A stretch of DNA of 64,000 nt, from contig NC_049982.1 in the NCBI RefSeq assembly GCF_000003815.2, forward strand, positions 32,553,057 through 32,617,056. The letters run 5' to 3'. The notes below the pieces were generated by a model. That model was given only the letters and a program-made list of their open reading frames with translations, searched no databases and was not told the origin of the DNA. The DNA is from Branchiostoma floridae. Lineage: Eukaryota; Chordata; Leptocardii; Amphioxiformes; Branchiostomatidae. Each line of letters starts with the position of its first letter. Position 1 is the stretch's first letter. Below are positions 1 to 64,000 of this stretch, piece by piece. The position numbers were made by a program, and so were the translations under genes.

Positions 1-277
1 CATCCTCCTAGGCAGGGACTTCCAACAGCCAAACTGCCTGTATGGATGTACCCTGCTCTTTCAACCGTCACCCTTTGTTCCTGACCGCCCTGCTTATAAA
101 TGTTAATGAGGTTAGCCTTATACATGCGAGACAGCTTTTGAAAACGGAAAGCCTTTCTCTGATTGGCTGACATCTGGTTTGGGGGGGACGTCCACAGGAA
201 CTAAGGGTGACGGTTGAAAGAGCAGGGTACATCCATACAGGCAGTTTGGCTGTTGGATGTCCCTGCGTAGGAGGATG
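1..277. repeat. Inverted repeat, about 80-bp arms (1-83 and 197-277)
   Basis: The first 83 bases reappear in reverse complement at 197-277 with only a few mismatches, around a spacer of about 113 bases. The arms could form a long hairpin. No coding content or terminal duplication is visible, and the left edge touches the window boundary, so the full extent is unknown. It lies just downstream of the last exon I can assign to the minus-strand EGF gene. Confidence 0.75.
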
Positions 278-317
278 CCATTCCAAGGCCCCCAGAGTGC
301 CTGTGAGCCGCAGTTAC

Positions 318-3300
318 CCGGCCCTGCAGGAGAAGGAACCTGGACCTTCGGCAATGCAGGTCATGCCATTGGGACAGGTGTCGCTGTCGCACTGGTACAG
401 CGACTTCAAGTTGTTGCTTGTTGCTGAAAAAAAAAATAAAATAAGAAGAAGTCTATAACGACATCCAGGTAAACAATATTCTACAATACTCTACAATATC
501 CTACAGACTCTACAACTGGATTAAAAACAGAGACGTTACTTCCGGACGTTTCGAGTGACACCCATCACTCTTCTTCAGCGTCACTAGAATGGACTGGCAG
601 AACAATTCAATATAATGTTCGCGGTCACTTAGCGCGTATCAGTCACCAACGTGCCGTTACCACCCCCACCCCCAAGCCTGTGTGACTTTCAACTCACTAC
701 CCATGCGTTTGCATATCAAAACTGTCAACGTTGAAAGTATTATTGAAGAGCTAACTAGATGCCAGATGGAACTGGAGATGTACAGATCATTTCACACGGT
801 TCCGTTGCATCTAAACATCAACACTGGTTTGACTAAAGGCTAATTGCTTTGTAGAACTATATGACAAGGTAAAAGGTAAGGATGTAAAGGTGCCCTTTCA
901 CTGCACTTGCGTCAAGCTTGCGTCACTGCGGGGTTCGCTACCTGCGTCACTGTTTTGTTGTTTTCTCCGATTTTCTATAATTTAGATATTGCGTTTAATA
1001 CGTAAAAGTATGACTTAGAAGACAAAAAGTAAGAAAATTCGTTCTTTTTCTTATCTTTCGAGTCCCGCAGTGACGCAAGCTTGACGCAAGTGTAGCGCAA
1101 GAGGGCACCTTAAGATAGATAGTGGCTCTCACCATGGCAGATGAAGTGAGTGACCATGTCCTCACAGATCCAACCGAAGGGACAGTAACCCTGACCCTGT
1201 GTGCACCAGTCAATGTCTGTAATTAGAAAAAGAGTTCATATCATGAACTTGAAATTGAGTAAGATGGTCACCAATTTCTAAGCCTGAATTTAAAGTTTTT
1301 TTTATCGCTGAAGTTTAGGTTAGAGGGTAACATGTGAATCATCTTTTTCACAAGCAGTACGATCTATCCTGCCATCCTAGTTAGTTTAGCATGCTGATTA
1401 TAATCACCTGCTTCACAGAAATCTCCGCTGTACCCAATAGCACATTCACAGCTGAAGGAGTCGACACCGTCCGTACATGATCCACCATTTTGACACGGAG
1501 AAGAGGCACACTCGTCAATGTCTGTCAAAACACATCAAGATAATGCCAACATTGAAATGAAATACTTAACAAATGTGCAATATGGAAAACAAGAGTTACA
1601 GTTTTTAGTTTAACAATTGCTAGCATGTGTTTAAAAATTAAAAAAAAATAGCTAATACTGAAAGTACTAAATGATTTCACCCACTTATCTCACAAAACTT
1701 TCCGTCAAAGCCGTCTAGGCATGCGCAGAAGTTGTAAGACCCATCGAAACACGAGCTGCAGTTCCCTCCGTTGTGGCAGATGTCCTGTCCGCATGGCTTG
1801 GGTTCTGTGGTATGGCATCATTTGAAACGGTTATGATTTATAACGCAATGTGCCGTCCACGCAGGGGATATTTAGATACCTTGGCGCACACATGTGCGTC
1901 TATATATATAGAATATCTCATAGTCAACACCATCTTTACGATTCGTCGATTGTTTTTCTGAAACCAAAACTGACATTTCCAAGATAAGCACTTTGTTGGA
2001 GAACAATAGCAACTCATTAACTGAGAGCCATGTGTTACTTTTATTCACATGCATTAACGTTTTATTAAGAGCTGATCTTAGTTGAAATTCTGAGGAGAAA
2101 TGACAACTTTACCAGCTTGACAGACATAGTTGTGCTGCTCCCCACAGGGTGTTGTTATGGCCTGATAGTTGCTGCTTGAGTCCAAAAGGACGCACAGGTC
2201 ACATGGCGAGGCAGGCTGACTTGATGCCCACTCCAACTCATCTAAGATATTGTTGGAGAGTTATTTAAATTTTCCTGGATTCACATGTCATCATAAATCA
2301 AAAACATCTGGATCAGAGATCGTTTTACTCTGTCTACGTCAGGTGATAAACACTTGTGTGGCGAATTGACAGATGAGTATTTTCGTGCTTCCCAGAGGAG
2401 AAATCTGGGTTTTACACCTTTTCCAGAAATTTTCTTTTCGCACGTCAAAGACTAAACCAAAATGACTGGGATGGCCTACCGCAAGTATTATTTTCTTTAT
2501 ATGATACGTCCTTCGATATTGTTTATGACATGTCTGACAAAAGCCGAGATATGCCTCGATCACATTTCCAAACCGGGGCGACACCGGGCAGCTTTTGTCC
2601 ACTAAAAGTACAGACAACAAAAATGCAGAACATGATGAGGTATTAAAGTCATGAGCATAATTTGTGTATATTTAGTGATAGATACTTTTTGGTTTCCGCA
2701 ATCATCCCGGCCGGGCCGGGCCGGATGTTAAACAAAATCACACGAAAAAAAAGTTTTTAAACATCGAATTACTGAATTGGTCTTTCGTCTATTAAAAAAA
2801 CACTACATGAGATTTGTCTAACAACAACAACAAAAAAAATTAGCAAGTGGGGTTCGAAACTACGATCTACGGCTGGAGAAGCAAACTAAGATAGGTACCG
2901 TGATGTAGACCGCTCGGCCACGCTGGCTCGATTACGCAATAGGACGTATAGAAGGGCTAGTTGCTTAAATTGACCGATCCATGCATCCGTCTCATAGCCG
3001 GTGCTACGCACCGGGCAAAAACAGGGTGGGAGGGTGGGCGTTCTGGAACAGCAACTTTCCTTACCTGGTCCCCCCCCCCCCCCCCCCCCCCCTCCTGATT
3101 CCAGCCTGCTACACGGTTTGCAAATGTGATTGAAGCAATAGATAGCTTCATCTTAAGTGGGGTTTCTGTTTAATAAAAAATCTTTTAATTTCAATACTTA
3201 ACCTATATAATCTCACATCGGTAGCAGGAAGTTAACATATCACATTCGTGACAAAAATGAATCGGATACCTGAAACGCTGGATCCATCGCTGTAGGTGAG

Positions 3301-6300
3301 AGTCACTGGTGGGACCTTGATCCCGATCCAGAGGGAGACGTCACTTCCGGTAGTGCTGGCGTTGCCGATGAGATGCTGCTGCTCGGCCTTCCTGACATCC
3401 GCCAGGTAACCTCCCCCCGCTCCACAGGACTGGGACGCGTCACCATAGGAGACGGCGTGGAGGGAGAACTGGTAGCAGGCACCCATATCCAGCACTGACA
3501 AACAACCACATTTCAATGTGAAATGGAGAACTGGTAGCAGGCACCCATATCCAGCACTGACAAACAACCACATTTCAATGTGAAATTCAGCAAAACACGG
3601 CTGTACACTAAACCGAGTGAGTGATCAGTGAGTGAGTGGTTTGTGAGTGCCAGTGAGTGAGTTAGTGAGTGAGTGAGAGTGAGTGAGTGAGTGAGTGAGT
3701 GAGTGAGTGAGTGAGTGTGAGTGAGTGAGTGAGTGGTTCGTGAGTGTGAGTGAGTGAGTGAGTGTGAGTGAGTGAGTGAGTGAGTGAGTGAGTGAGTGAG
3801 TGAGTGAGTGAGTGAGAGCAAGCGAAGAGGTACGAAACTTTGGTGGTATGTACCAAGCAGTGCATTCCCCATTTGCAAACTGAGCTATAACCGTTCCTAT
3901 TATCGATCTTATGACGTCTGATTATCTTGAACGTCTTGACTGGAAAGTAACATGGTTAAGTCAGACGTCGTGGCTATTTCAGTATATATTGTTGGTTCAA
4001 TGTATTTCCAGATACATACCTGTTTCGCAGTTTTCACCGGCAACGCCTTTGGGGCATGCGCAGGAGTAGCCGTTCAGTTTGTCCACGCACGTTCCGCCGT
4101 TAGAACAAGGGTTGCTTGCACACTCATCTATATCTGAAAAACGAAAAATCTTAAATCATCAGCCTACAATATTCAAATGTGTAATCTGAGAATAAAAATT
4201 CTATTGAATAATGAGAACAAGCTTATGATTAATTATACGATACTGTAATGAACTCATCTTCCACATCACATATTGTGATATTTGATCTAACACGTTAAAG
4301 TGTGATTTTTGGATATGATAGATAACGTACTTAATTGACAGTTATCTCCGGCCATGCCAGCTACACACTGGCACGTGTAGCTGTTCACTCCATCGATGCA
4401 CCTCCCTCCGTTCATACAAGGGCTACTCACACATTCGTCTGTTTCTGAAACAGATAAGAAATAATATTCTTTTGAGCAATTAGAAAACGCAAAACAAGTC
4501 GTTGCCGGCGAGCAATTCTGTACGTGTGTAAGCGAGTGAGTAATTGAGTGAGCAAGTGAGTGAGTGATCGAGTGAGTGAGTGAGTGAGTGTGTGAGTGAG
4601 TGAGTGAGTGAGTGATTAAATGAGTGAGTGAGAGTGAGTCGGTGTGAGTGCGTGAGTGAGTGAGTGAGTGAGTGAGTGAGTGAGTGNNNNNNNNNNNNNN
4701 NNNNNNNNNNNNNNNNNNNNNNNNNNNNNNNNNNNNNNNNNNNNNNNNNNNNNNNNNNNNNNNNNNNNNNNNNNNNNNNNNNNNNNGTGAATGAGTGAGT
4801 GAGTGAGTGAGTGTGTGCCTGATTGAGGGTTTCATTGATTGTGTGTTAGTGAGTGTGTGAGAGTGTGAGAATGATTTGTGCGAGTGAGATAGCATGAGAT
4901 TGCTTGAGCGAGTGCGCGTGAGTGAGTGAGTGAGTGAGTGAGTGGGTGGGTGAGTGAGTGAGTGAGTGAGTGAGTGAGTGAGTGAGTGAGTGAGTGAGTG
5001 AGTGAGTGGGTGGGTGGGTGAGTGAGAGAGAATGAGTGTGTGTGTGTGAGTGAGTAAATGAGTGAGTGAGTGGGTGAGTGAGTGAGTGAGTGAGTGAGTG
5101 AGTGGGTGGATGAGTGAGTGAGTGAATGAGTGAGTGAGTGAGTGAGCGAGCGAGTGAGTGAGTGAGTGAGTGAGTGAGTGAGTGAGTGAGTGAGTGAGTG
5201 AGTGAGTGAGTGAGTGGGTAGAGGTGAGTGAGTGATTGACTGGGTGAGCGGGTTAGTGAATGAGTGAGTGAGTGGGTGGTATAGGAGTAGAAAATCCACG
5301 TAATAGCAGTTAAAGGAAAATAATGTGAACATTCTACGCGTACTGCTCACCAAAATGTACAAAGCAAGCAAATGTACTAGGATCAGTAATGCAATGGTGA
5401 AGTCACTCACCGTCACAGTTGTTTCCAGTATAACCGGTGACACAGGTACAGTTGTACCCGAGCCCCTGGTCCTGGCACGTCCCTGCATTCATACATGGGC
5501 TGCTGGTACATGCAGCTGTGAAACATCATAAAGCAATACTGAGATATGATAATTTGAGTTCATTAATACTAGAGACTGAGATGTATGAAATGATACATGA
5601 TATGATATGATATATGATATTATATATGATGCAGGCATATTAGGGTTTGAACTAGACGCTCTAAACGAGCCATACTAACTTGCCGAGCGTGTACACACGG
5701 TGTACACAATCCTGTCTCCGGGAAAGGCAAGAGATGTGTAGGTCAGACTGTTCCGACTCTCGACTATCCCACGTTGGCAGCTGCTGGTAGTGCATCTATA
5801 GAAGCCGAAACTCCTCAAAGAATTCGCTCCAGCTGAGAAAGCCAAGTTCGCCACGTTACGTACACCGCCAGACGGGTTACAGTTGAGCACGTTGTTGATG
5901 TAAGGGTCGGAGTTATACTCAGTCACGCACCGGCTGCGGACACAGCAACACATTTATTTCATATTCACAGATGATTAAACACGTCCGATCTAGTAATAAA
6001 AAGAGGTACATATTACAAGACAAATGATCATTAAATTCAGTTAAGTTTATTGAATGGCGTTAATCACACATGCCACTTTCTTTTCCGTTTCTGGCCTTCC
6101 TGTGTTCATCATATGATAATTTTTGCACATTCTAAGACATTAAAGTACTTCGTGAGTATTGAAGAGTAAAATTGCTACATCTTCTTTGATTATACTACGA
6201 GGGGCGTTCAATAAGTAATGCCTCTGAAACACTTCCAGTTGTCTGATCTAGATGAAATTGTGTATGTGTAATGATTCATATCTCTATGGGTTATATTGCA

Positions 6301-9300
6301 AAATACAGCTCTGAACTAATTGTGGTTTTTTATTTACAGGAGTTTGAACTGAGTCAGGTGTGAAATGAAGACAATTGAGTGTCGCGCAGTGATGGGGGCA
6401 AGGACGCACACCAAAGGAGACTTCTGATGACATGAAAGAAACTTATGGTGATGATACCCCATCATATGACCTTGTAAAACGCTTATGCAGAGCAAGGGGA
6501 TGCAAAGGTGGGAGATTCAGAATCCGCAATATTGAAACCATTATTGGAAATAGGCCGGTATCACGAATGGAAGCGACTTCTTTGATATGTAAATCTCACT
6601 CGGACAAAGAATGCAGACAACAGAAGAATCAATTTGTAAACAAGGAACACCTGCGTCCTTTGAAGCGTGATCAGCTCACCAAGCCCAGAGGAATGCCTAG
6701 TATGCTGTTGACTAATGCAAGGTCCCTTGTTCACAAAAGGGATGAACTCAGTCTTCTTCTCTCAGCGAACAATACGGACATTGCGACTGTCACAGAAACC
6801 CGGTTTTCTTCCAACTTACCAGAGGAATCGACGACCATAGACGGTTACTGTCTCTATCGCAAGGATCGGGAAACCAGAAGGGGCGGAGGAGTCGCTGTCT
6901 ACATCAAAACAGGTATAAAGGCAACTCCTGTCAACATCTCGACACCTGATGACATTGAATGTATGTGGATACAGCTCGAAACACACTGGACTCCAAGAGC
7001 CATCCCCAGACTTTTCTTGGGAGCACTTTATCACCCTCCTTGGGCTGAAACGAACCTCACCTGCAAACCGCAACTAATCAATACCTGATCAACTCCTTGG
7101 ATGAAATTCGCCGAAAATATCCACACGCAGGTATCATTCTGTGTGGCGATTTCAACAAGCTTCCACTGAACCCACTGCTGACCAGTCACCCCGAGTTGAA
7201 ACAGGTAGTGTCAATGTCCACCCGCGCCGACAGTGTGCTGGATCTAATCATTACAAATGTCCACAACCAATATCAGACACCGACTACCATAGCACCCCTC
7301 GGAGCAAGTGATCACAACTGTGTGATTTGGAAACCTCAAATCAATCAAAACCACTGTGAGCCCTCCAGAACCAGGCACCGCCTGGTACACAGGAGAGAAA
7401 GGACGCTCTAGGACTGTGCATGGCGATCACGGACTGGTCCAGTGTGTACAGCGCAAGCACAGTCGAGGACAAGGTCACCACCTTCTACGACATCATTCAA
7501 ACCATGCTCGACACCTGCATACCTTTCAGGAGGAAGAAGACCAGAAACGTTGACAAGTACTGGATGACCGACACAATCAAATCGGCACTTCAAAAAAGAC
7601 AAGCAGTCTACCTGAAGTATGGCAAAACAGAGCGCTGGAAGAAACTCCGGAACCTTGTACAGACTCTTATCAGGAAGCAAAAACGATTTTACTACAACAG
7701 GTGCATTGGATCGCTGAAAAAGCAAAATCCCCGGGACTGGTGGAATTTTGTAAACAACGAACTAGGCCGCACTCAGAGATCAAAACGAAAGGTCACTCTC
7801 ACCAACATCCCAGAAAAACAAGTAGCAGATCACCTAAACAACTTCTTCGGGGAGGCGATGTCAGTCAGCAACACCTTTGCTCTATTCCCACTCCCACCCA
7901 CTGATGACTCCTACGATCTCTGCAGCATTGGCCAAGTAAAGACATTGTTAAAAAATCTAACGGTGCACACACCAGTTCTTCCGAGCTAGTGCGCGAGAAA
8001 AAAGTGACGAAAGGCTTCCGAGGGTCCATGTTTGAGTTGACATTTCTCATTATTTCCTGCGAAATGACATTAAACGGTTACATGGCTGAAAAGCGTAGGA
8101 AATGGTGTGTTTTCGGTGCAAGTTGTGTTTTGGTCCGCGTCTTACTTCCGGGATATTCCTACGCCTCAAATGTGATTAGGCTCGTGACCTAGATTAACCT
8201 CTGAAGCGCTGTGTTAAGCCTAGTTGTAATGCCGCGCGCCGTGGATGATTAAAAAAACTGTAGTACTAGAATTTTCTTTATAATTAGCTGGATTACTCGT
8301 TAGGTTTTCCTCTTTCTGACAGTATCAGTCGTGTTTGCCGGAAAAATCATCTTCATGTTTTTCTTTCAATGCCAAAATGCCCGATTTTTTTTGCATTATT
8401 TTTTACATGAAAATAATGTTTTTTCCCTCTAATTTTTTAAAATCAGAGAAGTTGAAGGATCGAAACTTAGTTTGTCTTGTAGCTAAAGGAATATGCTTTC
8501 ACCAGATATACAGTTATTTTGCTTCAGGATAATTCCCTGGTAGAGCTGGTCGCTAGACTTTAGGGTATGCCGCCTCCAATTGAAACCCCAAATAAACTGG
8601 TGTGTGCCCCCTTAAACCCAAGGCAAGCCTGTGGTCCCGATGGTGTACCAAACTGGGTTCTGAGCCAGTTCTGTGAGGACCTCAGTCCGGTCATCTGTCA
8701 TCTGATGAACACATCCTACAACACGGGCATCATGCCGTCTGCGTGGAAAACTGCCAACATCTGTCCCGTACCCAAAACAACACACCCTACGTGTAAGAAG
8801 GACTGGAGGCCGATCTCTCTGATCTCTACACTGGGAAAGGTGCAGGAACGTCTCGTGCTAAACAAACTCTTCCCCATAATGAAACCATGGATCAAGGATC
8901 AGTTTGCCTATATGCCTAAATCGTCAACCACTGCTGCACTGCTAAAGGCATACCAGTCCTGGGTCACTTAAGTCTTGACAACAAGCAGACATCAGTGGTG
9001 CGCGTGTTACTTGCAGATATGTCAAAGGCTTTTGACAAAGTAGACCATGGGATTCTTCTACAGCACCTTGCTACACGCGGTATCCCCGTTCAAATGTTGA
9101 CTTGGATCAACAGTTATCTGTCTGGCAGGAAACAACGTGTAGCCGCCAACGGTGAATTCAGCAGCTGGCACGACGTCACTTCCGGTGTACCCCAGGGGGG
9201 AGTCTTGTCACCTTACCTATTCCTGGTGTATATGTCCTCTCGAACTGTCAAACACGAAACGACCACCAACATCGGTTATGCTGATGACATTGGATTGTCT

Positions 9301-12300
9301 CGTTGCATCCCCTGTATCACTGCTGAATCCGACACCACCATGCAGGAAGAGGCTACCCACCTGGACTCATGGGCAACACAAAACAACATGACCATGAATG
9401 GCGACAAATCGTACGAGCTTAGGATATGTTTCGCCAGAATACCACCTGACCTCCCTCCACTTACTCTAGGAGGAAAGGAGGTAGCAGTCGTTACATGTGC
9501 TCCCTACCTCGGTTTCAAGATCAGTTCCAACCTTAAGTATGACAGCCACATTTCTCATGTGACGAGAAAGGGCTCTCAACGCTTGCACTTCCTCCGTCTT
9601 CTTGCCAAAGGTGGCATGCCCGCTGAGGATTTAACATCAGTGTACACAACCCTCATCAGACCGGTCCTGGAATATGCAAACGTTGTGTACGTTGGGTGTA
9701 CCATCTCACAGTCAAACACCCTCGAGGCAGTACAGAAAAGAGCCATGAGGATCATTCACCGAAACAGTGATGCCTCCTGCACGACTACCCTCCTGCCAAC
9801 TCTCCGGTCCAGGCGTGAAGAAGCAGCAGTGACACTGTAGAAATTCAGAGGGGCGATTAAGAACAGAAAGAACAACACCCCGACTCCCAGGATTCGAACC
9901 CGCGCCGAACCCGGGCAGCCGGATCACAAATCGAACGTGCAAACCGTTCGGCCAAAAGGCTTAAGCCGTTAGGCGTCTTCGGTTTAGCAGTCCTTGAACA
10001 CCACTGTTACACTACTCCCCCTTTTCCTTTCAAGATTCGTCCTCGAATCTCCGAGATCGACATCCCTGTGTGGCACATACTAGCCTGTTACTCACAGGGC
10101 CGGCGTGGGAGAGAAGGGTATCATGTTCTCAAAACTCACACATTACTAACGTTACCTTCTGCTGTGCCCTCCCTCTCATGCCACGCACTTCGTAGACCTG
10201 ATCGCTAATGCGGCGCAAGACCTCAAATGGGCCTTTAGTCTTTGGCGCCAATTTCCGCGCAAGCCCCGTTGGTACCTGTTTGTTCAGGATGAAGACGGTG
10301 TCGCCAATGTCATAGGGCTTGCCATGAATTTTCTTGTCATAGAGCTCCTTCTGTCTACATTGCTGTTGCTGTGTCTTCTCCTGTACAAGCTTGAACACAG
10401 ACGGTAGGCGGTTCCGTAGTACCTCCACGTGTTCATGAACCTCACCGACGTTAGTAGGGATGCGCGCCATTAGATGAATGGGAAGACGTGCCTCGCGACC
10501 GTGCATCAGGAAGTAGGGCGAGAACCCGGTCGTCGCGTGACAACTTGTATTATACGCGTACTTGACCGCGGGCAAGTGCTCATCCCAGTCGCGCTGGGTG
10601 GGCGACACGTAGGCGCGCAAGATATTTCCCATTGTCCTGTTGAAGCGCTCAACAAGACCGTCTGACTGGGGATGATACGGCGTCGTCCGAGTCTTATGAA
10701 TTTGCATTAGCCGACAAAGGTCCTTCACCAACACAGAATCGAAATTCTTGCCCTGATCTGTGTGTAGAGACTGTGGAGGACCGTGGACGCAGATCCAACC
10801 TTTGTAGAAACATTTGGCTACAGACTCTGCCGTCTCATTCTCCATGGGGAAAATCTCAACCCACTTCGTGAAATAGTCTGTCGCGACCAAAATGTACTTA
10901 TTGCCAGCACGCGACTTAGGAAGGGGGCCGACTATGTCCATGGCGACTCGGTGGTTTGGGAAACCGACTGCGCTAGGCTGCATGGGGGCTCTCTGTTTAC
11001 GCCTGCCGCTCTTGGTCCGTATGCAGGTCTCACAACCTGACACGTGGGCAGTCACGTCGTGACGCATGCCGGGCCAGTAGAAAGCAGACCTAAGTTTATT
11101 AAGGGTCTTCTCTACGCCTAAGTGACCACCAAGCGGTTCGTCATGGACCATCTTAAGCACGCGAGGGACGAGCGTCCTTGGGAGCAGCAGTTGGAGCTGA
11201 GGTCCCAGGCCATCTTTCCTATCACAATTTCTGTACAGGACGCCGTCCCAGAATTCTAGACATGGCCAATCAGAATAGAGCGTGCGCTGTTCCCGGGTGA
11301 GCCTTTGGAGGCCGAGATTATCGGGTTTAGTGCCTCTTTGCACGTCCAATACGAGGCAAGCCAAAGTCGGGTCAGCACGCTGGGCTCGTCTAATCTCATT
11401 CTGAGACAAGGCAGGGATCGGGTTGAGCCCATCTGGATCAGCCTGCCGAGCTGCGAAAACCCTAACTGGCTCACTGTCCTCCGAGTCGCTTTTCTTGCAC
11501 TGGGAACAGGGCCCTCTACTTAAACCGTCAGCGTTGCCATGGCTGGCTCCCGGCCTGTGCTCGATGTGGAAATCCCTGATTGGCTGGATGCCGACAGCAT
11601 CCAACCAGCTTACCTGTGATGGGCGGAGTTATACATCCTATTGTCATGCTAGTTAACCTTAGAGATTGTATGAAGAGATTTAGTCATGTCTCGTGCCCCA
11701 AGGACTCAGGTGAGGTACTTTGGTAGGGCTTAGTCCCTCTGTTGGATTGTGTACTAGTTATTAGTTAGACCGACTCTCTCTGTAAATATACTTAGATCTC
11801 TGTATCATTATCCTAGACCTGTAACCTGTAACTGTAACTTGCTGTAGTCCTAAGTGAAACACATTGTATTATATGTTACTTGAGTTTAGCATAGGTTGAA
11901 TAAACACGGCTCACAAATAGTAATCGACTGGTTTGGCTGAGTTCCTGATAAGCTAATATAGGACTTAGATACCAAACACCCAGGTCCTTTCAACACTTCT
12001 AAACCAGATGCGCGCCAGTGACCATCCGCTACACTACTAGTACATGGTTACGGGGAACAGGCAACTGGACGCACACTAAGGAACAGCAACCAGCTCACAC
12101 TACCGGCGTGTCGCACTGAGCGACTTAGAAAGTCGTTTTTGTATCAGGCAACATCTCTGTATAACAAGACCTTGTAGACATTCATTTCCTCTCAATGACA
12201 ATTGTCTAATGTTCTCTGGAAGACGAAACGCTGACGTCTTTTATTATGTAACTCTATTTTATAATGAATGTTTTATAATTATACGTTTTTAAGACTGATA

Positions 12301-15300
12301 CTCTTGGGCGAACATACGCCCACAATTGTAATTTGGTTTAGAATTTCAGTTTATGTACAAAACTGCAAGAACCAAAATAAAGCTCTCATCTCTCATCTCC
12401 CATGATGGGGTATCATCACCATAAGTTTCTTTCATTTCATCAAAAGTCTCCTTTGGTGTGCGTCCTTGCGCCGGATCACTGCGCGACACTCAACTGACTC
12501 CATTTCACACCTGACTCAGTTCAAACTCCTGTAAATCAAAAACCACAATTAGTTCAGAGCTGTTTTTTGCAACATAATCTATAGAGATATGAATCATTAC
12601 ACATACACAATTTCATCTAGATCAGACAACTAGACGTGGGTCAGGGGTATTACTTATTGAACGCCCCTCGTAAGTATGTCTGGTCTCACTGGAAGGTAGG
12701 AGAGCAGCAGACATCTGTACAAAGGTTAGTTTTTGTTTGTTTGAACGTAGGTGAACAGCATATAACTCGAGAAGCTGAGTATGGATTTTTATGATATTTG
12801 GTATTTGAGTAGCGGTTGCGAAAAGGAAGGTCGAGTTCGAAAATGATTGGTGTAGCATTTTTTGGCAGGACGGTAGCGGGCCGAGTGTGTGCGTCCGTTC
12901 GTTTGTGGAATACATATCTCGAGAAGCCATTAATGGATCCTGATGATATTTGGTAGGTGGGTAGGGGTCAAGAAAACGAAGGTCAAGTTCGGAAATGGGC
13001 CCCCTAGCGGCTTCCTAAGGTACTGCAGCAAAGCTTCAATTTTTTACATTCATATAGCCCGTGGAGCTGCTTGGTCAGCTATCGACTCCGTGTGTTTGTT
13101 GTTTACAGTATCTCTGTATCGAGCCCTAAACACCGATTTGTTGAGCGTGACGTGAACCAAGTGTTTACATTCATATAGCCCGTGGAGCTGCTTGGTCAGC
13201 TATCGGCTACGTGTGTTTGTTGTTTACAGTATCTCTGTATGGAGCCCTAAACACCGATTTGTTGATGGTGACGTGAACCAAGTGTTTACATTCAAAGCCC
13301 GTAGAGCGCTGCTTGGACAGACCTCTGACCGATTTGTTTTGGGTGACGTGAACCAAATGTTTACATTCATAGCCCGTAGAGCGCTGCTTGGACAGACCTC
13401 TGACCGATTTGTTTTGGGTGACGTGAACCAAATGTTTACATTCATAGCCCGTGCAGCGCTGCTCAAGCAGTTCTTTGTTACCGTATAGAGCCCTCTGACC
13501 GATTTGTTTTGGGTAACGTGAATCAAATGTTTAACGTGACATTCATAGCCTGTGTAACGGAACCATGTTTTATATTAATGGTGGCGTAGAGCTGCTAGTT
13601 CAGCCCGTTTGTTTGTCCTCTACGAGAGAACCTCCTCCGTGTAGTACTAAAAATTCCATGAAGGTGACGAGAACCAAGTGTTTGTATTCATAGCGCATAG
13701 AACTCGCTCGGTGGAGCTGGAGGGCTGCACGAGCAACCTCCATGGAGGTCAGCTCTGTGGAGCTCCTCCATGGAGGTTGCTCGTGCAACCCCTTCTCCCG
13801 CAACCTCTTGGTCTCGAGCCGAACATGCTGCCACTGCGCCACGCGGTTCCATCAACATGTACATATTGATAATGCAAATGACGACCCATTTGCATAATTA
13901 ATGAGAAAAAAGAAACGTGTTGACGGATCATCATGATTTTTGGTATGTAGATAGCCTAAGTGAAGACTTACATAGTGGGATACTAATCATGCAAATTAAC
14001 AGCTAATTTGCATAATTAATGAGGAAAGTTTATAAATCCACTGCAGTGCATGATAGGACTTTCAAACTTGTCACATATGTATCTGAGAAAGGAAGAGATG
14101 TCAATAGGCCAAAGTCCTCTATCATCATTTACTATTCGGCCAGGCCGGAGTCTGGCAGAGACTACATGACATCTCATAGATCTTACCGGACATAATTGTC
14201 ATGACCATTGACCGCCCAACTTTCCCCACAGCCGGTCGGTCTGAGCCCGTACTCCGCACACAGGTTTTGGTAATCTCTGCACCAGTTTTCCGAGGAAGAC
14301 AGACCGTCTGATGGCAGCCGCGCCTCGATGGCAAAGAAGTCGAATCCCTGATAGTGCTGATTCGCCGTACGGAGGACCTCGAATGCATGGTTCCCGCCTA
14401 AGGACAGTGGTATTTTGTGTGTATTACGTTTGCAAGCATAGATATAAATCAAGTACGTTAAAGGATACACTGTTGGCTGTTCGCCATGCACCATCTGAGG
14501 AAGGGCCAAGGGAAATTTATTTAAATCCTTCTAACGCCTTTCGGTGCATCTCCGTTCCCATCGCCAATGTCGGTCCACGCCGTGAATTGTGAAGAATTAC
14601 AGCAGCTGCAGGTGGCTAGTCCGCAGTAATTTGCGTTCTACTTCACTCTTTGTCATGAATACTANNNNNNNNNNNNNNNNNNNNNNNNNNNNNNNNNNNN
14701 NNNNNNNNNNNNNNNNNNNNNNNNNNNNNNNNNNNNNNNNNNNNNNNNNNNNNNNNNNNNNNNNGGCTGACTCCCCTAGCGTACTATTGACTCTATTTGT
14801 CCAATTTCTACAATTAGACCACCGAACCACGGAGCCTGGTAGAGGCTAATGAATACTCAGTTCAAGGTAGAAAAGACATTTTACAGTATTTGGTATAGCC
14901 TGGCCGGGGTTTGAACCAGTGATCTACCGAACGCAAGGTGAACAATAAGTCATTTCACAGGACGAGATGAAGGTAAAACGTTAAAAATTCAAACTTTGTG
15001 GGAAGAAATTGCTCTGAATCTCTATGTAACAAAAGGCCTATAAAAAGGCCATAATGAGGCAAGATTCTACACGATACCATTCTGCTCTATAGAGTCAATC
15101 GATCGCGAGTTTAAATTTCTAATAGCTTCAAGGTATAGACCAACTTGATTTTAAACATTGTACGATTCCACATTATTGCCTTGCCGCGCATGGCGCGGCA
15201 TGGCCATGTGGCCACTATTTTCTTGGTTGGTTCAATGGTTCAATGGTTCAATGGTTCAAGCAATGTTAACCCAGCCCTTCCAAAGGCCCTTCCAAAGGCC

Positions 15301-16976
15301 CTTCCAAAGGCCCTTCCAAAGGCCCTTCCCAGTTCTCTTTCTCGAGGACAAACTTACGGCTTAGGCGACCAACAGTACATCCCCGTCAATCTTTATACCT
15401 CCCTTTTACGCATTTGATAACAGTTGTGGTCGGTACTGAAAGCCTCTTAACATCTGGTTACATCGAATGAATGAAGCGTTCGTATGGTGATATTTCAGAT
15501 CCATTGGAGTAAATATATAATCAAGTGAATTATCTCGCATAATAATTTGCATTACCTATTCATAAAGATGAAATAAATGCCTAATTAGACCAATGCATTG
15601 CATGTGAATATATAAGTAGGCAATGACGTCATCGAAACGTCTCAAGAACGTTTGACTAGGTATTTCAACGCTACCACGAAAACCCTCTGCCGTACGGCAA
15701 TCCGTAAATTTACTACCATCTTCCCACACCCGCGGTACAAAAACTATCCGGTTCTAGAGGCAAATTTACCCATCAAAATAAAGGATGTGTTTCTTTTGCT
15801 TGAAAATTGTTTAAAACGCCAGAAATTTGCCGGTGAAAACGGCGCGGCGTAAGCGGGGAGGCCGGGGCTTCGGATCGTGGTTCCACACTTCCGGCTGTTT
15901 TGATGTCATCGGCATGTTTCTCAAAGAATTCTGTGTCGATTGTATGTATCCTGAAGACTGAGCCTTTGACCTTGAAAAATGTTGAACTTGTCCTAATAAA
16001 TTTAGTGTTTACACAATGTCTACCTATTGATATTTTATCTCTTATTAGTACAAACATCTGTCTTCTATATTCTATTATCTAAGTGTAAAGTTGTACTGTT
16101 GATACAGTGTAACATCATGGCTCAACATGAAAATAATGCGACATATTCACACACTTACCTTTCACCTTGACCAAGTTGACCTTGTTATAAGGCAATTAAT
16201 ATTGCTGATATTCTATAGATGTGACATTGTTGGTAATATAAGATACCATAATGTTGTGTACATTGCAAAAGTATATGAAGTATGATATTTAATCTTCTAC
16301 AATGCGACTCAACTGGTGCAAAAAACACCATTGACTGTAACCCAAAATGTGAACTTTTAAACCCAAATTTACTTATTTCTTAAAGAATAAGGTAAGTTGA
16401 CAATTATTGTGTGAAAGGACACCAGTGGGTGCTGCATACTTCGACCCTGTGTAAAAGCATAATAAAATGCCATGAATGTTCAGAACTCTGTGGAGTGATT
16501 CTATGTAGTACATATTACGGGGAAATAAGATAAAACAAGCTTTGCAGCCTTTACTTACCTTTTCATCACCCCTCAAAAAAGGTATTTTTTTAATTTTCAT
16601 CGTTTATCGCGCAGCCGGCCATATCTGAGGGTAGGTTTTGGCAACTTTGTGGAGCCATATCTCAGCAACCCTTCAAGCTATTCGCTTAATCTAAAAAGCA
16701 TTTTACTCCTCTTGGTTAGCTCTTTCAGAAACAGTAAAAACAGTCATTGTATTGTGTTTTTGCCAAGGCACAGCATTTTGCCTTGCCGGGCTTGAAGTGC
16801 TGACCTACTTTTTCCTGACGATATCCCTAACACGCGGCAAGGCACAACTTTTTTAAAAAGATTTCTTGTTTTTGTACTACACCGAAAAAGAATGGTGGTA
16901 TATACATGGCTTTACCTGACACCAGAGCGGGTGCACACAGCACTAAGAACAGCCAAACGGTACCGGGACGCTCCAT
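318..16976 (-). CDS. Secreted EGF / C-type-lectin-like modular protein (12 exons seen)
   Basis: Likely an extracellular adhesion or recognition protein; ligand unknown. Exons in transcript order: 16916-16976, 14187-14397, 5680-5933, 5411-5515, 4331-4444, 4020-4133, 3270-3494, 2113-2241, 1685-1804, 1408-1521, 1133-1216, 318-423. Exon 1 begins [20 protein letters not shown], a clear signal peptide. Exons 2-3 form a Cys-rich region (about 8 Cys) that I do not recognise. Exons 4-6 are EGF modules; exons 5 and 6 and exon 10 are exactly 38 codons. Exons 7-8 form a C-type-lectin-like domain (GACYQF, LWIGI, YVCQ); no WND motif is seen, so canonical calcium-dependent sugar binding is doubtful. Exons 9-10 are EGF, exon 11 a short Cys-rich piece, exon 12 another EGF start. 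From exon 4 to exon 11 all junctions are phase 1. Exon 12 reaches TAA at once if not spliced at GG|GTAACT, so the 3' end is unresolved and the gene may continue past base 1. Intron 3 carries the large foldback transposon. Confidence 0.85.
451..620 (-). mobile_element. Penelope-type repeat fragment with decayed hammerhead motif
   Basis: This stretch matches the arm of the complete Penelope-like insertion at 24984-25665: the same words ACATCCAGGTAA, CTACAACTGGAT and ACTTCCGGACGTTTCGAGTGA occur in the same order. On the minus strand it reads CUGAAGA, a GAGUGA/UCACUC hairpin, GAAAC and GUC (about 540-585), a hammerhead core. Only two base pairs of stem I remain next to the core, so it is probably inactive. 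Only one arm is present. It lies in an intron of the EGF gene. Confidence 0.7.
621..1132. other. Intron sequence, no gene seen
   Basis: Intron between exons 11 and 12 of the minus-strand EGF gene. An imperfect inverted repeat is visible around 888-1112: AAGGTGCCCTTTCACTGCACTTGCGTCAAGC-like sequence on the left and CTTGACGCAAGTGTAGCGCAAG on the right, probably a small foldback element of about 225 bp. Nothing else is recognised. Confidence 0.5.
2845..2940 (-). repeat. tRNA-derived SINE-like sequence (Leu/Ser type)
   Basis: On the minus strand the sequence has an A-box-like GTGGCCGAGCGGTC followed about 50 bases later by a B-box-like GTTTCGAACCCC, the internal promoter layout of a tRNA. The ends do not form a clear acceptor stem, so this is more likely a tRNA-derived SINE than a tRNA gene. 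It lies in intron 7 of the EGF gene, which also holds a GGCCGGGCC repeat near 2707 and a run of about 22 C at 3070-3092. The rest of the 2242-3269 intron shows nothing. Confidence 0.5.
3463..3586. repeat. 62-bp tandem duplication over a splice acceptor
   Basis: Bases 3463-3524 are repeated almost exactly at 3525-3586. The unit contains the first about 32 coding bases of the lectin exon, its CAG acceptor, and about 30 bases of intron, so the minus-strand transcript meets two copies of the same acceptor in a row. Only the downstream copy continues into the open exon. Confidence 0.85.
3600..3816. repeat. (TGAG)n minisatellite
   Basis: Long runs of the 4-base unit TGAG with interruptions. The complement reads as endless Thr-His-Ser-Leu codons, which explains long open frames here that are not genes. 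Located in the intron between EGF-gene exons 6 and 7. Confidence 0.95.
4531..5277. repeat. (TGAG)n minisatellite, second block, with gap
   Basis: Same 4-base unit as at 3600-3816, covering about 750 bases and interrupted by an assembly gap. True length is unknown because the assembly broke here. Located in the intron between EGF-gene exons 4 and 5. Confidence 0.95.
4687..4786. other. Assembly gap, 100 N
   Basis: Exactly 100 N inside the TGAG minisatellite, the usual placeholder for a gap of unknown size. Confidence 0.99.
5934..6197. other. Intron 3 flank before the foldback element
   Basis: Intron sequence of the EGF gene between the acceptor of exon 3 and the mariner-type insertion. AT-rich, no feature recognised. 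Confidence 0.6.
6480..9870 (+). pseudogene. CR1/L2/jockey-type LINE, endonuclease plus reverse transcriptase, broken
   Basis: The decoded pieces match a non-LTR retrotransposon ORF2. First the apurinic-type endonuclease: [19 protein letters not shown] and VTETRF near 6700-6800, GGGVAVYI near 6885, LCGDFN near 7140, GASDHNCV near 7300. Then a linker, then reverse transcriptase: [10 protein letters not shown] near 8635, [10 protein letters not shown] near 8800, [14 protein letters not shown] near 9010, [14 protein letters not shown] near 9180 and the catalytic GYADD near 9275. The frame changes near 7085 and 7415 and again near 8970 (one-base loss), and a 652-bp transposon interrupts the reverse transcriptase, so it cannot encode a full protein. 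A matching LINE 3' end lies at 12060-12399. Confidence 0.85.
7961..8612. mobile_element. PIF/Harbinger-like MITE inserted in the LINE
   Basis: Imperfect terminal inverted repeats (GCACACACCAGTT at 7965 and AACTGGTGTGTGC at 8596) are flanked by direct TAA copies at 7958-7960 and 8613-8615, the 3-bp target typical of PIF/Harbinger elements. Removing the element plus one TAA joins the LINE reading frame exactly, from KNL to [10 protein letters not shown]. No transposase is seen in its 652 bases. Confidence 0.75.
9885..9975 (-). repeat. Class II tRNA-like sequence (Leu/Ser type)
   Basis: On the minus strand TTGGCCGAACGGTTTGC resembles a Leu/Ser tRNA A box, and GCGGGTTCGAATCC resembles a B box, with a long variable-arm-like segment between. 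No acceptor stem pairing is evident. It sits directly downstream (minus sense) of the polypurine tract of the Ty3/gypsy fragment, so it is either part of that element's LTR or a separate SINE. Confidence 0.45.
10011..10030 (-). other. Polypurine tract and LTR start of the Ty3/gypsy fragment
   Basis: Read on the minus strand, AAAGGAAAAGGGGGAG is followed within a few bases by TGTAACAG. A purine run directly before a TG is the usual 3' boundary between internal region and 3' LTR. Position and strand agree with the integrase reading frame that ends at 10129. Confidence 0.55.
10129..11613 (-). pseudogene. Ty3/gypsy fragment: RNase H tail plus integrase
   Basis: An open minus-strand frame of about 490 codons holds the end of RNase H ([17 protein letters not shown]), the HHCC zinc-binding part of integrase (H...H near LGGHLG, then CETC), the DDE core ([26 protein letters not shown]) and the C-terminal GPFEVLRR segment. 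Gag, protease and reverse transcriptase are missing: the frame meets a stop just upstream of the RNase H piece, at the edge of the LTR-like block at 11615. It is a 5'-truncated retroelement in the opposite orientation to the LINE. Confidence 0.9.
11615..12036 (+). repeat. LTR-like block with polyadenylation signal
   Basis: The block begins TGTGATGGG and ends ...CCGCTACA, with an AATAAA near 11900, matching the layout of an LTR in plus orientation. It abuts the broken RNase H frame. No clean target duplication is visible. It could instead be retroelement internal sequence. Confidence 0.4.
12060..12399 (+). repeat. LINE 3' untranslated end
   Basis: AT-rich sequence ending in AATAAAGCTCTCATCTCTCATCTC-like repeats directly before the right mariner arm. 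A polyadenylation signal plus a short tandem tail is typical of CR1/L2/jockey LINE 3' ends. It is probably the tail of the LINE at 6480-9870, separated from it by the gypsy and LTR insertions. Confidence 0.55.
12720..14170. repeat. Dispersed repeat family region
   Basis: Stretches here recur at 18890-19160, for example GATTTTTATGATATTTGGTA (12784 and 18973), GTGTTGACGGAT...CATGATTTTTG...TATGTAGAT (near 13918 and 19074) and CGGCCAGGCCGGAGTCTGG (14137 and 19129). No protein is recognisable. The region lies in the second intron of the EGF gene. Confidence 0.65.
13100..13560. repeat. Tandem array of about 75-115 bp units
   Basis: Five degenerate copies of a unit carrying GACCGATTTGTTTTGGGTGA, CGTGAACCAA and TGTTTACATTCATAGCCCGT. 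The two units around 13300-13450 are nearly identical. The open frames on both strands across it are products of the repetition, not genes. Confidence 0.8.
14398..16915. other. EGF-gene intron 1
   Basis: Contains the 100-N gap at 14665-14764, a GGTTCAAT short tandem near 15228-15260, and five copies of the 12-base unit CCTTCCAAAGGC at 15278-15335. Otherwise AT-rich sequence with no gene recognised. Confidence 0.7.
14665..14764. other. Assembly gap, 100 N
   Basis: Exactly 100 N between the signal-peptide exon and the second exon of the EGF gene; a further exon could be hidden here, although the phase of the two visible exons already fits. Confidence 0.99.
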
Positions 16977-17516
16977 CCTGCACGGCGGTCAACTCTAAAA
17001 TGAACAACAACGTACAGTCTTGTACTTTGTAACTGTTTCTTATCCTCAAATGGCTCTAAAGTGGAATGTTTTATTTTTCCTGGTCATAGTTGTCATAAAC
17101 ATTCCATTACCACATATTTTGATATTTCGAACATTCAAACATTGTCCATACACCATGCTCTCTTTATGGCAACGTTCAAACGCGTCACTCCAGGTACAGT
17201 ATATATACCGGGAAACAAATTTACTGGTGTATTTGATAAATAGTGTAATCAGGCAAAGTGCATTGTTTTTTCTGTCCGCAAACTGATCGCTAGGGGAGAA
17301 GTTCAGGGCATATGTGGAATGTATATCTTTCTGGTCCGTCATTTTGCACAGTTTGTAGAACTCCATGACCTCATACATTTGCCTATGGCAAGGAGGTTAT
17401 ATAGAGATCCTTGATTTGCCAAATAATGTTAACCTTAACGATCGACGAATTATTAATGTTTCTCATGGATTATACAATTTAGGTCCTTGTTTGCATGAAT
17501 CGTATCAGTTGATTAT
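16977..17516. other. Upstream flank of the EGF gene
   Basis: Presumed promoter side of the minus-strand EGF gene. I see no convincing TATA box or regulatory motif and no coding sequence. Confidence 0.4.
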
Positions 17517-17611
17517 TATCTTTACGTAAGGTACGTCGATGTAGGTTAGACATCCAGGTAATAAGATACACCAAAAGGTAGTTACTCAAGCAACTGGATA
17601 TGGTTTTGAAA

Positions 17612-17660
17612 CGGTCAGACGTTTCGGAAAGTATCCAATATCCTTCGTCAGTGACACTGA
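17612..17660 (-). ncRNA. Hammerhead-like motif, degenerate copy
   Basis: Minus strand reads CUGACGA, a weakly paired stem II region, GAAAC and GUC in the correct order and spacing. Stem II is disrupted compared with the plus-strand copy at 17911, so activity is unlikely. Confidence 0.45.
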
Positions 17661-17910
17661 AGCTGAGATCTGGAAGAAACAGGTCAACTAAAACAACAGG
17701 AGCTAATTGACTCTTTTGCATTAACTGTGTCTTAGCCTTGCTATCCTTTGAAATCCAAATTGTCTTCAGCCTGACTTTGGCTTACCTTTGTTTTCTTTGG
17801 AACCCAAATTGTCTTCAGTCTAAATTGTCTTACAACGTTTCCTATTGGACAACTCAAATTTTCTTCATTCATAGTTAGAGTATAAAAGACCTGTTTATTC
17901 CAGATCTATT

Positions 17911-17960
17911 CAGTGTCACTGACGAAGGATAGTGGATTCTATCCGAAACGTCTGACCGTT
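17911..17960 (+). ncRNA. Hammerhead ribozyme-like motif (type I, short stem III)
   Basis: Plus strand: GUCA, CUGACGA (17919-17925), stem II GGAUAG paired with CUAUCC around a UGGAUU loop, GAAAC (17945-17949), GUC (17950-17952), then UGAC. The GUCA and UGAC flanks pair to give four base pairs of stem I. All invariant core positions of the hammerhead are present. GAAAC runs directly into GUC, so stem III would be minimal or need a dimer. Confidence 0.65.
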
Positions 17961-18015
17961 TCAAAACCATATCCAGTTGCTTGAGTAACTCCTTTTTGGT
18001 GTATCTTTACGTAAG

Positions 18016-20124
18016 TAACGGAAGTATGAAAATCTTAGCAAAAGAGGCTTTTGCAATTTTACTTAACTTAAAAACGCTGCAAGTTCGAAGTTCCCGTCAT
18101 ATACCACTACTACCACTATGAAATTATATCATTTTCTCATCAATTATGCCAGAACAGGAGATATCACAACCGGAAGTTCCACCGCAGTACATTAGAAAGC
18201 CGCTAGGGGGCACCATCGAAATTGCCTTTCGCTTTCCGACCCAACTACCAAATATCATAAGGATATTTCCATGGTTTCTCGAGTAATGTTGTCTACAAAC
18301 AAACAAACAAACAAACACACACACACAAACACCTTCTGACTGAAGTTCTGAGCGAAGATATTATAATAAGCAAAACCAGATTAACGGTAATAACTATCAT
18401 GGCAGCTTACTACAAGATTATATTATGATTCCTACGTGGAGAAATATCCTTTAGACTATGTACAATTGTATTCCTGGGGGTCTGTAGGTCAAGAAGGTAC
18501 ACCTGCATTTTACATGTTTTGCTCTTACTATTTTCTCGGTAGTCGGTATATATAAAAGCTTACGGAATTAGTCATACATGTGACCATACATGTTGTTCAG
18601 AGGCAGTCTTCTCTTGGTTTCCTTATCAATAAGCATTTGGACCTCCCTTCAGTAAATGATTTTGAACATTTGACGTTATATGAAAGCCTCAATTGCCATT
18701 GAAAACAAGATGTGGTATGTTAAATCAGACTATAGTAGTCCTTAGTTACCACACCATTGCTCTGTAAAGCTCTATTTAGCTACCAGAGGGCGCTTGCAAG
18801 TTCATGAAATGTCGAGAATTGAGCAAGTGACCTAGATTCTCTCAATCCCATAGCCCCGTTTACCTCATTGGACATATTTACCTTCGCCAAGAAGGTTATA
18901 TTTTCGGTTAAGGCCTCATGTTGTGTCCCTATATGTAGGTTAACAGCATGTAAGTGAGTATCTGTTGATTGATTTTTATGATATTTGGTATTTAAGAAGC
19001 GGTTGCGGAAACGAAGGTCGTGTTTGAAAATGGTTGACGTAGACCTCATTTGCATAATTAGAGAAAATATTAACGTGTTGACGGATTGTCATGATTTTTG
19101 TTATGTAGATGGCCTATCATTTACTACTCGGCCAGGCCGGAGTCTGGTAGAGACTACACGATTTTGAAAAAGCACTATGAAAGTTGCGCTGGAAAGTATC
19201 AGAACAGTGTACATAATTTCATTGTCACCTTCGCCAAGAAGGTTATGTTTTTGGTAGCGTTTGTGGGGAACATACGTTCATGCAGTCGTTTGCTATTGGG
19301 GCAGCTACTCTTTAGCAATACATGAATAAGACCTTAAAGTCTTGAATAAAGGCATGATTATTTGGCGAAGGAATGTGTTCGTGGAACTCTAGTTTTGCAA
19401 TTATTTTTGTATTTCCCTCTTAAATCAGACTGGCTTTTGACTACTAAGTATTGGTATAAAACAAGAAAGTCAAACAAGACAATGAACTACTTAGCACTGT
19501 CGAGTAGGTCCCATTTTTTTAAATTGATACAAATCATCTCCCATACAAAAATATACAAATTTCAGACAACTTTATACAAAATTGTAAATACTTAATATAC
19601 AATTTGCCATCATGTTAATGTTACTTCTCCTTACAGCTTGCTTTTTTAAAAAGTTTACAATAATTTACACTTGAAACGTTACAGTTTGAAGAGAAATCGG
19701 TATCCCTTTTCTCAAAATTCTTCACACGGGAAAAAATATGATTTCATGGATAAAATCATACATTTGATTCTGATCACCAGCATTGTAACCTTCAGTCTTA
19801 CTACTGTATCTAAAAAGGCACATCATACAGTCCAAGGCAGTGTCTCTTAAACATTATATACACATGAAACTATTCTTGTCTATGTCTGTGATCTACTGCC
19901 CAATGAGAATACATGTATGTGTTCTATCTGCCTTAAATGAAGTCACAGATGCAGTGAACTGCCCAGTCCTAGTCTAGTTAGTGGTGCTGAAAATTTGGGT
20001 ACATGTAAATCTTCCTTGTTGGAAATTATACTTAAATTCTGCTACGGAATGGATTCTACCCACACAGATAAACTTTTAAGCTACACCTTAGAGAGGTCCC
20101 ATTGGAAGATGAGAGAGCATAATA
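18016..20124. other. Intergenic region with dispersed repeats
   Basis: Between the EGF gene and the coiled-coil gene. A second copy of the repeat family of 12720-14170 lies at 18890-19160, and a CAAACAAACA/CA short tandem at 18297-18330. The 20000-20124 end is presumably the 3' UTR of the minus-strand coiled-coil gene. No other gene is seen. Confidence 0.6.
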
Positions 20125-23100
20125 CTAATCATCATCCAGCATCCCTTGGTACTTGGCGATCCTCCTCATGCCCCTGGCTCTCTTCCTCCTGGCTACATTA
20201 TTGGCCATGCTCCTCAGGGTAGACATCTTCATCAGCCTACCCTTGTCCATGACTATCCGCGTCTCAAACTCCATCTTGGTGACGGGAACCGTGCCGCTGC
20301 GGGGATGACTGCGAGCCTTTGCGACTCGCTTGCCGATGCTGTCCTTGAGCAGGGGGAGTATCTGTAGGAACATGAGATAGCCGGCGATGGGGGTCAGTCG
20401 GCTCACGTCCACTGCGCTGGTCTTCAGGAGCGCAGAACTCTCGGCAAACAGACGCATTCTCAACTTGTCCGATGCGAGCGGACAGATGGACTCCATGGCG
20501 TTGGCAAACTCTCCTTCCGTCATAGATCCGGGTTCCTTTCCGGGATGTAAGAACAACTTGACTTCAGCGTCCTTCATTCTGGGCTCCCTTCCCCTCAGGA
20601 TGGCGTTCATGACCCACTCTATCACCAAGGTTTTCGAGATCTTGTTCTCGCTGAAGGACTGGTAGCTCATGGAGACGGTTTCGATCTCGTCCTCCTGCAA
20701 GAAGGGATAGATGCACTCCGCGAAGGCTTCAAAGTCGCGGACTTCCTTCCACTCGACAGCTTCGATCAGGTCGGCGACCGTCACGATGTATCGCATGGTT
20801 GAGGCGTCCAGGTGTCCGGCCAGCAGGAGAGCGAACATGTGGACCGTGCGGCTGATGTTCACCTGTTGTACCACACCTGTCAGGAAATCGTACGCGGCCA
20901 GGTATGTCACCTCGTCATCCAGGTATCTCTCGGAGAAGAAGGCATACAGGGCATCCACAAAGGACAGGGTGGGCTCGTCGTCCATTCCACAGTCATCTTG
21001 GAACACCAGGGTGGCGTAGAACTGTTCGATGATTGACAGGACACGCTCCTGGCTGAGAGGACGGGCGACGGCCCTCGCAATATTAGACCGTTTCCTGTAA
21101 TCTACCCAGATCTGCTGCGTAGTGTTCTTGATGGTTGATTCGTCCTCACTGCTGTCTCCGTTCAGTAAGTTTGCCGACGTGGCAACACTTGTGCGTCTCC
21201 TGCTGTCTCCTGGCGTCTCTTGGTCTGAGTGCAGAGCGCAGACGCCTTGGTTAGAACTGGTTTGAGACATACGCCTTGTGGAACTAACCGAAGCAGCTGA
21301 TTTCGATTTCCCATCAACGTTAACCTCCGACTGCTGCGGCCCCTGTACCGTGTCGGAAACTTCAATGTTCACCCTCAGTTTGGGTCGTACCACTTTGATG
21401 TGGGTGCAGTTTTTAGGTAGTATAAAGACCTTGTCCTTTGTGGTGACCTTGTGAGGACATATGACTGTCTTTTCACCACAGCTGGGGCAGAAGGCACCCT
21501 CTTTGAACTCCTCAAAGTTCCTGCCAAAGTTTGTGGAGAAGTACAGCATGGCGGAGTACTTGCTGAGGATGTGTTCGTGCGGGGAGAAGGGGTCATCGCT
21601 GGCTCCTCCGTCCCCTGCTTTCTCCTCCTCATCCAGGCCACTCTGGAGGGACATGGCTGAATCTGGAGAAATAGAAAAAAATGGTGTCACGTTTGCAATG
21701 AAGATAAAGAGAGCATTATTTCTTTTTAGTCGTAGCATTAATGAATGGTTTTAGCACTTATTGATTCAAGTAAATAATGAGCAGAGTAGAGATCTTAGAA
21801 ATTTCTATCAAGTTTGTACAGTCAAACTCACAGAATTTACATGAAGACAGGACACTACTCCAAATAGACTCCGTTGTAGCAAACTGGACCATTGTTTGAG
21901 AGAATTGCCCATTCACAAGGTTTCACACACAATGACTTCCAGGTTCATGTCCGTACCGGGAACTGATGCTCTGGCCTTGAACCGGACCTGTACCTGAATT
22001 TTACCCACCCCTAATCCTAGTACAGAATATTTTCACGGCCGTAACAGGAAACACAATATTTTTGCCAGGCCTTTAGAACTTTTTAAAGTTATCAAAATAA
22101 AGTTATTAAAGCTATTAAGATAGCTTTAAGCTTTAATAGCTTAATAAAACCTCTGGACCTGAACTGGATCTGTACCTGAATTTTACCCACACCTAAACCC
22201 TACCTACAGAATTTTTCACGGTCGTAACAGGAAACACAATATTTTTGCCAGGCCTTTAGAACTTTTTAAAGTTATCAAAATAAAGTTATTAAAGCTATTA
22301 AAATAGCTTTAAGCTTTAATAGCTTAATAAAACCTCTGGACCTGAACTGGACCTGTACCTGAATTTTACCCACACCTAAACCCTACCTACAGAATTTTTT
22401 CACGGTCGTAAAAGGGAACACAATATTTTTGCCAGGCCTTTAGAACTTTTTAAAGTTATCAAAATAAAGTTATTAAAGCTATTAAAATAGCTTTTATTAA
22501 TAGCTTTAAGCTTTAATATGCTTAATAAAACCTCTGGACCTGAACTGGACCTGTACCTGAATTTTACCCACCCCTAATCCTTAACTACAGTACAGAATTT
22601 TTTCACAGCCCTAACAGGAAATACAACATTTTTGCCAGGCCTTTGTAAAACTTTATAATAGCTTACCTCTACCTCTGGACCTGAGACCCTCCCGTCCGGC
22701 TGATCCCGGCTTACTGCCGGGGCGGCCGGACTTCCTCCCGCTGCCTGGAGTCTTCATCCGCTGCTGCTGTTCCTCCTCCTGCTGCTGTCGTGCCTCCTCC
22801 ATGTCCTGTAGATCCTTGGTCAGCGCGTCCTTGTGCTGCCGGATCAGCGCCAGCTCGTTACCTAACTCCGCTACGGAAGCCTGGAACCTCTCCTGGGTAC
22901 ACTGAAGCTGGGGAACAAAACAAGGAGAAGAAACGTGATGCACTTGTCAGCTCGTTGTCTAACTCTGCTACTGAAGCCTGGAACCTCTCTTGGGTACACT
23001 GGAGCTGAGGAACAAAACAAGGAGAAGAAACGTGATGCACTTGTCAGCTCGTTGTCTAACTCTGCTACTGAAGCCTGGAACCTCTCCTGGGTACACTGAA

Positions 23101-26100
23101 GCTGAGGAACAAAACAAGGAGAAGAAACGTGATGCACTTGTCAGCTCGTTGTCTAACTCTGCTACTGAAGCCTGGAACCTCTCCTGGGTACACTGAAGCT
23201 GAGGAACAAAACATGGAGAAGAAACGTGATGCACTTTGTCACCAAATTAAATTCCCAAACTTTCTATACATTGCCAAAAACAGATGTTTCCCTACCAAAT
23301 ATCTCAGTGAAAAGGGTCTGCCTATTACTTAACAAAAAAATGAGTCCAAATAGGTCTGATATGCAATGTCTATTACAAATAAAAACTGCAGAAAGTCCTA
23401 AGTATTTATTTATTCTTTATTCATTTATTCCGCTCATTTCAAGATCAAAGGAATTTCTGGCTGCTATATTGGATCAATAAATGTGTGTACTTGCATTTAG
23501 GGCTGAAAAACACTTTCTATATATAAAGTATTATGAGTTGATAATGATAAAATAGTGCTATGCTATAATCTATGAACCTACAGAATCCAATGTCAAATTG
23601 TCCTGTCATCTGTTGAGATAAATTCTACGGAAAACTTTCCCATCCAGACAGCTAACATGGACAAATCAATATGGTGGCCAGAAATTCCTTTGATCTTGAA
23701 ACGATCGGAATCATTTGTGGGCATAACAAGTGAAAATAGAGAAAAATATGAAAATGGTGGACACAATCATGGTTAAAATAAAGCCAACCTCTCATTGGTT
23801 ACACTGCTAATTGTATTAAGTATGATGGACAGTCAGGGTCTGTCTATGAAAAACATCCCACAATTGTGCCCACCTCCACATCCAGTTTGTCTATCTGCAT
23901 CTCGTTGTCAGAGTAGTTTGGGTCGTTGACGTTGTCCGTCTGGACACATGACGAGAGCTGCAGCAAGTGGGCTTCCATGTAGGCATCAAACTCTGGGGAA
24001 ATATGAGTAGGTCAGCCTCTATCTTAGATTTACTAAGATAACTGTAACGAAAGGTTATAATGGTACTATGAATGACAAGTGACACACATTGTCTCTTACA
24101 GGAAATAAGGAAAAGGAAAGTGATCTCAATCCAATTTTAGCTCACTGAAGAGCTAGTCTTTCACTTAGGTCATGACAGAGAGGACATATGTTATGAGTAT
24201 TTACAGGTTCATTGTATCAGGAAATTCCCCTAGCTCTTTTCAAAAAGCACAATGAACAGCGGACTATGGCTTAACATCCCAAGTAAGGACTACAACCCTT
24301 TCCGGTAGAATGTATGTCGGGTGAGCGACACAGTTGGAATCAAACTCGCGGCTTCTAGTTCCAGAGGCAGGGCTGCTAAGGGACTGTACGATATTTATCA
24401 GGGGGGGAGGGCTGGTGCGTTAGGGGGGGAGGGTCATGTTAATTTTTTTTGAGGTGGGGGGAGGGCCATGTTCATTTTTTTTAAGATAGGGGGAGGGCCA
24501 TGTTAATTTTTTTGAAAGAATAGTTTATACTATTTTTGTTTTGATATTTTGACATGGCCCTAAAACTGATAAAATAAGCCTTCTGAATAGCCTAAAATGC
24601 AAGAGCTTCCGGGGGGCTTCGCCCCCCTAAGTCCCCCAAAAAGTGGCACTGCCCTGGACCAGCGTTCCCGCCAGACATACGTCATTCCGTCTTGGGACTG
24701 ATTTTTTCTGGAAAGACGCACTCGGCTCGGGTGAGTGTGTCCATAAAAAATCTGAAAGAAAGGCTGACCTGTACCACCCGTGTGGAATCTTTTTAAAAAC
24801 TATCTTTATAAGAAGGAATCCTACCTTTACAATTTATACTGGGGCATGGGCGGAGCGCGGCACGTTTTAGATATATTGGTAGCCGCCCGTGTCGTCTGGC
24901 AAGTTTCTTCCCCAACAATTTACTATTAAAGTTTCCCCAACTACGCGCGGTGCGCGGTAATTATGCGAAGAATCCAAAGCTATGTTTATGAAGGTTAGAC
25001 ATCCAGGTAAGCAATATTCAAATACAATTCAATCTCTACAACTGGATAAAAAACGGATATTTACTTCCGGACGTTTCGAGTGACATCCATCACTCTTCAT
25101 CAGCAAAAGCAGAATGAACTAGACAGAACAATTCAATACCAGTACAGCTAACTAGAAAAACTGGTTTAACCACTAAATCGTTAGGATCATATGCAAAAGG
25201 TTACACAAATGTAAATCATGTTAGCATAGTTCCTATGGTCTGACAATACCATAGGAAAAAACTATTGTCCTTTGTTGTGCAAGGCGGGGTCCCATGTACT
25301 GGAAAGTTCTACGCGTAGTCCTCCCTTCCGGTTCAAGGTGGGGTTGTAGATCCGCTCGTAGATGGCCTCCTTGACACCCCGTTCGTACCACCGTGGTTCG
25401 CGGTCAAGAATGTCTGTAGTATCCAGTCTGAAGGAATGTCCTTGGTGTAGCTGAGTGTGGTGGTAGATAGCAGAAGAGTATCCACTCGCTGTAGCCCTGC
25501 AGTGTTAGTGGTTAAACCAGTTTTTCTAGTTAGCTGTACTGGTATTGAATTGTTCTGTCTAGTTCATTCTGCTTTTGCTGATGAAGAGTGATGGATGTCA
25601 CTCGAAACGTCCGGAAGTAAATATCCGTTTTTTATCCAGTTGTAGAGATTGAATTGTATTTGAATAATCCAAAGCTATAAACTTTTTTTTTTTATTTACA
25701 ACATTTCTGTTGTTTCAAAAGGGCAAAATTTGCGGCTGAAAAGGGGCCGCAATATTGTTGTCAAGCGTCGATCGAGTCGACGTCGGCTGTGCACTCCGTG
25801 GCACATGGCGCGGCACGCCCCCCTCCCCAGACGGACGGTCGATCGATCGCAGCGCCCAGCACGTTGGGACGTCTTTTCTGGCTACTCCTTCAAGGCTACA
25901 CCGGCACTGATCACTGCCAAAGACGCAGCAGATCGACCTCCTTCGTATAATGTACATTTGTATAACGTTCTTGGTCTATGTAAAAAAAGAAATCCAGCCA
26001 AATATTTCACGCCGAAAACGGGGTTACCTGAGGTCGCAGGAAAGGAACGCACGCTCCTGGAAAATGACGGCGCGGCCTGCCCGTGTAAAACCCGACCAAT

Positions 26101-29100
26101 TTAATTAATTTGAGTAAAATCATCGGGCAAAATAGAAAAAAAGGTGTGATGGCGTTGTTATTCTATCCTCTGGAAAAACTACTAGTATTTGATGCGGGAG
26201 GACGCACCATCGATCGCACGAGGTAGACATTTTTTACTCAATGCCGGAAGAAAATTGGCAGGAATTTTCCATGGGCTGACAAACTCACTGGCTAGAACCC
26301 TGTTTCGAAGCATCAATAACCCAAAATTTTCATATAGACATGACTGGACAATAATACCCGGGCCAGATCACGGACGGCTGATTCCCCGTGCTTATAGTTA
26401 AATTTTTTTATAACGTATTTTTGAGGAAAGGGCGGACGTCGATTACTGAATAACGGGAGTAGAAAAAGGCAAACGGCATCCAATCTCAAGGGCATAATTT
26501 TCCTCTCAAATTGCAGGAAATTCTGTTTTAGAGGGTTTCAAAATCCAAATTTTCCCGGGGGAGCATGCCCCCGGACCCCTGCCCCGACGCTGTGAAAAAA
26601 CCCTGGCAAGAACACTGGCTATACCAGGTGGACGCCGGGCGCCCTTGTGCCCTGACGTCTATATTACTTTAAGGCTGTTTTTATCGGTTGTTTTTCTACC
26701 CTTTTAATGATTCCTGTCGGGGGGAGGGCCATGTTGATTTTTTTGGGGTGGAGGGGGAGGGTCACGTTAAATTTTTTTGAGATGGGGGGGAGGGCCATGA
26801 AAAAATTTTTTGATCGGACTTCCAACGCACCAGCCCTCCCCCCCGATAAATATCGTACGGTCCCTAACCACTGGACTTAACGCACGCTACAGTAGTTGTG
26901 AATGTTCCTATTTGTGGAGGGTCAAGTAACTAATGTTTAATGTACTAGTTCAACCAAATTGACCCAATTACCTATATGTGTTGCTACCGGTACCTGTCTA
27001 TTTTGGCCATTTAAAGAATCCCTTGAGTGGTCACTTTAGACTCCTTGAACTATTTAATGAAGGTTAGACATCCAGGTAAACAATATTTAAGGCAATTCAA
27101 TCTCCAAAACTGGATGAAAAACAGAGATTTACTTCCATTACTATCCAGTTGTAGAGGATGAAATGCCTGAAAATATGATGTATTAAAGACTGGTCCATGG
27201 TTTATGTTTCTTTAGAAAACCTACCTTCCAACAGGGAGTTTTGGATGGACAACATCTGGCTTTCCAGTCTCTTAACATTCTCAATGTCTGTCACAAGATT
27301 GGCCTGTGCAGAAAAAAATATGAAATACCGTTAGTACATGTACATGAACTACTAACAAGTCAGTCTACACAATTGGCCAATGTTCACCTTGCATTTGGTA
27401 TGTCATGGGTTTGATCCCTGGGCAAGTCAAATCAAAGCCTTTGATAATGCTACATACTGCTTTCTCTGCTTAGCACTCAGCATTTGGGAAAGAGTGTGGT
27501 ATAACGGTAGTTGAACAAACAGACCACTACCAATGGACTAGAGCCCTGCTGTAGTGACTGCATAAAGTTGTGTGGCCCAAGAGCTTTTGAAAGGAGATGG
27601 GTGCCACCCTATGTACTATCTGTTGCGGGAAGAACTGTACTTTTTTAGGTTACTTAACAAACCTGTTTTTATCCGAACAAATGCCAAGGACGGTATAAGA
27701 TGATGGCTTTTTTAAATTTTGATCAGGATCATACATGTTGGGCTACACTCACCTTTTTACTTGTGAGCACAGGTTTTCTTTTTAACATTCTCTTAGGCAT
27801 GGAGTCTGTAGGGTACATGGTGTGGAATGCTGGAATCAAAACAACAAAGCATCAGGGACTTGGATGGCAGTTGCTTGGATGACAAAAAAACTAACAAATG
27901 TATGAGCCATAGTCTAAGTCTTTATTTGTATTATATTGTATTATACGAACATGTACCTTCTTGCATTTTGTCAAAGTTGGTCTTGTATTGTGTCATGTAG
28001 TTCAGCTCTTCAGTCAGCCTGCGTATGTCTGCCCGTAGATTGGAGATGTTTTGTTCATACGATGCTTTTGCCCTTTCAAAGCCATTCTTGTCCTCCTCCA
28101 TATCTGCATGCAACCTATTGAAAAGAGTCAAAACAAAAGTATGGTTACTTCTCATTATCAGATTATAACCAGACCACATTGACCAATCAGAAGGCCCCAT
28201 TTCTGGTTATGATGGTGTAACCCTGAATATCCTATTTCTAAAACCAATGAATACATGACATTGTATATTTTGAGTTATCTCGCGGATAAAGGTCAGAAAA
28301 CTAGTGCTATATTTTTCTTAACAAAGTAAAAAGCTTAAAAAGATGTCCAAAACAAGTTCGAGTCTAACTGTTGCTTATACCCCTGTCGCATTTGGCGAAA
28401 ATCGATCGGACGACGATTCTGCGGCAGTCGCCTGAGCCTCGCTTATAATAATAATAACTTTATTGCACAACAATTGTACAAGGTACAAAGTATGGCACTT
28501 TGTACAATTGTTGTCCAATAAAGTTATATTCATATATGACAGAGACGGTTTTCAGGTGAAAAATACATGCAACCCTTTGTCTATCTTAAATAAGGCCGAT
28601 CTTCCATCGATACCAATATTATATTATTAGTAACTAACTTTTTAATGTCCTGGTTTCTGGCCTGAATCTCAGACTCCAGACCCTCCACTGTGTCATTCAG
28701 ACCTTCAATGTCCTGCCTCAGCTCATCGTTAACCGCTTCTAGAGCTTGAAACTGTTGCTGCTTTTCTCGCAATCTGTATTGGGAGAGGACATTGGGAGAT
28801 GTTACAGAACAGTAACAAATGACAACCAAAGAAAAGAGGACTATGATAAAACAGCAGAATACACATTCAAAAAAAGTGTGAATACACAGTAATAATTTTG
28901 TTGCATAAGGCTAAGGGACAAAGTTCTGCAAAGATCACAAAATATTCATTCCATTCTTTCATTCGAGATTTTCCTAGTCACCTGTTGCCATCAAATTTGT
29001 TTAGGCCTAAGAAAAGAAATATTGTATTTTCTGTTTCAATCCTGAAAAATGAAGGGTCGGTAGGTAGTGTTTAGCTTTTTTTCTAATTCTAATGTTCTTT

Positions 29101-31414
29101 TTTATTCTCTAGACTTTGACCAAAACTTTAGTGATACAATACAGTATAACAAAGTAAAACTGAAATAAATGACGACATTTATTTTTCAATGTCAAACTTT
29201 AATCATGTGCATAATGGCACTTGATAATGGTTACAAATTTCTGGATGGATTTATCCTTCATTAGCAGTTTTTTCTTCATTTAGCAGTTTTTGAATGGAAA
29301 GCAGGCTGAATAAAAGTTCTAACTGGAAACTGTGACTCCACTGTCCGCCCCCCAATTGCAAGAAAGGCTAAGGTCAGAATGTTTTTCTAGGGTAGGTCGG
29401 GAAACAGGAAACGCAACATTTTTTCCTAGGCCTTACCTTTCTTTTGCAGCATCCAGTTTGTCCTGTAGATCTTCAGCTTTCATGTTCCTGAAACAGGATA
29501 CAAGAGTTTGGAACGTTGATAATGGACACCCGCATTTTTATTTTCCATATTGCGTAGTTCAATGTTGTTTAAACAATAGTAAGGACTGCAACCCTTTCCA
29601 GTAAAATGCGCAGTACTAGTCCACTGGTTGGCTATCCTGCCTCTAGACCGATAGGTCATCAGTTCAAATCACTGCTGTTGTTGCTCACCTGCAATGCACG
29701 CTACTGGAAAGGGTTGCAGTCCTCAGGACAGAACGTTAAGCCGTGGTCCACTCTCCATTGTACTTGTCAAAAATTATTGAACCTGGAAATACTGTGAATA
29801 TCACCTATCTTCTCTGTCACAACCAGTGGAAGATAAGCTCTTTTAATTCATGGAGATCATTTGAGATAAACTGGCTCTGTCCGTATCCATTTTTGATTAT
29901 ACTGCTGCTGGGATCCCTGTCACAGGGCAGCAGTCGGATAGTCTTCACACTGTGCTTCCATGCGGCTGATCTGTCCAGTGAGTCCAGCTCAAGATCACTA
30001 AAAGTTACTTTCTCTGACTTCAGTGGTTATATCATTCCAGAGCTTCACAAATCTATACACAAACAAAAAATGTCAAAAATATACTTCTGCCTACTCTTAT
30101 GAAAGAAGGCCAACCTTTCATCGTAAACTCTTTTCACCAGTGTGAAGTATGGTACTTTCTGGATGAAGGTTGTGGCATCAGCATTGCTGACAGGTTGTTT
30201 GGCAGCTGTGCTGGTCAGCGTTGGACTGTAGACGGCATCTGACAGACATAGGAACATCAAATGATGATTATGCATTAGATGATGGTAAATGCAAATCAGG
30301 AGCAATTTGCATGATTTAATAAGGAAATTCTGCAATTTCTCTGCATTCCATGTTAGGATTCATGCCAAAGAACATCTATACGTATGTATTATGCAAATGA
30401 AGGCCCAATTTGCACAATTTGATAAAATACTAATAACGTTAACTTCATAGTGGCAAATGATGGAGATTCCATTCTAGTACATGCAGCATGTGGAAGCTAT
30501 TAATAATTAAAGGTTGACCTCATAGAATAGCCTTCTTTCTTTGTACTTTCATGCGTTAGAATGTTACACAGGGTGGAGAAGATAATCAACTGATACAACC
30601 TAATGCAAATGAGGACCTTATTTGCATCATTAATTCATCGTACTTAACTTGCTTCATTCAATGGGTAAAGGTACGACATTGTGGAACTCTAGTTCAGTGT
30701 CACGGTGACTGTTATGTAATTCAACCGACATACCATACAGCTCATCACGGATAAGTTGTGCTATCTTTGAGTAGTGACCAAGATGTGGCAGCAGGTCGTC
30801 TAAGACTCGGAACACGGTGATCATTCGCTGCTCCGAAGGCTCCGCATCTTTCATTCCTTTCTCATCCAGTAGTTCCAGGAGATACTTATTTGCTGGCAAA
30901 GACAAAAGTCAAAGACTTAATGAGTCAGAATCATTTATTTCCCAATGATGCTTGCAACAACAACAAGAAAAGATCCACTTCCTTACATTCAAAATGTCAC
31001 AACTGTATGTGATCTTACAAATGAAGCTAGTTGTGGATAAACTGACATTACTCCACTTTCATTCAACATCAATGTTTTTATATTGTCTTTAACTTTTGAC
31101 ATGTATGTTGTGACTGTGGGTGTCTTTATATACTTTATGATTTTATCATTAATTTTTCCATTTTTGTCAATTGTTGTGCTTTTGTTGTATACTCAGAGCA
31201 ACTTGTTCAGGGGGTCTGCAAAACTTCTTGTGATAGTTAAATGAATGGCCTATATTCTAGACTTCAAAGTGTACAAAGTTTTCAATTTCATGAAAATTAT
31301 TCTTTTGCCAACTTTTGCCACAACTTCAAACAGTGGCCCCTCCCCCTTATCGAAGTTCTTACCGGGTGAGTTTGCGTCCAAGATGTTTTCCCCAGCGCCA
31401 GTGGCCGCAGCCAT
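20125..31414 (-). CDS. Large coiled-coil protein with C-terminal helical region, possibly TSNAXIP1-like
   Basis: Exons in transcript order: 31363-31414, 30734-30892, 30115-30238, 29437-29487, 28639-28773, 27957-28114, 27225-27287, 23874-23992, 22667-22907, 20125-21662. Phases agree at every junction and the joined frame has 879 codons from ATG (31414) to stop. Residues about 1-75 hold an alpha-helical segment (RMITVFRVLDDLLPHLGHY) that loosely resembles the TSNAXIP1 N-terminal region; this is a guess. About 110-340 is a long coiled coil. A basic, Gln/Arg-rich linker follows, then in the 512-codon last exon a Cys/His cluster (CPSCGEKTVICPH), a Ser/Thr-rich stretch, a long helical domain and a basic tail rich in RRKRAR. 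For the 27225 exon an acceptor 16 bases upstream (start 27303) breaks the phase, so I chose ACAG|ACATTG. The gene is head-to-head with PRC1. Function not known to me. Confidence 0.8.
21975..22655. repeat. Tandem array, about 180-bp unit, four copies
   Basis: Each unit runs from GGACCTGTACCTGAATTTTACC through TTTTTGCCAGGCCTTT to an AT-rich palindromic tract with TATTAAAGCTATTAA. Copies begin near 21985, 22165, 22345 and 22545. The array ends right beside the donor of the coiled-coil gene exon at 22667. Confidence 0.9.
22851..23239 (-). repeat. Four 97-bp tandem copies spanning exon start and acceptor
   Basis: Units start at 22851, 22948, 23045 and 23142. The lowest unit is the 5' part of the real exon (LQCTQERFQASVAELGNEL). 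The three upstream units repeat that exon start, the CAG acceptor and about 35 bases of intron, with D for G at one residue. The minus-strand transcript therefore meets three decoy exon starts, each with its own acceptor, before the one that continues. Confidence 0.92.
24272..24379 (-). repeat. tRNA-derived SINE, 3' part (split by a transposon)
   Basis: The minus strand carries a B-box-like GAGTTTGATTCC and the tail GGAAAGGGTTGTAGTCCTTA. The 5' part with the A box lies at 26865-26890 beyond the Harbinger-like insertion. With the insertion and one TAA removed, AGTCCAGTGG and TTAGCAGCCC join into a normal tRNA-like A box. A second copy of the same SINE lies at 29610-29735. Confidence 0.7.
25062..25113 (-). 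ncRNA. Hammerhead ribozyme-like motif, left arm
   Basis: Minus strand: GCUUUUG, CUGAUGA, stem II GAGUGA/UCACUC with loop UGGAUG, GAAAC, GUC, CGGAAGU. Stem I forms from the flanks GCUUUUG and CGGAAGU (seven consecutive pairs counting G-U). It lies downstream of the Penelope stop codon and in the same sense, the position expected for a 3' terminal-repeat ribozyme. Confidence 0.75.
25262..25505 (-). pseudogene. C-terminal end of a Penelope-like GIY-YIG protein
   Basis: The frame ending at TAG (25262-25264) reads SAIYHHTQLHQGHSFRLD, then ILDREPRWYERGVKEAIYE, then NPTLNRKGGLRVELSSTWD. This His/Asp...LD.E..W..RG..EAI...LN..GG pattern is the end of the GIY-YIG endonuclease of Penelope-like retroelements. 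Everything upstream (reverse transcriptase and the start of the endonuclease) is lost where the inverted arm begins. Confidence 0.8.
25568..25621 (+). ncRNA. Hammerhead ribozyme-like motif, right arm
   Basis: Plus-strand mirror copy of the motif at 25062-25113: CUGAUGA at 25578-25584, GAAAC at 25604-25608, GUC at 25609-25611. Stem I pairs 25568-25577 with 25612-25621 (eight consecutive pairs including G-U), stem II is six base pairs. All invariant core bases are intact. It is antisense to the Penelope reading frame. Confidence 0.75.
26865..26890 (-). repeat. tRNA-derived SINE, 5' part (A box)
   Basis: Minus strand GCGTTAAGTCCAGTGGTTA is the A-box side of the SINE whose remainder is at 24272-24379. 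The TAA at 26865-26867 is one copy of the Harbinger-type target duplication. Confidence 0.65.
27058..27160. repeat. Collapsed Penelope-like foldback
   Basis: Begins GGTTAGACATCCAGGTAAACAATATT as in type A arms, reaches ATTTACTTCC, then turns directly into the mirror TATCCAGTTGTAGAGG. The centre with the hammerhead core is deleted. Confidence 0.6.
27304..27956. other. Intron of the coiled-coil gene, no feature
   Basis: No additional exon, repeat with clear borders or regulatory site recognised. Confidence 0.5.
28375..28527. repeat. MITE/LINE-tail remnant with perfect hairpin
   Basis: AATCGATCGGACGACG near 28400 recurs at 43188 in a PRC1 intron, marking a shared repeat family. It is followed by ATAATAATAACTTTATTG and a hairpin (28452-28527) whose arms AACTTTATTG.ACAACAATTGTACAA pair almost completely. 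Lies in an intron of the coiled-coil gene. Confidence 0.6.
29578..29740 (+). repeat. tRNA-derived SINE, intact-looking copy
   Basis: Plus strand shows TAGTCCACTGGTTGGCTATC (A box side), CAGTTCAAATCAC (B box side) and the tail CTGGAAAGGGTTGCAGTCCT. The same tail in inverted orientation stands directly upstream (GGACTGCAACCCTTTCCAG at 29583). It belongs to the family split by the Harbinger-like element at 24380. Confidence 0.65.
29741..30114. other. Intron of the coiled-coil gene, no feature
   Basis: Nothing recognised. The open frame at 29743-30102 has no similarity that I can see and crosses intron sequence of the minus-strand gene. Confidence 0.5.
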
Positions 31415-32355
31415 GATGCACACACCGAACTAAATAACTGTTGACAAAGAAAAACCCATATAACTCGGTCAAGTAAGCGATCTGTGGTCAAGTTTCTTCA
31501 CTAATAGTTGGCGGCGCGTTGCTAAGAAACAGTCCGATCGGTGAGCTTAAAACATCGGTGCGAGACCAGCTTCCCGCCATGCACTACGCCATTCGTAGAG
31601 GCTGACGGGATAGATCCGCATATTGACCAATCACAGTACGTATTTCAATACCCATCTTGACCAATCACAGGAGGTTTTGTAACGCACGTAGTTTGAAACG
31701 GATTGGTAACAGACAAAGTTTCATTTTCAACATCGGGACAAAACCAAGCATCCCAGTCTGTATCTTTTGAAAACTTCTTTTTCGTCGGTTTACGCGTTAT
31801 GTAGCAATGGCTACAAGCAGGTAACTTTTGCTTCCTTTTGTATAGCACCAGTAGGTCGAATAATTTGCCAAACTTTAGGCGATAAATGTCTGTTGTGGGC
31901 CTTGTGGCTTGCGATGATCGTTGTAGTAGTTGTAGTAGACATGTCAGTAGCGTGCCCTGTGTGTAGTGGTGCAAAATATATAACGTACAACTGCTCATGA
32001 TCGCTACAATTTCGCAATTTCGTTCCTCTGTAAACTGATGTTATTTCGTTGAATACATGTGTATTGATATATGGCTAGTATAGTGCATAAATCAGCGAAT
32101 TTTTCTGTGTTTTTGTGCCCCTCCTCAAAATTTTCGTTTCGCCTCGGTCCACGCCTTGTGCTCAAAATTATCCGTTTCAAATTGGTGACGTAATTGATTC
32201 TCGACAATGATATTTGTCACTGCACTGACACCGTTTTACAACTCCCTGTGAAAATTCTGTGACTTCTTGTTGCGATAATTTGCTAGAAAATTTCAATCAA
32301 ACGTTGAATGAAGAGGATGTTTATTTTGGCGTGTAGCAAAAGTAACGCCGAGACT
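31415..32355. promoter_or_regulatory. Divergent promoter between coiled-coil gene and PRC1
   Basis: The two start codons face away from each other with 941 bases between. It contains two CCAAT boxes 34 bases apart (31627-31631, 31661-31665), a third in reverse (31702-31706), and a CHR-type TTTGAA at 31692-31697. A second cluster nearer PRC1 has TTCAAA (reverse CHR, 32176-32181), ATTGG (32181-32185) and GTGACGTAA. CCAAT boxes plus CHR are typical of genes peaking in G2/M, including vertebrate PRC1. Transcription starts are not visible from sequence. Confidence 0.6.
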
Positions 32356-35300
32356 ATGGCCAACGAGCTGGCCCACAGTCTGGAGGCCACCATGGGCAGA
32401 CTACAGAACATCTGGGACGAGATCGGCATCATGGAGGAACAGAGGAAGGACAGGAGGAAAGTTGTGCTGCATCATTTACAGGTAAGGTCTGATTAAGGCA
32501 TAAAGTAAATGTCTTTGTATAATTTTTAACTAGTACTGGTACTGTTAGGTGACACTCTACTAGTCTCTAGTCTTGAAGATAGGTTAGACACCAAAGTAAC
32601 ACAGACCATTTCACAAACAATTAGACACATTGATTGAGGGACAATGGATTTGTCTTGTGGTTACACACAACTTACAGCACAGCTGTAACTGCCTAAAAGT
32701 TATGATTAGTTTTTGTTCATCGTTTACTGTTGATCTACAAGCAGATACTGCTTGGGTGAGGATTTTATAACGACTGGATGTCAATGTTTTCTGTTTTTTT
32801 TTCCAGAAGTTTCCAGAATATCAGAAAACGTTAATGACATACCCAGTCATAATTCCACCAGGTGCCACATATTGATTGAGTCAATGACATAAGAAATGAT
32901 GGTGTTATCAATACCCTCTTTGATCCTGGATATAATAAAACATGCATACCGAGTCAGATTACTAATTCAACATGTGTTGTATGCTTGCTTCTGTTTGAAT
33001 CAGGCCCTCCTAGAGGAGATGGTTGCAGAAGAAGAAAACCTGCGGACACGGTTACTACAGAGCGTAGAAGACTGCGGCAAGGAGTTGCTGAAGATCAGCA
33101 AAGAGCTGCATGTACCTGTCTACGAGGTAAACAAATTCTGTAATTTTCACAGCTACGTTGTCTGCATGTGTATTGGATTTGTATATTCAAGTACACAGTG
33201 CAGTTCATACCAGTGCCTTATCATGTATGAGGTGTAAAGCTATTGAAAATGTTATCCCCAAGAATAATGTTAAGTTTGAATGACCAGTAAGTCATATTAA
33301 ACCATCACTATAGAAATTAGAATCACACCAGGAAGGATCGTATTTATTGTAAGGAAGATGAAGAAAAACTGTCAATGATATGGTCATTTTGAAGCCATCC
33401 CTACAGGATGCGTGCATTGCAAGGAAGGATTAAAAAAAATGAAGAGTTGATGACTGTGAAATTAACAAAAATATTCTTAACTATAAATCTATAATTATAG
33501 AATATAAAAAAAGACCGAATTAATTAGTTAGCAAGGGGAAAAATACTCCAGTCAATGAATTCTTCAAGATTTATGGAATGTCCTTTGCTCTGGAATTATA
33601 TCCTACTAGTAAGTGACCGCAATTACATATAAATATACTTGATTACAAATTACAGCCAGAAGAGGGCCTCACCATACTGACACTAGAGAAAGAGCTGCGG
33701 ACCCGTGTGGACACCTTGTCGAAGGAAAAACACGACAGGATGAAACAGCTGAGCTCGCTGAAGGAGAAGGAGCAGCAGTTGTGCGACACGTTGTGCACCA
33801 CTCCCTTCTACATTGCACCAGACACAGTCCCCAGTAACGACCAACTGGCAAAACTGAGGCAACACATCAGCACTCTGCAGACAGAGAAGGTTAGAGCTCT
33901 ACGATCAGTGGTTTATTTCAGTGAAAAACTGCTAGGTGTACAACAGTGGGTAGCTGAGTTAATATTGATATCAGGACATCACAACAAGTTGAGATAATTT
34001 TTGCAGAATTATTGTAGTCAAAATGGCATATTATGTTAGCCTGGGTACCATCCGGAAAGTAGTTCGCTGATGTAATCGAACAAGTGCTCTAGAACCCATT
34101 CCTTGATTCGCTTATCAACTGGCGTTAGCACCAAACGGTTTGATTGTGCAAGTCTCCAGACGGATAGCAGAAGCGTACATAGGAGCGAAGTACTATCCGG
34201 ATGGTACCCAGGCTAATTTAATGTAGTGTTATGTTGCATATATGACAAATGCGTCCTTAGAGTTAGAGTCAGCTAACGATTTGTAGCACTTAAAACAAAT
34301 CTTTGATGGAAATACATGTAGGAAGACGACAAAATGTTTCAAGATTATTTTGTAGTTAGGAGAATGCTACATTCTTGTGATACAATCTGAATCTGCCTGA
34401 CAGGCTCCGTAGTAGTACATTTGTATAACCTACAATTGGGAAGCTAAATTTTGTTACTATGTCTGATAGAACACCAGACAGGAAGTCTTCCTGGAGACCA
34501 AACGAAAGATCATCACGTACCTGGACGACCTGGACCTGACCCCGAACTCTTCCTTCGAACGTGATGTTGTGTGTGAAGACGAGGAGTCTTTCGTTCTCTC
34601 CAGCGACAACATGGCGGCCCTGCAGACGCTATGTGCAGAGGTAGGTACTAGAGCAGCATAGGTACTTCTGATGTTCACTGTTCCTATGCATGTAATGCGT
34701 GTATACTAAAAATTCATTTATTTTTGCAATAGGTGGGAAAGGAGGTTTTTGTGTTTTTTATTTAAAGTTCAGGCTTGAAACAGTTCTGTTTTTAATTACA
34801 GTAATAATATCAATACAATGGAAATGTATATCTGCAGTATCAACTGCTAAGATAAGATTCACAATAAGTGTTGTTTTTTTGCCTGGTGTTACAGATTATT
34901 ACCAGTTGTTGAATTCTGTAAAATCTGAAACAGTTTCTAAACATTGTCCAGTGTGATTCATAGTACATGTATTATCCTAAGTATTAACTGGCAGTTTGCA
35001 TTCAATTTTAGACAGCAAAACATACCTGGACCATCTTGACACATGTTGAGCACCTGAACAGTGCCAAGAAGAAAGTTGTACATGCATGCTAGTTAAAATA
35101 TGGCAATATAGTATACTGTTCAAAACATGTGGTAAGATTCTAACACTGTATGGTCCCTCCAGCTTGAGAAGAAGCAGAACGACCTGATAGCGATGGCGTC
35201 TGACTTGAGGATACAGGTGACGACTCTGTGGGACAGACTGATGATCGAACAATCAGAGAGAGAGGCCTTCAACAGGGACAACCAGGGCTTCAAACCCAGA

Positions 35301-38300
35301 GTCTTGAAAGCGGTAAGAAGTCACCAGATTCCTCCAAGATTTGGCTTTTACCTAGCTTGACTGTAAATGTCATTACAATTTGTTCAGTTAGTATGCACAC
35401 ACACAATTAGAAAAGCTTTGTTCATGTACGTTTGATTTTGACCTATTGTGTCTGGCATTCTCAGAAAATGTCAAAGTCCATGCCACCCTGTGACACTTTT
35501 TTGTGCACTAAGAAGTATAGTGTTTCCTCTGCTACTGTCTTATCCTAAAGCCAAATGTTCATTTTAAAAAGATTTATGAACAGAGTCACAATGCTGATTA
35601 AAAGACAGCGTAGCTATAGGTACCAAGCCAATTTAGTAGTAGCCAGTAGGAGCCAGTTAATTGCACAACAGATTAACATACACTTGCACTTTAATTGCAC
35701 GGAAACCCCAAATCCCAAACCAGTGCAGTCCAGCTGGATAACTTTGCATAATTGTGCCAGCTGGATAATTGCACGAAATTCACTGGCAAATAGACTGTGC
35801 AATTAAGCGGCTTCTGTACAAAGAGGACTGTTCCTGATGAACATGTCTACTTTGCTCCTGTCCTGACCAGTTACGTGAAGAAATCGAGCGGTGCAGGGAA
35901 CTGAAGCTACAGAACATCCGGCGTTACGTGGAGGGACTGCGGGCAGAGATCACCCAGCTCTGGAACAAGTGCTACTTCAGTCAGGAGCAGCGCAACCAGT
36001 TCACAGAGTTCTTCAGTGGTGAGTTAATACAGTTGCCTACAGAGAAGGGGCGGGTACCAGTACAGAAAATTCAGGTCCAGAGGATCAGGTCCAGGTTTGG
36101 ACTAACCCTCTTTATCTCCAGCAGTGACGTCAGGAACACACCACTCCTGAATTATTTGTTATTGTAATGATAAGTTCACTTTACAGTCGTCACTGTGAAA
36201 ACCGTGAACATAAAGGTAGATTGAAAAAATCAGGAATTACAGTATTTGTCGGATCACAGCTGATTCCATGGCCCCATAGAGGATGCCGGGAGAACTCTTA
36301 TAAATGTAAAGAAAAGTACGCTTAGAATTGGAGTTCAAATGTCCCTGTCTGGCATTCCGGGCTCACCACTGCACTTAGTGACAGGATAGAGAAGGTCCAA
36401 CGGAGAGCTGTGCGTATTATACTGGGGCACAACTACACGTCTTACACCGATGCCTGTTCTGACTTGGGACTACCTTCTCTACAAGCACGACGTCTTGACC
36501 TGATCAAAAACTTTGCTAACTCTCTCAGACAGTCTGAACATTTCTTGCACTTACTGCCACCAGCCAGAGGTGAGATCAGTGGCAGACTGACAAGATCATC
36601 CCACAAACTGAACACTACTCGCTGTAGAACTGAACGCTATCGCAACAGCGCTGTACCCTTCATGGTCCGCCTTTTGAACGAGTAATTGTCACCTCAGTGG
36701 TTTTGTACCAAATAGCATTATGTATTTTGAATAGCTATATACTGATACTACTGTGTTAAGTAAATTCTATCTTAAATGTTTTGGTAATGACACTTCATTT
36801 TATCCCAATACTGTTTTAATTTGTCGGTCTGAAATGCCTTTTAAGAATCTATGTTATTGCCTCGATTTTAACCACTTTGATGTTAACGGTTTGTAATGAC
36901 AAGTCGCAATTCAGCCGTGTGGCTGCAATGTCATTGTCAATTTGTTGAATTTCGAAATAAACCAGTCATACATATAAATCTTTACCATACTTTGCTATGT
37001 ATTTGGCAGTGCCCATCTCTGTTTCTATAGCTTTAGGCCACATCGGTCACAAGTGGTGAGTTCCAAGCATAGAAAGCACCATGTTTTACCAATTTTACCT
37101 GCACTAACCTAGTAATTTGTATATGCAGGTAGTACTTCGAGCCCTGAATGTGTATCACGATACAAAACTTTGGTCCTAGAAATGCTGTTGTATAGAGAGA
37201 AACAATTGTCTTTGTGTTTCTGTGCCAGATGACTTTACCGAGGACCTGTTGGAGATCCATGACCAGCAGGTGGCCCGTCTGAAGCAGTACTACGACAACA
37301 ACAGGGACATCCTCAAGTTTGTGGAGAAATGGGAGGACCTCTGGAAAAAGATGCTCGAATTTGAGGTGAGGAAAGTCGAACAGTTCTGTAAACGGGGATT
37401 TAATTTCATGGTTGCGGGGAAATGGAGTGTTTGTGTTCACACTTCACAGTAATGCCATATACTGTAAATGCAGAAATGTTCGCGGTGGATTAATGTTCAC
37501 GGTTTTCGCGGTGACCACTCCACCGCAAACTTAAAACCACAGCGAAAAGTCCATTTTCCCGCTACCGCGAAATTAAATCCTCGCGAACTTAAATGCATTT
37601 ACAGTACTGCAGTCACATACTGTAATTGGGAAATGTTTGTGGTTTTGAGTTTGCGGTAATGCGGCCACACCAAAATCGCAAACATAAAACCACTCCAAAT
37701 ATCTCAGCATTTACACTGTCACAGTACCACACAAATGATTGAGAAACATGTGCGATTTCAACAATCATTGTATCTGTGTTCTGTTTGTCTCAGTTTTAAT
37801 TTTGGTGTTTAAAAAGGTTCATTTATTCAAGCTTGCACATGAAAATGTTCAATTAATGTATGGTGTATGGTTGATGATACATGATAGCAGACTTTCAGTT
37901 CTGAAAAAATCGTTATTTTGAATATCATTGACAGGGGTGCCTAAGCATTTGCACGAACCCTATGAAATTCGTACGAATATTATGTGATACACACGAATCA
38001 CTATGCGAAAACGCACGAATATTATGCAGGGCTCGAAGTTAACTATGTCCCGATGTCCCGAGACCACTAAAATTTAGGCCGGGACAACTGAAAAATCTTT
38101 TTGGGACACTTTTGGGACAATAGGAAAACGAATCAACATCAGAATGTCCGATCTCCCCGCGGCAGGCTTTTAGCTAGCAATGCGTACAGCCGTACAATGT
38201 ACGGCCTTCGCTAAAAAAATCGCAAAATGTACGCCCTGTTTTTTGGATATACGCCTTTGGTACGCCCTTATTTTCCCCCGGAAACTTCGCTCGAAGTTCA

Positions 38301-41300
38301 AATTCGCCGATTCCGGCGCACCGAGCCGCCATTTTGGGTGATTCTACCTCAAGTCTCGCGCAATCTCGCACTCACTCACATCTCGCGAATCGCGAGAGTC
38401 ACACCCCATTGGCCATTTCGGCGTGACGTAGCGCGCCCAGGCGCCATTATTGGTGGAATATCTGATATCCCCGCTGTTTTCGCGGGAAAAATCACGCAGG
38501 GAAGCGTAAAAACTTTGATTTGTTTACGAAAACTCGTCGAATGCCTGAAGTCATTGGTGATAAGTACATGTATAGGATTTTTTTGGAGTTTTTTTTGCTT
38601 GTTTGTCGGTGGAATGTGGGAAAAATAACAGCTAATGTGACGATGACATACTGGGGAGGGGGGCGGTGTCGGCACTGAATTCGTAGAAAATGTTGAACGG
38701 AGGTCGCGATTTTTTCACGGTAACTTGAGATATTACTTTTGTTGCAGTCTTTATTTTTGAAATATTGATAAATGGATGTTGTTTGTTGAGAAAATTTCGC
38801 TTAATTTTCCCTTGGAACACATCTTTTCTGCTATATATTTTCAATGAATTAAATGTTTGTACACATTTTTCTGTACTGTGTAAAGTTACAACGGTGATGT
38901 TACAGGCTACAAGTAACTTTTCAGTGCATTTATTTTCAGTTATGTTCTTAACAGAGTAGATACACAAAAGAAATATAAGATGTACCTGGCAGTCCTGGCT
39001 ACACTTTCTTCTCTGTTGGTTTGCAGATTTTCTTGTAGACTTCTTTAGCTTGCTGTTGTTATATATGTAACAGTCAAGTTTCACCTTTAGCTGTAATGTT
39101 AATTTACTCTCCCTGATTGTATGTATTAACTCATGAAACATTATATTGTAAGGAATCAGTGTTATATTACTTGAAAATTACCTCATGTATTCTTTAAGCC
39201 ATACCCACCTCAAATCAAGAACACATACCTCCCATTCTCAGGACAAAAGTAGTTTTGCAGCAAAGACAAAAATTTGGCTATATTCTACTTCAAAATGCAG
39301 GAAATAGCATTTCAGAGGCTTTAAATTTCTAAATTTTCCGGGGGAAGATACCCCCGGACCCCCCTACAATGCTCGCGCCTTCGGCGCTCATCGCGCGGCT
39401 CTGCCGCGCAGTGCGGAAAGTACAACACATTACAGATATACACCCTAAAAAAATTCCTAGCTAAAAGCCTGCCCCGCGGTTGTCAGGCGTGCGTACTCTG
39501 ACTTACAGTTGTTGTAATACATAATTTCTGAAAATAGGGTTGGGACAGTCCATCCTCACTTCGGGACAGTTGAAATTTATTTTTGGGACAATGCGGGACA
39601 GTAGGGAAAAAAGTTAAGTTTGAGGCCTGATTATGAAATTCGCACGAATCACTATGCGAAATCGTACGAATTTTATGAAATTCGCACGAATCACTATGTG
39701 ACACACACGAGCCTTATGTGATTTGCACGATCCTTATGCAAAAACGGCGGCCGGGAGGAGGCATGGTTTTGAGCGTTTCTACCCGAGATATTTATATTTC
39801 AAGGCATGGAATGGACATTTACCGTCGCTATTTGTATTTCNNNNNNNNNNNNNNNNNNNNNNNNNNNNNNNNNNNNNNNNNNNNNNNNNNNNNNNNNNNN
39901 NNNNNNNNNNNNNNNNNNNNNNNNNNNNNNNNNNNNNNNNCTCGTTTTTCAGTCGCCGAAGCGGCGAAGCCGCCATCTTGAAAATCCCGCTCCGTTTGTC
40001 ACGTGACCCCGCCAGTGGTTGCGCAATTTCGCATAAGGATCGTGCAAATCACATAAGGCTCGTGTGTGTCACATAGTGATTCGTGCGAATTTCATAAAAT
40101 TCGTACGATTTCGCATAGTGATTCGTGCGAATTTCATAATATTCGTGCGTTTTCGCATAGTGATTCGTGTGTATCACATAATATTCGTACGAATTTCATA
40201 GGGATCGTGCAAATGCTTAGGCACCCCTGATTGATCAAAAGAGGAAGCATTCAGCCAGTTTATATTTTACAGAATGAAATGTCTACTGTAAATTGATCAA
40301 AGTTAGGAGGGGAATGGAGACTTTTCTAGTATTGTATATTCACAGTAGAAACAATCATGAGGTTAACGCTACTTCACCTTTATCTGTGGGGTGACCTTTA
40401 TCCGTTGTCTTTAAAAACAGCACATTTAGGAGTATTAAGTCTGCTGACAGTGCTGGTTTTAAATTTGCAATATTTAAAAAAGATGTTCCCATTTGAAACC
40501 ACCGTCCGTCGACTTCATATCCCTAAATGCGTTTCTTTTACAAACAACGAATATAGGGTACCCTCGGATAAAGGTGAACCAGCATTACAGGGAAAACTTA
40601 GCCTGGGTACCATCCGGAAAGTAGTTTGCTCCGGCGTTCATCATATACTATAAACAGTCGCTTCTAGCTTTGACATTCATTGTACACTATATACAGTCGC
40701 TTCTCTGTGTTTCCGTCTGGGAACGCGGACCATCTTAACGTCTGGAATCGTCCAAATTTCGGAAGCAGGCGCTGATTGGTCCCTACTCATGAGCGAATTA
40801 TGGAATGGGTTCAAACGCTCGTTCAAACCGGTGTTCCAACACCGGAAAAGCCCTGCGTCCCCTTTTACTTGCGCATGCAGGCGCCGGGCCAGCTGTTGTC
40901 ATCGAACGAGTGCTCTAGAACCCATTCCTTACTTCGCTTATTAACTGACGTCACCACCAAAAGGTTTGAATGTGCACGTCTCCAGACGGATAGCAGAAGC
41001 GAACATAGGAGCGAACTACTGTCCGGATGGTACCCAGGCTAGGGAAAACTAGGAACTTCAATGTAAACCGCAGCAACCTTTTGATAATAAAAGTGCCATT
41101 GTTGCTTATTTTCCAGAGACGAGCCAATGACCCGTCACGCTACAACAACCGAGGCGGCGGTCTACTTCAAGAGGAGAAAGAAAGGAAGAAAGTCCACAAA
41201 CTCTTGCCCAAGGTGGGTTTGATATCTAGGAATAAACATTGCATGTTGTCTGGATAGTATGGTCTTACCTATTGTACAAACATGTCTATTTATACTGAGG

Positions 41301-44300
41301 TTAATTATTCTACCTGAGCTGTTATTGTGTGACCTATGGTGTGATAGTGTATCCTTGTAGCAGAAAATGAATTGATTTCTTTATACATTCCCACAAAGGT
41401 TTTCAGACAGTTCCATTTGTAGCATTTTCAGTCAATTTTTGTGCAAATTGTACTAGTTGATGACTTGATGGTCTTGCTCCAAGTATAATGGGGATTGGTT
41501 CTAAAAGTAAGAGAAAGAAGTAAAATGTTCAAATCTTGTATGTTTCAATGACAAATGAGCAGAGTTGTCCACCACGTTAATGTGTATCCATAGTTGGGTG
41601 CAACCATACAAGGATGAGACATTCAGTTGAAAAACTTTTATTCAATTGATAAATGGGGCAAAATCTGGTAGATTTTAGTTTAGTGGTAACACTAACATGC
41701 ATATTTGTTCCTCACCAAGCTCAGACCTAGTCTGTGTAACACAAACTCCGCTGTCCAGGGCTGTAACTGGCCCCTCCCGCGGAGTTTGTGCTCCACTAGC
41801 TATAAGCTGAGGGAACTGTTGTGGAATGTTTCAACACCAATGGTAGGCCAGGATTTAGGTCGAGCCCACATTACCGTGGAAACCAGTAAATTAGTATGTC
41901 TCCACCACCCAGACGGTGGGCGGGCTAGTTGCCTCTCCCAGTGTCTGTGCAGGCTGTGGTTCTCTGTGTGAAGGACCCATGGGAACAGAGGCATGTTTGT
42001 GTTGGGAAAACAACATCTTGTGGGGATTTCAAAACACTTGAAGGAATCTTGGAGCGCAGACTTTCTTGGAAGTATTATTTTGCCTGGTGGTGGGATTTTA
42101 TGTGGCCAGCAACAAAAGCTTGGCTTAAAGTACATTTCTTTGATCTATATGGGCAGACAACTGCAGAAAAACAGTTGGTTCACAATTTTCACATTCCTTC
42201 TTCGGTGTAACGGGACAACTGTTAAAAAAAAGACATAATTTTAGTAGAACTTTGTATACTGTATTACATAGTTGACTGTTCCCACCATCAGTACAAGTGG
42301 CACAGATCAAGGAGAGAACGACAGATAAGAGGTGTGATGCTGTCAATCAGCCTGGGCAACAAGGCTGAAAAAAGTATTTCGAGCACTGCATTAAACCACT
42401 GCAAGAAATTCACCATTTCTACCACTTGTCGTCACAGGTTGAGGAGGAAGTGTCTAGGGCCATCAGAGAGTACGAACAGAAGACAGGACAACCCTTCCTG
42501 GTGGACGGCTGTCCATTCCTAGACTATGTCACGGCCCAGTGGAACAAGCATAATGAAGAGAAGGAGCAAGAAAAACACCGAAGGGTAAGGAATAAGAGTT
42601 GGATGCATCCTTTTGTGTGATTCATAAAAAAAATGGTAATTTCGGCACTGGCCGCAAATCATTCATTCATTCAAATGTGATGTCTGGTAGTTTTTGAACA
42701 AAATAACACTAAAATACTACTACTAGTGATGTACTACTTAAGTACTGTGTAGTAGTAAAACTACTCAAAAAGGTGTTTCAGCAACATTAATAAAAGAGGG
42801 TAGAATTTCTTGTACTGCTCAACAGGGGAGGGAGGCAAAAAGACAACTATGTTACAATGAGTCTATTTGATGTTAAATGAATGTCAAAAGTCTAACTTCA
42901 ATGTTTCCCTTTGTACAGCATTTGGCTAAGGCCAAGCAGCTTGAGGAAGAGCAGAAGAATGGGTCCAAGCCTGCTACCACTCCCAAACGGCGCTTCCTCA
43001 CAACACCAACCAAGACTCCCACTAAGAGAAAGGTAAACTTTATTTCCTTAATCACACCAAAATTGGTCTCATTTTGATTACTGTTTTGATTGTAGGAATA
43101 TTGTGATTCGTTTGCATAGAAAATAGAGAAAGGTCCATTTAAAAATTGGATTGTAGGGGGTTGCTATACCCCCCTCACATTAGGCAAAAATCGATCGGAC
43201 GACGAGTCTGCGAGCTCTAAACTACGAGGAGGCATGACTCTGAGGGGAAGGGGGGAACTCTGCCATTTCTTCGTCGGCAGCAGGGTCATGCCTCGTAATT
43301 TGAGGGGGTTATTAGGAAGGTTATATGTATGTGTATAACTGAGTTCTCAAGGAATTTTTCTCCTGTGTTCTCTCTTGTGTACAACTTCCCCACAATACTG
43401 TAATACTGTACAGTCACGTAATTCGTTCCACTTATTTTCTAATGTAACTAGTTTAAGACTGCACATTGTATAATTCTACTGTAACATTTTGTTAATATAT
43501 GTCTACACCCTGGTAAGAAGACTTTGCACAATGTGTTGTATCTAACCTAGCCGAATTGTTGTGTTAAAGATAGATAACTTGTGTCTTAATTAACCGAACT
43601 ACGTGTGTTTACAGATGGATGGGACTTTTGGTCCCTCTCCTAGTCCTGCCAAAAAGACCCCCATGCACCACTCCAGTGTCATGTTTGCCTCCCCCCTTCA
43701 CCGCCCTCCCCGATCTTGCAAGGTACGATGACTCTGTGTTTCTTGTAGACGTCACGCTGTCACAAATAGGGCTGCGTACCTGTACGTAACATCAGGTACT
43801 GCATGTACAGAGCTTCAGGTACAGTTCCAGACCTGTTTCAGTACCTGTACCTGAGTAAAACTTCCCACCTAAAGGATTAATTACGCTGTTTCTAGGTGTG
43901 ACTTTGGCCATATCTGGTGTTGCATGAGGCCACGAGGTTAAGAGATCTTAAAAATATTTTGATTTCAAAGATGGCTCTGAATTCATGTTTCAGCAAGTTG
44001 CATTTTTGTCGTTACAAATTTTCGTCTTTGTGGTAGGATTTATACATCCTCACTCACAAAATAAGCACATGCATGCATTGTTGTAAATTCATATTGGTGC
44101 AGTACCAAATTCATTATCTGATATTTTAGACATTTACCAAATCTATTTTCACAGCCTAGTGTCAAGACAAATGTGATATTGCCAGTGTTTGGTAGCAGTG
44201 TTTAGCAAGCTAAAACCAATGTTTTACGATACATGTGTCATGAATACCAATGTAGATTAGAAGCATTTATGCTGATATTAGAACAGCATTGTGACATGAT

Positions 44301-45430
44301 ACGGATGTGAAAATAAAAGGCATAATACTAACTAGAAAGGTAATATTTGCAAGCAAATACAGAATGTTACATTCACATGTTGTAGTCTAAGACTGGCAAC
44401 TGTTTTGTTCATTCTTATTTGAACACATTTTCTAAATGTAGTGACCCGAGCCCCTCTAGATCTGACATTTGCTACATTATGTAACCGAACACCACATGGT
44501 GCCTGCTACTTTACCGGTTACCATGGTGACAGCCGTCTGGTCCAGGTCGTTGACCTCATTTGTGCGGAAAAGAAAAAGAAACAAAGCAAAAACAATTATG
44601 TTCCCTTCTGTGAAGGTAACATAATTAATAGTGAGGCAACTTTGACTAAATCCATCAGACTGTTGTGTTACAGAAGACGCCGAAGACTCCTGGTGGCCGT
44701 CTTCCCAAGAGCCGCCCGCCACTACCGGGCAGTGGACTGCGGAAAGCGCTGGCGGAGAGAAACACGCCCGACAGGACCCATGGCTTCAGCATGTCCACGT
44801 TGAGTGGATCCTCTGGTACTAACGCAAGTTTGATGTCCTGTGGCACGTACTCAGAGTTCTCAGTAAGGCGGCATCTTGTTTTTGTGCTGTGGGCGTTTCT
44901 TTATTTTCCCTTCTTTTGTTGTGTTTTTATCATCCTCATAATGCTAACTTGTCGGTGATTGGTACTTTTGCTGTACAGTGCTTTGTGTCTGAGCTAACCC
45001 TGCATGCATTGCCATTAAAATTAGAGCTAGCTGCTTGTTAAAATTGTTTTGTGGTAACAAGTATTTTAATAACAATAACTAATGAGTGTTAAAAGTCAAT
45101 TCAGGGTTTGCACATGTTCTGAAAAGTCATAAATTTCAATCTTTTTTTGGTCGAAATTTAAGGAATAAATTTTGAACCACTTCTATTTGCCTTTGCTATT
45201 ACTGAGTGGTAGAAAAAACGGCTTGACATAAAATAAACCGATATGTGTAAACCCTAGACCTTGAAAGTGTTGATGTAATTGAGGTGTTTGTACAAAATAC
45301 GTTTGTCCAAATTGACCAAATCCCTTGTTAGTCCCATTCTTAACACTTCTATTATTTTTTCCAGCGTGAGGTCCCCTGCCGTAGCAGCGCGATTTCCGTG
45401 ATTCCAGACGAAGAAGCCGTGCACCTCTAG
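32356..45430 (+). CDS. PRC1: Protein regulator of cytokinesis 1 (PRC1 / Ase1 / MAP65 family)
   Basis: PRC1 bundles antiparallel microtubules in the spindle midzone and recruits kinesin-4 and Polo kinase for cytokinesis. Thirteen coding exons: 32356-32481, 33004-33126, 33656-33889, 34470-34640, 35163-35312, 35871-36018, 37229-37365, 41117-41212, 42438-42584, 42919-43032, 43615-43722, 44674-44862, 45365-45430. All junctions keep frame; the product is 602 residues (human about 620). Family hallmarks: WDEIGI near residue 20, SFERDVVCEDEESF-type segment in exon 4, CYFSQEQRNQF in exon 6, and YNNRGGGLLQEEKERKK in exon 8, part of the spectrin-like microtubule-binding domain. Exons 10-12 encode a basic, disordered tail with several TPxK/TP sites (TPKR, TPTK, KTPKTP) fitting CDK control and a nuclear signal, then GTYSEFS. 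The start is ATG 32356 in good context; an in-frame upstream ATG at 32308 would add 16 residues. Intron 7 is swollen by nested transposons. Confidence 0.95.
34038..34214. mobile_element. MITE, AGCCTGGGTACC family, short copy
   Basis: Terminal inverted repeats AGCCTGGGTACCATCCGGA and its complement at 34196-34214, flanked by TA-rich sequence. A longer relative is at 40600-41040. Non-coding. In PRC1 intron 3. Confidence 0.8.
34680..35162. other. PRC1 intron 4, no feature
   Basis: AT-rich, nothing recognised. Confidence 0.5.
35640..35820. mobile_element. MITE with TTAATTGCACA ends, possibly pogo-like
   Basis: The ends CAGTAGGAGCCAGTTAATTGCACA and TGTGCAATTAAGCGGCTTCTG are imperfect mirror copies. 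Inside, GCTGGATAA..GCA recurs. The CAG terminus and TA flank resemble Tc1/pogo-type elements; class is uncertain. In PRC1 intron 5. Confidence 0.55.
36350..36975 (+). pseudogene. CR1/L2-type LINE, 3' fragment
   Basis: The frame up to 36685 reads VQRRAVRIILGHNYTSYTDA, LDLIKNFANSLRQSE, HLLPPARGE and RYRNSAVPFMVRLLNE, the conserved C-terminal end of CR1/L2-like reverse transcriptases. A 3' UTR with AAATAAAC ends near 36975. 5'-truncated, in PRC1 intron 6. Confidence 0.8.
37459..37606. mobile_element. MITE with ACTGTAAATGC ends
   Basis: The left end TACTGTAAATGCAGAAATG and the right end TAAATGCATTTACAGTA are mirrored, with several GTTCGCGG/CCGCGAA repeats between. Non-coding. In PRC1 intron 7. 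Confidence 0.7.
38027..39629. mobile_element. hAT-like inner element nested in the outer one
   Basis: The ends CAGGGCTCGAAGTTAACT and the mirror of CAGGCCTCAAACTTAACTT are flanked by ATTATG copies (38021-38026, 39630-39635). Removing the element restores the ATTATGAAATTCG repeat of the outer element. Subterminal GGGACA repeats flank both ends, as in many hAT elements. It has no intact transposase but contains a CpG-rich block at 38160-38510 and a palindromic GC stretch near 39340. Confidence 0.7.
38330..38500 (+). promoter_or_regulatory. Promoter-like motif cluster inside the hAT-like element
   Basis: In 170 bases: GCCGCCATTTTG (YY1-like), TCTCGCGAATCGCGAGA (palindromic TCTCGCGAGA-type element), CCATTGG (CCAAT), GTGACGTAG (CRE-like), and TTTTCGCGGGAAAA at 38477-38490 (perfect palindromic E2F-like site). 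CpG density is far above the flanks. It may be the promoter of the ancestral transposase gene. Confidence 0.5.
39841..39940. other. Assembly gap, 100 N
   Basis: Exactly 100 N inside the hAT-like arm region. Confidence 0.99.
40361..40589. mobile_element. MITE with TTCACCTTTATCC ends
   Basis: Left end GTTAACGCTACTTCACCTTTATC, right end GGATAAAGGTGAACCAGCATTAC. A sister copy lies at 58471-58682 in a P450 intron. Non-coding. Confidence 0.7.
40600..41040. mobile_element. MITE, AGCCTGGGTACC family, long copy
   Basis: Same ends as 34038-34214 (AGCCTGGGTACCATCCGGA / mirror) but 441 bases, with a partial internal duplication containing ACTATA.ACAGTCGCTTCT twice. It lies directly beside the MITE at 40361 and 75 bases before PRC1 exon 8. 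Confidence 0.8.
41213..42437. other. PRC1 intron 8, no feature
   Basis: No additional exon is needed for phase. Nothing else recognised with confidence. Confidence 0.5.
43143..43325. repeat. MITE-like repeat with CCCCCTCACATT and AATCGATCGGACGACG
   Basis: Shares AATCGATCGGACGACG with 28400. Internal GAGGCATGACTCTGAGG and mirrored GGGTCATGCCTC give it foldback potential. In PRC1 intron 10. Confidence 0.5.
45104..45254. mobile_element. Small foldback MITE
   Basis: CAGGGTTTGCACAT at the left is mirrored by ATGTGTAAACCCT at the right. Non-coding, in the last PRC1 intron. Confidence 0.5.
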
Positions 45431-45855
45431 AAGTCTACAGGGGAAGGCATTTTGTAACTCGGAGATCCCCATTATGAATATTCATGTTTTAACGCATCTC
45501 TAATCTCGGATTGCCTCCCTTTAACATCTGTATACCTTTTACGGAGGAGGCAGTAGTAGACTTATGCCAGTATCCTTTGATAGCAGGTGTTTTTAAGGGT
45601 GATATAGACAAGCTCGCCTTGTCGAATGTAAGAAATGTTGCTGTTTTGTATAGAGTTGTATGTAGCGTCTACGTTGTACATAGCAGTATATTAGAATAAC
45701 ATTTTTGTTCATTGCCACGTACATAGACATTGTATTCTTTTCTATCTCTTACGTGACGTCTGTGTCCTTAAGTTTTTCTCTCTGCTAGAGGTGTACAGCA
45801 GTATATTCTTTCACCAATTGATGCACCTCTCTACATATATTCATACTTGCTAATC

Positions 45856-45861
45856 AATAAA
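45856..45861 (+). terminator. PRC1 polyadenylation signal
   Basis: AATAAA 426 bases after the PRC1 stop codon, the first good signal downstream. Confidence 0.6.
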
Positions 45862-46117
45862 CTACAAAAGGTGAAGCCATTGTCATTTTTGGTTCATGGA
45901 TATTTTTAGATTTTAGCCACTGGCTTTTGATAGACCGTTACTGTGCCTTTGATAGACCGTTACTGTGTCTCAAATTTTTTATAATTACATGTATGAGGTA
46001 AAATGATATTTGACTGTTCAAAAACTTCTCTTAACCGATTACCATATTCAAGTGCACCTTTCCTAGTATTAGTAACCAAGAAACATTTTGTCTGTAATTT
46101 GCCCGCTATCACCATCA

Positions 46118-46476
46118 GGCCACACCGATTTAATTTCTTGGTTCATGGATTCGCTCGCTCCTATTTTTTGGGGAAAAAAATAGAAATAAAAATTACCACT
46201 CAGCAAATTTTCACCATTAATGAAACCATTCACCAACTTTCTGGTGTAGCAAATTGGCCTTTATATTATAAGCTCCTTAAAGTGTGGGTATAGGTGCTGT
46301 TACTGTACAAAAATACATGTAGTGTTTTTGTACTTTTTTCAAGCTGAAAACTTTTTTTCTTTGTTTTGGATTAGCCGTTACCTTTACCCCAACCATTTTA
46401 CAATTTTTATTTCGCCCTCTCGCTCCATATTTTTTATGAAAAAATCCGTGAACCAAGAAATTAAATTGGTGTGGCC
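46118..46476. mobile_element. Foldback MITE, GGCCACACC ends
   Basis: GGCCACACCGATTTAATTTC and the mirror GAAATTAAATTGGTGTGGCC bound 359 bases, flanked by TCA on both sides. The inverted ends extend for about 50 bases (CTTGGTTCATGGATT / AATCCGTGAACCAAG). Confidence 0.75.
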
Positions 46477-47889
46477 TCAGAGACGATAGGTTTCACTACT
46501 ACATTTATAGTGATCTCAAAAATTCCTTACTGAAATTGTCCAGTATCTTGTTGCACATAAAAAGCTGACCGTTCCTGTAACAGTTACATGTATGTACATG
46601 TCGTCTGTTTTGTCATGTCTATGGTGTAGTCGACACTAGCCATTTAAGGCCCTTTTCACCTGTTGCGCAGACTTATGCAATAGTCAAATATATCATTAAA
46701 ACTACTTGGAATTATGTATATCCTGTATTGCGAGTGTACTCAATATATTTTACCTTTCAAACATTCTGTGCTTTAAGTTGCAGTCTTGATTACAGTTTCA
46801 CAAATCCCTGCAAAATTAGTAATCTAAACATTAAAATCTTTGATGAAAGTTTTTAAAAGGAGTGTTCACACGTTCTGATTTCTTTGTGTGTTCTTGTAGG
46901 GGGAGTACAATTACAAAATAGATCTAGGAGGGCCGCAAAACTTCTAAAATCATTATGGTCAAAATCTTCAAAGGAGCATATAGGAACGGCGGATTTCCAT
47001 GATATTTCGCATGCAGGTATCTTTGGCAGAGATGTACATGTTAAAGTGCAAGTTATGCAAATTTGGACTTAATTTGCATAGTTAATGAGAAAAATCTACA
47101 TTCACATTCTTTTATTATAGGACTCAAAATAGAAAGCCCGATAAAAACGCATAAAAACAGACAGCCGGAGCCTAACATCTGCTTGGAGAGTACTGTTTGC
47201 GTTTCTAGATACAGTAGCTACAATCTACTACAGCATCTATTTGCATTGACGAAGGAAAAGAATTCAGTTGGACTTCGACCTGAGTTTTGATGTCATAAAC
47301 AGTCCTTAGAAATATCTAAAGCTGGATTCAAGGTGGCATTTCAACGATAACGTCGTACCTTTCCATACACATCATTATCCTCGGCACTCTGACGAAATAT
47401 GGATTCGTATGTTAAAAATCATTTCGTTTCCGACCAGCGCTTGGTAAAATATGCGGTGAGGCGACTAAGATAAAGCACAAAGTCAAAAATTAACGCAAAA
47501 CACACACCATCAAGTCAGAACACGTGATCGTCTGCTTTTATGGGGCAATTCGTACCCGAGGTAAGGCCCCCTAGGTGGGACCCCAATGGTCTTAGTTATT
47601 TTCGAATCATCTGTATAACTACGTAACGCGCAAATAACTACACAGAACTTTCCCTAAACATACAGAAAATGCTATCTAAAACTCGCCGGCAGTCAGTGTG
47701 GTTTACTTACATCTAAGTGAACGTGATAATAAAAACTCGTACCCAGCAGCGTACACCTAAGGGGTCCAAACAAAACTTTATCGTACCTCTTATCGCCAAA
47801 GAAATACGACCTACGATACACGAGAGGTTCAAACAGTCGTTGCGTCCGACACTTTGGTGGACAGCTGGGCTGCTCAAGACAACTTCGCC
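46477..47889. other. Intergenic region before the P450 gene
   Basis: A dispersed repeat (GATATTTCGCATGCA..., TTTGCATAGTTAATGAG) lies at about 46940-47095. The last few hundred bases are presumably the P450 promoter and 5' UTR. No TATA box or coding sequence is convincing. Confidence 0.5.
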
Positions 47890-50800
47890 ATGGTTTTGAA
47901 TTACCTTCTCCCGATCTTCCTCTCGCCAACATTCGTGCTGCTGGTACTTTTCTTCATCCTTTTTTACGTGTAAGTACCGCCTTTTTATTCGTTTAGTGTC
48001 CATGCATGTGTTATAACTTGGCGAAGAGGAATTTGAGGTAAGGACAGGCCCCGCCCACTGGCGTTCTTTCTGTCACTTGTCGTTTCTCGGAAGCTAGAAT
48101 AAAAGTAGAAACCAGGCCCCAATAGTATGAATAATTGGTTTGCAGACCAAAGAGGGTCGAGTTTTTACAATTTCCGCAATGTATTATTCTTCCAGAGAGA
48201 CTCTTAAGAACGCTGTTGTTTTATTTGCTTTGTTGTCGACAACTCACTGTGGGAATGTGGTATGAAGTCTTTGTAAAAGCTTCAACCATATCTGATCATA
48301 TCTATGAAATGCAAGAATGACGTTGGTTCGTACCCGTGAGCTTCTTTCGCTAGCTTAGTATGATATTGTACGTTTTGAACTGATGAGTTTTCTCTCTCAG
48401 TCAGTTAGTCAGTACTTGCACCGTATGGCGCCACGTCCAGTGAAAACAAAGGCGACCTTGCCCCTTTGAGAGAGTAACAAAGAGCAAAAAGGCGAACAAA
48501 AACGAGCCAAAGTCTTATGCGTTCGCTCCCAATTTATTTTCTGAAACAGCACTATCGAAATCTAGCAATATGCGGGGTGCACTGAATATTGTTTTATGTT
48601 CGAATTCGAATGCTAGCTATGATAACGTTATAGATTAGTCACTGTGCGTCTGTGTCTCTAGAAACGATTCTTATGCAAAGTCACGTTTATATATCTATAT
48701 GGGGATTTGCGGACTGAACATCAAAACTATGTCAGTGTAGTTTGTGTAGTGGAAGAGCAGAAAAAATGACTTCTTTCTAAGCACACCCACAACCACAATC
48801 AAGTCTTGTATTGACGCAATGACGTAACGCATCACACCACGGCATTGACAAATAAGCGACTTCGAGAACCTCGCAGAACGTGAACGCATGGTCAAGGACG
48901 TTTCTGTGGGTTAAACAAATATACCCCTTATCTCACCATGAACCAAAATTATATTGACAGATTTAAACAAATAAACAACCGTCCACACATTACTTAATTT
49001 GTAAACAGCTTGGCAACATTTTAAATGTACTCCAAATGAGGCTATATTCGTCATACTATAACCTCATTTGCACTCCCGAACGCAAAAAGGTCGATGGATT
49101 AGTTTTTGTTTAGTTTCCGAATATTGAAACGAGCTTAAAGGAAAGGTCTTTTTAGCAAAGGAAATATGTAAGGATGCAATCCACAATGATCACGTGTAAC
49201 TGGACTACGCGAGCAAGTGCACGTTCTGGTATTTAAGAGATTTCCAAAAATGTACTATCAATTATCATCCCAGAAAAGGTTATCGACTGTTTTTAGGAAC
49301 GCTCTAGAGGCTCGGGAACTTTTGACTTGTTTCATCAACTCTAATCGACCATCATTTGCTGCCGCCATCATATTGCTTTAAAAGTTGTCACGTAAATCGT
49401 ATTTACCGATGGTCGTAAAACACTGAGGGGCAAATAGATAGAGATTTTATTACACGGAGAACAATTGTATTTGGAGACAACTAAACAAGTACAGTACTAA
49501 ACAAGCTAGGCTTATATCGGAGCAAATTCTTGATCTCCAAGGAGATGTTTGGTGGAAGATTTCATAATGTTTTCCCGGGTTTCTCTGAGAGTACTCCGTC
49601 TGCCTTTCTTAGATCAAGAAGCTCCTTGGTGGAATGAAACACAACACGTTCCACTACAGATTGTAACGTAACAAATTCCTAACACCCGGCATGTTCTTTC
49701 TGTAACCACAAATAACAACAATGTAAACTAGGGCTACATTAGTTTAACGTCTTGGTTCTCACTTAGTTTGTTTCATTTGAAAAACTAAAAAAAAAAACCA
49801 GATCAAATGTATCATTTTGGGAATTCTGGGCATATATACCCCCCAAAGTCAATCGGAATAAGTTACACATGTACCACACATTCTCATCAATATGTAAAAG
49901 TTTGTTCTATGCGTGTTCCAAAGATGGTGTGTTACACGCCGAAGGGCGGGATACCGGACTATATAGATACGGATACAGATATATGGATTTATTACCTTCA
50001 TGAAATATATATGCAAGGTTTGTGTGTCTCTCTGTCAACAAGATAACTAAAACAACTGAATGGATTGTTTTCATACTTAGTGTTTTGGTGGTGTGTGACG
50101 AAAGCTGGAAATGATCAGATTTTGGCCCCAAAGCGGCTTTCCTTGGTACTGCATGCAGCGGAAATCCATGTTTTGATTTTTCGTGTTCTGAACAAGGTCA
50201 CGATGTTTAGGTGCTAGATAGCTCTTGTCCTCGGGAAGAAGTGACATAAGATTCGCAAGAAGCAATGTCTATGACATACTGAAGCATGCCAACCTTCTTG
50301 TCCAGGTTGGACTTTGAACGCTTGTCCTTACCTTTGCTCAAGCTTCCGTATTGGGTTTGATAAGGTGAAGGATGGAGGTTACAGTAGTTATAATCTTTAA
50401 CAACCAATCGGTATATGATAAACACGTCTCGACAGAAGTGGCGTGAGGAGCTATTTTAAGTACTCAAACATTCAACAGCTGTACTTAATCTAAAATCATT
50501 TGTAGCGAGACCAAAAAGGGCACCTGAGAGACACCATTGAACGTACGAAAAAAGAATCTGCATGCGTTATACATAACGTTATATAGCATTTTGGTAATTT
50601 TGTTTCGTCAATCAATATGCAATGAAGCAATATTGTGTTATTTCTCACTTAGGACATTTTGATTTGATTAAAAATAAACTGATGCGAGCGTGCTAATAAG
50701 AAAAAAGTTTGGCCAAAACAATGTTGCCTCCAAACCTTAGCCAGGAAGGTTGCATAAATGACCAAACACACAGAGTATCTTCGTCCTTTCACATCCCCTT

Positions 50801-51736
50801 CGTCAACCTTGGAATCGTCCTCGGCATTCTATGACATTAGTATATGTTTTCGGATATACCTTTCTTTTATGATCGCGCCCATATCATCTCAATATGGTAT
50901 AATTGTAAATTGTAGCTGACTACATATTTTTGATGAAAGTCGGCAAGCTATCCTTTAGAACCTTTTGTAAACAGTCACTACATACATTAAGCAAAAATGA
51001 CAAGTAAAACAACGGCATACCATGGAGCATGTAACATTTGTGTCAAAATTTACTTACTTAATAGTATTTACAATTCACATATAGTACAATTCAATGTTAA
51101 ATATGATTTGAAGTTTTTGACCTATGTCGTTTCTTGTACCTTGTAAAACCGTTGTGAAAGAAAGTTAATACTGTACATGCAAGTGTTTCTTCCCAACGCA
51201 CACTCATGTAGATGGCATGGGATACTACTGTGGTATTCTAACGTACTTGTGAACAGGTAGAACTTCCTTGTCGCCCAACAGGTATGCGACATGGCCGTAC
51301 AACACGTTCAAAAAGCTGGGGATCCCAGGCCCGCCTCCGCTACCGCTCATAGGCAACCTCATAGACTACAAGAAGGTACGGTCGTGTCCGTTTCTGTTTC
51401 AGCCGAATTTCTAACATAAAAGAAAGAAATAGACTGTAAGAATATGTCATCACCATCTAAGATCACATTTTTAGAAGTTAGAAAAAATACCGTAGCTGAT
51501 ATAATCGCAATCAGCGATGAGAGCTCTCTCACCCTTTTACCAAACCTGATTTGCGAGTTCCACTGAGTGACAGACTGTCTTGCTTTTGTGGGAATCTGGG
51601 AAATATAGAAACGCACACACAGACAGACACACACAGGCACACACTCACTCACACACAGACAAGTGCACACAGGCACATATGCACACAGACATGCGCGCGC
51701 GCGCACACACACACACACACGCACACACACAAACAA

Positions 51737-51767
<31 letters not shown>

Positions 51768-54700
51768 TACACACACACACACACATATAAATGCACAGAC
51801 ATATACAGACATACACACACACTCAAACACGCACTCAAACACACACATGTGGTCGCGCAGGCACATAGACAAAAAGCTAAAGCCCAAAACAGTACTTCAT
51901 TGCTCCCTTTGCACAATACGTTTACTTCTGTCATGTTTACTTCTGTTCTCCCTCGTCCCCAGGGACTCAGCAACATTGATCTGGAGTGGATGAAGAAATA
52001 TGGCAAGTACTGGGGGTATGTCCGAAGTTACACATTTTTAGTAGTATTATTCCCAAATTAATTCTAACTACCCAAATCATATTAATATTAAAGTTCCGGC
52101 GAAAGAGGTGAATTTCAGGAAAATAATAATCACAGCATAAGAAAATAAGGGTAGGGACAATGTCCACAGTCACAAATTCAACCTTGATCCATTGCAGCGC
52201 ACAATATATTAACGAGTTGTCTCTCAAGTATCTCTCAAAATCAAGAACTGCTTATTCCGAGTTAGCAGCAAATCACATCAAATCTTAAGTGATTTGTAAA
52301 AGTTGTAACGTGTGATAACCATAAATGTCAGTGATTAGACAAAACAATCATACGTTATACGAGCCTCCATAGTAGGCTCTCTGGGTCTTTTTTTGGGGGG
52401 GGGGGCGTTTCTTCTTGTACTGGATCTCTTGTGAGCGTGCTGATACGTTCACTGAGTTAATAGATTAACGTAGAGAGGAATACTCCCTTGTTTTGTTGAC
52501 AGCCGATTCAGAGTAAAGTTATTGTTGGATATAGGAGAATTCTTGTTACACAACCTGTAGGCACTTACATAGCTAACGTTTCGATGTCTCTCAGACACCT
52601 TCGTCAGAACTTCTAACTGGAGTTCTGCTTCTCACCGCTATATGTAGCCGATGTAGGTGACGCTTTTGCGGTTCATCATGTAAGTACCTTTTGGTTGTGT
52701 AAAAAGAATTCTCCTATATCCTATATTCTACCAACCTGATGAAACTATTCTCGAAAGTTATTGTTTATGTGTTTCCTGTACTGGCTGTAGGGTGTATGAA
52801 GGACAACTACCTGTACTCATCGTCGCAGACACCAAGCTCATCAAACAGATCAACGTCAAGGAGTTCCCTAACTTTGCTAACCGCAGAGTACGTGCACATT
52901 TCATCTCTGAGACAACCAGAAAGGTTTACAGGGAACAGAAAGAGATTTTAGAGAAGTTATTGAGTTTTAGACACAAATCGACAGCAGAGCTGTCTCATAG
53001 ACTCACAGATTCCTGCAGTACAAAAATTACATCATACGTGTATGAGTACGCTTTCTCATAACAATACGGTACAGTCATGTTGATTTGATTATATGGATGA
53101 CAACATCTTGGAACCCAAAAACTGATACGAGATCAGACGAACGTGCTAAAAGGTTGCCTTCGTTATGAAATCTAAGTGGTCAGGAAAGATGAACAAATGA
53201 CTAGAAACACAGAGCACAGTATATTTTTTTTCACATCTTTTACACATCTCTTATTTTCATATACAATAGTATCAGTTTTCCAATATCTGTTTCAATTAAC
53301 GACGTGTATGTGCTCACTTTACAGCTGCTTTGTACGATGTACAGTATGGTCGAAAATTTCTTGGTGTTTTATTTTTTAATGATGAAAGTTGATACGCAAG
53401 CGGATGTAACCATGGTCTAAGGTACTGTCGGCTTATGTCAATGGTTTTCTTATTCATCCTGAAAGAATGACATTGGCTGCATTGTTGTTTCTCACCGTTG
53501 TTGCAGTTGATGCCGGGGAATGGTCCGGTGATGAAGTACAGTCTGACGGTTCTCCAGGACGCCGAATGGAAGCGAGTCCGCAGCTACATGAGTCCCTTCA
53601 ACAGCGCTTACAGCCTCAAGCAGGTCAGAACTAAGTATCATCATACAAAAGAAATTATTATTTTTCAGCACGGAGTGGAGGAAGGGACCAATTAGGCGTG
53701 CAGATAGAAGAATAGACTCGATCATCGAATGTTAGAAGAGACACCTGGTCTTACTCTACTCTCAAAACAGAGGTTTGATAGAAGATTGTAACGTTTATCT
53801 CATGTCACCCATTTTCCAACGGCAGACCCAATCATCAAAGTGGTCTTTAGGATCTCCTGTCGAAAACAGAACATATATCTAGAAGACGGTTTAATCCTCC
53901 CAAGCAACGTTTGCTTAGAGAATAGGTCTTCTACAGAATGACTGCTGACCGGATTGCTTAGGCAACGTATTAAACCTTATGAAACTGTGGCGTGAACAAT
54001 GGGTCAAAGGCCAGTAGTTGGAAGTCGGTATCGTCGCCCGCCCGGTCCCATGAAGGTGGATGAGCCATACAGTTGATGGCTTCCACAATGTTAATAAAGA
54101 TGAACGTTTGTCACGCTTATCACTTCGAATAATTTATCTGACATATTTGAATGGCATTTCGGCTTCAATGATGATATATTGGAAATATCTTATATATATA
54201 CGATATTGTTTTTATGTTTTCAGCTGTGCTATCTGATAGAGAACACTTCTGATAACCTCGTTGCAGCCATGACACGGTACCACGATGCAGGGCAGTATGT
54301 TGATGTCAAAGAGTGAGTACTGGTATACTATACTGGATCTACTATGGCTTTTGTGTCACATTTGTGTCATGGTTCAAAATCATCGTTTTTATTGCCATGG
54401 TTATTTGAGATGGTTCTGTCTCATGGGTCTATGTCATGGTTTTGTGCAATGGCTTATTGATCCGATTCTAAGCATGGTTCTGTGCCATGGTTCTTTACCA
54501 TGGTTATGTCATGGTTTTGTACATGCATGCAAGTAATACAAAACATGAGACAAACAATAAACTCTAAGAAATGCAGCATGAGAAAATTTTTGTTCAATTC
54601 TATCTCATCTTTTCTTTTATTAGAAAGAATGCAAAAAAAAAATGCATTTTTGAATTTCAGGATTTTCGGTTGCTACACCATGGATGTCATCTCCAGCACG

Positions 54701-57700
54701 GGATTCGGTACCGACGTGAACTCCCTCAGCGACCCTGACAGTATCTTCATCAAGAACGTGAAAAAGTTCTACGCAATCGGCGCCTTGAGTCCCTTCACGC
54801 TGCTGACTTGTAAGTGTTGGTGTTTGTCTTGTCAATGTCTTGCCCTCAAGCAAAACTAAACAGCCACTTTTGAGCGAAATAGCTAAGATTCAGATAAGAA
54901 AAACATACAATCGTTACGGCGAAAATTGATTCCTATGTAATTAGACACTTATCTATGAAACATTTAATGACAGGAAAAACATAAAAAATTTATCAAGATG
55001 ATTGATTGATGAAGTTGAATCAGCTTAAATATAGTGATTGTAAAATGACGAATACTCTTAAATGTAGCTGTCATAATTGTGCAACTGCAATATAGAAATA
55101 GCAAGGTGATATCGCCAAATTCATTGCACATGTACAACTAAGTATGGGTACAGCTAAGGTTTTTTTTTCTTTGACTGTTGTTCGTGTAATTCCGACAGTT
55201 GGCTTTCCGTGGTTTGCCTTCTTTCTGGACCGTAACAACTGGTTCTTCAATATCGTACCGCCGCCCGTCTTCAACTTCTTTGCTGACGCCATCAGGAAAG
55301 TGATATCTATCAGGGAGTCCAATCCAGCTGAATCGGACGTAAGTCTGGAACAATCGCAACTGCTTATCTCCGAATAAAATGCATCTAATGTGTCTTGTAG
55401 ATTTTTCTTTAGCTGGTCGTTGTACAACATTGAATAGAATATACTAAAACCAATTCACCCAAATGATGTATTTTGCCGCTAACCGCCTGACCGATCAGTC
55501 ATTTCAGTGTAAATGTTTGCTGCTGGACTGTTTATTATTTCAAAAATTCATATTATGGCCTACTTTCTTTCCATACCTCAGAAACGAGTGGATGTGATGC
55601 AGCTGCTTCTGAAATCCCATAACACGGCCTTGGATGAACCCGGGAACGAGGGCAACATCAAACATGGTTAGTGCTACATGTAGCTACACCTGTCGTCTAG
55701 TTTCCTCTGACTGATTTTTCTCTTCTGTGTACCCTGTCTACTGGATGAATCCCACTTCTGACACCATTTCGTATTCTCTACATCTGCTATGATCGTTGTC
55801 CAATCAAGCAGATGAATGTTTTCCTTCCAATCTTTGGCGAAATCTCAATTCCTCAAATGATAGAAAAAGTTTGCTACATGTCTATGGGTTGTGTTTTAAT
55901 CCCACTTCTGACACCATTTCGTATTCTATACATCTGTTATGAATGTTGTCTATTCAAACAGATGAATGTTGTCCACCATTTGGCGTAGGCGTATTCTCGA
56001 CTAATATCAAGAGTTTGATAGATCTACATACCAATGGGTTCTATGTTAATCCCACTTCTGACACCATTTTGTATTCTTTACACCTGCATGCTCTACTCTG
56101 TAATCACACTTGTTGTAATGAAGAAAGTTCTCTGGGATAAGAAACCTTCCACATGCAATACCCACACTGGAATACAAGACTCACAATATCAAAAAGTTAT
56201 CTGGAATGCAAAATGTGATATGATACCTATTGACCATGTAGGGCTCTCCTACAATGAAATTCTGGCCAATGGTTTTATTTTCTGGATCGGTGGATACGAC
56301 ACCACGGCGACCACCATATCCTTCCTCGCCTACAACCTCGCTCTCAACCCGGACATCCAAGAGAGGGTCATCGCCGAGATCGATGAAATCATGAGGGGCA
56401 GGGTAGGCCATATATTTGAATATTTGCGTGTTTATATGAATGACCACTTAATTTGTAACATGGTTCTTCTGTAATGTCTGTTCTAATCAAATACTATCAT
56501 TGGCACATTGGTGGCTGCACTTTGACCAATCTGCAATCACGAAACAATCTTAAAAGTGTAATATTGACTGTCAAAGTGGTACTGTACAGTAAAATATTTC
56601 TTTTAGCACAAGGTTGTATACGTATTGTTTAAGTGTTCCTAGGAACTTCAAAAATTCTGTGAAGGAAATTTGTTGCCTCTGTCTGCGGAGATCTTGTTTT
56701 CGGTATGTTTAAATTTGCGTCCTTGTGTGTTCGTAGTTGTGTCTGGATATATAAGCTATTCAGTTTAGAAGTTAGAATATACATTTGGATACAGTAGAGT
56801 GACAAGGAGTAGGGGCGGGAAGCTAGTCAGGTGAGGGCACTGACAGCAAGTGAGGTAGGTTAAAGGTCCCAGAAAAAAGGTTATCCCATTTCCGGTCTTC
56901 TCTTTCCTGCGGCATATATCTCTCTTGTTTTTTGCTTTTTTTAGAGTTAGTGTAAAAATCAGTAGGAAATTCATAATAATGAGTAAAACAAGAAATTCAC
57001 AGATATTTCATCGAGAGATGATTTCCCCATCTCTTGTTTTTTATATGCTCTCATCAACACTCTTTCAATACAGTTGTTTTGCAAACTACTGGGTCTGGTT
57101 CTTCAATTAAATACAAACGTTGTGCCCATATTAACTGTTTAATTATCATCATAACAGGAATGTATGGACTACAAAGCTGCCAGCGAGATGAAATACTTGA
57201 AGATGTGTGTGGACGAGACCCTGCGCATGTACCCACCCTCTCAGCGGTAGGTAACTTGTATGAAATAAATGCCGTTGCAACCTACATAACAATGATATTT
57301 CACTGTATGCTATATCCTAAGTTATAAAACAAGCAAGTAAGGGAGATTTCTTAAACAGCTGTGATTTGGAAATGCTGATTCTAACAAAGTAGAAGCTGCC
57401 ATAACAACAAATACTACCAGCTGGAAGTACGGGGACTTCCATACTGTATTTTAAAGTAGGTAGTGAGTTAGTGTAAAATCTTTGTACCTAAGAGAATCTG
57501 GTGTGCTCCGCTAAAAACGCGAACCGGGGTAAAGCTGCACTACACTATCAGCTACAAAAAACACCGTCAAATTAGAGGAGGACCTACTTTTGTGACGTTT
57601 TTTTGTGATAGAGTTATTCTTGTGTCTTTAAGATTTGACCGTCAGGCCAAGGAGGACATTGACCTTGATGGAGTGAAGATTCCCAAGGGCATGTGCGTCC

Positions 57701-59899
57701 AGTTCTCCTCCTTCGCCATCCACTATGACCCCGACAACTGGCCAGACCCGGAGAAGTTCGACCCTGAGAGGTAACACCATGTCATAATTATATTACATTT
57801 TGTATTTAGGATATTATTGACAGCATGAATCATGTCGGATAGTGTTGCCTGACTAACATTGACTCCAAAAAAAAATGCAATGCCGCACCAATGCAAGGCG
57901 TTAGATTTCGGATACTTCTTTTAATGGGAGTACGTTGGGTTCAGTGTTTAAAAGTTGATTTTCAATATCTGTATGGCATCGTCCTCTTTATGTAAATTTG
58001 ACACAAAGTCTGGTCTGAGCATTAAAAGACGCATTAATGAAAGGAGGGTTTTCTTTAACCTAAGTAACGATGATACAAAACAGTCAACAAGAAAGATTAT
58101 ACAATTCGTTTGTATATTGTATAAAGTATGTTGATCTTTTTTTTTCCTTTTTCATATAGGCCATGTTTATTTGATTATAGTATATGGATGGCGTCTCAAA
58201 ATTGATGCAAGATATCTTCATTATGAAAACTGATCGGTCAGGAAGGTTGAACACAGAGTATTGTTAGAACAATCGATCTGTTGTTCTTTCACATATTCTT
58301 TATGATCTTGGAAAACACGCTAATGCCATGTAATTATTTTTTCCGTGTATCTACGACATGAATCTGCTCATCTTGCAGCTGCATTGTACGATTTACAGAA
58401 TGGTGGAAAACATTTTTGCTTTTAATTTAGAAACGGCCGTAAATTGGTGCGCACGCGGATGTCATTCATATAACACCAGTTCACCTTTATCCATAGGGCA
58501 ACCTTTATTCGTTGTTTGTAACAACTATGTATTTAGGGATATCAATTCGACAAATAATGGTTTCAAAGTTTGAAAATAGTACAATTTGAAACTACCGTCC
58601 ATCGACTTGATATCCCTGGATACCCTGTTTAGCAACACAACGGATATAGGTTACCCTGCGGATAAAGGTGAACTAGCGTTAATCAAATTAACAATTTCCC
58701 CCCAGGTTCACCCCTGAGGAGAAGAAGAAGCGCGACCCGTACGCGTACGTGGCCTGGGGCGTGGGTCCGCGCAGCTGCGTCATGAAGCGGCTCGGTATGT
58801 TGGAGGTGAAGTTTGCCATCGCCAAGATCCTGATGAAATACCGCCTCAGGCCCTGTGAGAAGACTCAGGTAACTTGTACCGGTTTTAATCTTTATGTTGC
58901 CCTTACACGCATTTCCACAGGAGGTCGGGGTGCAGTCACATGATCGCGAGCGTATACATGTATATCACGTCCGTATGCATATACGAGTATATGAGGTCTG
59001 TATTGGCATTTTTTTCATACGCAGTCGTAGTTATTGGCATTTTTTCATACGCAGTCGTAGGCACAATATGCACCTCATACGCATCTCAATCGTATTTTTG
59101 TCAGTTTGGGCGTACTGGCAATGGGCTGTACGGTGGGTATGTCTGCGTACCTTAAACTGACAAAAATGAGATGCGTATGAGGTGCGTATTGTAAGTACAA
59201 CTGCGTATGTAAGAATGTCAATACGGACCTCACGTGGACTTGCGCGTGGATTTGCTCGATCTCTGATATCTATCGGACTCAACGCAAACCTTTTACAGCT
59301 TGTTCAATTACTCATAAAAGAAACCAAAAAGATATTTGAGTAACTTTTCTAGCCTGCCACTTAAACTTAGAGTACCTGCTAACAATTTGTATAAAAGTTA
59401 TTTTGTCCTACATTCCACATGAGTTTTGTAACTATGTTTTTATTCTTGTGTCTGTATTTGTTTTAATATACTTTTGAAATATCATTTGTTCTGTTGACGA
59501 TACACAGAAGCTATGTGTGTGAGAGTTTTGTAACTATGTTTTTATTCTTGTGTCTGTATTTGTTTTAATATACTTTTGAAATATCATTTGTTCTGTTGAC
59601 GATACACAGAAGCTATGTGTGTGAGTTATTTTGTCCTACATTCCACATGAGTTTTGTAACTATGTTTTTATTCTTGTGTCTGTATTTGTTTTAATATACT
59701 TTTGAAATATCATTTGTTCTGTTGACGATACACAGAAGCTATGTGTGTGAGTGTGTCGTCATCACGTCTTGTAGTTAAATGTTTTCATAAAAAGTGAGAG
59801 TTTGTTGTCTTACAGATCCCCATCCGTGTGAAAGTGAGTAACCTGACCCAGCCTGACCACGGCATGTTCCTCAAACTGGAGGCCAGGACAGACATATAG
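47890..59899 (+). CDS. Cytochrome P450, clan 3 (CYP5/CYP3A-like)
   Basis: A membrane-anchored haem-thiolate enzyme; substrate unknown. Fourteen exons: 47890-47969, 51282-51375, 51963-52015, 52791-52887, 53507-53623, 54224-54312, 54661-54809, 55199-55338, 55582-55666, 56242-56402, 57158-57246, 57633-57770, 58706-58868, 59816-59899. All phases agree; 512 residues. Residues about 8-27 are the N-terminal membrane anchor, followed by the proline-rich [13 protein letters not shown] hinge. WKRVR marks helix C, GGYDTT (318-323) the oxygen-activating helix I, ETLR (375-378) the ExxR of helix K, PERF (429-432) follows. The haem loop is [17 protein letters not shown] with C455 as ligand; W is allowed at the first place, but the usual Gly two after Cys is Met (CVM instead of CxG). 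The RLGxLEVK tail resembles thromboxane synthase (CYP5A1), but the family inside clan 3 needs a tree. A Penelope-like insertion ends 37 bases before exon 4. Confidence 0.93.
47970..51281. other. P450 intron 1
   Basis: 3.3 kb without a recognisable gene. A fragment near 50730-50830 resembles the dispersed repeat at 53090-53440. Confidence 0.5.
51611..51848. repeat. (CA)n microsatellite
   Basis: Imperfect CA repeat with a GCGCGCGC interruption at about 51692. Several open frames on both strands here are repeat artefacts. In P450 intron 2. Confidence 0.95.
52527..52753 (-). mobile_element. Penelope-like foldback insertion with hammerhead motif (type C)
   Basis: Bounded by the 12-base duplication AAAGTTATTGTT at 52515-52526 and 52754-52765. 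The ends GGATATAGGAGAATTCTT and mirror are inverted copies. It holds one hammerhead-like core on the minus strand (52570-52613). The right target copy is within 26 bases of the exon-4 acceptor of the P450, so the insertion has replaced the upstream part of that splice site region, probably including the original branch point. Confidence 0.75.
52570..52613 (-). ncRNA. Hammerhead ribozyme-like motif, GUU cleavage triplet
   Basis: Minus strand: CUGACGA (52607-52601), stem II GGUGUCU/AGACAUC with loop GAG (seven pairs), GAAAC, then GUU, which fits the NUH rule for hammerhead cleavage. Stem I has four adjacent pairs (AGAAGUU with AGCUAUG, one mismatch after the fourth). The core is complete. It is antisense to the P450 transcript. 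Confidence 0.6.
53090..53440. repeat. Dispersed intronic repeat, copy 1
   Basis: Shares order and words with 58160-58460 (for example GGTCAGGAA, ACAGAGCACAGTAT / CACAGAGTATTG, ACAGCTGCTTTGTACGAT / GCAGCTGCATTGTACGAT, GCGGATGT). Both copies lie in introns of the same P450 gene. Class unknown. Confidence 0.6.
55746..56100. repeat. Tandem repeat, about 150-bp unit, three copies
   Basis: AATCCCACTTCTGACACCAT recurs at 55747, 55899 and 56048, each followed by TTCGTATTCT.TACA and, in the first two, CAGATGAATGTT. In P450 intron 9. Confidence 0.8.
58160..58460. repeat. Dispersed intronic repeat, copy 2
   Basis: Partner of 53090-53440; see there for shared words. In P450 intron 12. Confidence 0.6.
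58471..58682. mobile_element. MITE with TTCACCTTTATCC ends, second copy
   Basis: CCAGTTCACCTTTATCC at the left and GGATAAAGGTGAACTAGCG at the right; sister of 40361-40589. It ends about 25 bases before the acceptor of P450 exon 13. Confidence 0.7.
58950..59245. mobile_element. Foldback element rich in CATACGCA repeats
   Basis: TGCACCTCATACGCATCTCA..CGTATTTTTGTCAGTTT is mirrored by AAACTGACAAAAATGAGATGCG..ATGAGGTGCG, and GTCTGTATTGGCATT by AATGTCAATACGGACC. The left arm has a short internal duplication (TTTTTCATACGCAGTCGTAG twice). Non-coding, in the last P450 intron. Confidence 0.7.
59395..59755. repeat. Tandem repeat, about 100-130 bp unit, three copies
   Basis: GAGTTTTGTAACTATG starts at 59420, 59524 and 59650; each copy runs to GAAGCTATGTGTGTGAG. 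Copies 1 and 3 carry an extra TTATTTTGTCCTACATTCC prefix that copy 2 lacks. In the last P450 intron. Confidence 0.9.
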
Positions 59900-61408
59900 C
59901 GGCTTGGCTCTCCATATTCGTCTTCAAAACCACATTTCCAGTACACTGGGACGGCGCTCTCGTCGCGCTCTCTCTGCGACCTAAAATGTGACATATCGCT
60001 TAACGAATTGTGTAGAAAAGAAACGAGTCTTTTTTTTACATAATTCGTGTGTTTTGTTGTCTTCTCAGTCACACTTTTATGTTTTGTATGATATACCCAG
60101 TGTGAAAGAGAAGGTTACACAATACACATATTCTATTTAGGTCGCAGTGAGAGCGCAGCGCGATCGCCGTCTAGTGGAAAGGGGGCCTTAGCACTCACCA
60201 CAGCACCACTAAACTTTAAGCCGGGACACACTTGAGAACAGAAGCATAGAGGAACTATGCGACAGAAAACTAGATCCTTCTGGTTGGAGTGATTCATTGG
60301 AACTGTACTGTTTAAGATTACTTTTGCTACTTTGCTACCATGACAAAGATCCACTTGACAAGGATATCATATACATTTATACAGGAACATTTTGGTTCAT
60401 TCCTGCTGATTCTGGTGATTTGTCTGGTAATATTTTGGGGTTAACATGCATTGTAACTTGAAAATTTTCCCGATAAGCTGGGGTGCTGTATACAATGGCG
60501 TAAATGGGAAATGGTTTTGGATTTCAGAATTCTTTGCAACTAGCCGATTTTTGCGCCAAAGCGTATTGCAAATAGTTGGTTTCCACTGTAATATAACATA
60601 TGGTTTCATACAATTAGTCAACAGTTGTCAACAGTTTAATTTTGCTTACAATGCCCTGCATTATGAAACCATGGAAAAATTCTGTATTGTAATCAATAAA
60701 TTACTGATTGGATTAGTACCCAGTGTGACATATGTCTATCAAATGGAAGTTGATAGTCGTGATTGTATTCTCATCGGGATTTTATTATCTAAAATATCTA
60801 CGCTATATTGTCGCTCTTGCAGAAAAAAAACTGATCCAGAATATATCCCACATAATGACTTTATTGCCTTATTATGTAAATCACATAGTATGTAGTTGTT
60901 TAATTGTTGTCAGTGCAAATATTACATAGTACTGTAGCTTTGGACGCCTCTGTTATAGTGCGTCTTTGAGCACATGTAATTTTATAATTGCATGACACAT
61001 ACTGTACAGATATTCTTTACTATGTCAAACGTATAATATACATGTACAAATGTTATGAATATATTGGATAAGGCTGGCAAAATGAAAGTGTGAAGTACAA
61101 ATCAATTTGACATAATAATGATAATTAATAAAACATATTTTAACGTGATGTACAGACACAGTAATGCAGTCTGATAATATTTCAGCTTTTCTGGAGTAAA
61201 TTTCATGTTTAAATGTGACTCGTTTTGTAGATATATGTAAATTGAATTGTTGAGGAACTGTATGTAATTTTCCCTCCTGGCTGATTTTGTGATAGGGATG
61301 CATCTAGTTCAAAATCTAATTCTTTTCCCTTGATGTTTGTACACTACAAAATCGTGCAGTTCGCTTAAAAACGTTCAGCTTTGTAACCGAATACATGGTC
61401 CCATTTGT

Positions 61409-61414
61409 AATAAA
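61409..61414 (+). terminator. Candidate P450 polyadenylation signal
   Basis: AATAAA about 1.5 kb after the P450 stop. The 59900-61408 stretch has no gene-like frame and may be a long 3' UTR, but another AATAAA near 60697 is an alternative. Confidence 0.35.
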
Positions 61415-62941
61415 CTTTCGACATACACCAAGATATACCATATCTTCACGAATGAAGTACACACTTCATGATTTTTTTTCTTCAAAATTCAAAGGTGCAG
61501 ACTTATTTTGAGGTTATTACATAAAAGGGAATAGGACCTCAAACATATTGTTTCATACATTGTACACAATTTCCTCTGTAAATGAAATTTGCCTTCACTG
61601 CATCGTCAAATTTGAGCGATTTTATAACTTGCAGTGTATGATTCACAAGTTTACAGAGACGATAGCATGTGAATATGGGCATTATACAAATTCAAGCAAG
61701 CACAGCATAAAGTAGTCATTGATTTATGAAACAAACTTAAGCAAGGGCAGCATCAAGTAGTCCCAAATCTGTGCAAGTTGTAGAAAAGGTGATCACTTTA
61801 TTTAAGTTTTCCGTTTTCACTAAACGTTTCAGTCACACAGAAATGTACATGACTAGTGCTTGCTCCGAACCAAGGCTGCGCACTTTATTTGAGAAAATAG
61901 GAAGATGGCTGACATGATATGTTAAACCAGAATAGATCACACCGTACAGTTGAGTTACGTCTAATTGATTTCAGTTTTGTACAGGATCTGATTGACAACC
62001 TCAAACTTAACAATAAACAAAAGTCCCTAACAGACAAGCCAACCTCCCATCACTGCTAGCAAGCTGACATATACAGCTGTGGGGTTCAGTGAGGATGGGG
62101 CCCGGCATCCCGATTGACAGATCGGGCGCAGGGCAGCCATCGAATGCTCACTGGAAACTACAGCGAGATATGCCAGCGAAATGGTGCAGTGTGTAGAGGT
62201 ATGAACAACTCTGAGAGAGACAAGTGTCTGTTGTCTGAGTGTTTAGATATTGTAGGGAACTGAAACTACGGTGGATGAAGCGTGCTACGCTATGGTGAGT
62301 GTTGTGTGTTTATAGGATGATCATCTCATCGTGTAAGCCATCTATGTCACTGTTGCATGACAATGAGTAGGATTGGTGTACATAAAAAAATACAACAGAG
62401 ACCATGTACTCAGTGACTAAGCTGACGTCCATTGAATGCCCTCTCTACATGTAGGTACAACAGAGCTGTGCTGCGCATTCTGGTGCAGTTTGAGGTGAAT
62501 CATTGCATCAAAGCCCACCACATAAAGTCACAATCCCCTTCCCTAATTGTTAAAGATTTGTACTGTGCTTTAGACTAAACTAGAATTATGCAAAACTAAC
62601 ACACGATATATCATTAGGCTGAGCCCCTGAAGTGTCACCAAAAATCATCATAAGCAAGATTAGTAACCTTGCGTGGCATTGTTTAGGTCCTGTACAATTT
62701 TTGTAAGATCAGGCAAACACTTTATCGAAGCAATTTAAGGCTGTTGAAAATTATTAGTCTACCTGACTCCAACATACATTTTGGTGTTAGAAACAAGCGA
62801 TACTGAACTATATATTGCACAGAAGTGACATATATAAATATACATGACTCTTCACTGCCAATACATTATGTCTATGGACTTGACATAAGATGACGACAGT
62901 TACTCCAATATCACAAATCAGGTCACAAGAGGTCAAGGTCA
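61415..62941. other. Intergenic region with a GC-rich hairpin island
   Basis: AT-rich except for 62080-62300, where CCCGATTGACAGATCGGG forms a perfect six-base-pair hairpin at about 62108-62125 in a conserved-looking stretch without an open frame. I cannot name a function. Confidence 0.35.
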
Positions 62942-64000
62942 TTAGTACTCATGGTGGCGCGCATTTTTGTCCTTGAGCACGGCACGGTCGACCTTCTGAC
63001 GCCGCTGGGTCCTGCCGACTTTGGACTTGTCCTTTGAACAGTCATCGGCCACGGAGGCTGACGTAATGTCCCCCACTTGTTTGGTTCCAAACTCCAGCTG
63101 GTGCATAAATACGAAGATTGAACAAACAATCAGAGGTTACACTGCCTTGTTAATAATATCGCTGAATTATTCTCTAGGCATAGTATTCCTTCATCCACTG
63201 CCCTCGACATTTTGGTCTGTAAATGTTTTAAGTTATTATTTAGTTTTCATGACGTAAATTTTTGCAAAGTAAGCATAAGGAAGGAAAACTACCAGGTATC
63301 GTATCGGAAAGATAAACACCCTCCCACACAAAAGACTACAATAACTGTAACAATATTATGGTATTGGCAACAGCTCATACGAAACACTGATTAATAAGGT
63401 AAAACGCTTACTGGTGGTAAATCTGTATCCATCCTTCCGTCAGGCATGTCAGGTGGAGCAGCACTGCACAGGGCACGTTTTCCGTCCGCTATCGATGGTA
63501 GAGTGACTCCTGCACAAATTTTGAAGAAGAAAAGACGGAAGATTGAAGCCATGAATGTACAATGCAAATGTATATTAATATTGACAGTGTCTTCTGCTTC
63601 ATCTGTAAATGACATCATTGATGGGGGTTGAATATGATGTACTCCAATCCATTATGATGCCATCACAAATAACAATAGTTTAGAAATCTCTTGTTGTTGC
63701 TGTAATGTTGCACGGAAACTGTGCCCCTCCCCACTACGTCTACACTACAAAACTCACCGGGCTTGCAACGTTTCTTTCCCTTTTTTACTGCATCAGTGGC
63801 TAGACTGGGTAGACTGGTCTCGTCCAGCTGCTTTCCTGTCTTGTGGCTATTCCTCCTCCTGAGGATTTTCTCCTGACCTGGTGCCCTGCTGCTGTCCTGC
63901 CCTGGTGCCCTGCTGCAGTCCTGCCCTGGTGCCCTGCTTTTGTGCTGCCCTGGTGCCCTACTGCTGTCTTGACCTAGTGCCCTGCTGCTGTCCTGATGTA
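62942..64000 (-). CDS. Unrecognised protein, C-terminal three exons (partial)
   Basis: Exons in transcript order: 63758-64000 (runs off the window), 63412-63509, 62942-63097. Phases agree (1, then 0) and the frame ends at TAA 62942-62944. The first exon holds at least four copies of a ten-residue unit close to SRAPGQDSSR, then QEKILRRRNSHKTGKQLDE and a Lys/Arg-rich stretch (VKKGKKRCKPG). The last exon ends in a basic tail (GRTQRRQKVDRAV...ARHHEY). The composition suggests a nuclear or nucleic-acid-binding disordered tail; this is inference. I do not recognise the family. Confidence 0.7.

Follow-up and report, generated by a model that had tools for sequence, protein, structure and literature searches.

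Head-to-head Penelope-like element insertions with one tailed end, one tail-less end and a stem-III-less hammerhead motif in each arm

Hammerhead variants without stem III have reportedly been described from Penelope-like elements (PLEs) by Cervera and de la Pena in 2014 and by Lunse, Weinberg and Breaker in 2017. In the available text of two reviews, PLE hammerheads are said to be missing helix III and to be capable of self-cleavage as dimers, with a role given as unknown (PMC7761336, PMC6155905). For Poseidon of Anolis carolinensis, the accessible part of the study by Frangieh et al. 2024 (PMC11167929) describes a PLE protein that cuts and extends both target strands in vitro, internal starts of reverse transcription at two adjacent sites bounding the tail, no strand difference in this respect being seen, and a hammerhead ribozyme (HHR) that cleaves only with protein and is dispensable for in vitro insertion; the HHR cut lies at ORF+26 and the most common start at ORF+111-118. 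For Penelope families of Adineta vaga, head-to-head inverted repeats have been attributed to self-priming on an antisense template, in a paper whose available portion yielded no count of tails per insertion (PMC3846280). Inverted pLTRs and 3' extensions are also noted for PLEs in excerpts that bear no further on such a count (PMC8969392, PMC12910113). The PLE itself, the inverted pLTR, the optional tail on one inverted pLTR and the dimer-type hammerhead are thereby known and already in print.

We analysed a stretch of 64 kb (the window) that contains a 682-bp insertion at 24984-25665 (Table 1). The 13-bp direct repeats of the original prediction were confirmed as target site duplications (TSDs) bounding this insertion, and the inverted arms that it had described were found at 25015-25176 and 25505-25666, 162 nt each with 100% complementarity, the final base of the right arm (25666) being shared with the target duplication. 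The left arm is extended by 31 nt missing from the right arm. The copy is 5'-truncated, and no direct (tandem) pLTR was seen in it. The expected minus-strand frame was also recovered, as an 80-aa remnant for which a Pfam search of the remnant alone returned no match; it corresponds to the C-terminus of a longer reverse transcriptase ORF in sister copies. In one of these, L011, the ORF matched RVT_1 (E = 3.7e-7, 30.5 bits, cut-off 29.6), which bears out the proposed PLE origin, while GIY-YIG was absent from the L011 ORF at E 0.001 and gave a weak match to PF01541 on 141 aa (E = 0.01, 16.5 bits, under the curated cut-off of 22.6). The window copy, with its inverted pLTR arms, 31-nt tail and 13-bp TSD as PLE features, is an ordinary young PLE insertion, probably of an endonuclease-containing element.

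Table 1 Positions of the features of the window copy and of copies of two further PLE families in the window
Feature	Positions	Strand	Description
Target site duplication, left	24971-24983	none	AATCCAAAGCTAT
Target site duplication, right	25666-25678	none	AATCCAAAGCTAT
First cDNA, tailed, 521 nt	24984-25504	-	C-terminal ORF remnant, pLTR region, hammerhead and tail; probably a single cDNA
Tail, 31 nt	24984-25014	-	At the left outer end of the window copy only
Second cDNA, tail-less, 161 nt	25505-25665	+	Head-to-head junction with the first cDNA at about 25504/25505; probably a single cDNA
Hammerhead, stem I to stem I	25061-25112	-	Core 25070-25103; predicted cut after 25070 (minus-strand reading)
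Hammerhead, stem I to stem I	25569-25620	+	Core 25578-25611; predicted cut after 25611
Putative PLE reverse transcriptase-endonuclease ORF, C-terminal remnant, 80 aa	25262-25504	-	Open stretch ending ...ILDREPRWYERGVKEAIYERIYNPTLNRKGGLRVELSSTWDPALHNKGQ
Second PLE family	17531-18001	none	Tailed end left, tail-less end right, hammerhead in each arm; TSD 17517-17530 / 18002-18015 (14 nt)
Third PLE family	52527-52753	none	Tail-less end left (with minus-strand hammerhead), tailed end right; TSD AAAGTTATTGTT (12 nt)

We assessed how the ends of this family (family 1) are arranged elsewhere in the host genome. A search with the whole element gave at least 116 matches from 40 scored of 2274 candidates, and the regions examined comprised 36 from element matches, 20 from hammerhead places (C4, where the window lies, 1; C7, 1; C1, 8; C2, 10) and 3 with two divergent motifs close together. 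Many copies consist of two 3'-end fragments of unequal lengths, fused head to head so that the 3' ends face outward. Their outer ends are of two kinds, tailed (T, map position 521-524, with a tail of 31-34 nt) and tail-less (N, 484-494). Every adjacent divergent end pair of the main set, including the window copy, was N/T (30 of 30), as were all three pairs of the extra set of three regions, such that family 1 has 33 of 33 head-to-head pairs of this type, with no N/N and no T/T; 13 alignment pieces reaching no outer end were excluded from pairing. Under independent end choice at even odds, 29 unlike pairs out of 29 would arise with a probability near 2 in a billion (0.5^29). A TSD was present in 29 of the 33 pairs, comprising 26 of 30 in the main set, compared to 6 of 870 in a mismatched-flank control, and 3 of 3 in the extra set. 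It was absent in L053, L055 and L056, the last two of which look like duplicates of one locus, and lay just under the threshold in L060; that of L063 is weak.

Outer ends left unpaired in the main set number 32, of which 22 are tailed and 10 tail-less. Among 16 single-ended loci, a likely TSD abuts the 5' truncation in seven (five tailed, two tail-less), which indicates that one-sided insertion also occurs and that two-strand priming is not obligatory; three others of the 16 end in an assembly gap. We found no statement of an obligatory one-tail-per-insertion rule in the literature searched, a search that lay apart from the key papers of 2014, 2017 and 2021 and the structural papers of 1997-2006, and we claim no priority.

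The original prediction of a hammerhead core in each arm was borne out at the positions given in Table 1, with the core CUGANGA and GAAA and an NUH cleavage triplet present in both motifs. What had been called a hammerhead pair is one hammerhead per arm, but the pair is inverted, with one motif on each strand, so that no working (tandem) pair exists within one transcript. A transcript of the window copy would carry one sense and one antisense hammerhead, and a 162-bp hairpin could form. The pattern CTGANGA-N(10-30)-CGAAACGTC, picked after the motif had been seen, had 5 matches in the window compared to 0.00 expected from shuffles. The host-genome search proposed with the original prediction found the 34-nt motif with at most 3 mismatches at 747 places in 513 Mb, against 0 for the reversed control, and the core is intact in 82 of the 88 arms that span it. 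Core position 7, the variable core position of hammerheads, is A in 90, U in 9 and C in 1 of the 100 matches listed out of 747, and U in the window copy.

Conservation of the fold was assessed in an alignment of eight motifs (seven distinct, six from the window, at least three PLE families). Core columns were invariant, and each of the eight rows carried an additional A after A9 and before stem II. Both partners had changed in 5 of the 6 pairs of stem II and in 4 of the 9 pairs of stem I. Covariation scored 0.559, compared with 0.255 in shuffles (none of 500 reaching the observed value) and no more than 0.171 in slid controls, and the number of pairs with a double change was reached by 5 of 500 shuffles, while the number of further pair types was not unusual (115 of 500); as the aligned rows are few and related, these shuffle figures are not probabilities. 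Compensatory changes across PLE families support the predicted stems I and II, which had been proposed as paired and which comprise six pairs in stem II and eight, including G-U, in stem I in the hammerhead fold. Judged by its sequence, the hammerhead of the window copy is not a chance motif.

Folding predictions depended on context. The 52-54-nt motifs alone were more stable than shuffles (z = -3.4 and -2.2), and in an 86-nt context they were not (z about -1). In the predicted minimum stems I and II persist, but some of the core is paired (-17.7 vs. -14.1 for the hammerhead fold), and the departure from that fold grows in longer context. As originally noted, GAAAC continues directly into GUC, such that the canonical stem III is absent and is reduced to AC/GU without a loop. 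Rfam hammerhead models expect stem III. The original prediction had named a missing covariance-model hit as evidence against it, and on this formal point it failed, for an Rfam search at gathering and permissive thresholds returned no hammerhead match, probably because stem III is only AC/GU with no loop. We read this miss as counting against the canonical class and not against the published stem-III-less variant. Within the text available for the published PLE hammerheads, no difference from the window motif was established: both have type I topology, a pLTR location and a stem III of AC/GU only, and the published motifs are proposed to act as dimers, as the self-complementary junction ACGU of the window motif would permit. 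The suggestion that stem III forms between two molecules therefore stands as far as self-complementarity goes, but the ACGU duplex alone is weak (-3.1 kcal/mol). RNA of this family may cleave as a dimer, which we infer from the motif.

We compared the two arms within each copy for signs of a common source. Core position 7 was identical between arms in all 21 readable copies (A/A in 18; U/U in the window copy, L038 and L045) of the 25 examined, which are the main-set pairs other than L047, L053, L055, L056 and L060; L030 has an additional core change in one arm. Across 23 of these 25 copies, L048 and L054 having fewer than 60 shared sites, the two arms of a copy were closer to each other than the median of the distances to other copies in 20, but at most as distant as the nearest other copy in only 12, which falls short of proving a common source for each copy. 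Gene conversion after insertion could also have made the arms more alike. At L010 the arms are 99.9% identical over about 1 kb, and at about 4215-4270 the tailed end includes a stretch matching the flank on the other side of that insertion, which looks like exchange between arms.

Lengths and junctions were compared in 25 of the 30 main-set pairs (those other than L010, L053, L055, L056 and L060). The tail-less cDNA was longer in 21 of 25 (p = 0.0009), with the window copy one of the four exceptions, and may thus be primed first. In this count the tailed cDNA of L047 was scored as 1 nt in length (46 nt map overlap), while the lengths used for the tail-less cDNAs of L026 and L032 contain some other sequence; when aligned pieces are counted instead, neither pair changes sides, L032 narrowly. 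Junction overlap or gap was at most 8 nt in 17 of the 25 and larger in 8, with up to 625 nt of other sequence.

We consider it likely that the window copy is a short, recent PLE insertion made by twin target-primed reverse transcription with two start sites. The PLE protein would cut both target strands about 13 nt apart, and both cut ends would serve as primers on template RNA of one kind, with reverse transcription beginning within its pLTR region. One cDNA would start at the outer site and keep the 31-34-nt tail, the other would start at the inner site and have no tail, and both would stop early and be joined head to head to leave inverted arms. Each arm would contain a hammerhead because the predicted cut lies 86-89 nt upstream of the outer start and 49-59 nt upstream of the inner one. 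The TSDs, the arms, the one-tail pattern, the variants common to both arms and the covarying stems are read directly from the sequence; two-strand priming as their cause, and a template uncut at the hammerhead when copied, are our interpretation. Poseidon of Anolis, whose ORF combines RT and GIY-YIG (the latter weakly matched here, under the cut-off), is similar in its RT, its two internal start sites bounding the tail and an HHR upstream of the start, and its distance from cut to most common start (85-92 nt by our own subtraction, whichever of the two sites this is) compares with 86-89 nt for the tailed end here (PMC11167929). In the available text it differs in having tandem copies with no strand difference in start, whereas copies here are head-to-head pairs with one start site each, and a strict one-tail rule is not predicted by strands that start alike (PMC11167929). 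The one-tail regularity would place two features long known from PLEs, inverted pLTRs and the 'optional tail', within one step of two-strand priming, and it allows the insertion mechanism of PLEs to be tested with genome data.

Inverted arms could also arise by self-priming, in which a cDNA or an antisense template loops onto itself and has its own end copied, leaving a head-to-head inverted repeat. This was proposed for the Adineta vaga PLEs from palindromes at inverted junctions, according to the text available (PMC3846280), and would fit both the orientation and the variants common to both arms. We regard it as distinctly unlikely here, since a fold-back copy to the template end should give like outer ends and 33 of 33 family 1 pairs differ by tail, and the two window cDNAs reach very different upstream points, so that their junction is no simple palindrome. 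Assembly of the pair from two independent insertions, or by recombination between copies, is very improbable: copies are abundant enough for it (747 hammerhead places), but in 29 of 33 pairs both arms lie together within a single TSD, the rare position-7 variant is common to both arms, and the junction overlap or gap is at most 8 nt in 17 of 25.

A separate question is whether the motif acts as a ribozyme, or is a hammerhead-like sequence kept for coding or protein binding (ORF start, RNP binding) that does not cleave. The outer-end arms run unbroken across the predicted cut (map position 436) in 90 of 98 cases, with the remaining 8 ending short of it, which suggests that copied templates were uncut there or resealed. 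The cDNA 5' ends show no peak at 436; only 3 of 98 outer-end arms start at 433-444, including L054, which adjoins an internal deletion, and the old window copy near 27060. This gives no sign of cut RNA as template, in a scan that is blind to an upstream cut of full-length copies. These unbroken arms, the lack of an Rfam match and the differing predicted fold in longer context are compatible with a sequence that does not cleave, as are observations in the accessible text on Anolis, where the HHR overlaps the ORF start, HHR mutants leave in vitro insertion unaffected and no reads begin or end at the HHR cut (PMC11167929). The same text reports cleavage by that HHR when protein is present (PMC11167929), and in our alignment core columns are invariant while stems change compensatorily, such that we think a non-cleaving role rather doubtful. 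Templates apparently copied straight across an intact cut site would nevertheless limit when the ribozyme can act. An extension of twin priming, which we put forward as speculative and improbable, is an asymmetric dimeric complex with two template RNAs and obligatory outer and inner starts, in which the palindromic stem-III-less hammerhead just upstream would help to pair the templates, in the manner of a retroviral dimer-linkage site, and cleave only later. Such a complex, if it exists, would account for the one-tail rule as well as for the absence of stem III from PLE hammerheads.

Two further PLE families in the window were compared with family 1. In family 2, the window copy and two loci selected because both ends were visible in matches (L069, L070) are all N/T with a TSD. 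L068 (C369:20900-21600), selected because its rows looked tail-less at both ends and one of four family 2 structures viewed in sequence, is head-to-head N/N with no TSD and is enclosed by a larger inverted repeat that begins GTCCAGTATACC. This structure may be an exception to the one-tail rule, though it may also be PLE sequence captured in another palindromic element. Family 3 has six more N/T pairs (C1, C2, C6, C9, C15 and C16), identified by eye from match rows without a TSD check. The two-armed unit, junction included, was matched whole or nearly so at 18 other places for family 3 and 5 for family 2, matches that stand outside the one-tail counts. Head-to-head units of both families thus seem to be amplified as small non-autonomous hammerhead elements.

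Other copies and repeats were noted in the window. An old mini-copy of family 1 at 27058-27172 has a tailed arm on the left (minus strand), a short, apparently tail-less arm on the right at about 27143-27172, and no TSD clear by eye. At 459-600 (minus strand) there is a single older PLE end with a shortened tail and a hammerhead, CUGAAGA...GAAACGUC, at 545-578. A tandem array of four copies with a period of 97 and 96% matches occupies 22851-23241, and a nearby array with a period of 183 nt lies at 21969-22644.
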